Origin: Ectopseudomonas khazarica
GTDB lineage: Bacteria; Pseudomonadota; Gammaproteobacteria; Pseudomonadales; Pseudomonadaceae
Assembly: GCF_004521985.1 (NCBI RefSeq)
Contig: NZ_SBHZ01000012.1
Coordinates: 62,001 to 126,000, forward strand
Length of the DNA: 64,000 nt
Direction of reading: 5' to 3'
Shown: one piece after another, positions 1 through 64,000 of the stretch
How the letters are laid out: the number at the start of each line of letters is the position of its first letter
How positions within the stretch are numbered: position 1 is the first letter of the stretch
Program-made: the position numbers and the translations under genes
The notes under the pieces: generated by a model
Told to the model about the DNA's origin: nothing
The model's input: the letters and a program-made list of their open reading frames with translations, nothing else
Databases searched by the model: none

Positions 1-726
1 GAGCTGGCGCGCACCTGGCGCACCCTGCTGCAGAGCATCGCCACCCCGGTGATCAGCACGTCGCTGTACTTCGTGGTGTTCGGCTCGGCCATCGGCTCGA
101 GCATGACCCAGGTGCAGGGGGTGAGCTACGGCGCCTTCATCATTCCCGGGCTGATCATGCTGGCGCTGCTGACCGAGAGCATCTCCAACGCCTCGTTCGG
201 CATCTACATGCCCAAGTACTCGGGGAGCATCTACGAGATTCTCTCGGCGCCCGTCTCCTACCTGGAGATTCTCATCGGCTACGTCGGTGCGGCGGCGACC
301 AAGTCGGTGATCCTCGGCGTGGTGATCCTGATCACGGCGCGGCTGTTCGTCGACTTCGAGATCCAGCACCCGCTGTGGATGGTGGCGTTTCTGCTGCTCA
401 CGGCGCTGACCTTCAGCCTGTTCGGCTTCATCATCGGCGTCTGGGCCGATGGCTGGGAGAAGCTGCAGATCGTGCCCGCGCTGATCGTCACGCCACTGAC
501 CTTCCTGGGCGGCGCCTTCTACTCCATCAGCATGTTGCCGCCGACCTGGCAGACAGTGACCCTGTTCAATCCGGTGGTGTACCTGATCAGTGCGTTCCGC
601 TGGAGCTTCTACGGGGTGTCCGACGTCAACGTCGGCGTCAGCCTGGCGATGGTGCTGGGCTTCCTGCTGCTGTGCATCGCCCTGGTGGGCTGGATCTTCA
701 AGAGCGGTTACCGCCTCAAGAGCTGA
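1..726 (+). CDS. ABC-2 type transporter permease (5' end outside window)
   Basis: This is the membrane subunit of an ABC-2 exporter. The reading frame is open from base 1, reading [12 protein letters not shown] ahead of the first possible internal start (GTG at 49), so the true start lies upstream of the window. Several hydrophobic segments are visible, and the run near the middle ([18 protein letters not shown]) with the following PxWQ is typical of the YadH/NodJ-like permease family. The partner ATPase gene is expected just upstream. It ends in a short charged tail. The substrate cannot be told from the sequence. Function class is clear; the exact family member is not. Confidence 0.88.
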
Positions 727-768
727 TGCCGCGCCTGTGCTCGGCTAACGTCGTGCGAGCCTCAAACT

Positions 769-791
769 GTAGGAGCGGCTGCAGCCGCGAA
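769..791. repeat. REP-type palindrome, family A
   Basis: The string begins GTAGGAGCGG and its core CGGCTGCAGCCG is a perfect palindrome. This is the form of repetitive extragenic palindrome (REP) common in Pseudomonas genomes (known from memory). It lies in the gap after the ABC permease gene. Confidence 0.7.
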
Positions 792-832
792 ACGAGGGCG
801 CGAGGGCATCATGCCCTGCCCATGTTCAGCCG

Positions 833-884
833 GTAGGGCGGCTGAAACCCGCCATGAATAGGTGGCGGGTTGCACCCGCCCTGC
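833..884. repeat. Inverted repeat, GTAGGGCGG family B
   Basis: GTAGGGCGG at 833-841 is answered by CCGCCCTGC at 876-884, and ACCCGCC (847-853) by GGCGGGT (864-870) around a short loop. The result is an imperfect hairpin of about 50 nt. It looks like a second REP-like family, different in sequence from the element at 769. Confidence 0.65.
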
Positions 885-916
885 GAGTCGTCGCGGCTGA
901 AGCCCTCTCACAGACG

Positions 917-980
917 GCGTAGGCTGGATGTCGCTTTTCACATCCACCACCCGGCTGGATCGACAAGGCGCGATCCAGCC
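917..980. repeat. Repeat family C (GCGTAGGCTGGATG) plus adjoining hairpin
   Basis: GCGTAGGCTGGATG followed by a TTTTCA...TCCACC segment occurs here and again after ruvA at 48482-48513, so it is a dispersed repeat. It is followed directly by a perfect 10-bp inverted repeat (953-962 with 971-980, GGCTGGATCG) that could end transcripts from either side, although there is no T-tract. Confidence 0.6.
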
Positions 981-996
981 TGAGCAGTCGTCTGTC

Positions 997-1389
997 TCAC
1001 TTCACCCGCAGTTCGCAGTCGAAGGTATCCGCGGGCGGTACGCTCGGCTCCCAGGGCTGCTGGTAGGTCAGCAGCAGGCGTCCCTCGCCCGGCTCACGGG
1101 CGCTGAAGCGCCAGGTGGAGATACCGCCTGCGCCCACCAGACCGGCATCCTCCGGGTTGGTGTAAACCTCCGGGCCAAGGCTTTGCAGCACGTTCGTCGC
1201 CGTGTCGCGCAGCATCCAGCGGAAGCCGGTGGTGGGGTTGCTGGGCAGGCTGAGAATCAGCAACTGGCCCTTGGTCAGCGTCAGTGGGCACTGCCGATCC
1301 TTCTTCAGCTCCAGCGTGCCGGACTGATGGGCGCAGGCCGTGAGCAGTGCCAGGGCGGACAGGGTGAGCAGGCGCAAGGGGGCGTGCAT
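997..1389 (-). CDS. icp: Chagasin-type cysteine protease inhibitor lipoprotein (I42 family)
   Basis: A small exported inhibitor of papain-like cysteine proteases. The N-terminus has a lipoprotein signal with lipobox LTAC, so it is predicted to be membrane anchored. The body carries the chagasin loop NPTTGFRW (I42 motif NPTTG) and the later GGISTWRF segment (family motif GxGG). The TTG 12 nt upstream is in frame, but GGAG sits inside it at the right distance from the ATG at 1389, so 1389 is taken as the start (about 130 residues). The gene lies downstream of, and on the same strand as, the AsrA-type Lon gene. I recall the same pair in P. aeruginosa (PA0778-PA0779). Confidence 0.85.
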   Translation of the reverse strand: MHAPLRLLTLSALALLTACAHQSGTLELKKDRQCPLTLTKGQLLILSLPSNPTTGFRWMLRDTATNVLQSLGPEVYTNPEDAGLVGAGGISTWRFSAREPGEGRLLLTYQQPWEPSVPPADTFDCELRVK

Positions 1390-1515
1390 GATGAACTCCA
1401 ATCGATGAAACCTGGCTCAGCATAGCCGCACGAGCAAGCCTCAAGCTACAGGTTGCACGCGACAAGCCGAAGCGCGCGCCGCTCTTTCCTGCAGCTTGAA
1501 GCTGGCCGTCAGCGG

Positions 1516-3912
1516 CTATTCGAAAAGCACCTTGGCCACGTCGCCAAAGCGTCTGGCGAAGTGCACCGTCAGGCCTTCCTTGAGGTAGTCGGGCAGCTCT
1601 TCGTAGCTGCCGCGGTTGGCTTCCGGCAGGATCAGCTCATGCAGCTTCTGCCGGCGCGCCGCGATGACCTTCTCGCGCACACCGCCGATCGGCAGGACCT
1701 GGCCGGTGAGGGTCAGTTCACCGGTCATGGCCACGCCTTTCTTCGGCGCCTGGTTGCGTGCCAGGGAGAGCAGGGCGCTGGCCATGGTGATCCCCGCGCT
1801 GGGACCGTCCTTGGGCGTGGCGCCTTCCGGCACGTGCAGGTGGACGAAGGCCTGGTCGAAGAAGCTCGGGTCGCCGCCGAACTGCTTCAGGTGCGAGCTG
1901 ACGTAGCTGTAGGCGATCTCCGCCGACTCCTTCATGACGTCGCCGAGCTGCCCGGTGAGCTTGAAGCCGCGATTGAGGGTGTGGATGCGCGTCGCCTCGA
2001 TCGGCAGGGTGGCGCCACCCATGCTGGTCCAGGCCAGGCCGGTGATCACCCCGGTGCCGGCGAGTACCCGCTCGTTGCGGAACACCGGCATGCCGAGGGC
2101 CTCTTCCAGGTCCTTGGCACCGATGCGGATCTTCGCCTCGGGGTCGTCCAGCAGTTTCACCACGGATTTGCGCACCAGCTTGCCCAGCTGCTTCTCCAGC
2201 TGGCGCACGCCGGCTTCACGGGCGTAGCCCTCGATCACCGCGCGCAGGGCGGCATCGCTGATGCCCAGGCGTGATTTCGGTACGCCGGCCTTTTCCAGCT
2301 GCTTCGGCCACAGGTGGCGCTTGGCGATGGCCAGCTTTTCCTCGGTGATGTAGCCGGACAGGCGGATCACCTCCATGCGGTCGAGCAGCGGCCCGGGAAT
2401 CGAGTCGAGGGTGTTGGCGGTGCAGACGAACAGCACCTTGGACAGGTCCAGGCGCAGGTCCAGGTAGTGATCGAGGAATTCGACGTTCTGCTCCGGGTCC
2501 AGCGTTTCCAGCAATGCCGAGGCCGGGTCGCCCTGGTAGCTGGTGCCCATCTTGTCGATCTCGTCGAGCATGATCACCGGGTTCATCACCTCGGCTTCCT
2601 TGAGGGCCTGGACGAGCTTGCCGGGCATGGCGCCGATGTAGGTGCGGCGGTGGCCCTTGATCTCGGCCTCGTCGCGCATGCCGCCCAGCGAGAAGCGGTA
2701 GAACGGCCGGCCGAGGGATTCGGCGATCGACTTGCCGATGCTGGTCTTGCCCACGCCGGGCGGGCCGACCAGCAGCACGATGGAGCCGGCGATTTCGCCC
2801 TTGAAGGCGCCGACCGCGAGAAACTCGGTGATGCGCTGCTTGATGTCGTCCATGCCGGCGTGGTGCTTGTCCAGCACCTTGCGCGCGTGGCCGAGGTCGA
2901 GCTTGTCCTGGCCCTGGACGCCCCAGGGCAGGGCGGTGGCCCAGTCGAGGTAGTTGCGCGTGACGGCATACTCCGGAGAGCCGGCCTCCAGGATCGACAG
3001 CTTGTTCAGTTCTTCGTCGATGCGCTTCTGCGCGGCGGCCGTCAGGGTCTTGCCTTCCAGGCGGGCGAGAAACTCTTCGCGGTCGGCGCTCTTGTCGTCC
3101 TTGCTGATGCCCAGCTCCTGCTGGATCAGCTTCAGCTGTTCCTTGAGGAAGAATTCGCGCTGGCGCTCGCCGATCTGCTTGTTGACCTCGGCCGACAGCT
3201 CCTTCTGCAGGCGGCCGACCTCGACCTCCTTGCGCAGCAGCGGCAGCACCTTCTCCATGCGCTTGAGCATGGGCACGGTGTCCAGCACCTCCTGCAGCTC
3301 ATGGCCGGAGGCGGTGGTCAGGGCGGCGGCGAAGTCGGTGAGCGGCGACGGCTCGTTGGGGCTGAAGCGATTGAGGTAGTTCTTCAGCTCTTCGCTGTAC
3401 AGCGGGTTGAGCGGCAGCAGTTCCTTGATCGCGTTGATCAGCGCCATGGCGTACGCCTTGACCTCGTCGCGCGGATCGGCAGGCGCCTGCGGGTACTCCA
3501 CCTCGGCCAGGTACGGGCCACGGCGGCTGAGCCAGCCCCGAATGCGCACGCGGGTCAGGCCCTGGGCGACGAACTGCAGCTTGCCGCCTTCCTCGCTGAC
3601 ATGGTGCAGGCGCACCAGCGTGCCGTGCTCCGGCAGGCTGTCGAGGTCGAACTCGCCGTGCTCGTCGGGCGGCGTGTCGACGTAGAACACCGCCAGGGAT
3701 TTGTGCTCGGTATTCTCCACGCGCTTGAGCGTGCGTCCCCATGGGTGCTCGTTGACCATCACCGGCAGGACCTGCGCCGGGAAGAACGGGCGGTTGTTGA
3801 TGGGGATGATGTAGAGCTTGTCCGGCAGTCGCTGCGCGGGCAGAACCAGACCGGTCGCGCCAGGCTGTACGGTTTCGTCGACTGCTTCGGGGTGGATGTC
3901 CTGATCGTTCAT
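1516..3912 (-). CDS. asrA: ATP-dependent Lon-type protease, AsrA subfamily
   Basis: A 798-residue LonA-architecture protease: N-terminal substrate-binding LON domain (about 30-230), coiled region, AAA+ ATPase with Walker A GPPGVGKT at 383-390 and Walker B MLDEIDK, and a C-terminal protease with catalytic Ser705 (in DGPSAG) and Lys748 (in GGVREKV). The N-terminus does not resemble canonical Pseudomonas Lon. It matches my memory of the second Lon, PA0779/AsrA, linked to heat-shock response and aminoglycoside tolerance. The start has AAAGG upstream. Its neighbour downstream is the protease inhibitor icp. The family call is certain; the AsrA assignment rests on N-terminus and neighbourhood. Confidence 0.9.
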   Translation of the reverse strand: MNDQDIHPEAVDETVQPGATGLVLPAQRLPDKLYIIPINNRPFFPAQVLPVMVNEHPWGRTLKRVENTEHKSLAVFYVDTPPDEHGEFDLDSLPEHGTLVRLHHVSEEGGKLQFVAQGLTRVRIRGWLSRRGPYLAEVEYPQAPADPRDEVKAYAMALINAIKELLPLNPLYSEELKNYLNRFSPNEPSPLTDFAAALTTASGHELQEVLDTVPMLKRMEKVLPLLRKEVEVGRLQKELSAEVNKQIGERQREFFLKEQLKLIQQELGISKDDKSADREEFLARLEGKTLTAAAQKRIDEELNKLSILEAGSPEYAVTRNYLDWATALPWGVQGQDKLDLGHARKVLDKHHAGMDDIKQRITEFLAVGAFKGEIAGSIVLLVGPPGVGKTSIGKSIAESLGRPFYRFSLGGMRDEAEIKGHRRTYIGAMPGKLVQALKEAEVMNPVIMLDEIDKMGTSYQGDPASALLETLDPEQNVEFLDHYLDLRLDLSKVLFVCTANTLDSIPGPLLDRMEVIRLSGYITEEKLAIAKRHLWPKQLEKAGVPKSRLGISDAALRAVIEGYAREAGVRQLEKQLGKLVRKSVVKLLDDPEAKIRIGAKDLEEALGMPVFRNERVLAGTGVITGLAWTSMGGATLPIEATRIHTLNRGFKLTGQLGDVMKESAEIAYSYVSSHLKQFGGDPSFFDQAFVHLHVPEGATPKDGPSAGITMASALLSLARNQAPKKGVAMTGELTLTGQVLPIGGVREKVIAARRQKLHELILPEANRGSYEELPDYLKEGLTVHFARRFGDVAKVLFE

Positions 3913-3973
3913 GGAGCACCTTTGCTTGCACGTTGCTTGCTACATGGGGCGGCAGCGCCAGGTTTTCAACGCT

Positions 3974-4678
3974 TCAATCCAGGCCCAGGCGAATACCCTG
4001 CAGGCGTTGTTCGATCAACGGCGTGAGCAGGGCGAAGCAGTCATCCGGGCTCAGTTGCACCTGAGAGGACTCGATCAGCTCGGTCTGCAGGCGCTCGATC
4101 AGGGCCTGCAACGGCGGCGCTTGCTGCTGGCTCAGCAGGCGCTCGCAGAGAAAGCGCAGCTGCATCTGCAGCCCCGGCGGACAGCGCTCGTAGCTCGCTG
4201 CGCGAACCGCCAGGCCGCGCAGGCGAGAGAGGTCCTCGAGCGAGCGGCAGGCTTCGCCCAGGCCGCGGATGGCAGGGTGGTCGTGGCGATAGAGGCGGTC
4301 TTCGAGCTGTTCGATCACCGCCAGCAGGGCTTCTATCAGGCGGCAATGCGCGTCGAAGTCGCCGGGCTTGCGCCGTAGCTGCGGCCAGTCCTGCTGCAGG
4401 GCTGGCAGCTGCAGGCTGGCGCCGGGCCAGTTCAGCCACAGGTCGTCGAGCTGCCGGGCCACTCGCGTGCGCTGCTCGAGTTTCCCGGCACCCTGCATGG
4501 CTCCCAGCCCGCGATGCAGCTGCAGTGCCTGGAGCAGGTCCAGGCAGCGCTGCGCGACCTGCCTGTGCTGCTGCAGGCGTGCCGACTGCTGGCGGGACTC
4601 CTGGCGCTTAGTCAGCCAGAAGCTCAATGCCAGCAGGGTGATCAGCAGGGTGACGGCGAAGAGGGTGGCATGACTCAT
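3974..4678 (-). CDS. Single-pass membrane protein of unknown function
   Basis: I do not recognise this gene with confidence. The start at 4678 (MSHATLF) puts one transmembrane helix at the N-terminus (about residues 3-20). It is followed by a soluble helical region rich in Leu, Gln and Arg. The segment LLQALQLHRGLGAM resembles the start of nitrate/nitrite-sensing (NIT) helical domains, which have a similar hydrophobic-x-RGLSA pattern; this is only a resemblance. An upstream in-frame start exists at 4783 but would add a low-complexity extension before the membrane helix. The gene lies just upstream of asrA on the same strand. The ribosome site is weak. Confidence 0.6.
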   Translation of the reverse strand: MSHATLFAVTLLITLLALSFWLTKRQESRQQSARLQQHRQVAQRCLDLLQALQLHRGLGAMQGAGKLEQRTRVARQLDDLWLNWPGASLQLPALQQDWPQLRRKPGDFDAHCRLIEALLAVIEQLEDRLYRHDHPAIRGLGEACRSLEDLSRLRGLAVRAASYERCPPGLQMQLRFLCERLLSQQQAPPLQALIERLQTELIESSQVQLSPDDCFALLTPLIEQRLQGIRLGLD

Positions 4679-4928
4679 GGAGGCTCGTGGGGGGCGGCGT
4701 GCAGGTTCATCCTTCGATGAAGCAACTCCCCTGCCAGCCGCAGAGGGGGCGGATTCCGGCCGTACGCGCCTGTCGCACTGCACGGAAATGGAGCAGGCGA
4801 CCGCGCCGGGGTGCCTGATGGTGCCTGGGTTGCTAAAGGTGCAACCTTGTTGCTGATGGGTGGTTGCGGCGTTTTCTTGCGGAAAAGAGTAAAGTGCAAC
4901 CCTTGTTTCGTGCTGTCAGTCTGCCGTT

Positions 4929-5678
4929 ATGTTGCAAGCCCGTGTGATCCGCCTGGATGAACAGGCCCATGAACATGCCCATGATCATCATCAACTGGTG
5001 ATGTCCCTGGTCGGTCGCGCCGAGTTCGAGGTCGGTGGCCGTGGTGGGGAGGTCTGCCGCATGCGTGCCTGCCTGGTGCCCGGGGATGCGGCTCACCAGT
5101 TCGCCGGCATGGGCGAGAATCGCATGCTGATTCTCGACCTGGACGAGCAGGACACGCCCAGCGAGGACCTCGAACTGCTTCACCGCCTGTTCGAGAAACC
5201 CTGCTACCCGGCGCTCGATGTCGACTTCCAGAACCTGCTCAATTACGCCGGCTCCGAGCTGGAGCGCTACGGCAGCGACTCGATCCTGGCGCGTTCGATC
5301 GGCGGCGTGCTGCTGCGTGCGCTGCACCTGCGGCTGTTCGGCGAGCAGCGTCGTCCGGCACAGGGCGCGCTGGACCTGCAGCGCCTCGATCACTACATCG
5401 GCGAGCACCTGGCGCGGCGCATCAGCGTTGCCGAGCTGGCCCAGGTGATGTGCCTGAGTCCGAGCCACTTCCATGCGCAGTTCAAGGACAGCGTCGGCCT
5501 CACCCCGCACCAGTACCTGCTCAAGACCCGTCTCGACCGGGCTGCCCGCCTGCTGCGCGAGAGCAACCTGCCGCTGGTACGGGTCGCCGAAGAGTGCGGC
5601 TTCTCCAGCCAGAGCGCCCTGACCACCGCGATGCGCCGCTACCTGGGGTTGACGCCCAAGCGGGTACGTGCCGCCTGA
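4929..5678 (+). CDS. AraC-family transcriptional regulator
   Basis: A 249-residue regulator. The N-terminal cupin-like half has a His-rich stretch (HEHAHDHHQL, near residue 20) and the C-terminal half has the two helix-turn-helix motifs of AraC/XylS proteins (ISVAELAQVMCLSPSHFHAQFK, then VRVAEECGFSSQSALTTAMRR). It is divergent from the asrA-icp strand and converges on the RNA-repair genes with only 7 nt between stop codons. In PAO1 the AraC regulator beside asrA is PruR (proline utilisation) as I recall. PruR identity is possible but not shown, and the proline symporter in this window is 22 kb away. Confidence 0.85.
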   Translation: MLQARVIRLDEQAHEHAHDHHQLVMSLVGRAEFEVGGRGGEVCRMRACLVPGDAAHQFAGMGENRMLILDLDEQDTPSEDLELLHRLFEKPCYPALDVDFQNLLNYAGSELERYGSDSILARSIGGVLLRALHLRLFGEQRRPAQGALDLQRLDHYIGEHLARRISVAELAQVMCLSPSHFHAQFKDSVGLTPHQYLLKTRLDRAARLLRESNLPLVRVAEECGFSSQSALTTAMRRYLGLTPKRVRAA

Positions 5679-5685
5679 AGTCACC

Positions 5686-6843
5686 TCACCTTCTGCGCTC
5701 CGCGTCCTGTGTGCAGTAGCGTACCCGGTGCGCCTCGGTCGGTAGCGGTACTTCCCATTTGAACAGCATGCGCCGCAGCGCTTCATTGCTCAGGCTGGTA
5801 TCGCGCTGCCTGTTGCGCTGGAAGATGGTCGCTTCGGGCATCTCCAGATAGACGATCTCGACCTGAGCCTGGTAGGCGTAAAGCAGGTCGAGTGTCTTCT
5901 TGCGCATCTGTGCCGACAAGTGGGTGGAGTTCCATACGAACGGGCGTTGTTCGCGCAGGAGCGCCTTGGCCTGTTCGATCGCATGGTGCGCTGCGGCGCC
6001 TTCGTTCTCGCCGTGGCGCAGGCCCAGCTGCTGGCGTGCGTCATCGAAGGACACCACCGGCAGCTGCGGATGCTGCTGCTCGACCCAGGTATTCTTTCCG
6101 CTGGCGGGCATGCCGGACAGCATGATCACCTGCGAGCCCGAGGGCTCATGCAGGGCGTAGTCCGGATGCACGCGGGCGCCACGCAGGTACTGCACGCGGG
6201 TGTAGTCGTCGGCATAGGCACGCGGGCCGTGCAGGCAGCCTTCCTCGGCGGCGAGCTGGCGAAACAGTTCGATGTCGTCGAGTACGGCGGCCTTGCCGAT
6301 GTAGTCGCGGCCCTGCATGTCGGCCTCGGCCACTGCGCAGAGCATCCACACCGGTAACTCCCACGACAGCTTGTGAAGGATGAACTCGGCGCTGTGACCG
6401 CTACGCGAATCGCCCAGGGCGAAGAACGGCAACTGGTGCACAGCGATGATCCGACAGATCTGCTCGCGCCACTCGAATGGTACGCCCGCGCGCCAGAGCA
6501 GCAGGCGCGTGTCCACTGCGCCGCGCCGCGAGTGGCCGGGTTGGCCGATGCGTCCGCTTTCGCTGTCGATCACCGTGGTATCCGGTTTGGCGATGTCGTG
6601 CAGCAGGGCGGCGAAGAACAGCACGAAGCGTTGCGCGTCAGTCGCTTGCTGGTACGCGCGCTGCTCGAGCAGCGCCTCGACCACCATGCAGGTGTGAATC
6701 CAGACATTGCCCTCGGCATGGTAATGGGCGTCCTGCGGGGTTTCGGCCAGCCGGCCGAGGGCCGGAATGGCCGCGAGGCAGGCTGCCGGGTCGAAGCGCT
6801 GGCCCGCGTCGGGCACCAGGCGCTGCAAGTGTTGAATGTCCAT
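5686..6843 (-). CDS. HD-Pnk: HD-domain 2',3'-phosphoesterase fused to 5'-OH polynucleotide kinase
   Basis: A 385-residue end-healing enzyme. N-terminal HD domain: His50, His82-Asp83 (LLHDIAKPD) and His136, the expected metal ligands. C-terminal P-loop kinase: GMPASGKNTW at 244-253 with Lys250, acidic VSFDDAR near 267, and Arg343 in the QRNRQRD lid region. This matches HD-Pnk, known from Runella slithyformis (Shuman laboratory), which removes 2',3'-cyclic or 3'-phosphate ends and phosphorylates 5'-OH ends. The start at 6843 has AGGGAG upstream; the longer ORF start is rejected. Only one base separates the RNA ligase stop from this start, so the two are probably translated together. Function is inferred from domains and partner. 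Confidence 0.85.
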   Translation of the reverse strand: MDIQHLQRLVPDAGQRFDPAACLAAIPALGRLAETPQDAHYHAEGNVWIHTCMVVEALLEQRAYQQATDAQRFVLFFAALLHDIAKPDTTVIDSESGRIGQPGHSRRGAVDTRLLLWRAGVPFEWREQICRIIAVHQLPFFALGDSRSGHSAEFILHKLSWELPVWMLCAVAEADMQGRDYIGKAAVLDDIELFRQLAAEEGCLHGPRAYADDYTRVQYLRGARVHPDYALHEPSGSQVIMLSGMPASGKNTWVEQQHPQLPVVSFDDARQQLGLRHGENEGAAAHHAIEQAKALLREQRPFVWNSTHLSAQMRKKTLDLLYAYQAQVEIVYLEMPEATIFQRNRQRDTSLSNEALRRMLFKWEVPLPTEAHRVRYCTQDAERRR

Positions 6844-6844
6844 C

Positions 6845-7717
6845 TCAGTAACTCCCTGAGTAACCCTCACGCGGGCCGTTCCAGTCCAGGGCCAGGCGAG
6901 GGGAATAAAGATCGGCCAGCGTGGCCAGCTGGTTGGCGATGAAAGGCTGGCTGGCGTGGTGCTGGTCGGCGTCGACGATCGCCTGAACGAAGTCCTGGCG
7001 AACCCATTTGAGGCGAGAACGGGTGCAGTGCTCGTCTTCCACCTTGAGGTACAGTCCTTCCATCAGGCTTGAGCGATCGCATTGACGCCAGGCACGAGGC
7101 AGGTCCAGTCCTTCACGCGCCACCGCTGCCTCGAAGGTTTCCTGCCAGATTGCGGACTTGGCCAGCGAGTGGCCGACCAGCTCCAGCAGGTCTTCCAGGC
7201 GCCTGGGCGCCGGCCCTTCATGCAGTACCGGTACCGACAGCACCGGGCCGTCCTGCAGCAGGTAGCGCCTTGCTGCGGTGGAGAGGTACAGCCCCTGGGC
7301 GCGGTCCCAGATGTCGAACTCACAGAAATAGTGCGGCAGCTGGTCGTAGAACACCGAGTGCTTCTTGTGCAGCCATTCGCCGAACAGCACGTAACGGTCT
7401 TCCAGGCGTTCCAGTAACCAGCGTTCGTGGGCCACGGCCCACTGCTTGAACAGATTGAACTGCCGCTCGCGACCGCCGCCGGTAAGGTAATGGCCGCGCG
7501 ATTGCAGCAATAGCTCTCCGGCGCTGGAAAAGCTGATGCCGGCGTTGGCGCCATCGAGTTTTTCCTCGACCACCAGCCACTGGCCATGCAGTTCGTGGTA
7601 ACGCACCTGGTCGGCGTTGCTGTCGCCAGGCTGCAGTCGCGAGCCTTGCAAATGCGGTGTGCGTGGGTACTTGTGCAGTTCGAGGTTGTGCAGATTGCAC
7701 GATGAATCCATGTTCAT
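6845..7717 (-). CDS. RNA ligase (covalent nucleotidyltransferase), partner of HD-Pnk
   Basis: A 290-residue ATP-dependent RNA ligase of the RNA_ligase (Rnl2-like) family. All nucleotidyltransferase motifs can be placed: motif I EEKLDGAN with adenylated Lys53, motif Ia QSRGHYL, motif III LFGEWLHKKHSVFY with Glu114, IIIa YFCEFDIWD, motif IV MEGLYLKVE with Glu220, and motif V RLKWVR with Lys237. The start ATG at 7717 has a perfect AAGGAG seven bases upstream. It precedes HD-Pnk on the same strand by one base, giving a complete heal-and-seal pathway. A structured leader sits between its ribosome site and the next gene upstream. The natural RNA substrate is unknown; damaged tRNA is the usual suspect. 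Confidence 0.88.
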   Translation of the reverse strand: MNMDSSCNLHNLELHKYPRTPHLQGSRLQPGDSNADQVRYHELHGQWLVVEEKLDGANAGISFSSAGELLLQSRGHYLTGGGRERQFNLFKQWAVAHERWLLERLEDRYVLFGEWLHKKHSVFYDQLPHYFCEFDIWDRAQGLYLSTAARRYLLQDGPVLSVPVLHEGPAPRRLEDLLELVGHSLAKSAIWQETFEAAVAREGLDLPRAWRQCDRSSLMEGLYLKVEDEHCTRSRLKWVRQDFVQAIVDADQHHASQPFIANQLATLADLYSPRLALDWNGPREGYSGSY

Positions 7718-7744
7718 GGGTTTTCTCCTTGGGTATCAGGGAAA

Positions 7745-7831
7745 ACCGACGACAGGACTCGAGCAGCAGGGCGTGGGAAGCGTCCGCGCAGGTGCGCGGG
7801 CAGCCATCAGGCGCGATGGACCGTCGTCGGT
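7745..7831 (-). ncRNA. Predicted structured leader RNA of the RNA-repair operon
   Basis: On the operon strand an 87-nt segment is closed by perfect 9-bp complementarity (7823-7831 with 7745-7753, extendable by two G-C pairs past a bulged base). Inside are two hairpins: a 5-bp stem CCATC/GATGG (7804-7808 with 7815-7819) and a 6-bp stem CCGCGC/GCGCGG with a 4-nt loop (7784-7789 with 7794-7799). About 25 nt remains single stranded on the ribosome-site side. The 9-base word GGTATCAGG is directly repeated at 7732-7740 and 7829-7837. It could be a cis-regulatory leader or a processed RNA. Folding was done by eye with no energy calculation or homologue comparison. Confidence 0.4.
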
Positions 7832-7958
7832 ATCAGGCGAGTTGGCAGGTGCAGGGCACGTCGTTCACCACTTGGGAGATAGGTTGAATAGCGAAGGGCG
7901 CGCATTCAAACGCCAACCTGGCCGGTTGTCAAGCACGGCCAGGGGCGAGAAGGGCGTT

Positions 7959-8546
7959 TCAGGCGTAGTTCTGCGGGCTCAGCTTGCGTTCGATCAGCTC
8001 GATGAGGATGTGCAGCACCTTGATGTGCAGTTCCTGCACACGGTCGGCGAAGTCGCCGCCGGGGGCGCAGATGCACACGTCGGCCAGGCCTTCCAGCAGC
8101 GAGCCGGGCTTGCCGGTCAGGGCGATCACCTTCACGCCGAGCGCCTTGGCGGCTTCGGCGGCCTTGACCACGTTGGGGCTCTTGCCGCTGGTGCTGATGG
8201 CGATCAGCACGTCGCCTTCGCGGCCGTGCGACTCGATGTAGCGCGAGAAGATGAAGTCGTAGCCGAAGTCATTGGCCACGCAGCTGATGTGGCTGGGGTC
8301 GCTGATCGACACGGCGGCGATGCCGGGGCGGTTCCTGCGGTAGCGTCCGGTCAGCTCCTCGGCGAAGTGCATGGCGTCGCACATCGAGCCGCCATTGCCG
8401 CAGGAGAAGGCCTTGCCCTTGTGCTCGAAGCTCTCGACCAGCAGCTCGGCAGCACGCTGGATGTTGGCCAGGGTCTGTTCGTTGCCGAGGAAGGCTTCCA
8501 GCGCGCGCTGGGCTTCCTGCAGGCTGTTGCGGATATGTTCGATCAT
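7959..8546 (-). CDS. gmhA: Phosphoheptose isomerase, enterobacterial GmhA type
   Basis: SIS-domain enzyme converting sedoheptulose 7-phosphate to D-glycero-heptose 7-phosphate for LPS inner core synthesis. Starting at MIEHIRN the protein is 195 residues, close to E. coli GmhA (192), and shares with it the run SCGNGGS[16 protein letters not shown], [18 protein letters not shown], and [14 protein letters not shown]. The DiaA-like gene usually annotated gmhA in P. aeruginosa (PA4425) has a different sequence as I recall, so this is a separate lineage. The longer start at 8591 lacks a ribosome site. It lies upstream of the RNA-repair operon, on the same strand, with a 240-nt gap. Confidence 0.85.
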
Positions 8547-8710
8547 GGCTGGTCTTGGAACCTCTTTGGCAGTTTCGCGAGCCAGAGCCATGCAAGGCGA
8601 AAGCTGGCGAGAAAGCGGAGTTTACGCGTTGTAAATGGGCATTTCGACCGGGCTGGCGCTTCAGCCGGTGCAACACGGCAGGGCTGAAGCGCAGCGGATT
8701 TCAACAGGTT

Positions 8711-10000
8711 TCAGGGCAGCTCGGGGCTCGAATAGAACGCGGTCAGGACCTTCACCAGGTGATCCAGGTCATGGCTGCCGGCGAGTTCGCGAACCGAGTG
8801 CATGGCGAAGGTGGGCAGGCCGATATCGACCGTACGCACGCCCAGCTGGCTGGCGGTGATCGGGCCGATGGTCGAGCCGCAGCCCATGTCGCTGCGCACC
8901 ACGAAACTCTGCACCGGTACTTCGTTCTCCAGGCACAGGTGGCGGAAGAAACCGGCAGTCTCGCTGTTGGTGGCGTAGCGCTGGTTGCTGTTGATCTTGA
9001 TCACCGGGCCGGCGTTGAGCTTCGGGCCGTGGTTGCCGTCGTGCTTGTCGGCGTAGTTCGGGTGTACGCCATGGGCGTTGTCGGCCGAGACCAGCAGCGA
9101 GCGCTGGATGGTGCGGACGAAGCCCTCGCCTGTCGGCAGGACGCGGCGCAGTACCTGTTCGAGGAAGGGGCCGTCGGCGCCACAGGCCGAGCAGGAGCCG
9201 ACCTCTTCGTGATCGGTGCACACCAGTACGCAGGTTTCTTCGTCGCTGGAGTCGATCAGCGCCTGCAGACCGGCGTAGCACGACAGCAGGTTGTCCAGGC
9301 GCGCACTGGCGATGAAGTCCTGGTTGAGGCCGACGACGGCGGCGCTCTGGGTGTCGTAGAAGCTCAGCTCGTAGTCGAGCACCGCGTCCGGGTTGAAGTC
9401 ATGCTCCATGGCCAGCTGTTCGGCGAGCAGGGCGCGGAAGTCGGCGGTCTCGCTGCTGGCGAGCTGGGCGAGAATCGGTGGCAGCTCGGTCTGCGGGTTG
9501 ATCGCCCAACCCTGGTTGGCCTCGCGGTTGAGGTGGATGGCCAGGTTGGGGATCACGGCGATCGGCTGGTAGAAGTCGATCAGCTGGCTTTCCACCTTGC
9601 CGTCGCGCCGGTAGGTGACGCGGCCGGCCAGCGACAGGTCGCGGTCGAACCAGGGTGCGAGCAGGGCGCCGCCGTAGACCTCCACGCCGAGCTGGAAGTA
9701 GCCCTGGCGCTGTAGCTCCGGGCTGGGTTTCACCCGCAGGCAGGGGCTGTCGGTGTGGGCGCCGACCAGGCGCAGGCCGCCTTCGAGGGCCGGGCGCTTG
9801 CCCAGCTTGAAGGCGATGAGCGACGAGTCGTTGCGGGTCACGTAGTAGCGGCCGCCGGTCTCGAGATGCCAGGTCGCGCGTTCGTCCAGGTGGCGATAAC
9901 CGGCCGCTTCCAGGCGCATGGCCAGGCTGGTGGTCGCGTGGAAAGGCGTGGGAGAGGCGTTGAGAAAGTCGATCAGCCCGATATTGAGTTCTTCGCGCAT
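8711..10000 (-). CDS. apeB: M18-family aspartyl aminopeptidase
   Basis: Zinc aminopeptidase of the M18 family, 429 residues from MREELN at 10000, where GGAG lies about six bases upstream. Metal-site motifs are visible: [14 protein letters not shown] (His, Asp), CTDHEEVGS (catalytic Glu and ligand Glu), [12 protein letters not shown] (Asp ligand), and the C-terminal [10 protein letters not shown] (His ligand). The reported longer reading frame adds a low-complexity Arg/Ser-rich stretch and is not used. It likely trims N-terminal Asp/Glu residues from peptides in the cytoplasm. Its P. aeruginosa counterpart is PA3247, in the same neighbourhood as the min genes. Confidence 0.92.
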
Positions 10001-10070
10001 GCATGGCTCCAGACAGCGATGGCGCAGTTTAACCGTTTTACCCCGGCTTGGCAGAGACGTAACCGGCAGC

Positions 10071-10706
10071 TCAGAACGGCGCCGGGCACTCGAAGCGCAT
10101 GCGCTCACCGCTTTGCGGGTGGGTAAGGGCGAGCATGCTGGCGTGCAGGCACAGGCGCTCGTGGGCGGCGAGGGCCTGTTCGTGCGCATAGAGGCGGTCG
10201 CCGAGCAGCGGGTGGCCGATGGACAGCATGTGCACGCGCAGCTGGTGCGAGCGCCCGGTGATCGGCGTCAGCTCCACCCGGCACCAGTCGCCACAGCGCT
10301 CGAGAATGCGCCAGTGGGTCAGGGCGTGCTTGCCCAGTTCGTGGTCGACGACATGGCGCGGCTTGGTCGGTGGGTCGTAGCGCAGGGGCAGGTCGATGCT
10401 GCCACTGTCGGCCGTGGGCTGGCCCCAGCACAGCGCGGTATAGGCCTTCTCGGTCTCGCGGTCGTGGAACTGCCGCGACAGTTCGCGGTGGCTGTCGGCG
10501 TCGCGCGCTAGCACGATGATCCCGGAGGTTTCCCAGTCCAGCCGATGGACGATGCGTGCCTCGGGGTAGCCATTTTCCTGCAGGCGGGTGACCAGGCAGT
10601 CCTTGTTGTCCTCGGCTCGGCCAGGCACCGACAGCAGCAGGGTGGGCTTGTTGATCACCAGCAGGGCGGCGTCCTGGTGAATGATTTCGATCTGGCTTAG
10701 CGGCAT
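10071..10706 (-). CDS. rluA: RluA-family pseudouridine synthase
   Basis: Pseudouridine synthase of 211 residues beginning MPLSQIEI. The catalytic motif HRLDWETSG carries the nucleophilic Asp, and [15 protein letters not shown] is the second signature. Length and sequence follow E. coli RluA (219 residues), the dual-specificity enzyme for 23S rRNA U746 and tRNA U32, rather than the longer RluC/RluD enzymes with an S4 domain. It lies between apeB and minE on the same strand. The in-frame extension upstream to 10760 has no similarity and is left out. Confidence 0.88.
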
Positions 10707-10846
10707 GGGCTGTGGCTGGTGTCGGAGCGAACGGATTCGCGATGTGTCTGGCCTGCGCAAGCGACGCAGATGATGCGCTCGTGCAGGTGCGTGTTGCTAC
10801 AAATGAACACGGCGGCCGAAGCCGCCGTGAGCGCCGCCGGTGTCGA

Positions 10847-11101
10847 TCAACGATCCGGCAGGGTGATGTTCAGTTCCAGGATCGAGCAGCTACCCTGGTC
10901 TTCCAGAGCGACTTGCACGTCCTTCTGGTCGATGTTGACGTACTTGCGGATCACCGCGACCAGCTCCTGCTGCAGGGCAGGCAGGTAGTCGGGCTGGCTG
11001 CGCTGGCCACGTTCGTGAGCCACGATGATCTGCAGGCGTTCCTTGGCGATGGATGCTGTGGTTTCCTTCTTGCGCGAACGCAAGAAGTCGAAAATATTCA
11101 T
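10847..11101 (-). CDS. minE: Cell division topological specificity factor MinE
   Basis: An 84-residue MinE. The N-terminal amphipathic part ([24 protein letters not shown]) contains the membrane-targeting and MinD-activating segment; the rest forms the dimerisation domain. It stimulates MinD ATPase at the membrane so that MinCD oscillates and division is restricted to mid-cell. The start codon overlaps the minD stop by four bases (ATGA), so the two are translationally coupled. Last gene of the minCDE group, all on the minus strand. Confidence 0.97.
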
Positions 11102-11913
11102 TCTCGACCTCCAAATAGGCGCTGCAGGAAGCCCTGCTTCTTCACATCGAGGAAGCGATGCGGCATGTCCTTGCCCAGCAGGCGGTCGACAGCGTCGCTG
11201 TAAGCCTGGCCGGCATCGCTCTGGTCGTCGAGGATGACCGGGATACCCTGGTTGGAAGCCTTGAGCACGGCCTGCGACTCGGGAATGACGCCGAGCAGGC
11301 GGATGGCGAGGATTTCCTCGACGTCCTCGACGCCGAGCATTTCGCCCTTGGTCACGCGCTCGGGGTTGTAGCGGGTCAGCAGCAGGTGCTCCTTGATCGG
11401 CTCCTCGCCTTTCTCGGCGCGGCGCGACTTGCTCGCCAGCAGGCCGAGCATGCGGTCGGAGTCACGCACCGAGGACACTTCCGGGTTGGTCACGACGATG
11501 GCTTCGTCGGCGAAGTACATCGCCAGGTGCGCGCCTTTCTCGATACCGGCTGGCGAGTCGCAGACCACGTATTCGAAGTTCTCCGACAGCTCGGCGATGA
11601 CCTTCTCGACGCCTTCCTGGGTCAGCGCGTCCTTGTCACGGGTCTGGCTGGCGGCCAGCACGTAGAGGTTTTCCAGGCGCTTGTCCTTGATCAGGGCCTG
11701 GGTGAGGGTGGCTTCGCCGTTGACGACGTTGACGAAGTCGTACACCACGCGGCGTTCGCAGCCCATGATCAGGTCGAGGTTACGCAGACCGACGTCGAAG
11801 TCGACGATGACGGTCTTGTGCCCGCGCAGGGCGAGGCCGGTACCGATGGCAGCGCTGGTGGTGGTTTTACCGACGCCACCCTTGCCGGAAGTGACTACGA
11901 GGATCTTGGCCAA
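11098..11913 (-). CDS. minD: Septum site-determining ATPase MinD
   Basis: A 271-residue ParA/MinD ATPase with deviant Walker [10 protein letters not shown] near residue 10, [12 protein letters not shown] as Walker B region, and the C-terminal membrane-binding amphipathic helix ([12 protein letters not shown]). It recruits MinC to the membrane and is displaced by MinE. The start codon is TTG at 11913, with GGTGA a few bases upstream; no in-frame ATG would keep the P-loop N-terminus complete. The gap to minC is about 100 nt, longer than expected for a tight operon, so an extra promoter is possible. Confidence 0.97.
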
Positions 11914-12013
11914 GGTGATTCACCCCAAAAAAAGAAGATAACGCGGGAATCCGTGGCCATTTAAGGCTTCCAGATGCCCTTTCTGTGTCCCTGAAAAATG
12001 GCCGCAGTATCCG

Positions 12014-12742
12014 TTAAAGGCGGGTGATGTTCAACACGTCACCCGACAGGCTGACCTGGACGGCATCCCCCCACAGCGGGTCACGTCGCAGGTCTTCGGC
12101 GACCTTGTAATGGCCGGCGATCGACAGCATTTCGGCGCCCATCTGTTGACAGAATATGCGTGCCTTGGCGTTGCCCTTTATACCTGCCAGGGCGCGGCCG
12201 CGCATGGGCGCGTAAACATGGATGTTGCCATCGGCGAGAAGTTCCGCCCCGGCGCTGACCGGGGCGAGGACGATCAGGTCCGCACCCTGGGCATAGATCT
12301 GCTGCCCGCCACGCACCGGTGTGGTGACGATGCGGCTGGGCTTGTGCTCGGGTTCGGCGGGTTTCTCTTCCACCTTCTTCGGCGCCGGGTCGAGCGGGCG
12401 TTCGCGCGCGCCGGACGGCGGCAGCACCGGCAGGTCCAGGGCTTCGGCGGCGGCCACGTCGCTCTCGCGGCAGGCGCGGATGGCCAGGGTGCGCAGGCCA
12501 TGGCGACGGCACACGGCCATCAGTTCGGCCAGGTCCAGCTGCCCTTCGCCTTCCGGGAGCTTGTCCAGCGCCAGGACCAGCGGGGTGTTGCTGAAGAACG
12601 CCGGGGCCTGGGCGACCTTTTCCGTCAGCTGGGCGTCGAGGCGTTCAAGGTCGTTGTGGGCCAGCTCCATCACGGTGATGGCCAGCATGCTGCCCTTGAG
12701 CTGGAATACGGGGTCTTGGGCGAGGAGATCGGCTTGGCTCAT
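12014..12742 (-). CDS. minC: Septum site-determining protein MinC
   Basis: FtsZ polymerisation inhibitor, 242 residues from MSQADLL. The N-terminal domain ([15 protein letters not shown]) binds FtsZ; a Pro/Glu/Lys-rich linker (about residues 110-140) follows; the C-terminal beta-helix domain has the MinD-binding [11 protein letters not shown] turn and ends [16 protein letters not shown] nine codons further upstream is in frame, but the P. aeruginosa protein as I remember it begins MSQADLL, so 12742 is used. First gene of minCDE. Confidence 0.95.
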
Positions 12743-12944
12743 GGTCGAAAGAGGAGACTTCTGCAGCACTACGAAAGGTTGCCGGACTTATAGCGGTATC
12801 GACTGCGCACCGCAACTCGAAGGCCGGTTGCAGGACATTGACCGGCAAACCCTGACAGCGTTCGCATGGCGTGCGGCTGGTTGGCGAGTCAGGCCGGCAA
12901 AGTGGGGTAGAATGCGCGGCCCTGCCTGTGACCGGACCCGCTAC

Positions 12945-13877
12945 ATGGAACGCCCCCGCTTTCGCGCCTACTTTCTGCACCCGCGCTTCTGGCCACTGTG
13001 GCTGGGTTTCGGCGTGCTGTGGCTGGTGGTGCAGTTGCCCTATCGCCTGCAACTGCAGCTCGGGCGTCTGCTGGGCTGGCTGATGTTCCGCCTGGCCGGC
13101 CCGCGCCGGCAGATCGCCGAGCGCAACCTGCAGCTGTGTTTCCCGGGCAAGAGCGCGGCCGAACGCGAGCGGCTGCTGCGTGAGAATTTCGCCTCCACCG
13201 GCATCGCCTTCTTCGAGATGGCCATGAGCTGGTGGTGGCCCCGATCGCGCCTGGCCCGCCTGGCACATGTCGAGGGGCTGGAGCACCTGCAGCAGGCGCA
13301 GGCCGCCGGGCAGGGCGTGATCCTCATGGCGGTGCACTTCACCACCCTGGAGATCGGTGCGGCGCTGCTGGGCCAGCAGCACACCATCGACGGCATGTAC
13401 CGCGAGCACGACAACCCGCTGTTCGATTTCATCCAGCGCCGTGGACGTGAGCGGCACAACCGCGACGCCACGGCCATCGAGCGCGAGGACATTCGCGCCA
13501 TGCTCAAGGTGCTGCGTGCCGGTCGGGCCATCTGGTACGCGCCGGACCAGGACTACGGGCGCAAGCAGAGCATCTTCGTGCCGCTGTTCGGCATACCGGC
13601 CGCCACGGTCACGGCCACCACCAAGTTCGCGCGTCTGGGCAAGGCACGCGTGGTGCCCTTCACTCAGCAGCGCCTGGCCGATGGCAGCGGTTATCGCCTG
13701 GTGATCCACCCGCCGCTGGCCGATTTCCCCGGGGACAGCGAAGAGGCCGATTGCCTGCGCATCAACCAGTGGATCGAGCAGGTCGTCAGTGCCTGCCCCG
13801 AGCAGTACCTGTGGGCGCACCGACGCTTCAAGACGCGTCCCGAGGGCGAACCGAAGCTGTACGGGACGCGCAAGTAG
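12945..13877 (+). CDS. htrB: Lipid A biosynthesis acyltransferase (HtrB/LpxL family)
   Basis: Inner-membrane late acyltransferase adding a secondary acyl chain to lipid A, 310 residues. An N-terminal membrane helix (FWPLWLGFGVLWLVV) is followed by the lysophospholipid acyltransferase core with the HX4E motif His131-Glu136 (AVHFTTLE) and the YAPDQDYG block. The start MERPRF at 12945 lies just after the divergent minC promoter area; the open frame runs far upstream but antisense to minC and is not used. In PAO1 this gene is also next to minC (PA3242). Which acyl position it serves (LpxL1 or LpxL2) cannot be told here. Confidence 0.93.
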   Translation: MERPRFRAYFLHPRFWPLWLGFGVLWLVVQLPYRLQLQLGRLLGWLMFRLAGPRRQIAERNLQLCFPGKSAAERERLLRENFASTGIAFFEMAMSWWWPRSRLARLAHVEGLEHLQQAQAAGQGVILMAVHFTTLEIGAALLGQQHTIDGMYREHDNPLFDFIQRRGRERHNRDATAIEREDIRAMLKVLRAGRAIWYAPDQDYGRKQSIFVPLFGIPAATVTATTKFARLGKARVVPFTQQRLADGSGYRLVIHPPLADFPGDSEEADCLRINQWIEQVVSACPEQYLWAHRRFKTRPEGEPKLYGTRK

Positions 13878-13912
13878 CCCATCTATACTGCAACGAAAAA
13901 CAGGACCGCCCG

Positions 13913-15094
13913 ATGACCGTCATTGCCCACCCTCACGAGCCCGTTACCGGGCTGATTCTTTCCGGTGGCGGGGCGCGGGCGGCCTATCAGGTGGGTGTGC
14001 TGTCGGCCATTGCCGATCTGCTGCCGGACGCCTCGCACAACCCCTTTCCGGTCATCGTCGGCACCTCGGCGGGGGCGATCAATGCGGTCAGCCTGGCCTG
14101 CGGTGCGTTGCAGTTCGGTGAGGCGGTGCGCCGTCTCACCTCGGTCTGGCAGGGCTTTCATACGCGGATGGTGTACCGCAGCGACTGGCCGGGCGTGCTG
14201 CGCCAGGCTGCGCGCTTCGTGGGGCACAGCCTGCTGGGTATCGGGCGCGACATCCCGGTGGCGCTGCTCGACAGCTCCCCGTTGCGCGAGTTGCTGGCCC
14301 GTGAGCTGGATTTCTCCGGCATCGCCGCAGCGGTGCGCCATCGCCGCTTGCGGGCGATCGCCGTCACGGCATTCGGCTACGAAAGTGGCCAGGCGGTGAC
14401 CTTCTACCAGGGGCGGGCGACCATCGACCCCTGGTTTCGCCATCGCCGTGTCGGCATTCCCACCCGCCTGAACCTCGAGCATCTGCTGGCCAGTGCGTCG
14501 ATCCCGCTGATCTTCCCGCCGGTGAGAATCCACCGTGAGTACTTCGGCGACGGCGCTGTGCGGCAGGCGGCGCCCATCAGCCCGGCATTGCACCTAGGTG
14601 CCAGCCGGGTGCTGGTGATCGGTGTCAGCGGCAATACCCAGGGCGAATCGGAGGCGCCGGCACCACGGGTCTCCAGCAACCGGCCACCGAGCCTGGCGCA
14701 GATCGGCGGGCACATGCTCAACAGCACCTTCATCGACAACCTGGAAACCGATATCGAGCTGCTCGAACGGCTCAACCAGATGAGCGAACTGGTGCCGCCC
14801 GAGCTTCGGCCCAGGGGCCTGGGGCTGAACCCGGTGGACGTGCTGGTGATCGCCCCGAGCCAGCCACTGGATCAGATCGCGGCGCGCCACCAGCGTGAGC
14901 TGCCCCGCGCGCTGCGCCTGTTCCTGCGTGGTCCGGGGGCGACCAAGACCAGCGGCGCCGGGGTGCTCAGCTACCTGTTGTTCGAGCCCGGCTACTGCAG
15001 CGAACTGATCGAACTGGGTTACCAGGACGCCATGGCGCGCAAGGCCGAGCTGAGTCGCTTCCTCGGCCTCACCGAGCTGACACAGCCCGCCTGA
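13913..15094 (+). CDS. Patatin-like phospholipase
   Basis: A 393-residue patatin-domain hydrolase. The oxyanion loop SGGGARAAY (17-25), nucleophile elbow GTSAG (50-54, Ser52), and the dyad Asp in YFGDGAVRQ are all present, so it should be an active Ser-Asp lipid acyl hydrolase. No signal peptide or membrane segment is seen, so it is probably cytoplasmic or peripheral. It starts 35 nt after htrB on the same strand, as in PAO1 (PA3241 as I recall), which suggests a role in membrane lipid turnover. Confidence 0.88.
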   Translation: MTVIAHPHEPVTGLILSGGGARAAYQVGVLSAIADLLPDASHNPFPVIVGTSAGAINAVSLACGALQFGEAVRRLTSVWQGFHTRMVYRSDWPGVLRQAARFVGHSLLGIGRDIPVALLDSSPLRELLARELDFSGIAAAVRHRRLRAIAVTAFGYESGQAVTFYQGRATIDPWFRHRRVGIPTRLNLEHLLASASIPLIFPPVRIHREYFGDGAVRQAAPISPALHLGASRVLVIGVSGNTQGESEAPAPRVSSNRPPSLAQIGGHMLNSTFIDNLETDIELLERLNQMSELVPPELRPRGLGLNPVDVLVIAPSQPLDQIAARHQRELPRALRLFLRGPGATKTSGAGVLSYLLFEPGYCSELIELGYQDAMARKAELSRFLGLTELTQPA

Positions 15095-15100
15095 CGCGCG

Positions 15101-15955
15101 TTACGCCAGCACGCCGTCCCGGAAGTCGCGCAACGCCTGTTCGATCTCTTCGCGACTGTTCATCACGAACGGACCGTACTGCACGATGGGCTCGTTCAGT
15201 GGCGTGCCCGCGATCAGCAACACCCCCGCACCCTGGGCACTGGCCAGTTGCAGCTGGCCTTCGTCGGACAGTCGTACCAGGCGACCGGCGCCGACCGTCT
15301 GCGCGCTGGCAGCGGCGAGCTGCAGTTGACCCTCGTAGACGTACAGCATCACCCGTTGGCCATCGGCCAGACGCGGTGCGACCTGGCTGCCGGGCGCCAG
15401 GCGCAGGTCGAACAGCTGGGGCTGGGTATGCGGGCGCTGCACGGCGCCGACCTGGCGCTGTTCGCCGTCGTCGAACTCGCCCGCGATCACCACCACCTCC
15501 ACGCCGGTGCGGGTGACGAGGCGTGGAATGTCGGCGGCCGGAATGTCGCGGTAGCCGGCTTCGCCCAGCTTGTCCCTGGCTGGCAGGTTGAGCCACAGCT
15601 GGAAGCCGCGCATGGCGCCGGACTCCTGCTCGGGCATTTCGCTGTGGATGATGCCGCGAGCAGCGGTCATCCATTGCACGCCACCGCTGCCCAGCAGGCC
15701 GACGTTGCCGAGGTGGTCCTCATGGCGCATGCGCCCCTCGAGCATGTAGGTGATGGTCTCGAAGCCACGGTGCGGATGAGGCGGGAAGCCGGCGATGTAG
15801 TCGTCGGGATTGTCGGTGGCGAATTCGTCGAGCATGAGGAACGGGTCGAAGCGCTCCAGGCCCGGTCCGCCGATCACGCGGTTGAGGCGCACGCCGGCGC
15901 CGTCGGAGGCCGGCTGGCCTGGCTGGATGCTGATGATGCGGCGCTGTTGGGTCAT
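15101..15955 (-). CDS. Pirin family protein
   Basis: A bicupin of 284 residues starting MTQQRR, with GGAG about nine bases upstream. The N-terminal pirin motif FPPHPHRGFETITYMLEG supplies metal-binding His residues and HSEMPE the Glu; the second cupin is more divergent. Bacterial pirins include quercetin 2,3-dioxygenases and redox-linked metabolic regulators; nothing in the neighbourhood decides between these. It converges on the patatin gene with six bases between stop codons. Confidence 0.9.
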   Translation of the reverse strand: MTQQRRIISIQPGQPASDGAGVRLNRVIGGPGLERFDPFLMLDEFATDNPDDYIAGFPPHPHRGFETITYMLEGRMRHEDHLGNVGLLGSGGVQWMTAARGIIHSEMPEQESGAMRGFQLWLNLPARDKLGEAGYRDIPAADIPRLVTRTGVEVVVIAGEFDDGEQRQVGAVQRPHTQPQLFDLRLAPGSQVAPRLADGQRVMLYVYEGQLQLAAASAQTVGAGRLVRLSDEGQLQLASAQGAGVLLIAGTPLNEPIVQYGPFVMNSREEIEQALRDFRDGVLA

Positions 15956-16071
15956 GGCAATGGGCTCCGTTCGAGGCGAGGAATGAGCCCATGCTATGCC
16001 GATCATGTCGATCGATGGTCGCAATTTTCCCGCGCTAAATATCGAACTGATCGATGTTTGGCGCGGGTATC

Positions 16072-16839
16072 TCAGTCGGCAATCTTGAGTTTGCGCGACT
16101 CATGGTAGAAGTAGCGGATCTTCTCGTACTCGAATGGCGAGTTGAGCTGGCCGTAGCGGAAGCTGGTGTTGGCCCTCTCATCGACGGCGCGTATCGCGAT
16201 GGGCAGCGCCTCGCTCAGGCTGGCATCGACCACGCCGAGATAGTTGACCGTGCTCGCCAGGCTGTAGTCCACCGTCAGCCCGGCGGTGTCACGCAGGTTG
16301 GAGGGGCCCAGCAGTGGCAGCATCAGGTAGGGGCCCGCGGGTACCCCGTAGTGGCCCAGCGTCTGGCCAAAGTCTTCTTCCTGGCGCGGCAGCCCCATCA
16401 TCGTGGCCGGATCCCAGATGCCACCCACGCCGATGATGGTGTTGAACAGCAGCCGTGCCGTGCTGTTCATCGCCCGCTGCCCCTTCAGCTGCAGCAGGCT
16501 GTTGGCCAGGGTCGGGATCTCCCCCAGGTTGCTGAAGAAGTTGTGCACGCCGCTCTGCACCAGGTTCGGGGTGACGTAGCGGTAGCCTTTGACGACCGGC
16601 AGGAACACCCACTGATCGAAACGGTAGTTGAAGTGGTAGACGCGGCGGTTCCAGGGTTCCAGCGGGTCATAGACCCGCAGTGCGTCGCTGGAGGCGCGTT
16701 CGAACTCCTGCTGGTCCAGTCCGGGGTTGAATTTCAGGTCCTGCAGCGGGTTGGTGAAGCCGTCGGCGTCGACCTCGCCGGCCCAGGCGTGTGCACTGGC
16801 CAGCAGCAGGGCGATGATCAGGGTGCTGTGCTTAGCCAC
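16072..16839 (-). CDS. VacJ/MlaA-family protein without lipobox
   Basis: MlaA family protein of 255 residues. Family blocks DPLEPWNRRVYHFNY, the membrane-ring segment, and PAGPYLMLPLLGPSNLRD are clear. MlaA removes misplaced phospholipids from the outer leaflet of the outer membrane. The signal peptide here ends AHAWA-GE and has no lipobox cysteine, unlike canonical MlaA, so it is predicted to be a secreted rather than lipidated paralogue. The GTG start at 16839 has GGAG seven bases upstream and overlaps the stop of the preceding hydrolase gene by eight bases, which argues for coupling. PAO1 has a similar pair (PA3238-PA3239, from memory). Confidence 0.88.
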   Translation of the reverse strand: MAKHSTLIIALLLASAHAWAGEVDADGFTNPLQDLKFNPGLDQQEFERASSDALRVYDPLEPWNRRVYHFNYRFDQWVFLPVVKGYRYVTPNLVQSGVHNFFSNLGEIPTLANSLLQLKGQRAMNSTARLLFNTIIGVGGIWDPATMMGLPRQEEDFGQTLGHYGVPAGPYLMLPLLGPSNLRDTAGLTVDYSLASTVNYLGVVDASLSEALPIAIRAVDERANTSFRYGQLNSPFEYEKIRYFYHESRKLKIAD

Positions 16840-18130
16840 GGAAGAACTCCAGCATGGCGTCGCTGTTGACGCGGTAATTGAGGTTGCCGCAGTGCCCGCC
16901 ATGCGGGTACAGGGTCAGGCGCTCGCCGAAGGTGCGCCGCAGGAAACCGATGTCGCCCTTGCCGAGAATCAGGTCGTCGGCGTTGTGCATCACGGCGATC
17001 TTGTCGCTGCCGCTGAGGTAGTCCTCGAGGGCGTAGAGGCTGCTCTGTTCGATCAGCTGGTTGAGGCTGCCGCCGTCGTAGCGGGCACGCCACATGGGCA
17101 TCAGTTGTTCGGCGATGTAGCAATCGAAGTCGCAGCGCAGCGCCAGCTGGAAGAACGGGGTGAGGCTGGTGCTCTCGGTGATGCGGTAGTCGCGCGGGGT
17201 GATCAGCCCGCGCCGGTTGAGCAGGTCCGAGGTGAAGACGATATCGGCGGAGGAGAAGCGGAACGAGGTGCCGATGAGCATGGCCATCTGCTCGTCGGAG
17301 AGCTTTTCCTTGGATTGCTGGAAGTCGTAGAGCATCGCCTCGTTGATATCGAGGTAGCCCTTGTCGTTGAAGTAGCGGGTCAGCTTGCCCAGCACCAGCT
17401 CATAGAAGTTGGTGCTGTTGTCGATGCCCTGCACCCGGGTCTGCACCAGCTTGTCGAGGTTGCTCACCGAGGTGTAGAGGTTCACCGGCGGGTTGAGCAA
17501 CAGCACGCGCTTGAAGTTGAAGGCGCGGCGGGTTTCGTCGATCTGGCTGACGAAGGCGGCATGCAGCGCACCGAGGCTGTAGCCGGTGAGCAGGTATTCG
17601 CTGACTTGCAGCTTCGGGTGCTGGGCGCGCACCGCCTGCATCGCCCGGTACAGGTCGTCGGCATCGTCCGGGCTGTAGCCTGGCGTGGCGAAGCGCGAGG
17701 CGGCGGCCATGAAGTCGTAGCTGGTTGGCGAGGACAGCTGCACGACATGGAAGCCGGCACCGTAGAACAGCTTCTTCAGGTATTCGGTGATGCTGCTGGC
17801 GTAGCTGGCGCCGGTGCCGGAGATGATGAAGATCAGCGGCGCGCTGCCCTTCTGCTCGGCCAGGCGGTATTGCAGCTTGGTCACCGGCCAGAAGTTGTCC
17901 AGCAGTTCGAACTCCCGGTCCGGGCGCAGGCGAACCGAGTAGTCGCTCTGGTCGATGTCACGGTCATCCGGCAGGGCAGGGCGCAGTTCGGGCGGTGTGG
18001 TGGCGATGGTCGCCTCGAACGGGTTGGCCAGCGGATAGCCGTAGCTTTGCGCGTCCACATCGGCGGCCGTCGCGGAGACACAGAAGACCAGGCCGCCGAG
18101 CAGGGCGGCGAGTCGGGCAAGGCTGGGCAT
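16832..18130 (-). CDS. Exported alpha/beta-hydrolase, translationally coupled to VacJ-like gene
   Basis: A 432-residue protein with a signal peptide (LARLAALLGGLVFCVSATAA). The alpha/beta-hydrolase nucleophile elbow is LTGYSLGALHA (GxSxG) and a late HNADD / GGHCGN pair could supply Asp and His. The strand LIFIISGTGASY fits the oxyanion strand. The start MPSLARL at 18130 has AAGGG upstream. It overlaps the following VacJ-like gene by eight bases, so a periplasmic lipid or lipoprotein esterase acting with that protein is a reasonable inference. The substrate is not known to me. Confidence 0.8.
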   Translation of the reverse strand: MPSLARLAALLGGLVFCVSATAADVDAQSYGYPLANPFEATIATTPPELRPALPDDRDIDQSDYSVRLRPDREFELLDNFWPVTKLQYRLAEQKGSAPLIFIISGTGASYASSITEYLKKLFYGAGFHVVQLSSPTSYDFMAAASRFATPGYSPDDADDLYRAMQAVRAQHPKLQVSEYLLTGYSLGALHAAFVSQIDETRRAFNFKRVLLLNPPVNLYTSVSNLDKLVQTRVQGIDNSTNFYELVLGKLTRYFNDKGYLDINEAMLYDFQQSKEKLSDEQMAMLIGTSFRFSSADIVFTSDLLNRRGLITPRDYRITESTSLTPFFQLALRCDFDCYIAEQLMPMWRARYDGGSLNQLIEQSSLYALEDYLSGSDKIAVMHNADDLILGKGDIGFLRRTFGERLTLYPHGGHCGNLNYRVNSDAMLEFFRG

Positions 18131-18299
18131 GTGGTAAGACCCTTTTAATAAGCGAACATCGGGATTGAAGCGCTCGCTTATGACAGCAGCAAGTCGGGCA
18201 AAGTGCCACGTTGCCGTCAACAAGATACATCGAGTCGGTCTGTCCAGCGTCCTTTTCGTCGCCTGCGGGTGTCGCCCTCGGGATAGGCGGATGCCGGCG

Positions 18300-18521
18300 T
18301 CACGCGTGGTGATGCAACCAGGCGTGCTTGGGAATCAAGTCCTCGCGCTTGCGCTGCTCCAGGCGTGCCCAGACTTTCTCGTGGAAGTAGAAACCGACCG
18401 AGTTGCACAGCGGCTCCACTGCAGCCACCAGGCCGCTGACCGCGATGCTACCGGTCAACAGGTAGGCCACGCCGAAGGCGATGCAGAAGTGCATGATGGT
18501 GAAGGTCAGGGTCTTGAGCAT
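18300..18521 (-). CDS. DUF2061 small membrane protein
   Basis: A 73-residue protein with two hydrophobic helices (TFTIMHFCIAFGVAYLLTG; AVSGLVAAVEPLCNSVGFYFHEKVW). The EPLCNSVGFYFHEKVW segment is typical of DUF2061 proteins (YkfG-like). The function is not known. GAGG lies a few bases before the ATG. It stands alone between the hydrolase operon and a divergent cupin gene. Confidence 0.82.
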   Translation of the reverse strand: MLKTLTFTIMHFCIAFGVAYLLTGSIAVSGLVAAVEPLCNSVGFYFHEKVWARLEQRKREDLIPKHAWLHHHA

Positions 18522-18719
18522 GGCGCACCTCGATGAGAATCATTTACCGATGAGGCTCAGGTTAGTACGCCGCGGGTGCCCGGTGAAATGCGCTGTGTCC
18601 ATGGCCTCGATAGCCTGCGCACATGAAAGCTTCTCGTGTGAAAGCGGCCGTCTATTCACTTCTCCCGCTTGCCTGCGGCGCGCTAGAGTGCCGCTCTTCA
18701 TCACAGGGAGTCCCGGTTC

Positions 18720-19049
18720 ATGCACATCCGCGATATCGCCTTCGGCATCACCGACTGGTCCGCCGTCACGCCAACCGAGCACCCGGGCGAAACCGGTCTC
18801 GCGCGCTGGAGAACCTGCCAGTTTGGCGAGGTACGGGTGCGCATGGTCGAGTACTCGCCGGGCTATCTGGCCGACCACTGGTGCCGCAAGGGCCATGTGC
18901 TGCTGTGCCTGGAGGGCGAGCTGCACACCGAGCTGGAGGACGGCCGCGTCTTCGTGCTGCGTCCGGGGATGAGCTACCAGGTGGCTGACGACGCCGAAGC
19001 GCACCGTTCCTTCACCGAACAGGGCGCACGGCTGTTCGTGGTCGACTGA
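18720..19049 (+). CDS. DHCW-motif cupin protein
   Basis: A single-cupin protein of 109 residues. The line ADHWCRKGHVLLCLEGEL contains the shuffled DHCW/KGH motif that names this small family, followed by the second cupin motif LRPGMSYQVADD. No signal peptide. GGGAG precedes the ATG by about nine bases. Members are uncharacterised. A 121-residue ORF overlapping its 5' end in another frame (from 18623) is judged a shadow. Confidence 0.85.
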   Translation: MHIRDIAFGITDWSAVTPTEHPGETGLARWRTCQFGEVRVRMVEYSPGYLADHWCRKGHVLLCLEGELHTELEDGRVFVLRPGMSYQVADDAEAHRSFTEQGARLFVVD

Positions 19050-19168
19050 ACCCTCGCCCGCCGTGGCAATTTGCCTTGCCTATTCATGAGTCTGATGGAG
19101 GGCGGTGTCCCCGGTCTTCCTCGCTACACTCTCTGGCATTCCCACAGGACATGTAAGGCAGGTTCGCT

Positions 19169-19981
19169 ATGCAAAACCGCATGATGATCACGGGGGCCGG
19201 TTCCGGCCTGGGGCGCGAGATTGCCTTGCGCTGGGCTCGCGATGGCTGGCGCCTGGCGCTGGCGGACGTCAACGAGGCTGGCCTGGCGGAAACCCTCAAG
19301 CTGGTGCGCGAGGCCGGCGGCGACGGCTTCACGCGCCGCTGCGACGTGCGTGACTACAGCCAACTGACGGCACTGGCGCAGGCCTGCGACGAGCAGTTCG
19401 GCGGCATCGACATCATCGTCAACAATGCGGGGGTGGCTTCCGGTGGCTTCTTCAGCGAGCTGTCGCTGGAGGACTGGGACTGGCAGATCTCGATCAACCT
19501 GATGGGCGTGGTCAAGGGCTGCAAGGCGTTTCTGCCGCTGCTGGAGAAGAGCAAGGGCAAGATCGTCAACATCGCCTCGATGGCGGCACTGATGCAGGGG
19601 CCGGCGATGAGCAACTACAACGTGGCCAAGGCCGGCGTGGTGGCGCTGTCGGAGAGCCTGCTGGTGGAGTTGCGGCAGCAGGAGATCGGCGTGCATGTGG
19701 TCTGCCCGTCGTTCTTCCAGACCAACCTGCTGGATTCCTTCCGTGGCCCGACCCCGGCAATGAAGGCCCAGGTCGGCAAGCTGCTGGAAAGCTCGCCGAT
19801 CAGCGCGGCGGACATCGCCGGCTACATCCATGACGAGCTGGCCAAGGGCAGCTTCATGATCCTGCCGCACGAGATGGGGCGCATGGCCTGGGCGTTGAAG
19901 CAGAAGAACCCGCAGGCGCTCTACGACGAGATGGCCGGCATGGCCGAGAAGATGCGCGGCAAGGCCCGATCCGTCAGCTGA
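19169..19981 (+). CDS. Short-chain dehydrogenase/reductase
   Basis: A 270-residue classical SDR. The NAD(P)-binding TGAGSGLG at residues 8-15, NNAG, the catalytic Ser in NIASMAAL and the YNVAK pair (Tyr-x-x-x-Lys) are present. An Asp after strand 2 (LADVN) favours NAD(H). The C-terminal extension (ALKQKNPQALYDEMAGMAEKMR) is helical. Substrate unknown. It is followed by a GC-rich hairpin (about 20001-20034) without a T-tract. Confidence 0.88.
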   Translation: MQNRMMITGAGSGLGREIALRWARDGWRLALADVNEAGLAETLKLVREAGGDGFTRRCDVRDYSQLTALAQACDEQFGGIDIIVNNAGVASGGFFSELSLEDWDWQISINLMGVVKGCKAFLPLLEKSKGKIVNIASMAALMQGPAMSNYNVAKAGVVALSESLLVELRQQEIGVHVVCPSFFQTNLLDSFRGPTPAMKAQVGKLLESSPISAADIAGYIHDELAKGSFMILPHEMGRMAWALKQKNPQALYDEMAGMAEKMRGKARSVS

Positions 19982-20000
19982 CCAACAGGTCAGTTATTTG

Positions 20001-20034
20001 CCCCTGCAGGCTTGCCTGGCAAGGCCTGCGGGGG
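20001..20034 (+). terminator. Possible weak terminator hairpin
   Basis: CCCCTGCAGGC and GCCTGCGGGG can pair, with a G-T wobble, around a loop of about 12 nt directly after the SDR gene. There is no T-tract, so Rho-independent termination is doubtful. Confidence 0.3.
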
Positions 20035-20081
20035 TAGGGTGACGGCCCCGGCCTGCCTGCCGCCCTGACCTTGGATACTCC

Positions 20082-21245
20082 GTGAAACCAGCCTCTCGGG
20101 CCCTGTTGTTGATGGCCCTGGTGCTGGCGGCGATCAATTTGCGCCCCGGCATCACCTCCCTCGCGCCTCTCATCGAACGCATCGCCGACGAACTGTCGCT
20201 CAGTCGCGGTTTCATCAGCCTGACCACGGCACTGCCGGTGCTGTGCATGGGCCTGTTGGCTCCTCTGGCGCCCCGTCTGGCCGTGCGTTGGGGGCTGGAG
20301 CGCACGATCATGCTCTGCCTGGCCCTGATCGGCCTGGCCCTGCTGGCCCGTCTGGCCGCGCACCAGAGCGCCGTGCTGATCGGCAGTGCCATTGCCCTGG
20401 GCGCCGCCATTGCGGTCGCCGGGCCCTTGCTGTCCGGTTTCATCAAGCGCCATTTCGCCGGTCAGATGAGCCGTGTGGTGGGCTGGTACTCGCTGGGCAT
20501 GGCCATCGGCGGCGCCGGTGGTGCCGTGCTGACTGCGCCGGCGACGCAGCTGTTCGGTGACGCCTGGCACCTGGGGCTGGCCATATGGGCGCTGCCGGCG
20601 CTGCTTGGGGTGATGCTCTGGCTGTGCCTGCCCAACCAGAGCGGCAGCACGGAGGAACGCGAAGGCGGCGGGCTGCCCTGGCGCCAGCCGCGCGCCTGGC
20701 TGATCAGCGGCTTCTTCGCGATTCAGGCCGGTCTGTTCTACGCCATCGCGACCTGGGCCGTGGCGCGCTACCACGAAGCGGGCCTGAGCATGCTGCACAG
20801 CAACTCGCTGCTGAGCTTCATCATGCTGATGGGCCTGCCCAGCTCCTTCCTGCTGCCCTGGCTGGCGCAGCGCTACGACGCACGCTATCAGCTGTTGCTG
20901 GCCTGCGGCGTGATCACCTGCAGCTGTCTGGCGATGATCACCTTCCTGCCACGCGTGGTGCCGGAACTGTGGGCGGTGATCATGGGCTTCTCCCTGGGCG
21001 GCTCCTTCGCCCTGTCGCTGGTGTTGCCGCTGTACGAGGCAGGCTCGCCGCTGGCGGTCAGCCGCTGGACCGCGATGATGCTCTTCACCGGGTATGGTCT
21101 CGGCTGCCTGACGCCGATTCTCACCGGTCTGGCGCGGGACCTGTCCGGCAGCTACCAGTTGCCGTTCATGGTGCTCACGGCCCTGGCCCTGGTGATGATC
21201 CTGATGGCCTGGCTGCTGGGGCGCGGTCGACGCCGGCAACGCTAG
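20082..21245 (+). CDS. CynX/NimT-type MFS transporter
   Basis: A 12-helix MFS protein of 387 residues. The first helix LVLAAINLRPGITSLAPLI is the signature of the cyanate/nitroimidazole (CynX/NimT) subfamily. The start is GTG at 20082. Substrates proposed for this group include cyanate and purine-like compounds, but no cynS or other substrate-linked gene is nearby, so the substrate is open. Confidence 0.87.
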   Translation: MKPASRALLLMALVLAAINLRPGITSLAPLIERIADELSLSRGFISLTTALPVLCMGLLAPLAPRLAVRWGLERTIMLCLALIGLALLARLAAHQSAVLIGSAIALGAAIAVAGPLLSGFIKRHFAGQMSRVVGWYSLGMAIGGAGGAVLTAPATQLFGDAWHLGLAIWALPALLGVMLWLCLPNQSGSTEEREGGGLPWRQPRAWLISGFFAIQAGLFYAIATWAVARYHEAGLSMLHSNSLLSFIMLMGLPSSFLLPWLAQRYDARYQLLLACGVITCSCLAMITFLPRVVPELWAVIMGFSLGGSFALSLVLPLYEAGSPLAVSRWTAMMLFTGYGLGCLTPILTGLARDLSGSYQLPFMVLTALALVMILMAWLLGRGRRRQR

Positions 21246-21317
21246 AATTCGCGCCAGTTCCTTTCTTGCCCTGGCAGGCTGTGTTAGAAGGCTTTCTGCT
21301 TATCCAGGAGTGCCGGT

Positions 21318-21746
21318 GTGGAGTCAGAATCCATCGTCTATGGCTGTATCCGCGACTGGCCCTCGGATGATCCCGAGCTACGTCGCTTGCGTCGTGAAAC
21401 CAACCACGGTGTGCTCGCCGAACTGCCGGCCGGTGAACTCTGGCCGTTTCTCGGTCGCGAGATGTTCTCCTTCTGCGAACTGCCGGGGGCGGGGCTCTAT
21501 CAGACCCAGGTGATCCACTTCGGCGCCAGCTACGGCGCGGTGGAATACGAATGGAACCTGTGGATCGAGGCCTTCGAGGCGCTGCTCAAGCGTCTGTACT
21601 GGGCCAGCGCGGTGGTCCATCTGGAAACCGAGCTCAACGGTATGCACACCTTCCGTTGGGAGTCCGACAGTGGCTTTCACAGCCCGCAGGAGGGTTCCCT
21701 GCGCGTGCGTTGTGCCTGGGAGCGCGAAGGCGCCTTGCGCGGCTAG
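21318..21746 (+). CDS. Conserved hypothetical protein
   Basis: A 142-residue cytoplasmic protein I do not recognise. It starts at GTG 21318 with AGGAG seven bases upstream. It is rich in Trp and Glu (for example EYEWNLWIEAFEALLKRLYW) and has no signal peptide, membrane helix or known catalytic motif. It is followed by ynfA after nine bases and probably shares its transcript. Confidence 0.7.
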   Translation: MESESIVYGCIRDWPSDDPELRRLRRETNHGVLAELPAGELWPFLGREMFSFCELPGAGLYQTQVIHFGASYGAVEYEWNLWIEAFEALLKRLYWASAVVHLETELNGMHTFRWESDSGFHSPQEGSLRVRCAWEREGALRG

Positions 21747-21755
21747 GCTGGGGCG

Positions 21756-22088
21756 ATGATCAATTACCTGTGGTTCCTGCTCGCGGCCGCGTTCGAGATC
21801 GCGGGCTGCTACGCCTTCTGGATGTGGCTGCGGCTCGACCGCAGTGCCTGGTGGATAGTGCCGGGGCTGCTCAGCCTGGCACTGTTCGGCCTTTTGCTGA
21901 CCCGTGTCGAAGCCGCCTTCGCCGGGCGCGCCTATGCGGCCTATGGCGGCGTGTACATCGTCGCCTCGCTGGCGTGGCTGGCACTGGTCGAGAAGAGTCG
22001 GCCGCTACTCAGCGACTGGCTGGGGGCGGCGCTGTGCCTGGCGGGTGCCGCGATCATCCTGCTCGGGCCGCGCATCCAGGGCCCCTGA
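21756..22088 (+). CDS. UPF0060/YnfA small multidrug-like membrane protein
   Basis: A 110-residue protein with four predicted membrane helices. The family features [24 protein letters not shown] and [23 protein letters not shown]-like segments are present. YnfA proteins resemble small multidrug resistance transporters. It sits nine bases after the hypothetical gene at 21318. Confidence 0.9.
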
Positions 22089-22122
22089 TCCGCTTATAAG
22101 CAGTGGAAGTAAAAAAGTTCCG

Positions 22123-22140
22123 CTGTAATCAAATCTTTAT
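22123..22140 (+). promoter_or_regulatory. Possible Pho box before the phosphate porin
   Basis: CTGTAAT-CAAA-TCTTTAT fits the layout of a PhoB box (two 7-mers spaced by 4). The first repeat matches CTGTCAT in six of seven bases and the second in only three. It lies about 105 nt before the porin start. Weak by sequence alone and supported mainly by the identity of the gene it precedes. Confidence 0.35.
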
Positions 22141-22247
22141 ATATCGGCAACTGAGCTGAAATAACCCCCCGCCAAGATTCCCCCCAACACGAACGAGCCC
22201 ATCGCTCGGGTGTTTTCAACACTTAAAGTTCAACAGGGGAATCCTCG

Positions 22248-23546
22248 ATGATCCGTAAGCACTTCGCCGGTTTCGCAGCCAGCGCTCTGGCTCTGGCCGT
22301 CTCCGCCCAGGCTTTCGCCGGTACTGTTACCACTGACGGCGCCGACCTCGTGATCAAGACCAAAGGTGGCCTGGAAGTCGCTACCACCGACAAGGCGTTC
22401 AGCTTCAAGCTGAGCGGCAAGCTGCAGTGGGATGCCACCAACTTCGATGGTCTGATGGCTGCCGATCAGAACCAGCCGTTCGACGATACCTTCAACACCT
22501 TCATCCGTCGTGGTGAGTTCGGTCTGGAAGGCACTGCCTACAGCGACTGGGACTGGGGTCTGCGTGTCAGCTATGACGAGTACGACGACACCAGCGTCGA
22601 CCGTGCTTTCATCGCGTACAAGGGCCTGGACTTCGCCAAGATCACCGTTGGCCGCTTCGGTGTGGACTACGGTCTGGAAAACACCACCAGTTCGTCCTGG
22701 ATTACCGCCATCGAGCGTCCGTTCATGTACGACTACCTGAACGGTGACGAGGACACTCAGTTCGGTGTGAACATCAAGCACTCCGGCGATAACTACGGTC
22801 TGATGGCTCAGGTCGCCACCTACGAAGACAAGTACGAGAGCGACGACAACAACGAGCTCTACGGTTACACCCTGCGTGCCCACTGGGCGCCGTACCTCAA
22901 CGGCACCGATGTCATCCACCTGGCGGCCAACTACCACAACTCCGAAGCCGATGACGAACGTGCACGCGCACGTACCCGCATGGGCATCCGCAGCGACAAT
23001 GACTTCCGCCTGACCCTGGGTGACGTCACCGTTGCAGACAAAGACAACGAGTGGGTTCTGGAGTCCGGCGCGCAGTTCGGTGCTTTCCGTGCCCAGGCCG
23101 AGTACTTCCAGCGCCAGATCAGCGGTGAAACCGCTGGTGGTGCCAACTCCGACGTCGATATCAGCGGCTACTACGGTCAGGTTTCCTACATGTTCAACGG
23201 CGTGCGTCAGTACAAGGCTGCCGATGGCAAGTGGGACAAGCCGGACAACATGAACGGCTCCTGGGAAATCTTCGCCCGTTACGAAAGCTCCACCGTCGAC
23301 TCTGACGCCAATGCTATCCCCGCCAACCTGGGTATCGCTGGTCTGGTGGCTGATGACGCCAGCAAGGAGTTCGAAACCAAGGCCATGGTGCTGGGTGTGA
23401 ACTACTTCGTGAACCCGGCGGTGCGCGTGAGCCTGAACTACGTCGACTATGAGGTCGACAACCTGGATACCTCCAGCCAAGTCAACGGCGAAGATGTACA
23501 GGACGACGGTAAGGCCATCGTAGGTCGCCTGCAGTACGTCTTCTAA
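22248..23546 (+). CDS. Phosphate/pyrophosphate-selective porin (OprO/OprP family)
   Basis: A 432-residue outer membrane porin with signal peptide (ALALAVSAQAFAG). The body matches phosphate-selective porins: FSFKLSGKLQWDATNF, FIRRGEFGLEGTAYSDW, and the aromatic C-terminus RLQYVF for BAM recognition. OprP prefers phosphate and OprO pyrophosphate/polyphosphate in P. aeruginosa; I cannot separate them here. It has its own terminator at 23580. It is next to an exported ParB-fold protein and close to an exported pyrophosphatase, which suggests phosphorus acquisition. Confidence 0.92.
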   Translation: MIRKHFAGFAASALALAVSAQAFAGTVTTDGADLVIKTKGGLEVATTDKAFSFKLSGKLQWDATNFDGLMAADQNQPFDDTFNTFIRRGEFGLEGTAYSDWDWGLRVSYDEYDDTSVDRAFIAYKGLDFAKITVGRFGVDYGLENTTSSSWITAIERPFMYDYLNGDEDTQFGVNIKHSGDNYGLMAQVATYEDKYESDDNNELYGYTLRAHWAPYLNGTDVIHLAANYHNSEADDERARARTRMGIRSDNDFRLTLGDVTVADKDNEWVLESGAQFGAFRAQAEYFQRQISGETAGGANSDVDISGYYGQVSYMFNGVRQYKAADGKWDKPDNMNGSWEIFARYESSTVDSDANAIPANLGIAGLVADDASKEFETKAMVLGVNYFVNPAVRVSLNYVDYEVDNLDTSSQVNGEDVQDDGKAIVGRLQYVF

Positions 23547-23579
23547 GCTTCACTCCCTTGAAGTGTTGCTCCTGATTCG

Positions 23580-23606
23580 AGCCCCGCGTTTCGCGGGGCT
23601 TTTTTA
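23580..23606 (+). terminator. Rho-independent terminator of the porin gene
   Basis: Perfect 9-bp stem AGCCCCGCG/CGCGGGGCT with a TTT loop, followed by a run of six T. Confidence 0.93.
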
Positions 23607-23632
23607 TTCCTTTGTATTGATGGAAAAGCGCT

Positions 23633-24562
23633 ATGCGTAAGACTACCGCTCTGCTGCTATCGATCGGTTTCAGCGCCATTGCCCTGGCGCAGGATTACAG
23701 TGCGGCCAAACCGGGCGAATTGCTCCAGGTGCCGCTGACGTCCTTGCATCCGACTCAGGCAGCAGTGGGCTATGACCAGATTTTCTATAAGCTCGGGCGC
23801 TTCGCCAATGAGCGCAACAAGCTGTTCGATGAGTACTGCGAGGCCAACGGCCAGGGCGAGAGCGCCAGGGTGCCTGGCGATGCAGACCTGCACAAACCGG
23901 ACAGCTTCAGCTGCCAGAACGCGGTTGGCACTCGCAGCAGCGAGATGAAAACCGTCGTGATCGGTCCGCAGGGCAAACTGTTCCTGACCGATGGCCATCA
24001 CACCTTCACCGTGCTGCTGGAGCATCCCGATGCTGGCGCCGACCTGAACATGTGGGTGCGCGTTACCGACAACTTCAGCGACAGTGCCGACATGGCCAGC
24101 TTCTGGCAGCGCATGGCGCAGGCACGCAAGGTATGGCTCAAGGATGGCAATGGGCGAAGCATCGACCCGCAGCAGATACCTGCCCAGCTGGGGCTTCAGC
24201 ACTTGGCCGACGACCCTTATCGTGCGCTGGTGTACTTCACCCGCGAGGTCGCTTATGACAAGCCGCGCTCCGGAGAGGTGGCCCCTGAGTTTCTCGAGTT
24301 CTACTGGGGTAACTGGCTGCGCTCGGTGATGCCGCTGGAAGGTTATGACCTGAGTGATCGTGGCGATTACCGGGACGCCGTCGAGGCCGCCGCGAAGAAG
24401 ATGGTGGCCCTGGCCCCGGACGAGATCGTCGGTGACAGCGGCTTCAAGGCGCGCGAACTGGGCGGTTACTCGTCCATCGACCGCAAGGAGCTGAACAAGG
24501 TCGCTGGACGCAAACTGAACTATGCCACCCGTTACAAGAAGGCGCTGGCCGAGGGAAGCTGA
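23633..24562 (+). CDS. Exported ParB-fold protein (ParBc_2 / putative ParB-like nuclease)
   Basis: A 309-residue protein with a Sec signal (MRKTTALLLSIGFSAIALAQ). A ParB/sulfiredoxin-type domain begins with the strand LLQVPLTSLHPTQAAVGY and has the nucleotide-site-like motif LTDGHHTFTVL at 118-128 (Asp120, His122, His123). It fits the family described as putative ParB-like nuclease (ParBc_2). It is odd that a fold usually cytoplasmic and CTP/ATP-linked is exported. Activity is not known. Two Cys (70, 94) could form a disulfide. It lies between the porin terminator and a bidirectional terminator, so it is its own transcription unit. Confidence 0.82.
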   Translation: MRKTTALLLSIGFSAIALAQDYSAAKPGELLQVPLTSLHPTQAAVGYDQIFYKLGRFANERNKLFDEYCEANGQGESARVPGDADLHKPDSFSCQNAVGTRSSEMKTVVIGPQGKLFLTDGHHTFTVLLEHPDAGADLNMWVRVTDNFSDSADMASFWQRMAQARKVWLKDGNGRSIDPQQIPAQLGLQHLADDPYRALVYFTREVAYDKPRSGEVAPEFLEFYWGNWLRSVMPLEGYDLSDRGDYRDAVEAAAKKMVALAPDEIVGDSGFKARELGGYSSIDRKELNKVAGRKLNYATRYKKALAEGS

Positions 24563-24575
24563 GGCCTGTAACGAA

Positions 24576-24604
24576 AAAGCCCGGCGCTGGGCCGGGCTTT
24601 CTTC
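24576..24604. terminator. Bidirectional terminator between ParB-fold and pyrophosphatase genes
   Basis: Perfect 10-bp stem AAAGCCCGGC/GCCGGGCTTT with a 5-nt loop. A-rich before and T-rich after, so it can serve both converging genes. Confidence 0.9.
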
Positions 24605-24618
24605 TGCGCTTGCTCGGC

Positions 24619-25224
24619 TCAGTTCTGCTTCTTGTAGTTGTCCAGCGCTGTCTGGATCATCTGCCGCGCTTCGGCGGCATTGCCATAGCCATTCAGCTCG
24701 ACTTTCTTGCGGCCTTCCGGCAACTGCTTGTAGACGCGGAAGAACGCCTCGATGCGCTGGCGCTCGATGGCCGGCAGGTCGCCGATGTCCTTGATGCTGT
24801 CGTAGGTCGGGTCGATATCGCTGCTGGGGACGCCGATGATCTTCTCGTCGTGCTCGCCGCCGTCGATCATCTTCAGGTAGCCGATGGGGCGGAACTTGAT
24901 CAGCACGCCCGGGTGCAACGGCTCACGAGTCAGTACCAGGCCATCCAGCGGGTCATTGTCGCCACCCAGGGTACGAGACAGAGAGCCATAGTTGGCTGGG
25001 TAGACGACCGGCATCGACTGGAAGCGGTCGACGAACACCAGGCCTTCCTCGTTGATCTCATACTTGGTGAAGCTGCCCGCGGGAATTTCCACCGCCATGT
25101 GAACGTTGTTCGGAGCATCCTTCGCCTGGCTCGCGTGAAACGGGTGGGTGATCGACTGCTGCGCGAGTGCGGCACCGCTACCGAGAAGCATGGCGACGCC
25201 AAGGGCGAGAAGGGACTTTTGCAT
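24619..25224 (-). CDS. ppa: Exported family I inorganic pyrophosphatase
   Basis: Family I pyrophosphatase of 201 residues including a clear Sec signal peptide (SLLALGVAMLLGSGAALAQ). The active-site signature DNDPLD and the later IGVPSSDIDPTYDSIKDI are intact, as are FVDRF and PANYGS. Most family I enzymes are cytoplasmic; this one is predicted periplasmic. MQKSLL at 25224 has AAAGGAG upstream; the 16-residue extension to 25272 is not used. With the phosphate/pyrophosphate porin 1.7 kb away, it could split imported pyrophosphate to phosphate in the periplasm (inference). Confidence 0.9.
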   Translation of the reverse strand: MQKSLLALGVAMLLGSGAALAQQSITHPFHASQAKDAPNNVHMAVEIPAGSFTKYEINEEGLVFVDRFQSMPVVYPANYGSLSRTLGGDNDPLDGLVLTREPLHPGVLIKFRPIGYLKMIDGGEHDEKIIGVPSSDIDPTYDSIKDIGDLPAIERQRIEAFFRVYKQLPEGRKKVELNGYGNAAEARQMIQTALDNYKKQN

Positions 25225-25327
25225 GGATGACTCCTTTGCAGAGCTGAAGGTTATAAAGGTTGGCCTTCTCATATTGCGGGCGCATTGTTAGAGATATATT
25301 GCAACCTCGCTTCTGGGATTCGTTGTC

Positions 25328-26461
25328 ATGCCCGTCACCACCCTCGATTCACTTCACGCGCTCTCCGCCGATACCTGGGACGCCCTGCTGCCCGGTGCTC
25401 AGCCGTTTCTGCGGCATGCATTTCACAGCGCTCTCGAAGACAGCGGCAGTGTCGGGGGCGACACTGGCTGGCAGCCGTCGCATCGTCTCTGGTGCGATGA
25501 CCAGGGGCAGGTGAGGGCGGCGTTGCCGGCCTATCTGAAGCGGCATTCCTATGGCGAGTACGTGTTCGACCACGCCTGGGCCGATGCCTGTCGGCGCGCC
25601 GGGATCGCCTATTACCCGAAGTTGCTGGGCGCCGTGCCGTTCTCGCCGGTTGCCGGTGCGCGGCTGCTGGGGGAGCCCCGCTGTGCGGGCGCGATGCTCG
25701 ATGAGCTGACGGCCGAGCTGGAGGCGCAGGGGTTGTCGAGCCTGCACATCAACTTCACCAGCCCGGCATGCGATGCGTTGCTGAACGGCCGTGACGGCTG
25801 GCTGGAACGCCTGGGTTGCCAGTTCCACTGGAACAATCGCGGTTACCGTGACTTTCAGGACTTTCTCGACGCGCTCAGCTCGCGCAAGCGCAAGCAACTG
25901 CGCAAGGAGCGTGAGCAGGTCGCGGGGCAGGGCATCGAGTTCGAGCGACGCCTGGGCCATGAGCTGAGCGAGCAGGAGTGGGACTTCGTCTACCACTGCT
26001 ACGCCAACACCTATCACGTTCGGGGGCAGGCACCCTATCTGACGCGGGCCTTCTTCAGCCTGCTGGCCGAGCGCATGCCGGAGATGATTCGCCTGGTGTT
26101 CGCGCAGTTGCGCGGTCGGCCGGTGGCCATGGCATTCAGCCTGGTGGACGGGGATACCTTCTATGGCCGCTACTGGGGCTGCCTGGCCGAGTTCGACCGG
26201 CTGCATTTCGAAACCTGCTTCTACCAGGGCATGGAGCTGGCCATCGCCGAAGGCTTGCGGCGCTTCGATGCCGGCGCGCAAGGGGAGCACAAGCTGATCC
26301 GTGGTTTCGAACCGGTCATCACGCGTTCCTGGCACTATCTCTGCCATCCGGGGCTGCGTGCTGCCGTCACCGACTTCCTCGTGCAGGAGCGTTCCGGCGT
26401 GCTGTCCTACGCGGAAGAAGCACGCAGCTACCTGCCGTTTCGCCATGCTGGCGAGAGTTGA
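25328..26461 (+). CDS. FemAB-like/GNAT-fold acyltransferase (COG3146)
   Basis: A 377-residue protein of the COG3146 group, annotated as GNAT-fold or 'peptidoglycan biosynthesis' proteins. Typical segments are LPAYLKRHSYGEYVFDHAWADACRRAGIAYYPKLL (split across the domain start), SSRKRKQLRKER, and GRYWGC...HFETCFYQG. No signal or membrane helix. The donor and acceptor are not known; tRNA-dependent or acyl-CoA-dependent aminoacyl transfer has been proposed for the wider family. It is divergent from ppa. Confidence 0.8.
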   Translation: MPVTTLDSLHALSADTWDALLPGAQPFLRHAFHSALEDSGSVGGDTGWQPSHRLWCDDQGQVRAALPAYLKRHSYGEYVFDHAWADACRRAGIAYYPKLLGAVPFSPVAGARLLGEPRCAGAMLDELTAELEAQGLSSLHINFTSPACDALLNGRDGWLERLGCQFHWNNRGYRDFQDFLDALSSRKRKQLRKEREQVAGQGIEFERRLGHELSEQEWDFVYHCYANTYHVRGQAPYLTRAFFSLLAERMPEMIRLVFAQLRGRPVAMAFSLVDGDTFYGRYWGCLAEFDRLHFETCFYQGMELAIAEGLRRFDAGAQGEHKLIRGFEPVITRSWHYLCHPGLRAAVTDFLVQERSGVLSYAEEARSYLPFRHAGES

Positions 26462-26871
26462 CCAGTCGCTCAGGTAGTGCCGGCGGGCATGCAGCTGCCG
26501 TTCGCCGGAAGTTCCCCGGGGCGTAGGTTTCTGCAAAAACTCCAGAGTTTTCGGCAAGAAGCCCGTTCGGTTCTGCCACTAAATTCCGCCCTTCACTTTC
26601 GTTACGACCGTTTTTACCCTTATGTATTGGTCAGACCAGCGTTGCTGGGCTAGACCCTTAGCCAGGGCATTGCGTGATTGCAGTACGGTCGTGACGCGAT
26701 TCGGTGGCCGCAGGCGTCAGCCTGGGAGATCGGGAAGGATGCTTCCTGGTCGTGCTCACCCGGCATCGGTGTGACGAGGAAAAGAGACCGAAGCCCGCAT
26801 CCGCACAGGTGGATGCAGCATGCCTTCAGGGTTCGGTGCCCGAGAACAACAAACGAGAGGGGAGCCCCCCA
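26462..26871. other. 410-nt gap before putP; holds a GntR-type operator candidate
   Basis: No gene seen. At 26628-26638 the sequence TGGTCAGACCA is a perfect inverted repeat matching the TGGT-N3-ACCA pattern bound by FadR/PdhR/LldR-type GntR regulators. The rest is probably the putP promoter and leader; I see no clear -35/-10 pair. Confidence 0.4.
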
Positions 26872-28356
26872 ATGACAGCTAGTACTCCAATGCTCGTCAC
26901 CTTCGTGGTGTACATCGCAGCCATGGTACTGATCGGCCTGATCGCCTATCTGCGTACCAAGAACCTTTCCGATTACATCCTGGGTGGTCGCAGCCTCGGC
27001 AGCTTCGTGACCGCGCTGTCCGCAGGTGCCTCCGACATGAGCGGCTGGCTGCTCATGGGCCTGCCGGGCGCGATCTTCGTTGCCGGTATTTCCGAAAGCT
27101 GGATTGCCATCGGCCTGGTCATCGGTGCCTACCTCAACTGGCTGTTCGTCGCCGGTCGCCTGCGCGTGCAGACCGAGCACAATGGCAACGCCCTGACCCT
27201 GCCGGACTACTTCACCAATCGCTTCGAAGACAACAGCCGCATCCTGCGCATCTTCTCGGCAGTGGTCATCCTGGTGTTCTTCACCATCTACTGCGCCTCC
27301 GGCGTGGTGGCTGGCGCCCGTCTGTTCGAAAGCACCTTCGGCATGAGCTACGAAACCGCCCTGTGGGCCGGTGCCGCAGCGACCATCGCCTACACCTTCA
27401 TCGGTGGCTTCCTGGCGGTGAGCTGGACCGACACCGTGCAGGCCACCCTGATGATCTTCGCCCTGATCCTGACCCCGGTATTCGTGCTGATCGGCACCGG
27501 TGGCTTCGATCCGGCGATGACCGCCATCGAGGCGGTCGACCCGAGCCACTTCGACATGCTCAAGGGCGCCACCTTCATCGGCGTGATCTCGCTGATGGCC
27601 TGGGGCCTGGGCTACTTCGGCCAGCCGCACATCCTGGCGCGCTTCATGGCCGCCGACTCGGTCAAGTCGATCCCGGCTGCCCGTCGCATCTCCATGACCT
27701 GGATGATCCTGACCCTGGCCGGTGCCGTGGCCGTCGGTTTCTTCGGCATCGCCTACTTCTCCGCGCATCCTGAACTGGCCGGCCCGGTCGGCGAGAACCC
27801 GGAGCGCGTCTTCATCGAGCTGTCCAAGCTGCTGTTCAACCCCTGGATCGCCGGTATCCTGCTGTCCGCCATCCTGGCAGCGGTGATGAGCACCCTGAGT
27901 TGCCAGCTGCTGGTGTGCTCCAGTGCGCTGACCGAGGACTTCTACAAGGCATTCCTGCGCAAGGGCGCTTCGCAGTCCGAGCTGGTCTGGGTCGGCCGCG
28001 GCATGGTGCTGCTGGTCGCGCTGGTCGCCATCGCTCTGGCGGCCAACCCGGAAAACCGCGTACTTGGCCTGGTGTCCTACGCCTGGGCCGGCTTCGGTGC
28101 CGCTTTCGGTCCGGTGGTGATCCTCTCGCTGCTGTGGAAAGGCATGACGCGCAATGGCGCGCTGGCCGGCATGCTGGTTGGTGCCACCACCGTGATCGTG
28201 TGGAAGAACTGGATTGGCATGGGGCTGTACGAGATCATCCCGGGCTTCATCCTCGCCACCCTGGCGATCGTGATCTTCAGCCGCATCGGTCAGGCCCCGA
28301 GCCAGTCGATGCTCAGCCGCTTCGATGAGGCCGAGAAGGAATACAAGTCGGCGTAA
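26872..28356 (+). CDS. putP: Sodium/proline symporter PutP
   Basis: A 494-residue SSS-family symporter. The start ATG at 26872 follows a purine-rich GAGGGGAG. The first helix FVVYIAAMVLIGLIAY, the TM2 block ILGGRSLGSFVTALSAGASDMSGWLLMGLPGA (sodium- and proline-binding residues in PutP, split here for length), and the GLGYFGQPHILARFMA motif identify it. It takes up proline with sodium. In PAO1 putP is next to putA and pruR; here no putA is adjacent. The open frame extends 56 codons upstream but without a plausible start. Confidence 0.95.
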   Translation: MTASTPMLVTFVVYIAAMVLIGLIAYLRTKNLSDYILGGRSLGSFVTALSAGASDMSGWLLMGLPGAIFVAGISESWIAIGLVIGAYLNWLFVAGRLRVQTEHNGNALTLPDYFTNRFEDNSRILRIFSAVVILVFFTIYCASGVVAGARLFESTFGMSYETALWAGAAATIAYTFIGGFLAVSWTDTVQATLMIFALILTPVFVLIGTGGFDPAMTAIEAVDPSHFDMLKGATFIGVISLMAWGLGYFGQPHILARFMAADSVKSIPAARRISMTWMILTLAGAVAVGFFGIAYFSAHPELAGPVGENPERVFIELSKLLFNPWIAGILLSAILAAVMSTLSCQLLVCSSALTEDFYKAFLRKGASQSELVWVGRGMVLLVALVAIALAANPENRVLGLVSYAWAGFGAAFGPVVILSLLWKGMTRNGALAGMLVGATTVIVWKNWIGMGLYEIIPGFILATLAIVIFSRIGQAPSQSMLSRFDEAEKEYKSA

Positions 28357-28374
28357 GTGCGCTGGCTGTAGCCG

Positions 28375-28409
28375 AAGGCGATGACTGGCAGACAGTCATC
28401 GCCTTTTTC
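28375..28409 (+). terminator. Rho-independent terminator after putP
   Basis: A perfect 12-bp stem AAGGCGATGACT/AGTCATCGCCTT with 7-nt loop followed by T's. Confidence 0.92.
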
Positions 28410-28459
28410 TTTGCGCTGGCGTTAAGGTAGGCGCCTGCCATTTCGCAACGGATGTCCGC

Positions 28460-28672
28460 ATGACCAGCAACGATCCTCTCCACGGCCTGACCCTGCAGGC
28501 GATTCTCGGCGCATTGGTGGAACGCCTGGGCTGGGATGGCCTGGCGCGGCAGATCGATGTGCGCTGTTTCAAGCATGAGCCCAGCATCAAGTCGAGCCTG
28601 GCCTTCCTGCGCAAGACGCCCTGGGCCCGTGCCAAGGTCGAGCAGCTCTACCTCCAGCAGTTCAAGTCCTGA
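28460..28672 (+). CDS. VF530-family DNA-binding-like small protein (DUF2132)
   Basis: A 70-residue protein with the VF530 family pattern: NDPLHGLTLQAIL, LVERLGWDGLARQI, RCFKHEPSIKSSLAFLRKTPWARAKVEQLYL. The family is structurally DNA-binding-like but its role is unknown. It stands alone between the putP terminator and a converging hydrolase gene. Confidence 0.9.
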   Translation: MTSNDPLHGLTLQAILGALVERLGWDGLARQIDVRCFKHEPSIKSSLAFLRKTPWARAKVEQLYLQQFKS

Positions 28673-28678
28673 GTCCGC

Positions 28679-29563
28679 TCAGTTGGGCGACAGGCCAAGC
28701 GTCTGCAGCGCCTGACGGTAGTTCGCACCGGCCATGCGCAGGCCGTTGTTGTGGTTGGCGCCGTCGATCAGCAGCAGTTGCTTGGGTTCACTGGCCGCGG
28801 CGAACAGCTCCTCGCTGAAGCGCGACGGCACGTAGCGATCATCACGACCGTGGGCGATCAGCACCGGCACACCGACTGCGCCAATCTTGCCGAGCGAGTC
28901 GAAATCCTGCGACAGCAGCCAGCGCACGGGCAGCGAGGTATGGGTGACTGCAGCGGCAATGTCGCCCAGGTTGGTGAAGCTGGATTCGACGATCAGCCCG
29001 CCGGCTTGTGCGCTGCTGTGTTCACTGGCCAGTTCATGGGCCAGGTTGACGGCCACGGCGCCACCGAGGGAGTGGCCGTAGATGAAGCGCTTGCCCGGCT
29101 CGGGTTGCAGGCGAGCCAGGTGCTGCCAGGCGATCGCGGCGTCCTGGTAGACGCTACGCTCGGAGGGCAGCGCGCCACGACTCTGACCGAAACCGCGGTA
29201 GTCCACGGCCAGCACCGAGAATCCCATGGCATGCAGCTGCTCGATGCGAAACAGCTGGCCTGTCAGGTTCCAGCGAGAGCCGTGCAGATAGAGCAGGGCT
29301 GGCGCGTCCTGCCGGCTGGCGGGCCACCACCAGGCATGCAGGCTTTCCTCGGCCGTCAGCTCGGGGGATTGCAGTTGCACGTCCTCGAGCCCGGCCGGCA
29401 GGCCATTGAACCAGCGGGCGGTGCCCGGCTCGATACGGAACACCAGTTCGCGCTCGGTCTGCTCCAGTTTGGCGCAGCCTATCGGCAGCAATGCCAGCAG
29501 GCACGCGAGGATGATCAGGCTCAGGCGACGACGGCGCAGCAGGGCCAGCCAGGACAGGGGCAT
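28679..29563 (-). CDS. Alpha/beta-hydrolase lipoprotein
   Basis: About 294 residues. A lipobox LPIGC closes an N-terminal signal segment (LIILACLLALLPIGC), so it is predicted to be a membrane-anchored lipoprotein. Alpha/beta-hydrolase features: LYLHGSRWN oxyanion strand, GHSLGGAVA nucleophile, HGRDDRYV Asp, and GANHNN His, giving a full triad. It resembles BEM46/ABHD13-type serine hydrolases. The alternative GTG start three codons upstream (29572) cannot be excluded. Substrate unknown. Confidence 0.83.
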   Translation of the reverse strand: MPLSWLALLRRRRLSLIILACLLALLPIGCAKLEQTERELVFRIEPGTARWFNGLPAGLEDVQLQSPELTAEESLHAWWWPASRQDAPALLYLHGSRWNLTGQLFRIEQLHAMGFSVLAVDYRGFGQSRGALPSERSVYQDAAIAWQHLARLQPEPGKRFIYGHSLGGAVAVNLAHELASEHSSAQAGGLIVESSFTNLGDIAAAVTHTSLPVRWLLSQDFDSLGKIGAVGVPVLIAHGRDDRYVPSRFSEELFAAASEPKQLLLIDGANHNNGLRMAGANYRQALQTLGLSPN

Positions 29564-29658
29564 GGGCGACACTCACGAAAGAAAAACGCTGGTGCTGCCA
29601 TGGACTGCACAGGCGCTGCCGGGTTTCCTGCGCCTGCCCCCGCGCTGGTTACCAGGTG

Positions 29659-32600
29659 TTACCGCCAACTGATCTGAGGGGCGCTCAGGGGCGCCTGGCA
29701 TCCGGTCGCGCTGCCTGGTTCCAGATAGGGCGCGAGTATCGGCGCCATGCCCTTGAGCACCTGCACCGGCAGCGCCGAGGTGAAGGTGAAGCGCTCGGCT
29801 TCGCGCCCCGGCACGAAGGCGGTGAGCGTGCCGTAATGGCGCGGGCCGAGGAAGAACACGAAGGTGGCCGTGCGGTTCATCGCCCGTGAGCTGATCACCC
29901 GGCCGCCGGCGCCAACGCTCTCGACACGGTTGTCGCCGGTGCCGGTCTTGCCGCCGAGCGTCAGGCTGTGGCCATCCTGCAACTGGAAGCTGCCTTGCAG
30001 CCGGCGTGCGGTGCCTCCCTCCACCACCTGGGACAGGGCGTCACGCAACGCGGCGGCGACTTCGGAGGCCATCACCCGCCTGCCGCCCTGGGTGTCGCGC
30101 TCGACGCGGGTTTCGTAGGGCGTGTCGGCGGCGAAGTGCAGCGCATCGATGCGCAGGACGGGCTGGCGAATGCCGTCGTTGAGGATGATGCCCATCAGCT
30201 CTGCCAGCGCTGCCGGCCGATCCCCGGAACTGCCCAGCGCGGTGGCCAGCGACGGCACCAGATGCTGGAAGGGGTAGCCCAGGTTCTGCCAGCGGCGATG
30301 GATGTCGGAGAAGGCTTCGACTTCCAGCATGATGCGGATGCGACTGTCGCGCGCGCTCTTGTGGCGGCTGCGCAGCAGCCAGCCGTAGACCTCCTGGCGC
30401 TCGTCGACGCTGGCGGCGACGGCGTCGTTGAAACTGGCCTGCGGGTGGTCGATCAGGTAGCCCAGCAGCCACAGCTCCAGCGGGTGCACACGGGCGATGT
30501 AGCCCTGGTCGGGGAGGCTGTAGGCGCCAGGCCCGTAGTCCTGGTAGAGGCGCGTGATGCGCTGCTCGCTGAGCCGTTCCTGCGGCAGCTGGGCGCGCAG
30601 GAACGCGGCGAAGCTGGCCTCGTCGGCGTGCGGCAGCAGATAGCGGTGCACGGCGGCGAGGCGCACCGAGGTCTGGCGCAGGCCGCTGATGAAGGTCTCC
30701 AGGCGCTGTTGCTCGGGCTGGCCCTGGTACTTGCGCCAGAAGCGCAGGAGAAAGGTGCGTCCTTCGCGGTCGGCGAAGCGCTGCAGGTATTTCAGGCGGC
30801 GCGGGTCCTTGTCGTCCTTGAGCAGCTCGGCGCTGTTCTGGTAGGTGCTGTAGCGCACCAGATCGCGCATCAGGCGCACGAAGGGCAGGTTGATCGACTC
30901 GCGCAGGGCCTCGCGCAGGGTCGGGTTGCGGGCATTGTCCTCGCGGCGGAAGTTGCCGAAGCTGTGCAGGCCGCCTCCGGTGAAGAAGCGTTCGTTGGGA
31001 TTGGCCGAGTAGCGCCGCTCCAGCGCCGCCTGCAGCATGCCGGCCAGGTCCGCCTGCGGGTTGGCCTGCAGGTAGTCGACCGCCCAGCGGCTCAGGTGAT
31101 CCTGGCGGGCGATGTCCACCTCACGCAACTCGGCCGGGGTCTTGCCTGCGTGCTGCCGATGCAGTTCGGCGATGATCTCCAGGTAGGTGGCCAGCACGCG
31201 CAGCTTGGCGGTCGAGCCCAGTTCGAGCTTGCTGCCCTCGTTGATATCGAACGGCTGGTCGGTACTGTCGGTCTGCACCCGCACCCGACTGCCAGTCGCG
31301 GTGCGCTCGAACAGGGTGAAGCTGTAGCGCACCTCTGCAGTCTTTTCCGGGGACAGCAGGCGCTCGCCGAACAGGCCGATCTGCCCGGCGAACTGCGGTT
31401 CGGCCAGCTGCTGCAGGTAGTGGCTGACCTGCTGCTGCAGGTCGTACTGCAGGGTGCTGCTGGCGGCGAGGTCGAGGCGGTCGAGGTCGTAGAACGGCAT
31501 GCCCAGCAGGTTGGAGAGACGCGAACGGGCGACGCTGATGCCTTTGTCGTTCTCCTGCACGCGCAGGTTGGGCTCCAGTTGCCAGTCCCGATAGACCAGG
31601 CGCTGGCCCAGGGCGGCGTCCAGCAGGTCATGGTCGATCAGCCCGCCACTGGCCAGCAGGCGGATGTGGCTCTCGGTCAGGTCCTCCAGGTCGTGCCGGC
31701 CCTGGGCCAGGTAATAGGAGGGGCGGCGCTGGGCGATCATCAGCGACAACACCTGGCGCAGCGCCAGGCCACGTTCGGCGAGGCTGGCCTCGGTCGAGCG
31801 GGCGGGGTCGAGCAGCGCATTGATGCGTTCGAAGTCCGCGCCGTACCAGATGCGCAAGCCGTCCGCCAGGCCGTGCACCTCGCCATGGCCTGGCGCGGCG
31901 GAGAGCGGCACGCTGTTGAGGTAGTCGCGCACGATGCGCTGGCGCGTCTCCAGCGTCTGCGGGCCCTGCTGGTAGGCGCGCACGCTGGCGGAAATCATCT
32001 GCCGCAGCTTTTCCCCGGCAGACAGGGTCAGCCCGTCCGGGGAGTGACGGTACTTCTCCAGCTGGGTTGCCAGCGTACTGCCGCCGGCCGACTGGTCCTG
32101 AAGGTCGAGCACCTTGCCCACCTGGGACAGCGCGGCAATGGCGAAGCGTGGCCAGTCCACCGCTGGGTTGGCCAGCGGTTGTGCGTGGTCGAGCAGGTGA
32201 CGGTTCTCGATGAACAGCAGGCTGTTCACCACCAGGGGCGGAATGCTGGCGAAATCGGCATAGCCCTGGCGTGGATAGAGAAATGTGTAGAAGGGGCTGC
32301 CACGGCAGTCGCTGATGCTCAGGCCACTTTGGCTCTTCTCGGCGAACGGCGGGAAGAGGCCGCGGCGGGTGTAGGCCAGCAGTGCGTCGGAGAAGCGCGA
32401 CTGCGTGCTGATCAGGTAGTCGCGCTGCTGCAGGCGCTCCAGCATCAGCGGCAGGTAGGCATAGCCCTGGCGCTTGTCGAACGGCCCATCGGACGGGTAG
32501 ACGATGCGTTCGCTGGGGCCGGGTTCGACCTGGTAGCCGAGGCTGGCCGCATAGCGGCTCAGCTCGCGTGACTGGAAGTGCGCGCTGCGCGACTCGTATA

Positions 32601-32757
32601 CCAGCAGCGCCGTGCCGAGCAGCACCAGCAAGGTCAGCAGGAGATAGAGGTAGGTGCGCCAGCGACGCTTGCTGGTCGGCGCACCAGGCGAGTCCTGCAG
32701 GTCGGGCGAGCGGACCAGGACACCGTGCTGCGGGTTGGATTGCCATGATGCGCCCAT
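29659..32757 (-). CDS. Large bifunctional penicillin-binding protein (GT51 plus transpeptidase)
   Basis: A 1032-residue class A-like PBP. One N-terminal membrane helix (about 34-54), then a GT51 glycosyltransferase domain (FIENRHLLDH near 184; GGSTLATQLEK near 225), then a transpeptidase domain with STAK (about 515-518), SIN (in RESINLPF) and GGKTGTGD near the C-terminus. All three transpeptidase motifs are complete. It is much longer than PBP1a/1b, with extra sequence both between the SxN and KTG motifs and before GT51, and its GT51 first motif reads ENR rather than EDR. This is the minor 'transglycosylase domain' PBP type of pseudomonads. The start at 32757 is preferred over the extension to 32835. 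Confidence 0.82.
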   Translation of the reverse strand: MGASWQSNPQHGVLVRSPDLQDSPGAPTSKRRWRTYLYLLLTLLVLLGTALLVYESRSAHFQSRELSRYAASLGYQVEPGPSERIVYPSDGPFDKRQGYAYLPLMLERLQQRDYLISTQSRFSDALLAYTRRGLFPPFAEKSQSGLSISDCRGSPFYTFLYPRQGYADFASIPPLVVNSLLFIENRHLLDHAQPLANPAVDWPRFAIAALSQVGKVLDLQDQSAGGSTLATQLEKYRHSPDGLTLSAGEKLRQMISASVRAYQQGPQTLETRQRIVRDYLNSVPLSAAPGHGEVHGLADGLRIWYGADFERINALLDPARSTEASLAERGLALRQVLSLMIAQRRPSYYLAQGRHDLEDLTESHIRLLASGGLIDHDLLDAALGQRLVYRDWQLEPNLRVQENDKGISVARSRLSNLLGMPFYDLDRLDLAASSTLQYDLQQQVSHYLQQLAEPQFAGQIGLFGERLLSPEKTAEVRYSFTLFERTATGSRVRVQTDSTDQPFDINEGSKLELGSTAKLRVLATYLEIIAELHRQHAGKTPAELREVDIARQDHLSRWAVDYLQANPQADLAGMLQAALERRYSANPNERFFTGGGLHSFGNFRREDNARNPTLREALRESINLPFVRLMRDLVRYSTYQNSAELLKDDKDPRRLKYLQRFADREGRTFLLRFWRKYQGQPEQQRLETFISGLRQTSVRLAAVHRYLLPHADEASFAAFLRAQLPQERLSEQRITRLYQDYGPGAYSLPDQGYIARVHPLELWLLGYLIDHPQASFNDAVAASVDERQEVYGWLLRSRHKSARDSRIRIMLEVEAFSDIHRRWQNLGYPFQHLVPSLATALGSSGDRPAALAELMGIILNDGIRQPVLRIDALHFAADTPYETRVERDTQGGRRVMASEVAAALRDALSQVVEGGTARRLQGSFQLQDGHSLTLGGKTGTGDNRVESVGAGGRVISSRAMNRTATFVFFLGPRHYGTLTAFVPGREAERFTFTSALPVQVLKGMAPILAPYLEPGSATGCQAPLSAPQISWR

Positions 32758-32928
32758 ATACCACCGGCCCGGCCTGTCGGCCCCATGTGAACTGCACCAG
32801 TGCTCGCGTGCCGGCAGCACTGCGTTCGTCGCCACTCATGCCCTACAGCTTAGTCGATGGCGCCTGCGGTATTGCTCCGCCAACAGGGCTGCTAGACTCG
32901 CTGCAACGCAAGATGCAGGGGGCCCCGC

Positions 32929-33609
32929 ATGCAGCGCGACCATCGAGAACAGCTTCAGCAGAGCTGGCAGGCCAACGCCGATGCCTGGGCTGCCGCCGTG
33001 CGCGAGCAGCGCATCGAGAGCCGTCGCCTGGTCACCGATGCCGCCATCATCCAGGCGGTGCTGGCGCTGCAGCCCAGGCGTGTGCTGGACATCGGTTGCG
33101 GCGAGGGTTGGCTGTGCCGGGGGCTGGCCGAACATGGCATCGAGCCGGTCGGCGTGGATGCTTCGGCACCCCTGATCGAAGCCGCTCGTGCCGCCTGCGA
33201 CGGGCGCAGCCAGTACCGTGTCTGTGGCTATGCCGAGCTGGATCAGCATGCCGAGCAGCTCGGGCGTTTCGAGGTGCTGGTGTGCAATTTCGCCTTGCTG
33301 GAGGAGCCCCTGCAGCCGGTGTTGCAGAGCCTGCATGCCCTGCTCGCACCCGGCGGTAGCCTGCTGATTCAGACCTTGCACCCCTGGCGCGCCAGCCATG
33401 GCGAACCCTACCAGGATGGTTGGCGGGTGGAGGACTTCGCCGGTTTTGGCGAGGGCTTCCAGGCGCCCATGCCCTGGTTCTTCCGCACCTTGCAATCCTG
33501 GCTGACGCTCTTCGGCGAGACCGGCTGGCGCCTGGAATGGCTGCAGGAGCCGTTGCACCCCGAAAGCGTCCAGCCGGTTTCCCTGCTGCTTCTGCTCAAG
33601 CCACTCTGA
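32929..33609 (+). CDS. Class I SAM-dependent methyltransferase
   Basis: A 226-residue Rossmann methyltransferase. SAM motif I is VLDIGCGEGWLCRGLA, followed by acidic VGVDASAPLIEAAR and post-motif VCNFALLEE, then LAPGGSLLIQTLHPW. It resembles UbiG-like small-molecule methyltransferases. No substrate clue from neighbours. Divergent from the large PBP. Confidence 0.86.
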   Translation: MQRDHREQLQQSWQANADAWAAAVREQRIESRRLVTDAAIIQAVLALQPRRVLDIGCGEGWLCRGLAEHGIEPVGVDASAPLIEAARAACDGRSQYRVCGYAELDQHAEQLGRFEVLVCNFALLEEPLQPVLQSLHALLAPGGSLLIQTLHPWRASHGEPYQDGWRVEDFAGFGEGFQAPMPWFFRTLQSWLTLFGETGWRLEWLQEPLHPESVQPVSLLLLLKPL

Positions 33610-33673
33610 ACCGGCCACGTTCGTCGGCCATGGCGCGGCAGTGAGCCGCGCTCAATCACTCGAGGATCTGTCG

Positions 33674-34495
33674 ATGCGCAAGATTGAACTGGCTGGTAGC
33701 CAGGTACCGGTGATCGGGCAGGGCACCTGGCGCATGGGGGAAGACCGGCAGCAGCGCGCGCGCGAGGTCGCGTCGCTGCGTGAGGGGCTGGATCTGGGCA
33801 TGACGCTGATCGACAGCGCCGAGATGTATGGCGAGGGTGGTGCCGAGCAGGTGGTGGGAGAAGCCATTGCCGGGCGTCGTGACGAGGTGTTCCTGGTCAG
33901 CAAGGTGTACCCGCACAATGCCAGCCTGGACGGTGTGCAGGCGGCCTGCGAGCGCAGCCTCAAGCGCCTTGGCTGCGAACGTATCGACCTGTATCTGCTG
34001 CACTGGCGCGGCCGTTATCCGCTGGCGGAAACCGTGGCAGGCTTCGAGCGCTTGCGCGAACAGGGCAAGATCGGCGCCTGGGGTGTTTCCAACTTCGACC
34101 TGGACGATCTGCTGGAGCTGGATCAGCCGGGCTGCAGCACCAATCAGGTGCTGTACAACCTCGAGGCACGTGGCATCGAATATGACCTGCTGCCCTGGCA
34201 GCAGCGTGCCGCGATGCCGTTGATGGCCTACTGCCCGCTCAGCCAGGCGGGGGCGTTGCTGCAGGCGCCGGCGTTGCGCGCGGTCGCCGAGCGGCATGGG
34301 GTTACGCCGGCCCAGCTGGCGCTGGCCTGGACACTCAGGCAGGACGGGGTGATCGCCATTCCCAAGGCGGTTGGCAGCGCGCACCTGCGCGACAACGCGG
34401 CGGCGGCTGCCATTGTCCTCGATACGCACGACCTGGAGTCGCTGGATGCGGCCTTCGCGCCGCCGCAGCGCAAGCGTCCGCTGGAGATGGTCTAG
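33674..34495 (+). CDS. Aldo/keto reductase
   Basis: A 273-residue AKR with catalytic tetrad positions visible: Asp and Tyr in LIDSAEMYGEGGAEQ, Lys in FLVSKVYP, His in LYLLHWRGRYP. The NADP site is IAIPKAVGSAHLRDN. It follows the methyltransferase gene by 64 nt and could be cotranscribed. AGGAT lies upstream of the ATG at 33674. Confidence 0.9.
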   Translation: MRKIELAGSQVPVIGQGTWRMGEDRQQRAREVASLREGLDLGMTLIDSAEMYGEGGAEQVVGEAIAGRRDEVFLVSKVYPHNASLDGVQAACERSLKRLGCERIDLYLLHWRGRYPLAETVAGFERLREQGKIGAWGVSNFDLDDLLELDQPGCSTNQVLYNLEARGIEYDLLPWQQRAAMPLMAYCPLSQAGALLQAPALRAVAERHGVTPAQLALAWTLRQDGVIAIPKAVGSAHLRDNAAAAAIVLDTHDLESLDAAFAPPQRKRPLEMV

Positions 34496-34521
34496 CGCCC
34501 CGGAGCGGGGCAGACCGGTGC

Positions 34522-35478
34522 TCAGTTGGCCGGGTCGGCGGCCAGACGCCCGGCATCCTTGAGCAGAGCCTTGAGGAAGGCATCCTGCAGCTCGGGGTCG
34601 TTGCGGGTCAGTTCGATCAGGCTCTGCTCCAGCTCGCTGGCTTCTTCCTCCAGGCCCAGATCGGAAAGGCGTTTGACCCGGTGCACCCACTGGGCGACAT
34701 CATCGCCTTCGAGGTCGTCGAAGATCAGGTCGTGCGCCTCGCGCAGCTTGCCGCGCAGGGTGTGGCTGACCATCAGGGTCGTTTCGGCGCGGGCCAGGTC
34801 GTCGCCCAGCCGTTCCTCGACGCTCAGCTGCAACAGGTTCAGTCGCGTGATGTCCTGCTCGGTGAACGGGCTGTCCAGCAGATTGAGACGCAGCACGCCG
34901 GTGCTGTCGGTAAGCAGCTCGAAGCGTTGCTCCCCGGCCTGGACCTGTACCGCTCTCTCGGCCCAGGGCAGGTTGGTGTACTCCATGCGCCGATCGCGCT
35001 GCAGCTCCTCGATGCTCGCCAGGTTCTGCTCGGCACGGCCGTTGGATTCCACGTTCATGAACGGATTCAGGCCCGCCATGCCGTAGCTGACCCAGTCGCG
35101 GGTCGCGGTTTCCGGCAGGCTGCCGAGCAGCACCACGTTGAGCACGTTGGCGCCGACGCCGGCCACGACCGCGACGGCCCCCACCGGCACCTCGTAAAGC
35201 TCGCGCCAGGGCTGATAGGGCGTATAGCGGTCGTAACGGCGCGTGACCTCGAATGCGGTCACTTCGTAGCTCTTCTGGTCATGCACGCGGATACGCCGTT
35301 GCGGCAGCTCCAGCACCTTGGGCTCGCCCGTATCGATCTGCAACTGGTGATCCAGCAGTTTGCGCTCGATACGCTCCTCATGCTCGCTGCGCTGGGGGAG
35401 CTGGTTGGCGCAGCCGCTGAGAAAGAGGGAGCCGCACAGTGCGGCGCCAGTCAGGCGAAGGTTGTTGCTCGTGTGCAT
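34522..35478 (-). CDS. Lipoprotein of unknown function
   Basis: A 318-residue protein with lipobox LSGC after a short signal. The middle contains a hydrophobic stretch (VGAVAVVAGVGANVLNVVLLG) that could be a membrane helix or a glycine zipper; the C-terminal third is helical and acidic. I do not recognise the family. It starts 20 nt after the stop of proS on the same strand and is probably cotranscribed with it. Confidence 0.75.
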   Translation of the reverse strand: MHTSNNLRLTGAALCGSLFLSGCANQLPQRSEHEERIERKLLDHQLQIDTGEPKVLELPQRRIRVHDQKSYEVTAFEVTRRYDRYTPYQPWRELYEVPVGAVAVVAGVGANVLNVVLLGSLPETATRDWVSYGMAGLNPFMNVESNGRAEQNLASIEELQRDRRMEYTNLPWAERAVQVQAGEQRFELLTDSTGVLRLNLLDSPFTEQDITRLNLLQLSVEERLGDDLARAETTLMVSHTLRGKLREAHDLIFDDLEGDDVAQWVHRVKRLSDLGLEEEASELEQSLIELTRNDPELQDAFLKALLKDAGRLAADPAN

Positions 35479-35498
35479 GATGTCTCGGTGCTACGTGA

Positions 35499-37214
35499 TC
35501 AGCGGCTGATACGGGCTTGCAGGAAGGACAGGATTTCCGCCAGCGGTACAGCTTGCGGCTCGGTTTCGGCGCGGCTCTTGTACTCGAGGTTGCCCTCTGC
35601 CAGGCCGCGATCGCTGACCACCACGCGATGCGGGATGCCGATCAGCTCCATGTCGGCGAACTTGATGCCGGGGCTGGTCTTCTTGTCGCGATCGTCGAGC
35701 AGCACCTCGAAGCCCGCTGCGGTCAGTTGCGCATACAGCTTGTCGGTGGCTTCGCGCACCTGCTCGGTTTCGTAGCGCAGCGGTACCAGGGCGATGTGGA
35801 AGGGCGCCAGGGCGTCGTTCCAGCGGATGCCGCGCTCGTCGAAGTTCTGCTCGATGGCGGCGGCCACGACACGCGATACGCCAATGCCGTAGCAGCCCAT
35901 GCTCAGGGTCACCGGCTTGCCGTTCTCGCCGAGCACCTGGCAGTTCATCGCTTCGCTGTACTTGGTACCCAGCTGGAAGATGTGCCCGACCTCGATGCCG
36001 CGTTTGATCTCCAGGGTGCCCTGGCCGTCCGGGCTGGGGTCGCCCGAGAGGACATTGCGCAGGTCGGCGACGGCGGGCAGGGGCAGGTCGCGCTCCCAGT
36101 TGACGCCGAAGTAGTGCTTGTCCTCGATGTTGGCGCCCGAGGCGAAGTCGCTCATCAGGGCGACACTGCGGTCGATCACGCAGGGAATCGGCAGATTGAC
36201 CGGGCCCAGCGAGCCGGGGCCGGCGCCGATGGCGGCACGAATCTCGGCCTCGCTGGCCATCTGCAGGGGGCTGGCAACGAGTTCCAGGTTGGCGGCCTTG
36301 ATCTCGTTCAGCTCGTGGTCACCACGTACCACCAGCGCGATCAGCTTGCCTTCCTCGGCGGCGTGCACCACCAGGGTCTTGATGGTCTTTTCGATGGCCA
36401 GGCCGAAACCGTTGACCAGCGCCTCGATGGTCTTGGTGTCCGGGGTGTCGACCAGGCGCATTTCCTCGGTCGCGGCGCCGCGCGCGCTTTCACGCGGCAC
36501 GGCCTCGGCCTTCTCGATGTTGGCGGCATAGTCGGAGACGGTGCTGAACGCGATGTCGTCCTCACCGGATTCGGCCAGTACGTGGAACTCGTGCGAGCCG
36601 GTGCCGCCGATGGAGCCGGTGTCGGCCTGCACCGGACGGTAGTCCAGGCCCAGGCGGCTGAACACGTTGCAGTACGCCTGGTGCATGCGGTCGTAGGTTT
36701 CCTGCAGCGACGCCTGGTCGGCATGGAAGGAGTAGGCGTCCTTCATGATGAACTCGCGACCGCGCATCAGGCCGAAGCGCGGACGAATCTCGTCACGGAA
36801 CTTGGTCTGGATCTGGTAGAAGTTGATCGGCAGCTGCTTGTAGCTGTTCAGCTCGTTGCGCGCCAGATCGGTGATCACTTCCTCGTGGGTCGGACCGACG
36901 CAGAACTCGCGGTCATGACGGTCATGAACCCGCAGCAGCTCGGGGCCGTACTGCACCCAGCGACCGGATTCCTGCCACAGTTCGGCGGGCTGGATGGCCG
37001 GCATCAGCACTTCCAGCGCGCCGGCGGCATTCATTTCCTCGCGCACCACGTTCTCAACCTTGCGCAGCACGCGCAGGCCCATCGGCAGCCAGGTGTACAG
37101 GCCGGAGGCCAGTTTGCGGATCATGCCGGCACGCAGCATCAGCTGGTGGCTGATCACCACGGCGTCGGAGGGAGTTTCTTTCAGGGTCGAGAGCAGGAAC
37201 TGACTGGTACGCAT
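35499..37214 (-). CDS. proS: Prolyl-tRNA synthetase (bacterial type with editing domain)
   Basis: A 571-residue class IIa synthetase. Motif 2 ([27 protein letters not shown] in part) and motif 3 ([17 protein letters not shown]) are clear, with the INS editing domain inserted between them (about residues 225-405). Attaches proline to tRNA-Pro and clears mischarged alanine. Same gene order as PAO1 (proS next to the thioesterase and oprD). Confidence 0.97.
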
Positions 37215-37351
37215 GTTTGGCCGTTCTGTCGGTTGCTAGGGCTTGGAGTAGGCCGGCATTGTACGGTGCCTGTACAGTGGCGTACAGGACGGTTGCAGGT
37301 ACTGCGACCGGCATTGGGCGCGGCGCTGCGTTAATCCAGGAGGGCGATGCT

Positions 37352-37765
37352 GTGGGACTGACTGCGCGTGAGGTTCAGACATTGATTCGGGCCGGGTTGC
37401 CCATGGCCGAGGACATCGACCTGCGTATCGACCGGCTCGACGAGGCGGGGGTGCTGGCGCGGGTTCCCTTTCATGCCAAATTGGTGCGTCCGGGCGGCAC
37501 CTTGTCGGGGCCGACCATCATGGCGCTGGGCGATGCGGCGATGTACGCCGTGGTATTGGGGCGTCTGGGGCGCGTGGAGATGGCGGTGACCTCCAATCTC
37601 AACATCAACTTCCTGGTCAAACCTCAGCCGGTGGACCTGCTGGCCGAGGCGAGCATCCTGCGCTTGAGTCGGCGCCAGGCCGTCTGTGAGGTTTCGCTGT
37701 ATTCGGCGGGGAACGAGGCTGAGCTGGTGGCCCACGTGACCGGGACATACGCCTTGCCAATCTGA
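37352..37765 (+). CDS. PaaI-type hotdog thioesterase
   Basis: A 137-residue hotdog-fold protein, start GTG at 37352 with AGGAGG upstream. The segment GGTLSGPTIMALGDAAMYAVVL is the hotdog helix with the catalytic Asp of the PaaI group. Substrate unknown. Divergent from proS, as in PAO1 (PA0957). Confidence 0.85.
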   Translation: MGLTAREVQTLIRAGLPMAEDIDLRIDRLDEAGVLARVPFHAKLVRPGGTLSGPTIMALGDAAMYAVVLGRLGRVEMAVTSNLNINFLVKPQPVDLLAEASILRLSRRQAVCEVSLYSAGNEAELVAHVTGTYALPI

Positions 37766-37784
37766 CCCGGCGTCCTGCCTATAA

Positions 37785-37814
37785 AAAGAAACCCGGCCTA
37801 GGCCGGGTTTCTTT
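37785..37814. terminator. Bidirectional terminator between thioesterase and oprD
   Basis: A near-perfect palindrome with a 14-bp stem (AAAGAAACCCGGCC and its complement) and a TA loop; it serves both converging genes. Confidence 0.95.
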
Positions 37815-37834
37815 GTTGTCGAATCACGCAGTCG

Positions 37835-39100
37835 TTACAGAACGCTCAGCGGGTATTCGACGATCAGGCGGAAGTCATTGACGTCGCCCTGGGTGTTGTT
37901 GCGGTAGAAGGCGTTACGAATGCGGAAGGACAGGTCCTTGGCCGCGCCTTCCTGGATCACGTACTTGGCTTCGAGGTCCAGTTCGCGCTCGGTGAAGCTG
38001 TCAGCACCGGTACCACGGATGTAGCGGCTCATGAAGCTCAGGCCCGGAACGCCGTAGGACGCCATGTTGATGTCGTAGCGAGCTTGCCAGGAGTTCTCGT
38101 CTTCGGCGTTGAAGTCGGAGTACTGAACCGAGTTGGCCAGCCAGATGGTGCCGCCGCCGTCTACGCCGTAGTCGTAGCCACGGTCGCCGGAGGAGCGCTG
38201 GTGAGCCAGGGTGAAGGTGTGGGCACCCATCGAGTAGGCAGCCGCGAGGCTCCAGATGGTGTTGTCTTCATCGCTGGTAGTGTTGGTGTACTGCTTGTCG
38301 TAGTCGGTCTTGTAGATGTTGAAGTCGAAGTTCAGAGCTTGTTCTTCAGCCAGCGCCAAGTTGTAGTTGACGTTGCCGTAGTACTTCTTCCAGTAGTCTT
38401 CTACATCCGACGCGTGGAAAGCCGCGCTCAGATCGTCGGTGAAGGAGTAGGAGGCGCCCACGATGTTTGCGTACTTCAGGCCAGACTCGCCTTTGCCGTT
38501 GATGTCATCGCGGCTGGAGCCGGTTTGGCTGCTCATGGCAGTGAAACGACCAGCGCTCAGCTCGAGGCCTTTGATTTCGTTGCTGACCAGGTAAGTACCG
38601 GTGGCAACTTCAGGCAGGATACGGCTGTCGTCGGTGGAGAACACCGGGCTGGCCACGAACTGGCTGCCATATTTCAGAACGGTATCGGAGATACGGAACT
38701 TGATGGCGCCGCCAACTTCGGTCTGGGTGTCGTCTGCGCGACCATCGTCGGTTGTGGCGAACAGGCCGTTTCCAACGCGGCCACGACCGCTGTCAATTTT
38801 GATACTGCTCAGGGAGTGAGCGTCAAAGCCGACGCCTACGGTGCCTTGGGTGAAGCCGGACTCATACAGCAGGCGGATGCCCAGACCTGTCTCTTCACGG
38901 TAACCGGCCCGGTTGGCGGAAGAGCTATTGCTGTTCGGGCCATTACGGAAGTCACGGTTCATGTACAGGGCACGGTTGAAGATGTTGAAGCTGCTATCTT
39001 CGATGAAACCGTTCGACTCGGACTGGCTGGATGCCACTGCCATCTGGGAAGTGCCCGCGGCGACTGCCAGGGCGATTACGCTCCACTTCATCACTTGCAT
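37835..39100 (-). CDS. oprD: OprD-family outer membrane porin
   Basis: A 421-residue OprD-type channel. The N-terminus MQVMKWSVIALAVAAGTSQ, GFIEDSS, YESGFTQGTVG, LNFDFNIYKT, HTFTLAHQ, and the C-terminus FRLIVEYPLSVL follow PAO1 OprD closely, and the locus matches (PA0958). OprD passes basic amino acids, small peptides and carbapenems. Loop lengths differ from PAO1 OprD, so the substrate range may differ. The ribosome site is AAAGGAG. A TACAAT about 50 nt upstream is a possible -10. Two ArgR-like half-sites lie about 150 nt upstream. Confidence 0.92.
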   Translation of the reverse strand: MQVMKWSVIALAVAAGTSQMAVASSQSESNGFIEDSSFNIFNRALYMNRDFRNGPNSNSSSANRAGYREETGLGIRLLYESGFTQGTVGVGFDAHSLSSIKIDSGRGRVGNGLFATTDDGRADDTQTEVGGAIKFRISDTVLKYGSQFVASPVFSTDDSRILPEVATGTYLVSNEIKGLELSAGRFTAMSSQTGSSRDDINGKGESGLKYANIVGASYSFTDDLSAAFHASDVEDYWKKYYGNVNYNLALAEEQALNFDFNIYKTDYDKQYTNTTSDEDNTIWSLAAAYSMGAHTFTLAHQRSSGDRGYDYGVDGGGTIWLANSVQYSDFNAEDENSWQARYDINMASYGVPGLSFMSRYIRGTGADSFTERELDLEAKYVIQEGAAKDLSFRIRNAFYRNNTQGDVNDFRLIVEYPLSVL

Positions 39101-39249
39101 CGTGATTGCTCCTTTGGTTTAGAAGAGTTGCGCTGCCCACTATTTTATTGTATGGGCGGCTCTTTCTTTTTGTGTCGGCGGTAACTTATAGCACGCAGCC
39201 AATTATGGCGATAGTTGCAGTCTATTCATTGCGGGTTCGTTCAGAACGG

Positions 39250-39287
39250 TGTCGCATGGCGTAATGAAGGATGTCGCAAATCTGTAG
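39250..39287. promoter_or_regulatory. Possible ArgR operator of oprD
   Basis: TGTCGC occurs at 39250-39255 and 39272-39277, spaced 22 nt start to start on the same strand. Pseudomonas ArgR binds tandem TGTCGC-N8-AA half-sites and is known to induce oprD with arginine. Each half here matches seven of eight defined bases (AT and AG instead of AA). Confidence 0.45.
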
Positions 39288-39505
39288 ATCTTCACTTGCG
39301 TTGCGTTATGCCGACGCTCTCGCGGTTCTGGGTTGCCTGGTACCGCTGTTATTGATCGACTGCACGGCGTGCCGGGCATTGCTCTGACAGTTAGCAAAAG
39401 TCGTGCTCAAAACGCCAGGGATTCTGCAAAAACGTGATTTCCCGGTGCGAACCCCACGCGCGGCTGCGTGGGCGTTGCATTCTGTGGGCTTGCCTGTCGC
39501 CTGCG

Positions 39506-39526
39506 TGGGCGGTTGCGGCGTTTTCT
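39506..39526. repeat. 21-nt sequence shared with 4857-4877
   Basis: TGGGCGGTTGCGGCGTTTTC here differs in one base from the copy at 4857-4877, 34.6 kb away. Both copies lie in intergenic DNA a few tens to hundreds of bases before a plus-strand gene. Confidence 0.5.
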
Positions 39527-39599
39527 CCCGGTGCGAAGGGTGCACTGTGGTGAGGCGTCGCGGTAACGCTTGAGGCGAGGTATTACGGGAGGAAACAAA

Positions 39600-39722
39600 A
39601 TGGTGCACGCCGACGGTGCGGGTGCCTGTGACGTGCCTTGTACTGGTGCGACGCTTGCGGGTGAATTGTCGCGCGACCCTGCGTATGCTGCGCGCCATCG
39701 CGCCGGGTGTGGCTGGCGCTAA
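39600..39722 (+). CDS. Possible 40-residue peptide
   Basis: ATG at 39600 is preceded by GGGAGGA at good distance, and the frame stays open for 40 codons (MVHADGAGACDVPCTG..., ending GCGWR). Three Cys and three Gly-rich turns; no signal or helix. It ends 33 nt before the HIT gene, on the same strand. It may be an unnoticed small protein, a leader peptide, or chance. No homology judged. Confidence 0.3.
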   Translation: MVHADGAGACDVPCTGATLAGELSRDPAYAARHRAGCGWR

Positions 39723-39755
39723 GCTTGATAGGGTCGGGTAAAGGAGGAAAACATC

Positions 39756-40187
39756 ATGTTCACCCTGGATTCACGTCTTCAGCAGGACTGCCTGCTGGTC
39801 GGAGACTTTCCTCTCTGTCGCTTGCTGTTGATGAACGACGCCAGCTACCCCTGGTTCATTCTGGTGCCCCGGCGTGAAGAGGTCAGCGAGATCTTTCAGC
39901 TTGATGGCGCCGATCAGCGTCAGTTGTGGCAGGAGACTTCGTTGCTGGCCGAGACCCTCAAGGATACCTTCGCCGCCGACAAGATGAATGTGGCGACGCT
40001 GGGTAACGTGGTCAGCCAGTTGCACATGCACGTCATCGTGCGGCGACGTGATGACGCGGCGTGGCCGGCACCCGTCTGGGGGCGGCAGCCGGCCAGGCCT
40101 TACGGGGACGCGCAGATACGCCAGATCATCGACAAGTTGCGTCTGGTGTTGACCGAGGACTTCCAGTTTGCCGGAGGCCTGGCATGA
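39756..40187 (+). CDS. HIT-family protein
   Basis: A 143-residue histidine-triad-fold protein. The motif region reads [14 protein letters not shown]: the usual H-x-H-x-H is Q-x-H-x-H, so the first His is replaced by Gln while the catalytic and following His remain. The likely activity is nucleotidyl hydrolysis, substrate unknown. A strong AAAGGAGG precedes the ATG. Its stop overlaps the slyX start (ATGA). Confidence 0.88.
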
Positions 40188-40390
40188 GCCTGGAAGCCAG
40201 AATCATGGAGCTGGAAAGTCGTTTGGCCTTCCAGGACGACACCATCCAGGCGCTGAGCGACGAGTTGGTCGAGCAGAACAGGCGCATCGAGCGCATGCAG
40301 CTGCAACTGACAGCGCTGGCGCGTCGCCAGGAGGAGTTGAACGGCCAGGTCGGCATTGCCGAGGACGAAGCACCGCCACCGCACTACTGA
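40184..40390 (+). CDS. slyX: SlyX family protein
   Basis: A 68-residue coiled-coil protein beginning [20 protein letters not shown] with the conserved C-terminal PPPHY. The function of SlyX is not settled. Its ATG overlaps the HIT stop by four bases, so the longer ORF start at 40061 is rejected. Followed by a terminator. Confidence 0.93.
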
Positions 40391-40394
40391 TATG

Positions 40395-40422
40395 AAAAAG
40401 CCCGGTTTCCCGGGCTTTTTCT
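40395..40422 (+). terminator. Rho-independent terminator after slyX
   Basis: An 11-bp stem AAAAAGCCCGG/CCGGGCTTTTT with 4-nt loop and T-tract; it can also serve the converging cold-shock gene. Confidence 0.92.
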
Positions 40423-40430
40423 TGTCGTCT

Positions 40431-41036
40431 TCAGCGCCGTGAGGGCGCGGCAGCGATCACATCTTCTGCCTGCAGGCCTTTGTCGCGCTGCATTACCGAG
40501 AACTCCACGCGCTGGCCTTCGATCAGGACGCGGTGGCCTTCACCGCGAATGGCGCGAAAGTGCACGAAGATATCCTCACCCGAGTCGCGGGAGATGAAGC
40601 CGAAGCCCTTGGAGGTGTTGAACCACTTCACCGTGCCGGTCTCGCGGTCTTCCTGGCTGGCGCTGTGCTGTGCGACGGCGCGTGGCTGGCTGTCACGCGG
40701 TTGCGGATTCAGCTGGGCGGTCAGTTGGAAGGCTACCGCGATACCGATGGTCAGTAGTGGCAGCCAGATCGCCGGCTGGCCGCCGATGTTGGGTAGCGGG
40801 GCGAGCAGGATCAGGCTCTGCACCACGGCCGCCAGGATCAGCAGTGCCGATGACAGGTTGGCCAGTTGCTGGCGCGGGGCAGGCGTGTTCTGTTGCGCTG
40901 CGGCAAGCAGGTTGAGCAGGCCGATCAGGGTCAGATAGATGGCATCGGGTGTGGCGAGGAACGCACTGGAAAAACCGGGAACGGCAGACAGCAGCAGGGC
41001 GGCAAACCCTGTCACGAAATGGGCAATCTTCAACAT
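40431..41036 (-). CDS. Membrane protein with C-terminal cold-shock domain
   Basis: About 201 residues. Three to four hydrophobic helices occupy the first 110 residues; the last 65 form a cold-shock domain with [20 protein letters not shown] (RNP1 KGFGFI) and DIFVHF (RNP2). The nucleic-acid-binding domain is thus tethered to the membrane. The start MLKIAHF at 41036 is preferred; a GTG five codons upstream (41051) is also possible. PAO1 has a similar gene at this place (PA0961). Confidence 0.85.
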
Positions 41037-41209
41037 GTTGGACGAACTCACTGATTGAATGATGACTCAAGGTGTTGCGGAGGGAGCGCACGCTGTGGAT
41101 GGCCAGTCGAACGGTCATCCTGGGCGCCTGTGGAGCAAGGTCGGCGCCGCCGCAGGGTGATAATGCGGCGTGCCGTCCTATTTAACAGCAAAGGCGGGGG
41201 CTTCTCAAA

Positions 41210-42277
41210 TCAAGCGCTTAGCATTGTTTCGCTCTTGGCGGGGTGGACCTGGTTGCGGCCGCTGCGCTTGGCTTGATAGAGCGCATCGTCCGCTCGGGTC
41301 AGCAGCGACTCGAAGTCGTCTTCCGCCTCGGCCATCGCGCAGCCGAACGACGCGGTGATGCTGTCCAGGACCTGGTCGGTGCGCCTGACCTTGATGCGCA
41401 GCGACTGGATCTTGTTGCGCAGCTGTTCGGCGAACTCGATCACTTCGCTGAAACCCTTGCGGTCGCGCAGTACCACGCAGAACTCCTCGCCACCGTAGCG
41501 CGCCGCAAAGGCGCCGGGAGGCAGCAGGTCGCGCAGGAGTTGGCCGACATGCTGCAACACCCGGTCGCCGAGCGGGTGGCCGTACTGGTCGTTGAACTGC
41601 TTGAAGTGATCGATATCCAGGATCACCAGCGCCAGGCCCTGCTGGGACTCCGCGAGGGCGCGCTCCAGCAGGCGGGTGAAGGCGTGGCGGTTGAAGACGC
41701 GTGTCAGGCTGTCCAGCGTCGCGGCCATGTGCGCGCGCTCCAGCTGGCCACGCAGATGGGTGATCTCCTGTTGCGCGGCGCGCAGGCGATAGAGGAATTT
41801 CTCCTGCTGATCCTGCATCAGCTGGGTGCTTTCCTGCAGGTCGTTGAGGACGCTGGGCAGGTCGTCGATGATCGGTTCCTGCAGGGCGCTGAGGCCCTGG
41901 CTCAGGCTCTGCTGGTAGTGCTGGCTGCCGATGACGCTGTGCGAGACGTCGTCTTCGATGTCGTCGACCAGTTCGATCACCTGCTGCTGGCCGGCACGTG
42001 CCTCTTCCAGCTCGCCGCGGATGATGTAGTCGCGGAACAGCCGGCTTGCGGTCTCCGTCGGGAAGACATCGAAGTCTTCCACCGCCTTGTCCATGCGCCG
42101 ATTGAGTTCCGGTTCGCTGCCCCGGCTGTAGGTGTACCACAGCGCGTAGTGCACCGGGTTCGGCGGTATGTCGTGGCGCATCATCAGGGGTACGGCCTGC
42201 TTCAGCAGCGAAGCCGCCTTGCGGGTTTCCTCCGGATACAGCTCGATGATGCTTGGCGGTCTGCTTGGTTGACTCAT
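41210..42277 (-). CDS. Diguanylate cyclase (GGDEF) with N-terminal helical domain
   Basis: A 355-residue protein. The active site RYGGEEFCVV (GGEEF) with VILDIDHFKQFND and the substrate-site NRHAFTRLL is complete, so it should make c-di-GMP. The inhibitory RxxD site that lies nine residues before GGEEF is absent (PPGA in its place). The N-terminal 190 residues are helical, soluble and Gln/Glu-rich, so the signal is likely cytoplasmic. It stands between the cold-shock protein and dps, where PAO1, as I recall, has no such gene. Confidence 0.88.
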   Translation of the reverse strand: MSQPSRPPSIIELYPEETRKAASLLKQAVPLMMRHDIPPNPVHYALWYTYSRGSEPELNRRMDKAVEDFDVFPTETASRLFRDYIIRGELEEARAGQQQVIELVDDIEDDVSHSVIGSQHYQQSLSQGLSALQEPIIDDLPSVLNDLQESTQLMQDQQEKFLYRLRAAQQEITHLRGQLERAHMAATLDSLTRVFNRHAFTRLLERALAESQQGLALVILDIDHFKQFNDQYGHPLGDRVLQHVGQLLRDLLPPGAFAARYGGEEFCVVLRDRKGFSEVIEFAEQLRNKIQSLRIKVRRTDQVLDSITASFGCAMAEAEDDFESLLTRADDALYQAKRSGRNQVHPAKSETMLSA

Positions 42278-42340
42278 GGGGCGCGGGAACTCATTGGCGA
42301 TTGGCCAGAGCATAGATCAGAGCGAGGCGGCGTGCCTAAT

Positions 42341-42364
42341 GAAAAGGCCCGGATTACCGGGCCT
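42341..42364 (-). terminator. Rho-independent terminator after dps
   Basis: An 8-bp stem AGGCCCGG/CCGGGCCT with a 4-nt loop; on the minus strand it is followed by TTTTC. Confidence 0.85.
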
Positions 42365-42373
42365 CAGGGATGT

Positions 42374-42844
42374 TCAGGCAGCCAGCAGGCTACGCAGCAT
42401 CCAGGCGGTTTTCTCGTGCACCTGCATGCGCTGGGTCAGCAGGTCGGCGGTGGGTTCGTCGCTGACCTTGTCCAGCAGCGGGAAGATGTTGCGCGCGGTG
42501 CGCACGACGGCTTCCTGACCCTGTACCAGCAGCTTGATCATCTCTTGCGCGCTGGGAACGCCTTCCTCTTCCTTGATCGAGGAGAGGCGGGCGTAGGCGG
42601 CATAGGTGCCAGGGGCCGGGAAGCCCAGTGCGCGAATACGCTCGGCGATCGCATCCACTGCCAGGGCCAGTTCGGTGTACTGCCCCTCGAACATCAGGTG
42701 CAGGGTGTTGAACATCGGGCCTGTGACGTTCCAGTGAAAGTTGTGGGTCTTCAGGTACAGAGTGTAGGTGTCGGCCAGCAGGCGCGAGAGGCCTTCGGCG
42801 ATGGCGGCGCGATCCTGTTCAGCGATTCCGATGTTGATTTCCAT
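42374..42844 (-). CDS. dps: Dps-family DNA-binding/ferritin-like stress protein
   Basis: A 156-residue Dps. The ferroxidase-site residues lie in [24 protein letters not shown] (split for length: His of NFHWNV, Asp/Glu of MFEGQY). It oxidises and stores iron with peroxide and protects DNA. AAAGGAG precedes the ATG. Own terminator at 42341. Same position as PA0962. Confidence 0.93.
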
Positions 42845-43183
42845 GATCTTTCTCCTTTCAGGTGGGCCTGGGGAAGTCTGTTCCGCAATGTTGGGACGAG
42901 CCTAACATGCAGGATCCGAGAATAATCTTGGCTTCTGTCAATGAAAGCGATGTTTAGAAGCTATCGAGCGCGCACAGTTCATTTCTTATGACCAAATGGC
43001 CTGGTTCTGCGCCTGATGCTGTTCATTTTGGGCTCCCCTCGCCCATTCATGGGGGAGGGGCTGGGGGAGAGGGCTGAAACTGCCGCAAAACGGCCGGTTT
43101 CCCCCTCTCCCCAAGGGGGGCGTGGGGGCTGATCGCGTCCGACCACTTCCCATGTGAACAGCACTATGGCTCTGCCCCGGCGA
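42845..43183. other. 339-nt gap between dps and the HPt/HD-GYP gene
   Basis: No gene seen. The first 100 nt should hold the dps promoter. From 43035 to about 43130 there is a G/C-run repeat (separate entry). Confidence 0.5.
43035..43112. repeat. Tandem hairpins of G-rich and C-rich runs
   Basis: First hairpin: CCCCTCGCCC (43035-43044) with GGGGGAGGGG (43051-43060), one mismatch. Second: GGGGAGAGGG (43064-43073) with CCCTCTCCCC (43103-43112), enclosing GAAAC/GTTTC and CCG/CGG pairs. G-run-bearing repeats of this kind (CCCTCTCCCC) occur in many proteobacterial intergenic regions. Confidence 0.6.
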
Positions 43184-44302
43184 TCAGGGGTGCGCCAGGC
43201 CGGGGCGCTGTTGCAGCGTGCGATTGAACACCTCCACCCAGTGACGGCTGAACTGCTGGCCGGCGAGGTTGTTGATCTCGAGAATGGCGCGCAGTAGCGG
43301 GCGCTTGCTCAGGGTCTGGTGCGCGCGTTCGTGGGTGCGTGCATCGAAGGTGTCGACGATATGCAGGATCAGTGCGCCTGGGGTGATCTCCATTTCCCGC
43401 AGCCCCTTGGGGTAGCCGCTGCCGTCCGCATGTTCCTGGTGCTGCAGAACGATCTCCATGGCCGCAGCCCAGTCGGGCATGCGCTTGAGCAGTTCGCTGG
43501 CCAGGCGCGGGTGGCCTTGCATCAGGCGGCGCTCCTCGCGGCTGAAGTGGCTTTGCTTGTGCAGCAGATCCAGGGGCAGGAAGGCCATGCCGAGGTCATG
43601 CAGGCACACGGCCGCTGCCAGTTGCTCGGGGCGTTCCGCGTTGGCGCCGGCCGCGTTCATGCTGAGTGCCAGTTCGAGCAGGCGCAGGTTGCGTCCTTGC
43701 CAGTAGCTGGAACGTTGCTCGGCGGCCTCGGTGAGGGCGCAGAAGAACTGCAGGTCGGGGTGGATGGCGATGCCGTGGCGAACCAGCAGCGCTTCGGTCT
43801 GGCTGGGTTCGGCTGACGGGGGCGCTTGCAGGCGGGTGCTCGGGTCCATGTGCAGCAACAGCTCGCGGCGCACCTCGGTCTGTTGCCCGGCGGGCGCCAT
43901 GGCCAGGGCGTGCAGGGCCTGACACAGCGTATCGAGCTGGGCCGCGCTCAGGGGCGCGTCCGCTCCGTCGAGTGCCTGGTCCACCAGGGCGCGCAGGTGA
44001 TCGAGGCAGAGCAGGAGGATGTCGCCCAGCAGGCTGTCGAAGCTCAGGCGCCCCGAACGCAGGGCGTCGAGCACGTCTTCCATCGCCTGCGGCAATGGCA
44101 TCAGCTGGTTGAGGTCGACGTAACCGAGATTGCCCTTGAGCGTATGTATCAGGCGAAACAGCTCGCGCAGCCGCTCCGTGCTCCTCGGTGCCTGCTCCAG
44201 CTCGATCAGCAGCTGCTCGCAACGCGGGAACTGCTCCGCAGCGTCGAGCCGGAAGTCTTCCAGCAGGTCGCTGGACAAATCGGTGTGGTGGGGCGTGGCC
44301 AT
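43184..44302 (-). CDS. HPt domain fused to a variant HD-GYP domain
   Basis: A 372-residue protein. N-terminus: histidine phosphotransfer domain with phospho-acceptor His53 in RLIHTLKGNLG. C-terminus: HD-GYP-like domain with His235-Asp236 (LHDLGMA), His264 (QGHPRLASELL), and HQEHADGSGYPKG at 288-300. Compared with the canonical HHExxDGxGYP, the second His is Gln, and HDxGK has Met for Lys. The GYP triplet is kept. It may be a phosphorelay-controlled c-di-GMP phosphodiesterase or a degenerate binding domain. No receiver domain or kinase is adjacent. Confidence 0.8.
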   Translation of the reverse strand: MATPHHTDLSSDLLEDFRLDAAEQFPRCEQLLIELEQAPRSTERLRELFRLIHTLKGNLGYVDLNQLMPLPQAMEDVLDALRSGRLSFDSLLGDILLLCLDHLRALVDQALDGADAPLSAAQLDTLCQALHALAMAPAGQQTEVRRELLLHMDPSTRLQAPPSAEPSQTEALLVRHGIAIHPDLQFFCALTEAAEQRSSYWQGRNLRLLELALSMNAAGANAERPEQLAAAVCLHDLGMAFLPLDLLHKQSHFSREERRLMQGHPRLASELLKRMPDWAAAMEIVLQHQEHADGSGYPKGLREMEITPGALILHIVDTFDARTHERAHQTLSKRPLLRAILEINNLAGQQFSRHWVEVFNRTLQQRPGLAHP

Positions 44303-44494
44303 GGCGATTCTCCACGGTGGCGGCCCCGTTCATTATAGAAGGCTCTTGCCGGGCGGCTGCGTCTCGGCGATTTACGCTATATAATCCCGCTCTTTATCGA
44401 AGCGCGGCGTGGACGTTCGCCGCGATGTGGCTCCTGCCCAAGGCGTTGGGGGCTGCCTGACCTATCCCAGACCTTAGAGAAGCGAAACACGATC

Positions 44495-46270
44495 ATGATG
44501 CGCAGCCACTATTGCGGCCAGTTGAACGAGAGCCTGGATGGCCAGGAAATCACCCTTTGCGGCTGGGTACACCGTCGTCGCGACCATGGCGGGGTGATCT
44601 TCCTCGATATCCGTGACCGTGAAGGCCTGGCCCAGGTGGTGTTCGATCCGGATCGTGCCGAGACCTTCGCCAAGGCCGACCGCGTGCGCAGCGAATACGT
44701 GGTGAAGATCACCGGCAAGGTGCGTCTGCGTCCGGAAGGCGCGCGCAACGCCAACATGGCCAGTGGCGCCATCGAGGTGCTGGGTTACGAACTGGAGGTC
44801 CTCAACGAAGCGGAAACCCCGCCGTTCCCGCTCAACGAGTACACCGACGTGGGCGAGGAAACCCGCCTGCGCTACCGCTTCATCGACCTGCGTCGTCCGG
44901 AAATGGCCGAGAAGCTCAAGCTGCGTTCGCGCATCACCTCGAGCATCCGTCGTTACCTCGATGACAACGGCTTCCTCGACGTGGAAACGCCGATCCTGAC
45001 CCGCGCCACGCCGGAAGGCGCTCGCGACTACCTGGTGCCGAGCCGCACCCACGCCGGCAGCTTCTTCGCCCTGCCGCAGTCGCCGCAGCTGTTCAAGCAG
45101 CTGCTGATGGTCGCTGGCTTCGACCGTTACTACCAGATCGCCAAGTGCTTCCGCGACGAAGACCTGCGTGCCGACCGTCAGCCGGAATTCACCCAGATCG
45201 ACATCGAGACCAGCTTCCTCGATGAAAAAGACATCATGGACATCACCGAGACCATGGTGCGCAACCTGTTCAAGGAAGTGCTGGACGTCGAGTTCGACAC
45301 GCTGCCGCACATGACCCTGGCCGAGGCCATGCGTCGCTTCGGTTCGGACAAGCCGGACCTGCGCATCCCGATGGAGCTGGTGGATGTCGAGGACCAGCTC
45401 AAGGACGTCGAATTCAAGGTCTTCGCCGGCCCGGCCAACGATCCGAAGTGCCGCGTCACCGCGCTGCGCGTACCGGGCGGGGCGAGCATGCCGCGCAAGC
45501 AGATCGACGACTACACCAAGTTCGTCGGCATCTACGGCGCCAAGGGCCTGGCCTACATCAAGGTCAACGAGCGTGCCGCCGGTGTCGAAGGCCTGCAGTC
45601 GCCGATCGTCAAGAACATCCCGCTGGACAACATCAACGTGATCCTCGATCGCGTCGGTGCCGTCGACGGCGATATCGTGTTCTTCGGCGCCGACAAGGCC
45701 AAGATCGTCTCCGAGGCGTTGGGCGCGCTGCGCATCAAGCTGGGTCACGACCTGAACCTGCTGACCTGCGAGTGGGCGCCGCTGTGGGTCGTCGACTTCC
45801 CGATGTTCGAGGAAAACGACGATGGCAGCCTGACCGCCATGCACCACCCGTTCACCTCGCCCAAGTGCAGCCCGGAAGAGCTCAAGGCCAACCCGGGCGC
45901 CGCGCTGTCGCGCGCCTATGACATGGTGCTCAACGGTACCGAGCTGGGTGGCGGTTCGATCCGTATCCACGACAAGAAGATGCAGCAGGCCGTCTTCGAG
46001 GTGCTGGGCATCAGCGAAGCGGAGCAGGAAGAGAAGTTCGGCTTCCTCCTCGATGCGCTGAAGTTCGGTGCGCCGCCCCACGGTGGCCTGGCCTTCGGCC
46101 TGGATCGCCTGGTGATGCTGATGACCGGTGCACAGTCGATCCGCGAAGTGATCGCCTTCCCGAAAACCCAGAGCGCGGCCTGCGTCATGACCCAGGCGCC
46201 AGGGCTGGTGGACGCCAAGTCGCTGCGCGAGCTACACATCCGCCTGCGCGAGCAACCCAAAGCCGAGTGA
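44495..46270 (+). CDS. aspS: Aspartyl-tRNA synthetase, probably non-discriminating
   Basis: A 591-residue class IIb bacterial AspRS: OB-fold anticodon-binding domain ([21 protein letters not shown]), class II motif 2 ([17 protein letters not shown]) and motif 3 ([13 protein letters not shown]), plus the GAD insert. Pseudomonas AspRS is non-discriminating and charges tRNA-Asn as well, with GatCAB correcting it; that is recalled, not visible. A TATAAT at 44380-44385 is a likely -10. Start ATGATG at 44495. Confidence 0.97.
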
Positions 46271-46299
46271 TAACCTGCTGCGCTTGGTCATGCTGCGTT

Positions 46300-46356
46300 G
46301 GAAAGAGGTTCGAAATGCTCATTTGCTTCAGCAAACTGCGCTTTCTCACCTCTTCC
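46300..46356. repeat. Long imperfect hairpin between aspS and yebC
   Basis: GGAAAGAGGT (46300-46309) pairs with ACCTCTTCC (46348-46356, one bulged A); inside, GAAA/TTTC (46312-46315 with 46342-46345) and TTTGC/GCAAA (46322-46326 with 46331-46335) continue the stem to a TTCA loop. It resembles a hairpin repeat I recall from several Pseudomonas intergenic regions. There is no T-tract. Confidence 0.5.
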
Positions 46357-46439
46357 CGCCTTGCCTGACCTGCGCTCGCGACGGCTCTCATCTCGGCTTG
46401 TGCCGGTTGTAGTTTGTTTTGAAAAAGATGGAGTGAGTT

Positions 46440-47189
46440 ATGGCTGGTCATTCCAAATGGGCCAACATCAAGCACCGCAAGGGGCGTCAGGACGCCAAGC
46501 GCGGCAAGATCTTCACCAAGCTGATTCGCGAGCTGACCGTGGCCGCCAAGCACGGTGGCCCGATTCCTGCCGATAACCCGCGTCTGCGCCTGGCCGTGGA
46601 CAAGGCGCTGACCAACAACATGTCGCGTGATGTCATCGACCGTGCCATCGCCCGTGGTGCCGGCAACAACGAAGCCGACAACGTCGTCGAGTTCAGCTAC
46701 GAGGGCTACGCGCCCAGTGGCGTGGCGATCATCGTCGAGGTGATGACCGACAACCGCAACCGGACCGCCGCCGAAGTCCGTCATGCCTTCAGCAAGTGCG
46801 GTGGCAACCTCGGCACCGACGGGTCCGTGGCCTACATGTTCGAGCGCAAGGGCCAGATCAGCTTCGCTACGGGTGTGGACGAGGATGAACTGATGGAAGC
46901 CGCGCTCGAGGCCGGCGCCGATGACGTGGAAATGGGCGAGGAGGGCGCCGCGCTGGTGTCGACCAGCTTCAGCGAGTTCCATGCCGTGATCGAGGCGCTG
47001 GGGGCGGCGGGCTTCAAGGGTGAAGAGGCGGAAATCGCCATGATTCCCTCGATCAGCGCGCCGATCGATGACCTGGAGACCGCGCAGAAGGTCTTCAAGC
47101 TGATCGACATGCTCGAAGACCTGGACGATGTGCAGAACGTCTACCACAACGCCGAGGTCGCGGACGAGATCATGGAGCAGCTTGGCTGA
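46440..47189 (+). CDS. YebC/PmpR-family protein
   Basis: A 249-residue YebC protein, starting [21 protein letters not shown] with the acidic C-terminal third. In P. aeruginosa the orthologue PmpR (PA0964) was described as a regulator of quinolone signalling; YebC proteins have also been linked to translation of proline-rich stretches. GGAG is upstream of the ATG. The position between aspS and ruvC is conserved. Confidence 0.95.
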
Positions 47190-47338
47190 ACTGCCCGTTC
47201 GTGCTGGTCAGAAAGCCGGAAGCGTGCACAGCGTTTCCGGCTTTTTTGTCGGGCCATCGGCTTTTCACGGGGCCGGCGGATGACGGCGCCGGGGTCGCGC
47301 CGTATACTCGCGAACTGGATAAATAGACAGTTGCTGAC

Positions 47339-47863
47339 ATGACCCTGATCCTTGGCATCGACCCCGGCTCGCGCATCACCGGCTATGGCGTGATACGCGA
47401 CACCGGACGGGGGTGCGAATACGTGGCTTCCGGCTGCATCCGTACCGGCAACGGGGCGCTGGCCGAGCGCCTGCAGATCGTCTTTCGTGGCGTCAGCGAG
47501 GTCATCGCCACTTACGGGCCCATGACCATGGGCATCGAGCAGGTGTTCATGGCGCGTAACGCCGACTCGGCGCTCAAGCTCGGCCAGGCGCGCGGTGCGG
47601 CCATCGTCGCGGCCGCCGAAGCGGGGCTGGAAATCAGCGAGTACACCGCCACCCAGGTCAAGCAGGCCGTGGTCGGCACCGGGGCTGCCGACAAGCAGCA
47701 GGTGCAGATGATGGTCATGCACCTGCTCAAACTGGTGCAGAAACCGCAGATCGACGCCTCCGATGCCCTGGGCATTGCCTTGTGCCATGCCCACCACCGG
47801 CAAAGTCTCATTCCCCATGGGCTGGCCAGCGCCAAGCGGCGCGGCGGTCGTCTTCGTTTATAA
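47339..47863 (+). CDS. ruvC: Holliday junction resolvase RuvC
   Basis: A 174-residue resolvase with catalytic acids: Asp in [14 protein letters not shown], Glu in MGIEQVF, and the C-terminal [14 protein letters not shown]. It cuts four-way junctions as a dimer with RuvAB. It starts the ruvCAB run; ruvA follows after 18 nt. Confidence 0.97.
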
Positions 47864-47881
47864 CCTGTTAAGGAATCTCTG

Positions 47882-48487
47882 GTGATCGGACGTTTGCGCG
47901 GCACCCTGGCGGAGAAACAGCCGCCGCATTTGCTTCTGGATGTGAATGGCGTCGGTTACGAACTGGAAGTACCGATGACGACCCTTTATCGTCTGCCGGC
48001 GCAGGGTGAGACGGTGACCCTGCACACGCATCTGGTGGTGCGTGAGGATGCGCATCTGCTCTACGGTTTCTATGAAAAGCGTGATCGCGAGCTGTTCCGC
48101 GAGTTGATCCGCCTCAATGGCGTCGGGCCCAAGCTGGCGCTGGCGCTGATGTCGGGGCTGGAGGTCGACGAGTTGGTGCGCTGTGTGCAAGCGCAGGACA
48201 CGGCGGCGTTGACCAAGGTTCCCGGCGTTGGCAAGAAGACTGCCGAGCGCCTGCTGGTGGAGCTCAAGGATCGCTTCAAGGCCTGGGAGTCGATCCCTGC
48301 CATTGCGCCCCTGGTGGTGGAACCTCAACTGGCCCAGGCAGTCTCAAGCGCGGAGAACGATGCGGTCAGCGCGCTGATTTCCCTCGGTTACAAGCCGCAG
48401 GAAGCCAGTCGAGCGGTTGCCGCCGTCAAGGAGGATGGCATGAGCAGCGAAGATTTGATCCGACGCGCACTGCGCGGCATGGCGTAG
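47882..48487 (+). CDS. ruvA: Holliday junction helicase subunit RuvA
   Basis: A 201-residue junction-binding protein: N-terminal OB fold ([23 protein letters not shown]), two helix-hairpin-helix motifs ([29 protein letters not shown]), and the C-terminal RuvB-binding domain. The start is GTG. The final codons read GGCATGGCGTAG; the stop lies inside a copy of repeat family C. Confidence 0.97.
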
Positions 48488-48532
48488 GCTGGATGACGCC
48501 GTTTTCATCCACCGGTTTTCCGGTGGAAAACG
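48482..48532. repeat. Repeat family C copy with hairpin, overlapping the ruvA stop
   Basis: GCGTAGGCTGGATG (48482-48495) matches the element at 917. It continues into a hairpin: CGTTTT (48500-48505) with AAAACG (48527-48532) and CCACCGG/CCGGTGG (48509-48515 with 48520-48526) around TTTT. The TAG at 48485-48487 is the ruvA stop. Confidence 0.7.
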
Positions 48533-48571
48533 CTGCACCGCAATTCAATGGACTCTTAGTGGAACACCTCG

Positions 48572-49624
48572 ATGATCGAAGCCGATCGCCTGATCACCTC
48601 CAGCCCGCGCGAGCGTGAAGAACAGCAGGACCGCGCCATTCGGCCGCTGCGGCTGGCCGACTACACCGGGCAGCCCGTCGTGCGCGAGCAGATGGCCTTG
48701 TTCATCCAGGCCGCGCGGGGGCGGGCGGAAGCGCTCGACCATACCCTGATCTTCGGTCCGCCCGGCCTGGGCAAGACCACCCTGGCCAACATCATCGCTC
48801 AGGAGATGGGCAGTTCGATCAAGAGCACCTCGGGCCCGGTGCTGGAGCGTCCGGGTGATCTGGCGGCGCTGCTGACCAACCTGGAAAGCGGCGATGTGCT
48901 GTTCATCGACGAGATCCATCGTCTTTCCCCGGTGGTCGAGGAAGTGCTGTACCCGGCCATGGAGGATTTCCAGCTCGACATCATGATCGGCGAGGGTCCG
49001 GCCGCACGTTCGATCAAGCTGGATCTGCCGCCGTTCACCCTGGTCGGCGCCACGACCCGTGCCGGCATGCTGACCAACCCGTTGCGTGACCGTTTCGGTA
49101 TCGTCCAGCGCCTGGAGTTCTACGGTGTCGACGACCTGGCCACCATCGTCTCGCGCTCCGCCGGCATTCTGGGGCTGCCCATCGAAGCCAAGGGAGCCTA
49201 CGAGATTGCCCGCCGCGCCCGGGGTACGCCGCGTATCGCCAACCGCCTGCTGCGCCGGGTGCGTGACTTCGCCGAAGTGCGCGGCTCCGGGCAGATCTCC
49301 CAGCTGATCGCCGACCAGGCGCTGAACCTGCTGGATGTCGACGAACGTGGCTTCGATCACTCCGACCGTCGCCTGCTGCTGGCGATGATCGAGAAGTTCG
49401 ACGGTGGCCCGGTCGGGCTCGACAGCCTGGCGGCAGCCATCGGCGAGGAGCGCCACACCATCGAGGATGTGCTCGAGCCCTATCTCATCCAGCAGGGCTA
49501 CATGATGCGTACCCCGCGTGGGCGTGTAGTGACTCGGCATGCCTACCAGCACTTCGGTCTTAACACGCCGTCACGCCAGGCCGAGCCGCCTGCCACCGAC
49601 CTGTTCGCGGCGGGCGACGAATGA
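48572..49624 (+). CDS. ruvB: Holliday junction helicase motor RuvB
   Basis: A 350-residue AAA+ motor: Walker [10 protein letters not shown], Walker B FIDEIHR, sensor 1 VGATTRAG, arginine finger area PLRDRFG, and the C-terminal winged helix. Drives branch migration with RuvA. Separated from ruvA by the repeat at 48482-48532. Confidence 0.98.
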
Positions 49625-49677
49625 CGAAAAAATTGTTACCAGGCCGGATTGGCAAGCGAAAGGCCGAGGAATAGAGT

Positions 49678-50112
49678 ATGCGCGCGCCAAACGGAGTCCA
49701 GCCGTTCAGCCACCGCTGTCGGGTCTATTACGAAGACACCGACGCCGGCGGTATCGTCTACTACGTCAACTACCTCAAATTCATGGAGCGGGCTCGCACC
49801 GAGCGCCTGCGTGAGCTGGGTTATGCCCAGTCGACGCTGGCCGGTGAGGGCCTGTTGTTCGTCGTGCATTCGGCCGAAGCGCGTTACCACGCCCCGGCCC
49901 GCCTGGATGACGAGCTGCTGATCAGCGCCGATGTGATCGAATTGAACCGTGCCAGCCTGCGTTTTCGTCAACAGGTCAGGCGGGCTACGGATGATGCGCT
50001 GCTCTGCGAAGGGCAGTTCCTGGTGGCCTGTGTGCGCGCCGACAACTTGAAACCCCGGGCCATCCCCGAAACCCTGCGACATGCGTTCGCCGGGACGCAG
50101 GCGCGGACTTAA
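49678..50112 (+). CDS. ybgC: Tol-Pal-associated acyl-CoA thioesterase YbgC
   Basis: A 144-residue 4-hydroxybenzoyl-CoA thioesterase-type hotdog protein. [24 protein letters not shown] has the catalytic Asp. First gene of the Tol-Pal operon; tolQ follows after 20 nt. Confidence 0.95.
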
Positions 50113-50132
50113 ATTGCAGCAGGAGAGTAAGC

Positions 50133-50828
50133 GTGGAAGCTAACGCCGTTGACCATATGTCGATGTGGAGTCTGATCAGCAATGCCAGCCTGGTGGTCCA
50201 GCTGGTGATGCTTACCCTGGTGGCCGCGTCGGTCATTTCCTGGGTCATGATCTTCCAGCGCAGCAGTGCCCTGCGTGCCGCCAAGCGTGCGCTGGACAAC
50301 TTCGAGGACCGCTTCTGGTCCGGCATCGACCTGTCCAAGCTCTATCGCCAGGCGGGCAGCAATCCGGACCCGGACTCGGGCCTGGAGCAGATCTTCCGCG
50401 CCGGCTTCAAGGAGTTCTCGCGCCTGCGTCAGCAGCAGGGTGTCGACCCGGACGCCGTGATGGATGGTGTTTCGCGCGCCATGCGCGTGGCCATCTCGCG
50501 TGAGGAGGAGAAGCTGGAAACCGCGCTGCCGTTCCTCGCCACCGTCGGTTCCACCAGCCCCTACATCGGCCTGTTCGGTACCGTATGGGGCATCATGAAC
50601 TCCTTCCGTGGCCTGGCCCAGGTGCAGCAGGCCACCCTGGCCACCGTCGCTCCGGGTATCGCCGAGGCACTGATCGCCACGGCCATCGGCCTGTTCGCCG
50701 CGATCCCTGCGGTCATCGCCTACAACCGTTTCTCGGCGCGCGGCGAGATGCTGATCGGCCGCTACTACACCTTCGCCGACGAGTTCCAGGCCATCCTGCA
50801 CCGCAAAGTGCACACCTCGGAAGACTAA
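50133..50828 (+). CDS. tolQ: Tol-Pal proton channel subunit TolQ
   Basis: A 231-residue inner-membrane protein with three helices (LVVQLVMLTLVAASVISWVMIF; the TM2 block PFLATVGSTSPYIGLFGTVWGIMNSF; and ALIATAIGLFAAIPAVIAYN). With TolR it uses the proton gradient to energise TolA during division. The start is GTG at 50133 with AGGAG upstream. Confidence 0.97.
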   Translation: MEANAVDHMSMWSLISNASLVVQLVMLTLVAASVISWVMIFQRSSALRAAKRALDNFEDRFWSGIDLSKLYRQAGSNPDPDSGLEQIFRAGFKEFSRLRQQQGVDPDAVMDGVSRAMRVAISREEEKLETALPFLATVGSTSPYIGLFGTVWGIMNSFRGLAQVQQATLATVAPGIAEALIATAIGLFAAIPAVIAYNRFSARGEMLIGRYYTFADEFQAILHRKVHTSED

Positions 50829-50843
50829 GGGCAGGTTTCAGCC

Positions 50844-51296
50844 ATGGCGAGAATTCGCAACAGACGCAAACCGGTCGCCGAGATGAACGTGGTGCCCTAC
50901 ATCGACGTGATGTTGGTGCTGCTGGTCATCTTCATGGTGACTGCACCGATGCTCAACCAGGGTGTCAAGGTCGACCTGCCGAAGGTCAGCAGCGAAGTGC
51001 TGCCGCAGGACAACGACGCCCAGGTGCTGACCATCTCCATCAAGGCCGACAAGACCTACTACTGGAACATGGGTAGCGAAGTGGACGTCGACACCGAGCA
51101 GGAGCGCGCCTCCACGCTCGAGCAGATGACCCAGGCCGTCACGGCGATCATTGCCGAGAACCGTCGCCAGGGTAAGCAGGTGCAGGTCTTCGTGCGCGGT
51201 GACAAGGCGGTGGACTACGGCACCGTGATGGCGGCCATGGGCGGTCTGCAACAGGCCGACGTCGGTAACGTCGGATTGATTACCGAGGCCCCCTGA
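50844..51296 (+). CDS. tolR: Tol-Pal channel subunit TolR
   Basis: A 150-residue ExbD/TolR protein: short cytoplasmic N-terminus, one helix (VVPYIDVMLVLLVIFMVTAP) with the proton-carrying Asp, and a periplasmic domain. Its stop TGA shares a base with the tolA start. Confidence 0.97.
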   Translation: MARIRNRRKPVAEMNVVPYIDVMLVLLVIFMVTAPMLNQGVKVDLPKVSSEVLPQDNDAQVLTISIKADKTYYWNMGSEVDVDTEQERASTLEQMTQAVTAIIAENRRQGKQVQVFVRGDKAVDYGTVMAAMGGLQQADVGNVGLITEAP

Positions 51297-52249
51297 TGCA
51301 GCAAACCGAGCGTTCGCAATCGGAAAGCTACTTCTGGCCCATCGTCTGGGCCGTGGGTCTGCACGTCCTGATGTTCGCCATGCTGTTCGTCAGCTTCGCC
51401 TTCAGCCCGGAGCTGCCGCCGGCGCGTCCGGTGGTGCAGGCTACGCTGTATCAGCTGAAGTCGCAGAGCCAGGCCACCACCCAGACCACGCAGAAGGTGG
51501 CGGGCGAGGCGCAGAAGACCTCGGCGCCGCAGTTCGAGACGGAGCGTCTGGAGCAGAAGAAAGCCGAGGAGCAGAAAGTCGCCGCAGCCAAGAAGGCTGA
51601 GGAACAAAAGCAGGCCGAGCAGGCCAAAGCTGAGGCGGCCAAGGCCGAAGCTGCGAAGAAGGCCGAGGCCGAGAAAGCCGCCGAGCAGAAGCGCCAGGCG
51701 GATATCGCCAAGAAACGCGCCGAGGAAGAAGCGAAGAAGAAGGCGGCTGAAGAGGCCAAGAAAAAAGCGGCAGAGGAGGCCAAGAAGAAGGCCGCTGCTG
51801 CCGAGGCAGCGAAGAAGAAGGCAGCCGAGGACGCGAAGAAGAAAGCGGCCGAGGATGCCAAGCGCAAGGCGGCGGAGGAGCAGAAGGCAGCGGCGCTGGC
51901 CGAGCTGCTTTCCGACAACGTGCAGAACCAGCAGGCGCTGGCCGAAACCCATGGTGACCAGGTCGCGGGCAACCTCGACGATCTGATCATCAAGCTGATT
52001 ACCGAGAACTGGCAGCGTCCGATGTCGGCGCGTCGCGGTATGAGTGTCGAACTGCTGATCCAGATGCTGCCCGATGGCACCGTCACCAATGCCAGCGTAT
52101 CGCGCTCCAGCGGCGATGCCGCCTTCGACAGTTCGGCGGTGGCCGCCGTGCGTAACGTTGGTCGTATTCCCGAGATGCAACAATTGGATCGCGCTACCTT
52201 CGATCGTCTGTACAGGCAGCGCCGCGTCATTTTCAAACCGGAGGATTGA
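51296..52249 (+). CDS. tolA: Tol-Pal periplasm-spanning protein TolA
   Basis: A 317-residue protein: N-terminal membrane helix (about 14-36), a long Ala/Lys/Glu-rich helical domain (about 85-205) made of degenerate [12 protein letters not shown]-like repeats, and the C-terminal domain that meets Pal, TolB and phage/colicin N-domains. The repeat DNA at about 51550-51890 is coding, not a separate element. Confidence 0.96.
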
Positions 52250-52254
52250 GCTCT

Positions 52255-53553
52255 GTGAATACCCTGATTCGTATCGCCCTGCTGGGGCTGGTCATGCTGG
52301 TCGGCAGCGTCCAGGCAGCCGACCCGCTGGTGATCTCGCATGGCGCCGACCGCGCCACGCCGATCGCCGTCGTCCCGTTCGGTTGGCAGGGCGGCAACGT
52401 GCTGCCCCAGGACATGGCCGAGATCATCGGCAACGACCTGCGCAACTCCGGCTACTTCGAGCCGATTCCGCGGCAGAACATGATCAGCCTGCCGACCCAG
52501 GCCAGCGAAGTCATCTATCGCGACTGGAAGGCCCTTGGCGCGCAGTACGTGCTGGTCGGCAACATCGTGCCCAACGGTGGTCGCCTGCAGGTGCAGTACG
52601 CGCTGTTCAACGTCAACACCGAACAACAGGTGGTGACCGGCAACGTCGGCGGTGGCACAGATCAGCTGCGCGACATGGCGCACTACATCGCCGATCAGTC
52701 GTTCGAGAAACTCACCGGCGTCAAGGGTGCGTTCTCGACTCGTCTGCTCTACGTCACTGCCGAGCGCATGGGCACCAACAACACCCGCTACACCCTGCAG
52801 CGCTCCGACTATGACGGTGCGCGCGCGGTGACCCTGCTGCAATCGCGTGAGCCGATCCTGTCGCCGTCCTTCGCCCCCGATGGCCGCCGTATCGCCTATG
52901 TGTCCTTCGAACAGCGTCGTCCGCGCATCTTCGTACAGCACATCGATACCGGTCGCCGCGAGCAGATCACCAACTTCGAAGGCCTCAATGGTGCTCCGGC
53001 CTGGTCGCCGGACGGTGCGCGCCTGGCGTTCGTGCTGTCCAAGGATGGCAACCCGGAAATCTACGTGATGGACATGGGCAGCCGGCAGATTCGCCGCGTG
53101 ACGAATCATTATGCCATCGATACCGAACCTTTCTGGGGCAAGGACGGTCAGACCCTGTACTTCACCTCGGATCGTGCGGGTAAGCCGCAGATCTATAAAA
53201 CCAACATCAATTCCGGTGCGGTAGAACGAGTCACCTTCGTCGGTAACTACAACGCCAACCCGAAATTGTCGGCTGACGAGAAGACGCTGGTCATGATTCA
53301 TCGCCAAGACGGTTTCACCGTGTTCAAGGTCGCCGCCCAGGACCTTGAAACCAACCGTCTGCGCATACTCTCCGACACAAGTTTGGATGAGTCGCCCACT
53401 GTTGCGCCAAATGGCGCCATGCTAATCTACGCCACCCGCCAGCAGGGCCGGGGAGTCTTGATGTTGGCGTCCACCAATGGACGCGTGAGGCTCCCTCTTC
53501 CTACCGCTCAAGGCGAAGTTCGAGAGCCTTCTTGGTCCCCTTACCTGAACTGA
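52255..53553 (+). CDS. tolB: Tol-Pal periplasmic beta-propeller TolB
   Basis: A 432-residue exported protein: signal peptide ([20 protein letters not shown]), N-terminal TolA-binding domain, and a six-bladed propeller with DGRRIAYVS / DGARLAFV / [10 protein letters not shown] repeats that binds Pal. The GTG at 52255 has GGAGG upstream and matches the PAO1 N-terminus; the TTG at 52246 lies within the tolA end and is not used. Confidence 0.96.
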
Positions 53554-53608
53554 TGCGGCGCTTCACCAATCTTGCTTAACACAACTGGGGTTCATTAGGA
53601 GTTACATG

Positions 53609-54106
53609 ATGGAAATGCTGAAATTCGGTAAGTTCGCTGCGCTGTCCCTGGCTCTCGCCGTTGCTGTAGGTTGCTCCTCCAAAGGCGGTGACGCTGCTGG
53701 CGAAGGCGCAGTAGACCCGAACGCCGGCTACGGCGCCAACACCGGTGCTGTCGACGGCAGCCTGAGCGAAGAAGCGGCCCTGCGCGCTATCACCACCTTC
53801 TACTTCGAGTACGACAGCTCCGACCTGAAAGCCGAAGCCATGCGCGCTCTGGACGTACACGCCAAGGACCTGAAAGCCAACGGCAACCGCGTCGTTCTGG
53901 AAGGCCACGCTGACGAGCGCGGTACCCGCGAGTACAACATGGCTCTGGGCGAGCGTCGCGCCAAGGCCGTTCAGCGCTACCTGGTTCTGCAGGGCGTTTC
54001 CCCGGCTCAGCTGGAGCTGGTTTCCTACGGTGAAGAGCGTCCGGTTGCCACTGGCAACGACGAGCAATCCTGGGCTCAGAACCGTCGCGTAGAGCTGCGC
54101 AAGTAA
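53609..54106 (+). CDS. oprL: Peptidoglycan-associated lipoprotein OprL/Pal
   Basis: A 165-residue lipoprotein: lipobox AVGC, then an OmpA-type peptidoglycan-binding domain ([40 protein letters not shown]). There are two adjacent ATGs; the second (53609) sits seven bases from AGGAG and agrees with the PAO1 protein. Anchors the outer membrane to peptidoglycan. Confidence 0.97.
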
Positions 54107-54112
54107 TTTGCC

Positions 54113-54922
54113 ATGCTTAAGTGCCGCCGTACTCTGACCGTTCTGACGCTCGCCTTGCCACTCGTGGCAATGGCGGAAGTTCCCGTGCTGGAAAGCAGCT
54201 CCATGCAAGGCAGCAGCTATCCTCCGGCGGGTTATGGTACGGCCGGCGCCTCCGCCGGTACCGGGGCAGGTGCCCAGGTATCGGCGCAGGGCATGCTGTT
54301 CAATCAGCTGCAGCAGATGCAGCAGGAGATCGCCCAGCTGCGTGGCATGCTGGAAGAACAGCAGAATGAAATCCAGCGCCTCAAACGGGAAGGCCTGGAG
54401 CGTTACCAGGATCTGGATCAACGCCTTTCCTCCGGCGCCGCTGCCGGTGGTACTCCCGCACAGAATTCTGCCGATGGCGCGGTGAACGCCAACGACACCC
54501 CGACGCCGCCTGCCGCTCAGCAGCAGGGCAGCGCCGAGGCGGCCGATCCGGCCAAGGAAAAGCTCTACTACGACGCCGCCTTCGACCTGATCAAGGCCAA
54601 GGACTTCGACAAGGCGTCTCAGGCATTCACTGCGTTCCTCAATCGTTACCCCAACAGCCAGTACGCCGGCAACGCGCAGTACTGGCTGGGTGAAGTGAAC
54701 CTGGCCAAGGGTGACCTGCAGGCTGCCGGCAAGGCCTTCGCCAAGGTCAGCCAGGCCTACCCCAGCCATTCCAAGGTGCCGGATTCGCTGTTCAAGCTGG
54801 CCGATGTCGAGCGTCGCCTGGGTAACAACGACAAGGCGCGGGGCATTCTCCAGCAGGTGATTGCCCAGTATCCGGGCAGCTCTGCCGCACAACTGGCGCA
54901 GCGCGACCTGCAGCGTCTGTAA
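54113..54922 (+). CDS. cpoB: Tol-Pal-associated CpoB (YbgF)
   Basis: A 269-residue periplasmic protein: signal peptide (LTVLTLALPLVAMA), coiled coil (QLQQMQQEIAQLRGMLEEQQ), a Ser/Ala/Thr-rich linker, and C-terminal TPR repeats (YYDAAFDLIKAKDFDKA; AGNAQYWLGEVNLAKGDL). Coordinates PBP1B activity with Tol-driven constriction. Starts six bases after oprL; ends the operon before a terminator. Confidence 0.95.
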   Translation: MLKCRRTLTVLTLALPLVAMAEVPVLESSSMQGSSYPPAGYGTAGASAGTGAGAQVSAQGMLFNQLQQMQQEIAQLRGMLEEQQNEIQRLKREGLERYQDLDQRLSSGAAAGGTPAQNSADGAVNANDTPTPPAAQQQGSAEAADPAKEKLYYDAAFDLIKAKDFDKASQAFTAFLNRYPNSQYAGNAQYWLGEVNLAKGDLQAAGKAFAKVSQAYPSHSKVPDSLFKLADVERRLGNNDKARGILQQVIAQYPGSSAAQLAQRDLQRL

Positions 54923-54944
54923 GGCGCACCATCGCTTGGCCACG

Positions 54945-54967
54945 AACCCGCGCTTGTCGCGGGTTTT
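54945..54967 (+). terminator. Terminator of the Tol-Pal operon
   Basis: An 8-bp stem AACCCGCG/CGCGGGTT with 5-nt loop, followed by a short T-rich tail. Confidence 0.8.
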
Positions 54968-55143
54968 GCTTATCTGCGCGAGCGACTTCCTTTAGAATGC
55001 GCGGCGCGTCGCACGCGGGGTTTCAGCTCGGCTGATGTTCCTGCGCTGGCGCCATTGCCGGATCGGGCTTTACTGCCTGTATCCATCGTCTTTCCCGCAA
55101 CGGAGGCGGATGGCCTGTTTCGTCATCACGCCCGTGGCTATTT

Positions 55144-55791
55144 ATGCAAGCAACCCTGCGCATCACCGAGATTTTCTACTCGCTGCAGGGCGAGACGCGT
55201 ACCGCCGGCCTGCCGACGGTATTCGTACGCCTGACCGGCTGCCCCCTGCGCTGTCAGTACTGCGACACCGTCTATGCCTTCAGTGGCGGCGAAGTCGTCA
55301 GCCTGGACAGCATCCTGGCCCAGGTCGCGGCCTACAAACCGCGTTATGTCTGCGTCACCGGGGGTGAACCGCTGGCCCAGCCCAACTGCCTGCCGCTGCT
55401 GCAGCAACTCTGTGACGCCGGCTACGAGGTGTCGCTGGAAACCAGCGGCGCGCTCGATGTCTCGGCCGTCGATCCACGGGTGAGCAAGGTGCTCGACCTG
55501 AAGACCCCGGGTTCGGCCGAGGTGCAGCGCAATCGCTACGAGAACATCGAATGGCTGACGCGCAACGACCAGGTCAAGTTCGTCATCTGCTCGCGCGAGG
55601 ACTACGACTGGGCGGTATCCAGGCTGATCCAGCACGACCTGGCTGCACGTGCCGGCGAGGTGCTGTTCTCGCCCAGCCACAAGCAGGTCGATGCGCGTGC
55701 GCTGGCTGACTGGATAGTGACGGACAACCTGCCGGTACGCCTGCAGCTGCAGCTGCACAAGATTCTCTGGAACGACGAGCCGGGACATTGA
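55144..55791 (+). CDS. queE: 7-carboxy-7-deazaguanine synthase QueE
   Basis: A 215-residue radical SAM enzyme. The cluster motif is CPLRCQYC with FYSLQGET before it and VTGGEP after it. Converts CPH4 to CDG in queuosine synthesis. The C-terminus [16 protein letters not shown] equals the PAO1 ending. I looked for a preQ1 riboswitch upstream and saw none. The ribosome site is weak. queC starts two bases after its stop. Confidence 0.96.
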
Positions 55792-55793
55792 GC

Positions 55794-56468
55794 ATGAGTG
55801 ACAAGAAAGCGGTAATTCTTCTCTCCGGCGGCCTGGATTCGGCCACGGTGGTGGCCATGGCCAAGGCCGAGGGCTACAGCTGCTACAGCATGAGTTTCGA
55901 CTATGGGCAACGCCATCGCGCCGAGCTGCAGGCGGCCGAGCGCGTGGCGCAGCAGCTGGGCGTCGTCGAGCACAAGGTCATCGGCCTCAATCTCAACGGC
56001 ATCGGCGGTTCGGCCCTGACGGACAGCAGCATCGCCGTGCCCGAATCACCGACCGAGGGCATCCCGGCGACCTACGTGCCGGCGCGCAACACGGTGTTCC
56101 TGGCGCTCGCCCTGGGCTGGGCCGAGGTGCTCGGAGCACGCGACATCTTCATCGGCGTCAACGCCGTGGACTATTCCGGCTATCCCGATTGCCGGCCCGA
56201 GTTCGTCGAGGCCTTCGAGCGCATGGCCAACCTGGCCACCAAGGCCGGCGTAGAGGGGCAGGGCTTCAGCATTCGCGCTCCGCTGCAGCAGATGAGCAAG
56301 GGCGAAATCATCCAGGCCGGCATGCGCCTGGGTGTGGATTATGCGCTGACCGTGTCCTGTTACCAGGCCGATGACGACGGCCGCGCCTGCGGCAAGTGCG
56401 ACAGCTGCCGGCTGCGTGCGGCCGGTTTCGTTGCGGCCGGTGTGCCCGACGCTACCCGCTATTTCTGA
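55794..56468 (+). CDS. queC: 7-cyano-7-deazaguanine synthase QueC
   Basis: A 224-residue PP-loop ATPase: [11 protein letters not shown] near the N-terminus and the zinc-binding cluster CGKCDSC near the C-terminus. Makes preQ0 from CDG and ammonia. Starts two bases after queE and is cotranscribed with it. Confidence 0.97.
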
Positions 56469-56526
56469 AAAATTTTTCGCAGAGTGTTGATTTCCTGAAT
56501 TAAATCAGTATCATGCGCCTCGCGTT

Positions 56527-56602
56527 GGGTCGTTAGCTCAGTTGGTAGAGCAGTTGGCTTTTAACCAATTGGTCGTAGGTTCGAATCCTACACGACCCAC
56601 CA
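56527..56602 (+). tRNA. tRNA-Lys (UUU), CCA encoded
   Basis: A 76-nt cloverleaf: acceptor GGGTCGT/ACGACCC, D-arm AGCTCAGTTGGTAGAGC, anticodon stem TTGG/CCAA with loop CTTTTAA (anticodon TTT), T-arm with GTTCGAATC, discriminator A and encoded CCA. In PAO1 the corresponding site is an integration hotspot between queC and nadA; here nadA follows directly. Confidence 0.98.
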
Positions 56603-56608
56603 AATCGC

Positions 56609-56638
56609 AAAAGCCAGTCGCAAGACTGGCTTTTTTTT
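56609..56638 (+). terminator. Terminator after tRNA-Lys
   Basis: An 11-bp stem AAAAGCCAGTC/GACTGGCTTTT with GCAA loop and a run of T. Confidence 0.95.
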
Positions 56639-56743
56639 GCCCTGAAAAAGCCCCCGGCCAGGTCCGTGTCCTGAGTGTGGCAGTAGCTGCGCAGAGCAGG
56701 GTGTATACTCGCGGCTCGCGTACGAGCGCCACAGGTTTGAGAT

Positions 56744-57802
56744 ATGTCGCAGATTTCCGAACGCCTTCTGGTTCAGGCCCACCTCGATGCCAAGCAGCCC
56801 AAGCCGCTGACGGCCGAAGAGGAGGCCTTCTATCGCCGTGAGATCGCCGCCGAGCTGAAGAAGCAGAACGCCGTACTGGTGGCGCACTACTACTGCGACC
56901 CGGTGATCCAGGCGCTGGCCGAGGAGACCGGGGGCTGCGTCTCCGACTCGCTGGAGATGGCCCGTTTCGGCAATCAGCATCCGGCGCAGACCGTGGTGGT
57001 GGCCGGGGTCAAGTTCATGGGCGAGACGGCGAAGATCCTCAATCCGGAAAAACGCGTGCTGATGCCGACGCTGGAGGCGACCTGCTCGCTCGACCTGGGT
57101 TGCCCGGTAGACGAGTTCAGCGCGTTCTGCGACCAGCACCCGGAGCGCACCGTGGTGGTCTACGCCAACACGTCGGCGGCGGTGAAGGCGCGTGCCGACT
57201 GGGTGGTGACCTCCAGCTGCGCGCTGGAAATCGTCGAGAGCCTGATGGACAACGGCGAGACCATCATCTGGGCGCCGGACAAGCACCTGGGCAACTACAT
57301 CCAGCGCGAAACCGGCGCCGACATGCTGCTCTGGGACGGTGCCTGTATCGTCCACGAGGAATTCAAGTCCAAGCAGTTGCTGGACATGAAGGCGCTGTAC
57401 CCGGATGCCGCCATCCTGGTGCACCCCGAATCGCCGCAGAACGTGGTCGAGCTGGCCGATGCGGTGGGTTCCACCAGTCAGCTGATCAAGGCCGCGCAGA
57501 CCCTGCCGAACTCCACCTTCATCGTCGCCACCGACCGTGGCATCTTCTACAAGATGCAGCAGCTGTGCCCCGACAAGACCTTCATCGAGGCGCCCACGGC
57601 CGGCAATGGCGCGGCCTGCCGCAGCTGCGCGCATTGTCCGTGGATGGCGATGAACACCCTGGAGCGTGTGCTGACCGGGCTGCGCGAAGGCTCCGGGGAG
57701 ATTCAGGTCGACCCGGCGCTGATTCCCAAGGCGATCAAGCCGCTCAAGCGCATGCTCGATTTCACCCAGGCGGCGCGCATGAAGGTGGCAGGCAACGCCT
57801 GA
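56744..57802 (+). CDS. nadA: Quinolinate synthase NadA
   Basis: A 352-residue 4Fe-4S enzyme making quinolinate from iminoaspartate and DHAP for NAD synthesis. Conserved segments are [27 protein letters not shown] (in part), [21 protein letters not shown], and [17 protein letters not shown]. The cluster cysteines can be placed in these. Followed by a strong terminator. Confidence 0.97.
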
Positions 57803-57818
57803 GCCTGTGCTGCCAACG

Positions 57819-57846
57819 AAAAAGCCCAGCCAGTGCTGGGCTTTTT
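57819..57846 (+). terminator. Terminator after nadA
   Basis: A 12-bp stem AAAAAGCCCAGC/GCTGGGCTTTTT with CAGT loop. Confidence 0.95.
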
Positions 57847-57856
57847 GCTGTGTGTC

Positions 57857-57878
57857 ACCCGGATTGCATCCGGGCTAC
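57857..57878. repeat. REP-type palindrome overlapping the stop of the LOG gene
   Basis: CCCGGAT-TGC-ATCCGGG is a palindrome followed by CTAC, i.e. GTAGCCCGGATGCAATCCGGG on the minus strand, a REP form common in Pseudomonas. The TAG within GTAGCCCGG is the stop codon of the gene that ends at 57875. Confidence 0.7.
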
Positions 57879-58954
57879 GGGCGTGATGCCCAGTTCGCCG
57901 GCTCGTTGACGAAGTCCAGCAGCGCACGCAAGCGGCCGTAGTCCCGGCCGTTGAAGGCGAAGGCCAGACGAGTCAGGTGGCAGAGTTCCGGCTCGTCGCG
58001 CTCCTGCTCGCAGTACGGCTGCTGGACGAAGCCGCCTTCCTTGTACAGCCCGGCGAAACTGTCGTGCAGCTGCGCCAGTGCCGCGTCACTCAGCGGGTGG
58101 TTGAGGCGAATCACGAAGCGCTCCTTCAGCCAGCGGCTGGAGTGGAAGTTGCGGTAGAACCGCGCGATCTCATCCACCGCTTCCTCGGCGCTGTGGACTA
58201 GGTGCAGCAGGTTCAGATCCGTGGGCAGGATGTAGCCGTTGCCTTCGAGCTGGCGGCGAATGAAGCCCAGCGCGTCTTTCCAGTAGCTGCCCCCCGGCTG
58301 GTCGAGCAGCACCACGGGGACCAGTGGGCTCTTGCCGGTCTGGATCAGCGTCAGCACTTCCAGGGCTTCGTCGAGCGTGCCGAAGCCGCCCGGGCAGAGG
58401 ACCAGGCCGTCCGCCTCCTTGACGAAGAACAGCTTGCGCAGGAAGAAGAAGTGGAACGACAGCAACTGGTGGCTGCCGCGCACCGTGGCATTGGCCGTCT
58501 GCTCGAAGGGCAGGGTGATGTTGAAGCCCAGGCTGTTCTCGCTACCGGCACCTTCGTGGGCCGCCGCCATGATGCCGCCACCGGCGCCAGTGATCACCAT
58601 CAGGTCGCGTCGCGCCAGCAAGGCGCCCAGTTCGCGAGCCTGCTGATACAGCGGATGATCGGCAGGAGTGCGTGCCGAGCCGAATACCGTGACCTTGCGG
58701 CGCCTCTTCAGTTGCTCCAGCACGCCGAAGGCATGCTCCATCTCGCGCAGCGTCTGCAGCATGATCTTGGCGTCCCAGCGGTTGCGATCCGCCTGGGCCA
58801 TGTGGATCACGGTAGTGAACATTTCCCGGTACAGCGGCAGGTTGGGGCTGTTGCCTGGCGCTGCCAGTGCCACCAGTTCGTCGACCCTGCTGCTCAGGTC
58901 GACTTCGCTGGTCTGCACGTGACGCGACAGATAGTCATCCGGTTCATAGGGCAT
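57875..58954 (-). CDS. LOG-family nucleotide phosphoribohydrolase (TIGR00730 type)
   Basis: A 359-residue protein. The LOG core has VFGSARTPADHPLY, ITGAGGGIMAAAHEGA, and the active-site PGGFGTLDE at 188-196. Such enzymes hydrolyse nucleoside monophosphates to base and ribose 5-phosphate; older annotations call them lysine decarboxylases. It carries helical extensions at both ends (about 80 and 90 residues). The stop codon is inside a REP element. Confidence 0.88.
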   Translation of the reverse strand: MPYEPDDYLSRHVQTSEVDLSSRVDELVALAAPGNSPNLPLYREMFTTVIHMAQADRNRWDAKIMLQTLREMEHAFGVLEQLKRRRKVTVFGSARTPADHPLYQQARELGALLARRDLMVITGAGGGIMAAAHEGAGSENSLGFNITLPFEQTANATVRGSHQLLSFHFFFLRKLFFVKEADGLVLCPGGFGTLDEALEVLTLIQTGKSPLVPVVLLDQPGGSYWKDALGFIRRQLEGNGYILPTDLNLLHLVHSAEEAVDEIARFYRNFHSSRWLKERFVIRLNHPLSDAALAQLHDSFAGLYKEGGFVQQPYCEQERDEPELCHLTRLAFAFNGRDYGRLRALLDFVNEPANWASRP

Positions 58955-59036
58955 GCGCGTTCTCCTCTGGTCCGGCGGGTTCCCGGTTCACATGCCCACA
59001 GCTTGCCACAGCCAGGTTGGCGTTTCGCTGTCGGTG

Positions 59037-60440
59037 CTACAGGGCGATCTGCTCGCTGGGTTCGGGAATGTTGGCGATCCAGTTCAGCCGTTCGCGCAGG
59101 GCTTGCTGCAGCGCCTGCATCTTCTCCAGTTCACCGTGCACCAGGTACAGCTCCGGGTGGTGTTCGAACCGGCTGGCCCAGTCGAGCAGCTGCGACTGCC
59201 CGGCATGGGCGGAGAAGCCGCCGAGGGTATGTACTTTGGCTTTCACCGCGATGCGCTGGTGCAGCACCTTGACCGTCTCGGCGCCCTCCACGATCAGGCG
59301 GCCGAGCGTGCCCTTGGCCTGGAAGCCGGGGAAGATCAGGTGACAGTTCTCGCGCCAGAGGTTGTGCTTGAAGTGATGGACGATGCGCCCGCCATTGCAC
59401 ATGCCGGCGCCGGCGATGATGATCGCGCCGCTCTTGATCCGGTTGATCGCCATCGATTCCTCGGCCGTCGGCGTGCAGCGCAGCACGGGCAGCCAGTCCT
59501 CGATGCGTTTCACCCCCTTGGCCGCCAGTGCCGCCCGGTCCGGGGCGGCGAACTGGTCGTGGAAGCGGCTGTAGATGGCGTTGGCGCGAATGGCCATGGG
59601 GCTGTCGAGGAACACCGCCTGCTGCGGCAGGCGGCCCTCCTGGTAGAAGCGTCCGAGGTAGTAGATCAGGTCCTGGGTGCGGCCGACCGCGAACGACGGA
59701 ATCAGCACGTTACCCCCTTCGTTGTGTGCCTGCTGCAGGATCGCGGCCAGCTCTTCCAGGGTGTCCTCGCTGCAGCGGTGGTCACGGTCGCCGTAGGTCG
59801 ACTCCATCAGCAGCACGTCCGCCCGGTTCAGGTGCGCAGGTGCCTGCATCAGTGGCGAGCAGGTGTTGCCCAGGTCGCCGGAGAACACCAGGTGGCGCTG
59901 CAGGTGATGATCCTCCACCTGCATCTCGACGATCGCCGAGCCGAGAATGTGGCCGGCATTGTGAAAGGTCACCGTTATGCCCTTGGCGACCTCGACCGCT
60001 TCGCCGTAGGCATGCGGCCGTCGCTGGCTGAGCGCCTGCTCCGCGTTGGCCTGAGTGTATAGCGGTTGAACGGCAGGCTTGCCCTGGCGCGCCCGCCAGC
60101 GGTTCTCCCACTCGGCGTCCTTTTCCTGGAGGAAGGCGGAGTCCAGCAGCATCAGCTCGAGCAGCTCGCAGCTGGCTTCGGTGGCGTGGATCGGGCCGCG
60201 GTAACCCTCCGCCACCAGGCGCGGAAGCAGGCCGCTGTGATCGAGGTGGGCGTGGGAGATGACCACGGCATCCAGGCTGCCCGGGTCGAACGGAAAGCGG
60301 CTGTGGTTCTGTTCCTGCTCCTGGCGGCGGCCCTGATGCATGCCGCATTCGAGCAGTACCCTGGCGCCGTCGCGGCTTTCCACGAGGTAGCAGGAGCCGG
60401 TGACTTGCTGGATCGCGCCGATGAAGGTGAGCAGGGCCAT
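59037..60440 (-). CDS. Beta-CASP metallo-beta-lactamase-fold RNA hydrolase
   Basis: A 467-residue protein starting MALLTFIGA (AAGGAT upstream). Metal motif HAHLDHSG at 63-70, then HNAGHILGSA and FSGDLG; a beta-CASP domain with the Walker-like PSFAVGRTQ; and the end motifs GFQAKGTLGR and FSAHAGQSQL. It is the bacterial CPSF73/Ysh1-like group. Likely an endo- or exoribonuclease; targets unknown. Adjacent on the same strand to the LOG gene. Confidence 0.88.
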   Translation of the reverse strand: MALLTFIGAIQQVTGSCYLVESRDGARVLLECGMHQGRRQEQEQNHSRFPFDPGSLDAVVISHAHLDHSGLLPRLVAEGYRGPIHATEASCELLELMLLDSAFLQEKDAEWENRWRARQGKPAVQPLYTQANAEQALSQRRPHAYGEAVEVAKGITVTFHNAGHILGSAIVEMQVEDHHLQRHLVFSGDLGNTCSPLMQAPAHLNRADVLLMESTYGDRDHRCSEDTLEELAAILQQAHNEGGNVLIPSFAVGRTQDLIYYLGRFYQEGRLPQQAVFLDSPMAIRANAIYSRFHDQFAAPDRAALAAKGVKRIEDWLPVLRCTPTAEESMAINRIKSGAIIIAGAGMCNGGRIVHHFKHNLWRENCHLIFPGFQAKGTLGRLIVEGAETVKVLHQRIAVKAKVHTLGGFSAHAGQSQLLDWASRFEHHPELYLVHGELEKMQALQQALRERLNWIANIPEPSEQIAL

Positions 60441-60800
60441 GGTTCTATCCTTGTCGTGGTGATGGCTCGAGTCTGCCGGCTCTGCGCGTGGTGAGGCTTG
60501 ACGCAGATCAGCCGACGTCCGGGCGTGCAGCGCTACCTTCACTCAGCATAGTCATCCCGCAGCGCTGCCGTTCGTCCGAGTGGCCGGGCTGTGTTCGGTC
60601 GTCTGATTTACTTGTTGGATGCGGGGCCGATTCATCTGTGCGGCTGCTGCGCAGGGACGCCCGCGCCGGGTGCGGGCGACTCCGCCCGGCGTGTCCTGGC
60701 GACTACAGGCGCGCCATCTGCAAGCGACCAGGGCAGGGAAGGGGAACCTCGCTGTCGGCGTCGAGTCTGCTGTGAGGTAAACAGGAAGGGAGGGGCAGGT
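60441..60800. other. 360-nt gap between divergent genes
   Basis: No gene seen. A hairpin CGCCGGG/CCCGGCG (60665-60671 with 60686-60692) is visible. Otherwise only the promoter areas of the two divergent genes are expected. Confidence 0.45.
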
Positions 60801-60995
60801 ATGCCCAGTTTGATTCTGCAGGTCGAGGCGGAGCTCTACGACATGCTGCAACAGGCAGCACGCACCAACCAGCTGAGCCTCGAGGACGAATGCTTGCGAC
60901 GTCTGGAGGGCGGTGTGCGCCGCTCGCGCTACATGGAGGCACTGCTCGCCGAGCTGCGCGCGGATGACGCGCAGCGCCGAGCGGAGAGGGGCTGA
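60801..60995 (+). CDS. Small RHH-like (antitoxin-type) protein without toxin partner
   Basis: A 64-residue protein: one short strand (SLILQVEAEL), then helices LYDMLQQAARTNQLSLEDECLRRL (in parts), and a charged tail. This is the layout of ribbon-helix-helix proteins such as FitA/VapB-type antitoxins, but no toxin gene is next to it. A strong GGAGGGG precedes the ATG; the longer frame from 60591 is not used. Role unknown. Confidence 0.65.
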   Translation: MPSLILQVEAELYDMLQQAARTNQLSLEDECLRRLEGGVRRSRYMEALLAELRADDAQRRAERG

Positions 60996-61008
60996 GCGAG
61001 GCGTTCGC

Positions 61009-61410
61009 TCAGATACCGCAGTCGCTCTTGTCGAAGACCTCGACGGTCACAGGGCGGTTGCTGCGGTATTCGCTGAACTGGTAGCGCAGCTGCGCGCCAT
61101 CGGCCAGCAGCTTGCGATAGCCCGGGTTGCGGCAGACGCTCGCCGCCAGTTGCGAGCGAACGGTGTCCGGGTTGCCACGCATCTGCGCGGCATGCGCCGG
61201 ACGCACGCTGAGATGGTTGATCAGCGTGTGCCCTTCCACCGTATAGCCCTGGTCGAGAATGTCCTCGTTGATCGCGCGTGGCGTGCCTTCGCTGCTCTGT
61301 CGGGCGACCTGTTCCAGTGTCCGAGTCAATTCCATTTCCTTCAGCGAAGCGGCCTGGGCGGTCGGCAGCATCAGGCTGAGCGCGAGAGCGGGAAGGATGT
61401 AACGCAACAT
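61009..61410 (-). CDS. Secreted protein of unknown function
   Basis: A 133-residue protein with a Sec signal (YILPALALSLMLPTAQA). The mature part is about 113 residues with two Cys that could pair (in SVCRNP and KSDCGI). The arrangement recalls small pseudomonad secreted proteins annotated as 'quorum-sensing-regulated virulence factor' (PA3611-like), but I cannot confirm this. Start MLRYILP at 61410. Confidence 0.7.
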   Translation of the reverse strand: MLRYILPALALSLMLPTAQAASLKEMELTRTLEQVARQSSEGTPRAINEDILDQGYTVEGHTLINHLSVRPAHAAQMRGNPDTVRSQLAASVCRNPGYRKLLADGAQLRYQFSEYRSNRPVTVEVFDKSDCGI

Positions 61411-61695
61411 GGGGTGTGACTCCTGAAAGCTTGGACGAGGGTTGGACAGGGCCCCCGCACGAATGTTCGCGAAATGGCCACTGGCCCCTTTGCCAGCGGT
61501 GTTACCGACGGCCACATGCTGGCCAAACGCTGTCTTCCGCCATCACGACCAAAGGCCGGGGATCATCGGCCAAACCTGCACGTCTCAACCTTGAGCCGCG
61601 TTGCAGTCGGACGCCGCCTGCGCAGACCTGCCTGAAGTCTGTCGCGAATGAGGCGTTGGCTGCTGGGTGTTCAAGCAGCGTGCAGGAGAATAACA

Positions 61696-63387
61696 ATGAC
61701 AAGACTCTATCGGCGTTGGCCATCGCATGTGATGGTCGGCAGTCTACTGGTTTCGCCCGTTACGCAGGTACAGGCATCCGGTTATCACTTTGGTTCGCAG
61801 TCGGTGGCGGCGCAGGGTTCCGCGCATGCCAATGGCGCCGAGGCGGCCGATCCTTCGACCATTTTCTACAACCCGGCGGGCCTGACCCGACTCAAGGGTA
61901 CGCAGGTGACGTCCGGCCTGACCATCCTGCTGCCCGATGGTGACTACGAGGACAAGGGCAGCACGGACGTGTTCGGCAATCCGCTATCGGGGGATGCGGG
62001 CGAGTTTCTCCCGGATGCCGCCGCCGCGCCCAATTTCTACATCTCTCACGAGATCAATGACCGGGTCACGATCGGCCTGGGCATCTTCACGCCGTTCGGC
62101 GCCAAGCTGGACTACAAGGAGGACTGGGCCGGGCGCTACGCCATCCAGTCGGCCAGCCTGGAAACGGTGACGTTCAACCCGAGCATCGGCTTTCGCTTCA
62201 ACGAGCATCACAGCATCGGCTTCGGCGTGTCGGCGCAGTACATCAAGTCGGTCCAGCGCGGTGCGGCGGACGTCAAGGGGGCGTCGAGGCAACTGGCGGG
62301 GCAGTTCGTCGACGCCAACTACCAGGACACCCGTAATGCCGCCAGCCCCATTCTGGGGCCTATAGTCGGAGGCATCGCCGGTGTTCCCGTCCCCGAGGAA
62401 ATCCGCTCGTGCAACGGCGTGGCCGATCGGGATGGTTTCGTCGATTGCGTGGCCAGCAACTTTGCCGACAACGTCCAGGGCGATGGCTACTTCCGCGTCA
62501 AGGGCGACGACTGGGGCTTCGGCTGGAACATCGGCTACCTGTGGGAGCCCACCGAGTCGACGCGCTTCGGGGTGTCCTATCGCTCGCGTATCAAGCACAC
62601 CCTCGAGGGCGAGAGCAAATGGAGCTTTGCCGATGTGCAGGGGGGCGTGCCCTCCCCGGACATATCCCTCAAGGGGGGCAGGAGAATCCTGGGTATCTAC
62701 GTGCCGCCCGCCAGTGCGCTGCAGCAACTGTTCGACGAAGACAACTGGGTGAACCCCGGCGACTTCGCGGCGACGAGGCTGCACCCGAACTCCAGGGCTA
62801 AGACGGCCGTCGACACCCCGGAAATGCTCTCCTTCAACGTCTTCCATCAGCTCAACAACAGGGTGGCGTTGATGGCGGACCTGACCTTTACCCGTCATTC
62901 GCGACTGGACGAGGTGCGCATCGGCATCGATCAGGTGGCCGGCTATCCCTATTTCAATGGCGTCACCGAGGGGGATCTGAACGTCGAGCAGGACTGGAAG
63001 GACACCTACAAGATCTCCCTGGGCATGAACTACCAGTACAGCGACGACCTGCTCCTGCGCAGCGGGGTCGCCTACGACCGTTCGCCCGTCAACTCGCCGC
63101 AGCTGCGCCACCCGGCGTTCCCCGATGCGGATCGCTACTGGCTGTCGCTCGGTGCCAACTACAGGATGACCCCCGATACCTCGGTGGACCTGGCCTACAG
63201 CTACGTGCAGTTCTCCAGCGGCAAGATGGATTACCAGGACGGCTGCTCCCCGGCCGGCTGGGCACCGGGGGTCGGAGGTCTGTATCAGGACAGCGGAGTG
63301 CGCTGCACCGGCAACGGCGGCAACTTCCGTGGCGAGTACGAAACGCGCATCCACTTCATCGGCCTGGCGTTGAACCACCGCTTCTGA
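61696..63387 (+). CDS. FadL/OMPP1-family outer membrane channel with large insertion
   Basis: A 563-residue long-chain fatty acid/hydrophobic compound transporter. After the signal peptide, SGYHFGSQSVAAQGSAHANG and DPSTIFYNPAGLTRLKG form the N-terminal hatch, with GIFTPFGAKLDYKEDWAGRY and a C-terminal HFIGLALNHRF. Relative to E. coli FadL there is extra sequence near residues 205-265 (including a Cys pair in SCNGVADRDGFVDC) and a second Cys-bearing loop near the end. GCAGGAG precedes the ATG. Substrate unknown. Confidence 0.9.
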   Translation: MTRLYRRWPSHVMVGSLLVSPVTQVQASGYHFGSQSVAAQGSAHANGAEAADPSTIFYNPAGLTRLKGTQVTSGLTILLPDGDYEDKGSTDVFGNPLSGDAGEFLPDAAAAPNFYISHEINDRVTIGLGIFTPFGAKLDYKEDWAGRYAIQSASLETVTFNPSIGFRFNEHHSIGFGVSAQYIKSVQRGAADVKGASRQLAGQFVDANYQDTRNAASPILGPIVGGIAGVPVPEEIRSCNGVADRDGFVDCVASNFADNVQGDGYFRVKGDDWGFGWNIGYLWEPTESTRFGVSYRSRIKHTLEGESKWSFADVQGGVPSPDISLKGGRRILGIYVPPASALQQLFDEDNWVNPGDFAATRLHPNSRAKTAVDTPEMLSFNVFHQLNNRVALMADLTFTRHSRLDEVRIGIDQVAGYPYFNGVTEGDLNVEQDWKDTYKISLGMNYQYSDDLLLRSGVAYDRSPVNSPQLRHPAFPDADRYWLSLGANYRMTPDTSVDLAYSYVQFSSGKMDYQDGCSPAGWAPGVGGLYQDSGVRCTGNGGNFRGEYETRIHFIGLALNHRF

Positions 63388-63447
63388 GGCGCCTGGGCGG
63401 CGGATGGGGGTGCTAGACTTGCGCCCCCTTTCGCCGTTGTCGCCTTC

Positions 63448-64000
63448 ATGAGCCATCCCGCCCCACATGCCGTTGCCCGTCTGCGTGCAGAACGCCTGGC
63501 ACGCAGCCTGAAACCCTTCGTCGCGCGCGGTTCCCGTGCCGAGCGTTGCCCGCATTGCCGCGTGCAGCCGGACTACTGCCTGTGCGCCTGGCGTCCGCAG
63601 GTGCAGGCGAATGCCGCCATGTGCCTGGTGATGCATGACATCGAGGCGCTCAAACCGAGCAACACGGGCTGGCTGATCGCCGACGTGGTGCCCGAAACCC
63701 ATGCCTTCGGCTGGACGCGCACGGCGGTGGAACCGGCGCTGCTCGCGCTGCTGGCCGACCCGCAATGGCAGCCTTACCTGGTCTTTCCCGGCGAGTACGT
63801 GGCGCCGCAGCGCGTGGTGGAGGAGGTGCAGCTGACGCCCGGCAAGCGGCCGTTGTTCGTGCTGCTCGATGCCACCTGGACCGAAGCCCGCAAGATGTTT
63901 CGCAAGAGCCCCTACCTGGACGCGTTGCCGGTGCTCAGCCTGACCCCGGCGCAGCTGTCACGCTATCGCCTGCGTCGCTCCACGCGCGGCGAGCACCTGT
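63448..64000 (+). CDS. DTW-domain tRNA-uridine aminocarboxypropyltransferase (3' end outside window)
   Basis: Begins MSHPAPHAVARLRAERLARS and stays open to the window end (184 residues). A CxxC...CLC metal-binding pattern (RCPHC, YCLCAW) is followed by the DTW-family motif DATWTEARKM and RYRLRRSTRGEHL. DTW enzymes (TapT/DtwD) attach the 3-amino-3-carboxypropyl group to uridine in tRNA. Truncated by the window. Confidence 0.9.
   Translation, partial: MSHPAPHAVARLRAERLARSLKPFVARGSRAERCPHCRVQPDYCLCAWRPQVQANAAMCLVMHDIEALKPSNTGWLIADVVPETHAFGWTRTAVEPALLALLADPQWQPYLVFPGEYVAPQRVVEEVQLTPGKRPLFVLLDATWTEARKMFRKSPYLDALPVLSLTPAQLSRYRLRRSTRGEHL

Follow-up and report, generated by a model that had tools for sequence, protein, structure and literature searches.

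A conserved leader with an eight-codon open reading frame and alternative RNA pairings upstream of an RNA ligase and HD-Pnk gene pair

What switches on a pair of RNA repair genes that has no regulator gene next to it? The stretch of Ectopseudomonas khazarica DNA analyzed here (64,000 nucleotides, referred to as the window) carries genes for an RNA ligase and for HD-Pnk (Table 1), enzymes of families that heal RNA ends bearing a 2',3'-cyclic phosphate and a 5'-OH and then seal them. To our knowledge, neither the trigger nor the RNA substrate of this pair has been established. An earlier note on this DNA had described the two genes and called their trigger undescribed, overlooking the control region just upstream of the ligase gene (positions 7718 to 7932); the conserved leader found there offers a concrete, testable answer. 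In our reading, this leader is a switch, and the repair enzymes are probably switched on through it when ribosomes fail to complete even a very short peptide.

Table 1. Features of the repair cassette and its upstream region, in window positions
Feature	Position	Strand	Basis
Rnl2-type ATP-dependent RNA ligase, 290 aa	6845..7717	minus	ORF, Pfam, alignment, structure model
HD-Pnk, 385 aa (N-terminal HD phosphoesterase, C-terminal polynucleotide 5'-kinase)	5686..6843	minus	ORF, Pfam, alignment, model
gmhA, upstream neighbor of the ligase gene	7959-8591	minus	
-35 hexamer TTGACA of sigma-70-like promoter	7927..7932	minus	sequence; TTGAC invariant in a 14-sequence alignment
-10 hexamer TTGAAT, spacer of 17 bases	7904..7909	minus	sequence
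Shine-Dalgarno GGTGA of the leader mini-ORF	7865..7869	minus	sequence, comparison
Leader mini-ORF, 8 codons, GTG CCC TGC ACC TGC CAA CTC GCC TGA	7833..7859	minus	comparison, chance control
Segment a, ACCGACGACGG, starting two bases past the mini-ORF stop; partner b	7821..7831	minus	pairing tests
Segment b, CTGTCGTCGGT; partner a or, with the next bases, the ligase ribosome-binding site	7745..7755	minus	pairing tests
Segment d, ligase Shine-Dalgarno GGAG (7725-7728) through start codon; pairs with 7737-7753	7717..7731	minus	pairing tests

A scan of genome contigs with an alignment of the ligase confirmed at least 486 relatives, the best 80 of which were retained and, together with the window, make up 81 loci. 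The titles of these best 80 carry 19 genus names: Pseudomonas, the bee symbionts Gilliamella, Frischella, and Snodgrassella, Wohlfahrtiimonas, Thorsellia, Pectobacterium, Pantoea (one record), Janthinobacterium, Undibacterium, Comamonas, Delftia, Acidovorax, Diaphorobacter, Pelomonas, Ideonella, Chitinimonas, Parachitinimonas, and Uliginosibacterium. Both open reading frames (ORFs) of the pair are on the minus strand and lie at the positions given in the earlier note, with the single base that it had reported between the ligase stop (6845 to 6847) and the HD-Pnk ATG (6841 to 6843). In all 84 loci (the best 80 of at least 486 relatives and 4 from plasmids), the HD-Pnk gene lies 3' of the ligase gene and in the same orientation; about 500 bases separate the two genes in three of these loci (L085, L102, and L103). 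Two HD-Pnk copies are incomplete, one at a contig end (L058) and one by a premature stop (L086).

The ligase matches the Pfam family RNA_ligase (PF09414) over residues 48 to 239 with an E value of 9.6e-37 and 127 bits, against a curated cutoff of 27. Its catalytic residues, said to be complete from Lys53 to Lys237, are indeed invariant in a 22-sequence alignment (K53, D55, N58, R74, E114, F134, D135, E220, G221, K225, and K237), and we take them to belong to nucleotidyltransferase motifs I (the KxDG lysine) to V. The predicted ligase model has a mean pLDDT of only 66; its best PDB match is T4 Rnl2 (2hvr; E value, 1.8e-6; TM-scores of about 0.4), and the remaining top PDB matches of this model of modest confidence are RNA ligases as well. 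HD-Pnk matches Pfam AAA_33 (E value, 4e-20) and HD (E value, 6e-5), and its predicted model (pLDDT 93) matches polynucleotide kinases, while a separate stretch matches a tRNA-processing enzyme, the sequence match falling on the HD part of that enzyme. Among 85 HD-Pnk proteins (the window and 84 loci, 80 of which are the best 80 of at least 486 relatives), the HD site is as intact as had been claimed, with H50, H82, D83, H104, and D175 in all 85 and H136 in 84. The claim of an intact P-loop held only in part: the lysine is kept in all 83 proteins that reach that site, but the motif departs from the textbook GK[ST]. Of the 83, 49 have Asn and 32 have Asp in place of the usual Ser or Thr after the GK, which indicates a family-specific P-loop. 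An HD metal site and a Pnk P-loop within one chain fulfill the definition of an HD-Pnk, from which the 2',3'-cyclic phosphodiesterase and 5'-kinase activities are inferred. The mechanical ORF of HD-Pnk begins at a GTG at 6870; the 385 residues are counted from the ATG at 6841 to 6843.

With the catalytic residues kept, matches of the structure models, and pairing in every locus compared, an RNA heal-and-seal pair remains the best reading of the two genes, their activity being inferred. No Rtc genes adjoin the cassette, in agreement with the earlier note, and it does not qualify as an Rtc RNA repair operon, that is, rtcB with an adjacent rtcR (rtcA was outside the search). Two RtcB matches and one RtcR match lie elsewhere in the same genome, at 16 to 21 kb of contig C3 and on C19 (the cassette is at 68 to 70 kb of C3), so that this genome has further RNA-repair genes. 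PADLOC gave no match for either the ligase or HD-Pnk, and NCBIfam gave no family for the ligase and only matches below the cutoff for HD-Pnk.

The interval between gmhA and the ligase gene measures 241 bases. From the TTGAC of the -35 hexamer to the ligase start, the mean column identity among 13 Pseudomonas sequences, including the window, is 74%, versus 81% for the ligase (11 sequences); judged by these alignments, the leader stretch is kept nearly as strongly as the ligase protein among these relatives. For wider comparisons, we used 28 nonredundant leaders (mutual identity of <85%) taken from the 78 mini-ORF-bearing loci among the window and the best 80 of at least 486 relatives. The promoter pattern was found in 6 of the 28, all from Pseudomonas except L060, and the other 22 had no match; the promoter claim is therefore limited to the window and its close relatives. 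A search of Rfam 15 with window positions 4500 to 9000 and five relatives gave no family, only single matches far below the threshold (Retro_dr1 and SNORD94). A tRNA-like reading of positions 7718 to 7860 was rejected, since the only ARAGORN result in the window was a tRNA-Lys at 56527, Rfam had nothing relevant, and the stem is explained by the pairings a:b and b:d. Also discarded was a 9-base direct repeat, GGTATCAGG, that flanks the stem in the window and is absent from the Pseudomonas relatives inspected.

A covariance model built from 17 Pseudomonas leaders matched 24 of 398 Pseudomonas genomes, and the ligase (E ≤ 1e-30) was present in 22 of the 398. In all 22 ligase-positive genomes, the leader lies just upstream of the ligase gene; of the two surplus matches, one (G382) is a truncated relic that has no neighboring ligase gene, and the other (G391) falls by chance within another gene. 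On these grounds, we rejected a free-standing small RNA, the leader occurring only beside the ligase in the 398 genomes, relic and chance match excepted. This constant attachment, with the one relic as the exception, would also suit autoregulation, in which the leader itself would be the direct sensor or the substrate, being bound or resealed by the ligase or HD-Pnk, and the mini-ORF would be of secondary importance. We find that explanation highly improbable, given that the inner hairpins between a and b vary by clade, while the mini-ORF keeps its Shine-Dalgarno, start, length, and stop.

The flanks of the cassette fell into 18 upstream and 20 downstream groups in 27 loci (26 Pseudomonas titled or the window and one Pantoea titled), so that promoter, leader, and both genes move together as one unit. 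The ligase gene is found on two P. aeruginosa plasmids (21 plasmid records had any match among 72,556), and the leader is present on one of the two, L105, the only one in which it was read. Three plasmid relatives (62, 49, and 45% identity) had no such leader within 420 bases, nor did L131 within 420 bases upstream, indicating that some relatives are leaderless. Close relatives of the ligase are rare: matches with an E of 1.5e-140 or lower came from 2 of 369 genomes in a class-level draw and from 5 of 398 in a phylum-level draw, the window's own genome being counted in each, and three of the four others have the leader (L131 is the fourth). Viral contigs contain 62 ligase relatives, the best at 50% identity, and a narrow pattern scan of 12 of these 62 revealed no leader. 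Weak ligase matches (31 to 39% identity in Pseudomonas, L016 to L021; E of 5e-31 to 8e-41 elsewhere) were regarded as belonging to a different ligase clade and are not part of any leader count.

A Shine-Dalgarno-like sequence followed by a mini-ORF was found in 78 of the 81 loci (window plus the best 80 of at least 486 relatives). Its length is 8 codons in 68, 9 codons in 9, and 6 codons in 1; the start is GTG in 46, ATG in 31, and TTG in 1, and the stop is TAA in 41 and TGA in 37. In the remaining loci, the stop is lost (TGA to TGG in L027, Pseudomonas sp. PA15), the contig starts inside the leader (L053, without a mini-ORF call), or both leader and mini-ORF are lacking (L081, from Thorsellia). 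Mini-ORFs were picked with a filter on residues 2 (P/S/L/F) and 3 (R/C/V/Y/F/H/D/L), so that the conservation of these two residues is partly built in, and those of L074, L080, L092, and L097, missed by the scan, were placed by hand. Without the residue filter, an ORF of 6 to 9 codons at the same place, preceded by four or more bases matching a Shine-Dalgarno sequence, was present in 26 of the 28 leaders, versus 0.05 expected from dinucleotide shuffles, although these 28 had already been chosen as mini-ORF bearing. The stop lies 1 to 4 bases before a segment resembling CCGACGAC in 25 of the 28 (L080, L091, and L100 differ there). The region upstream of the ligase gene therefore has one hallmark of an attenuator, a short conserved ORF that carries a ribosome-binding site of its own.

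The encoded peptides differ widely (VPCTCQLA in the window and VPRFFAITC, MPVVNTLS, and MSRRARSC in others), and on this comparison, translation of the mini-ORF seems to be under selection more than its peptide. Nor do they have the repeated codons of trp-type leaders, with a mean of 6.1 different residues out of about 7. Could the nascent chain instead respond to a small molecule, for instance an antibiotic, like the chains of the erm and tnaC leaders? Such an arrest peptide would fit the composition, since residue 2 is Pro in 23 of the 28 leaders (partly owing to the picking filter), D, E, G, K, M, and W make up 0 of 200 leader residues versus 27% in ligases, and Cys reaches 7.5% versus 1.2%. 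However, residues 3 to 8 vary widely among clades, the bias is partly an avoidance of G in the RNA (third-position G of 3% versus 34% in ligases), and arrest at the last codons would mask segment a and, by the folding results below, leave the ligase OFF. We consider an arrest peptide improbable.

The second hallmark, two mutually exclusive pairings, one of which covers the ligase Shine-Dalgarno, is also present. In the window, b lies 65 nucleotides downstream of a, and the distance ranges from about 50 to 200 nucleotides across the 28 leaders. In a best-partner search of the region between a and d, in which b was not located beforehand by pattern, the partners of a and d overlapped in 23 of the 28 leaders (9.8 expected from shuffles; P = 1.9e-7), and the b described here, near the ligase, was the best partner of both in 21 (7.0 expected; P = 1.4e-9). 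It was not the joint best partner in L072, L078, L080, L082, L083, L093, and L100, and in L080 and L082, a and d share a partner other than this b. Taken singly, a:b passed a shuffle test (P ≤ 0.05) in 19 of the 28 leaders and d:b in only 9. For the swap, locked-helix, and ribosome-position tests, b was located by pattern. Own partners paired more strongly than foreign ones both for a:b (-15.8 versus -13.4 kcal/mol) and for d:b (-12.1 versus -9.5 kcal/mol), with 0 of 20,000 permutations reaching the difference in each case, and the result persisted when each of 13 clades, grouped by us without a tree, was represented by a single leader (P = 0.004 for a:b; 0 of 50,000 permutations for d:b).

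Co-variation is visible between a and b (CCGACGAC/GTCGTCGG, CCAACGA/TCGTTGG, CTGACGA/TCGTCAG, and CCGACAACG/CGTTGTCGG) and between b and d (GGTTTTC/GAAAACC, GCAATC/GATTGC, GTCTTCGG/CCGGAGAC, and GTTCGTT/AACGAAC), and in Wohlfahrtiimonas, the bases after b match d (TTTATTC/GAATAAA). The a:b helix is weak (-8 to -10 kcal/mol) in the leaders of Delftia, Diaphorobacter, and Acidovorax and has a mismatch in the Pelomonas group. Computation thus establishes the mini-ORF, the alternative pairing, the co-variation, and the linkage to the ligase, and on this comparative evidence the existence of a leader switch is well supported.

The same helix could act in transcription attenuation, a:b and a following T-run forming an intrinsic terminator that completion of the mini-ORF prevents, with the polarity reversed. 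Leaders of Pseudomonas, the bee symbionts, and Wohlfahrtiimonas do have four or more T after b, but by eye the T-run directly after b is missing in 10 of the 28 (L063, L069, L071, L072, L074, L076, L077, L078, L080, and L093). The long distance between a and b also speaks against a terminator, and the T-run is accounted for by its pairing with the purine-rich ligase Shine-Dalgarno, which co-varies with it. We regard termination as unlikely.

At equilibrium, the ligase start in the whole leader is predicted to be mostly closed whether or not a ribosome sits on the mini-ORF stop (P = 0.78), which is evidence against a purely thermodynamic switch (in this comparison of free leader, early ribosome, and late ribosome, the ligase start of L078 was wrong). 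In the full leader of the window, a:b reaches at most 0.03. Given that b:d is favored at equilibrium even without a ribosome, the ON state would depend on co-transcriptional kinetics or on an early ribosome. Moving the ribosome from the mini-ORF stop to its start opened the ligase start in the calculation (P = 2e-4). Among the 21 eight-codon leaders, a:b was predicted to form before d is transcribed in 20 to 21 with the ribosome at codons 1 to 4, in 17 at codon 5, in 9 at codon 6, in 1 at codon 7, and in none with the stop in the A site; with no ribosome, it formed in 15. In 9 of the 28 leaders, a:b is nearly absent without a ribosome (index under 0.35) even at the stage when d is still to be made. 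Locking a:b left the ligase start more accessible than masking a did in 25 of the 28 (means of 0.44 versus 0.27; P = 5e-6), and in the window the values were 0.34 versus 0.14. All of these folding figures come from static calculations in which the ribosome was assumed to cover about 30 bases.

A start that is mostly closed at equilibrium (mean unpaired, 0.33) would also be found if the leader were simple insulation, giving a constant low level of ligase without any signal. A constant block, however, needs no two conserved alternative partners for b, and we find this explanation barely tenable. On balance, we favor, without regarding the matter as settled, a trp-like translational attenuator that holds the heal-and-seal cassette off; in the absence of expression data, its polarity, trigger, RNA substrate, and dependence on leader translation are inferences. 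The promoter is supposed to make mRNA at all times. When the mini-ORF is completed, the ribosome at its stop would cover a, b would pair with d, and the ligase Shine-Dalgarno and start would be hidden (OFF). When ribosomes are loaded but stall within the first ca. 5 codons, a would stay free and would pair with b ahead of the transcription of d, whereupon the ligase start would open (ON). Expression of HD-Pnk would follow by translational coupling to the ligase. Constant transcription, kinetic control, and coupling are inferred just as the polarity, trigger, and substrate are.

Since the eight codons need several different tRNAs, with no run of a single one, we propose general elongation failure as the signal that the switch would report, for example, when tRNAs are cut by anticodon nucleases, these tRNAs being the expected substrates of the enzymes. 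The mixed codons, together with the healing and sealing known for these enzyme families, are the reason for proposing tRNA damage as the natural trigger. A broader form of this proposal is a general ribosome-operated sensor of RNA damage, in which the eight-codon leader samples many tRNAs, a cut tRNA or rRNA leads to translation of the cassette, and no protein regulator is required, the whole being a self-contained unit spread through beta- and gammaproteobacteria; this is conceivable, but we put it forward only tentatively. A conserved leader with an output that a reporter can read makes trigger and substrate directly testable, and the toxins, antibiotics, or stresses that stop the mini-ORF would show which damage the cassette answers.

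A literature search of titles and abstract openings, from which subscription papers were mostly absent, gave no account of the control of this pair or of an RNA ligase controlled by a leader ORF, which does not prove absence from print. The HD-Pnk of Runella slithyformis has an HD phosphoesterase and a 5'-kinase in one chain, and we know of no description of its regulation; the cassette protein has the same two-domain chain, with Asn or Asp in the P-loop versus the usual GK[ST] (no Runella sequence was compared). In the RtcB2-PrfH module, an RNA ligase and a release-factor homologue are tied to ribosome damage, the 16S rRNA being cut by colicin E3 (PMC9223846); the part of that paper available to us contains no leader switch, unlike the cassette. 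The rsr-yrlBA-rtcBA operon is induced by tRNA damage, and its activator RtcR binds cyclic-phosphate-ended tRNA fragments (PMC7790460); it is likewise a repair operon, whereas the cassette has no adjacent regulator gene and control through an mRNA leader is proposed for it. If our reading is true, RNA repair joins the functions under leader-ORF attenuation, with the ribosome itself as the damage detector. In trp-type attenuators, the position of the ribosome on a short leader ORF selects one of two RNA folds, early stalling giving ON and completion OFF. The cassette leader is similar in its leader ORF and in the proposed choice of fold by the ribosome and proposed polarity, but it has mixed codons in place of runs for one amino acid, its predicted OFF helix covers a Shine-Dalgarno and forms no terminator, and its genes serve RNA repair and not biosynthesis. 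In erm-type translational attenuators, a leader ORF determines, through alternative pairing, whether the Shine-Dalgarno of the following gene is accessible; the cassette leader differs in having three competing segments and not four, in showing no conserved arrest peptide, and in its predicted OFF state, a terminating ribosome. The two genes are a member of a known pair, and their leader brings a known kind of control to an unusual target.

The peptides encoded by the mini-ORF in the leader upstream of the RNA ligase gene were markedly biased in composition. Across 28 non-redundant loci (leaders <85% identical to one another), D, E, G, K, M, and W accounted for 0 of 200 mini-ORF residues, the same six making up 27% of ligase residues, Cys was enriched six-fold, and G was nearly absent from third codon positions. 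Beyond this non-redundant set, a few mini-ORFs do contain K and D. Part of this bias may reflect a leader that is unstructured and avoids G, the remainder being without explanation.

The leaders of Pectobacterium and Comamonas (loci L083 and L082) have in common an additional well conserved stretch, GCAGCCTCG..GGCGCA..TGCGCC..GGCTGCGGTAC, between segment a, which begins just after the mini-ORF stop, and its pairing partner b; Pseudomonas leaders are without it. In Pseudomonas sp. PA15(2017), TGG replaces the mini-ORF stop TGA, so that the frame continues across segment a; judged from its sequence, this leader is a natural mutant of the proposed switch. One Pseudomonas genome (G382) has a leader relic with promoter-like bases, no mini-ORF, and no adjoining ligase, a putative sign of a cassette lost in the past. 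A near-identical leader and ligase are common to the bee symbionts Gilliamella and Frischella (gamma) and Snodgrassella (beta) (loci L043-L060, L067, and L073), which suggests exchange in the bee gut or else mis-binned contigs.

In Pectobacterium sp. CFBP8739, a premature stop truncates HD-Pnk at about 181 residues, ahead of the kinase part, with ligase and leader retained. Among 83 HD-Pnk family members, 81 have the Walker A form listed below and not GK[ST].

Coordinates of the HD-Pnk P-loop and of related features elsewhere (C, contig)
Feature	Location	Remark
HD-Pnk P-loop (Walker A)	window 6091-6114	GxPAxGK[N/D]
Mini-ORF stop replaced	L027, about 4858-4884	Pseudomonas sp. PA15(2017)
Shortened HD-Pnk	L086, 5903-6448	Pectobacterium sp. 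CFBP8739
Leader relic	G382:C1:2538979-2539052	
RtcB and RtcR-type regulator	C3:16350-20591	own genome
Second RtcB match	C19:30365-31396	own genome

Besides the cassette, the E. khazarica genome itself contains RtcB together with an RtcR-type regulator at a distance of about 48 kb from it; a different contig has a second RtcB match.
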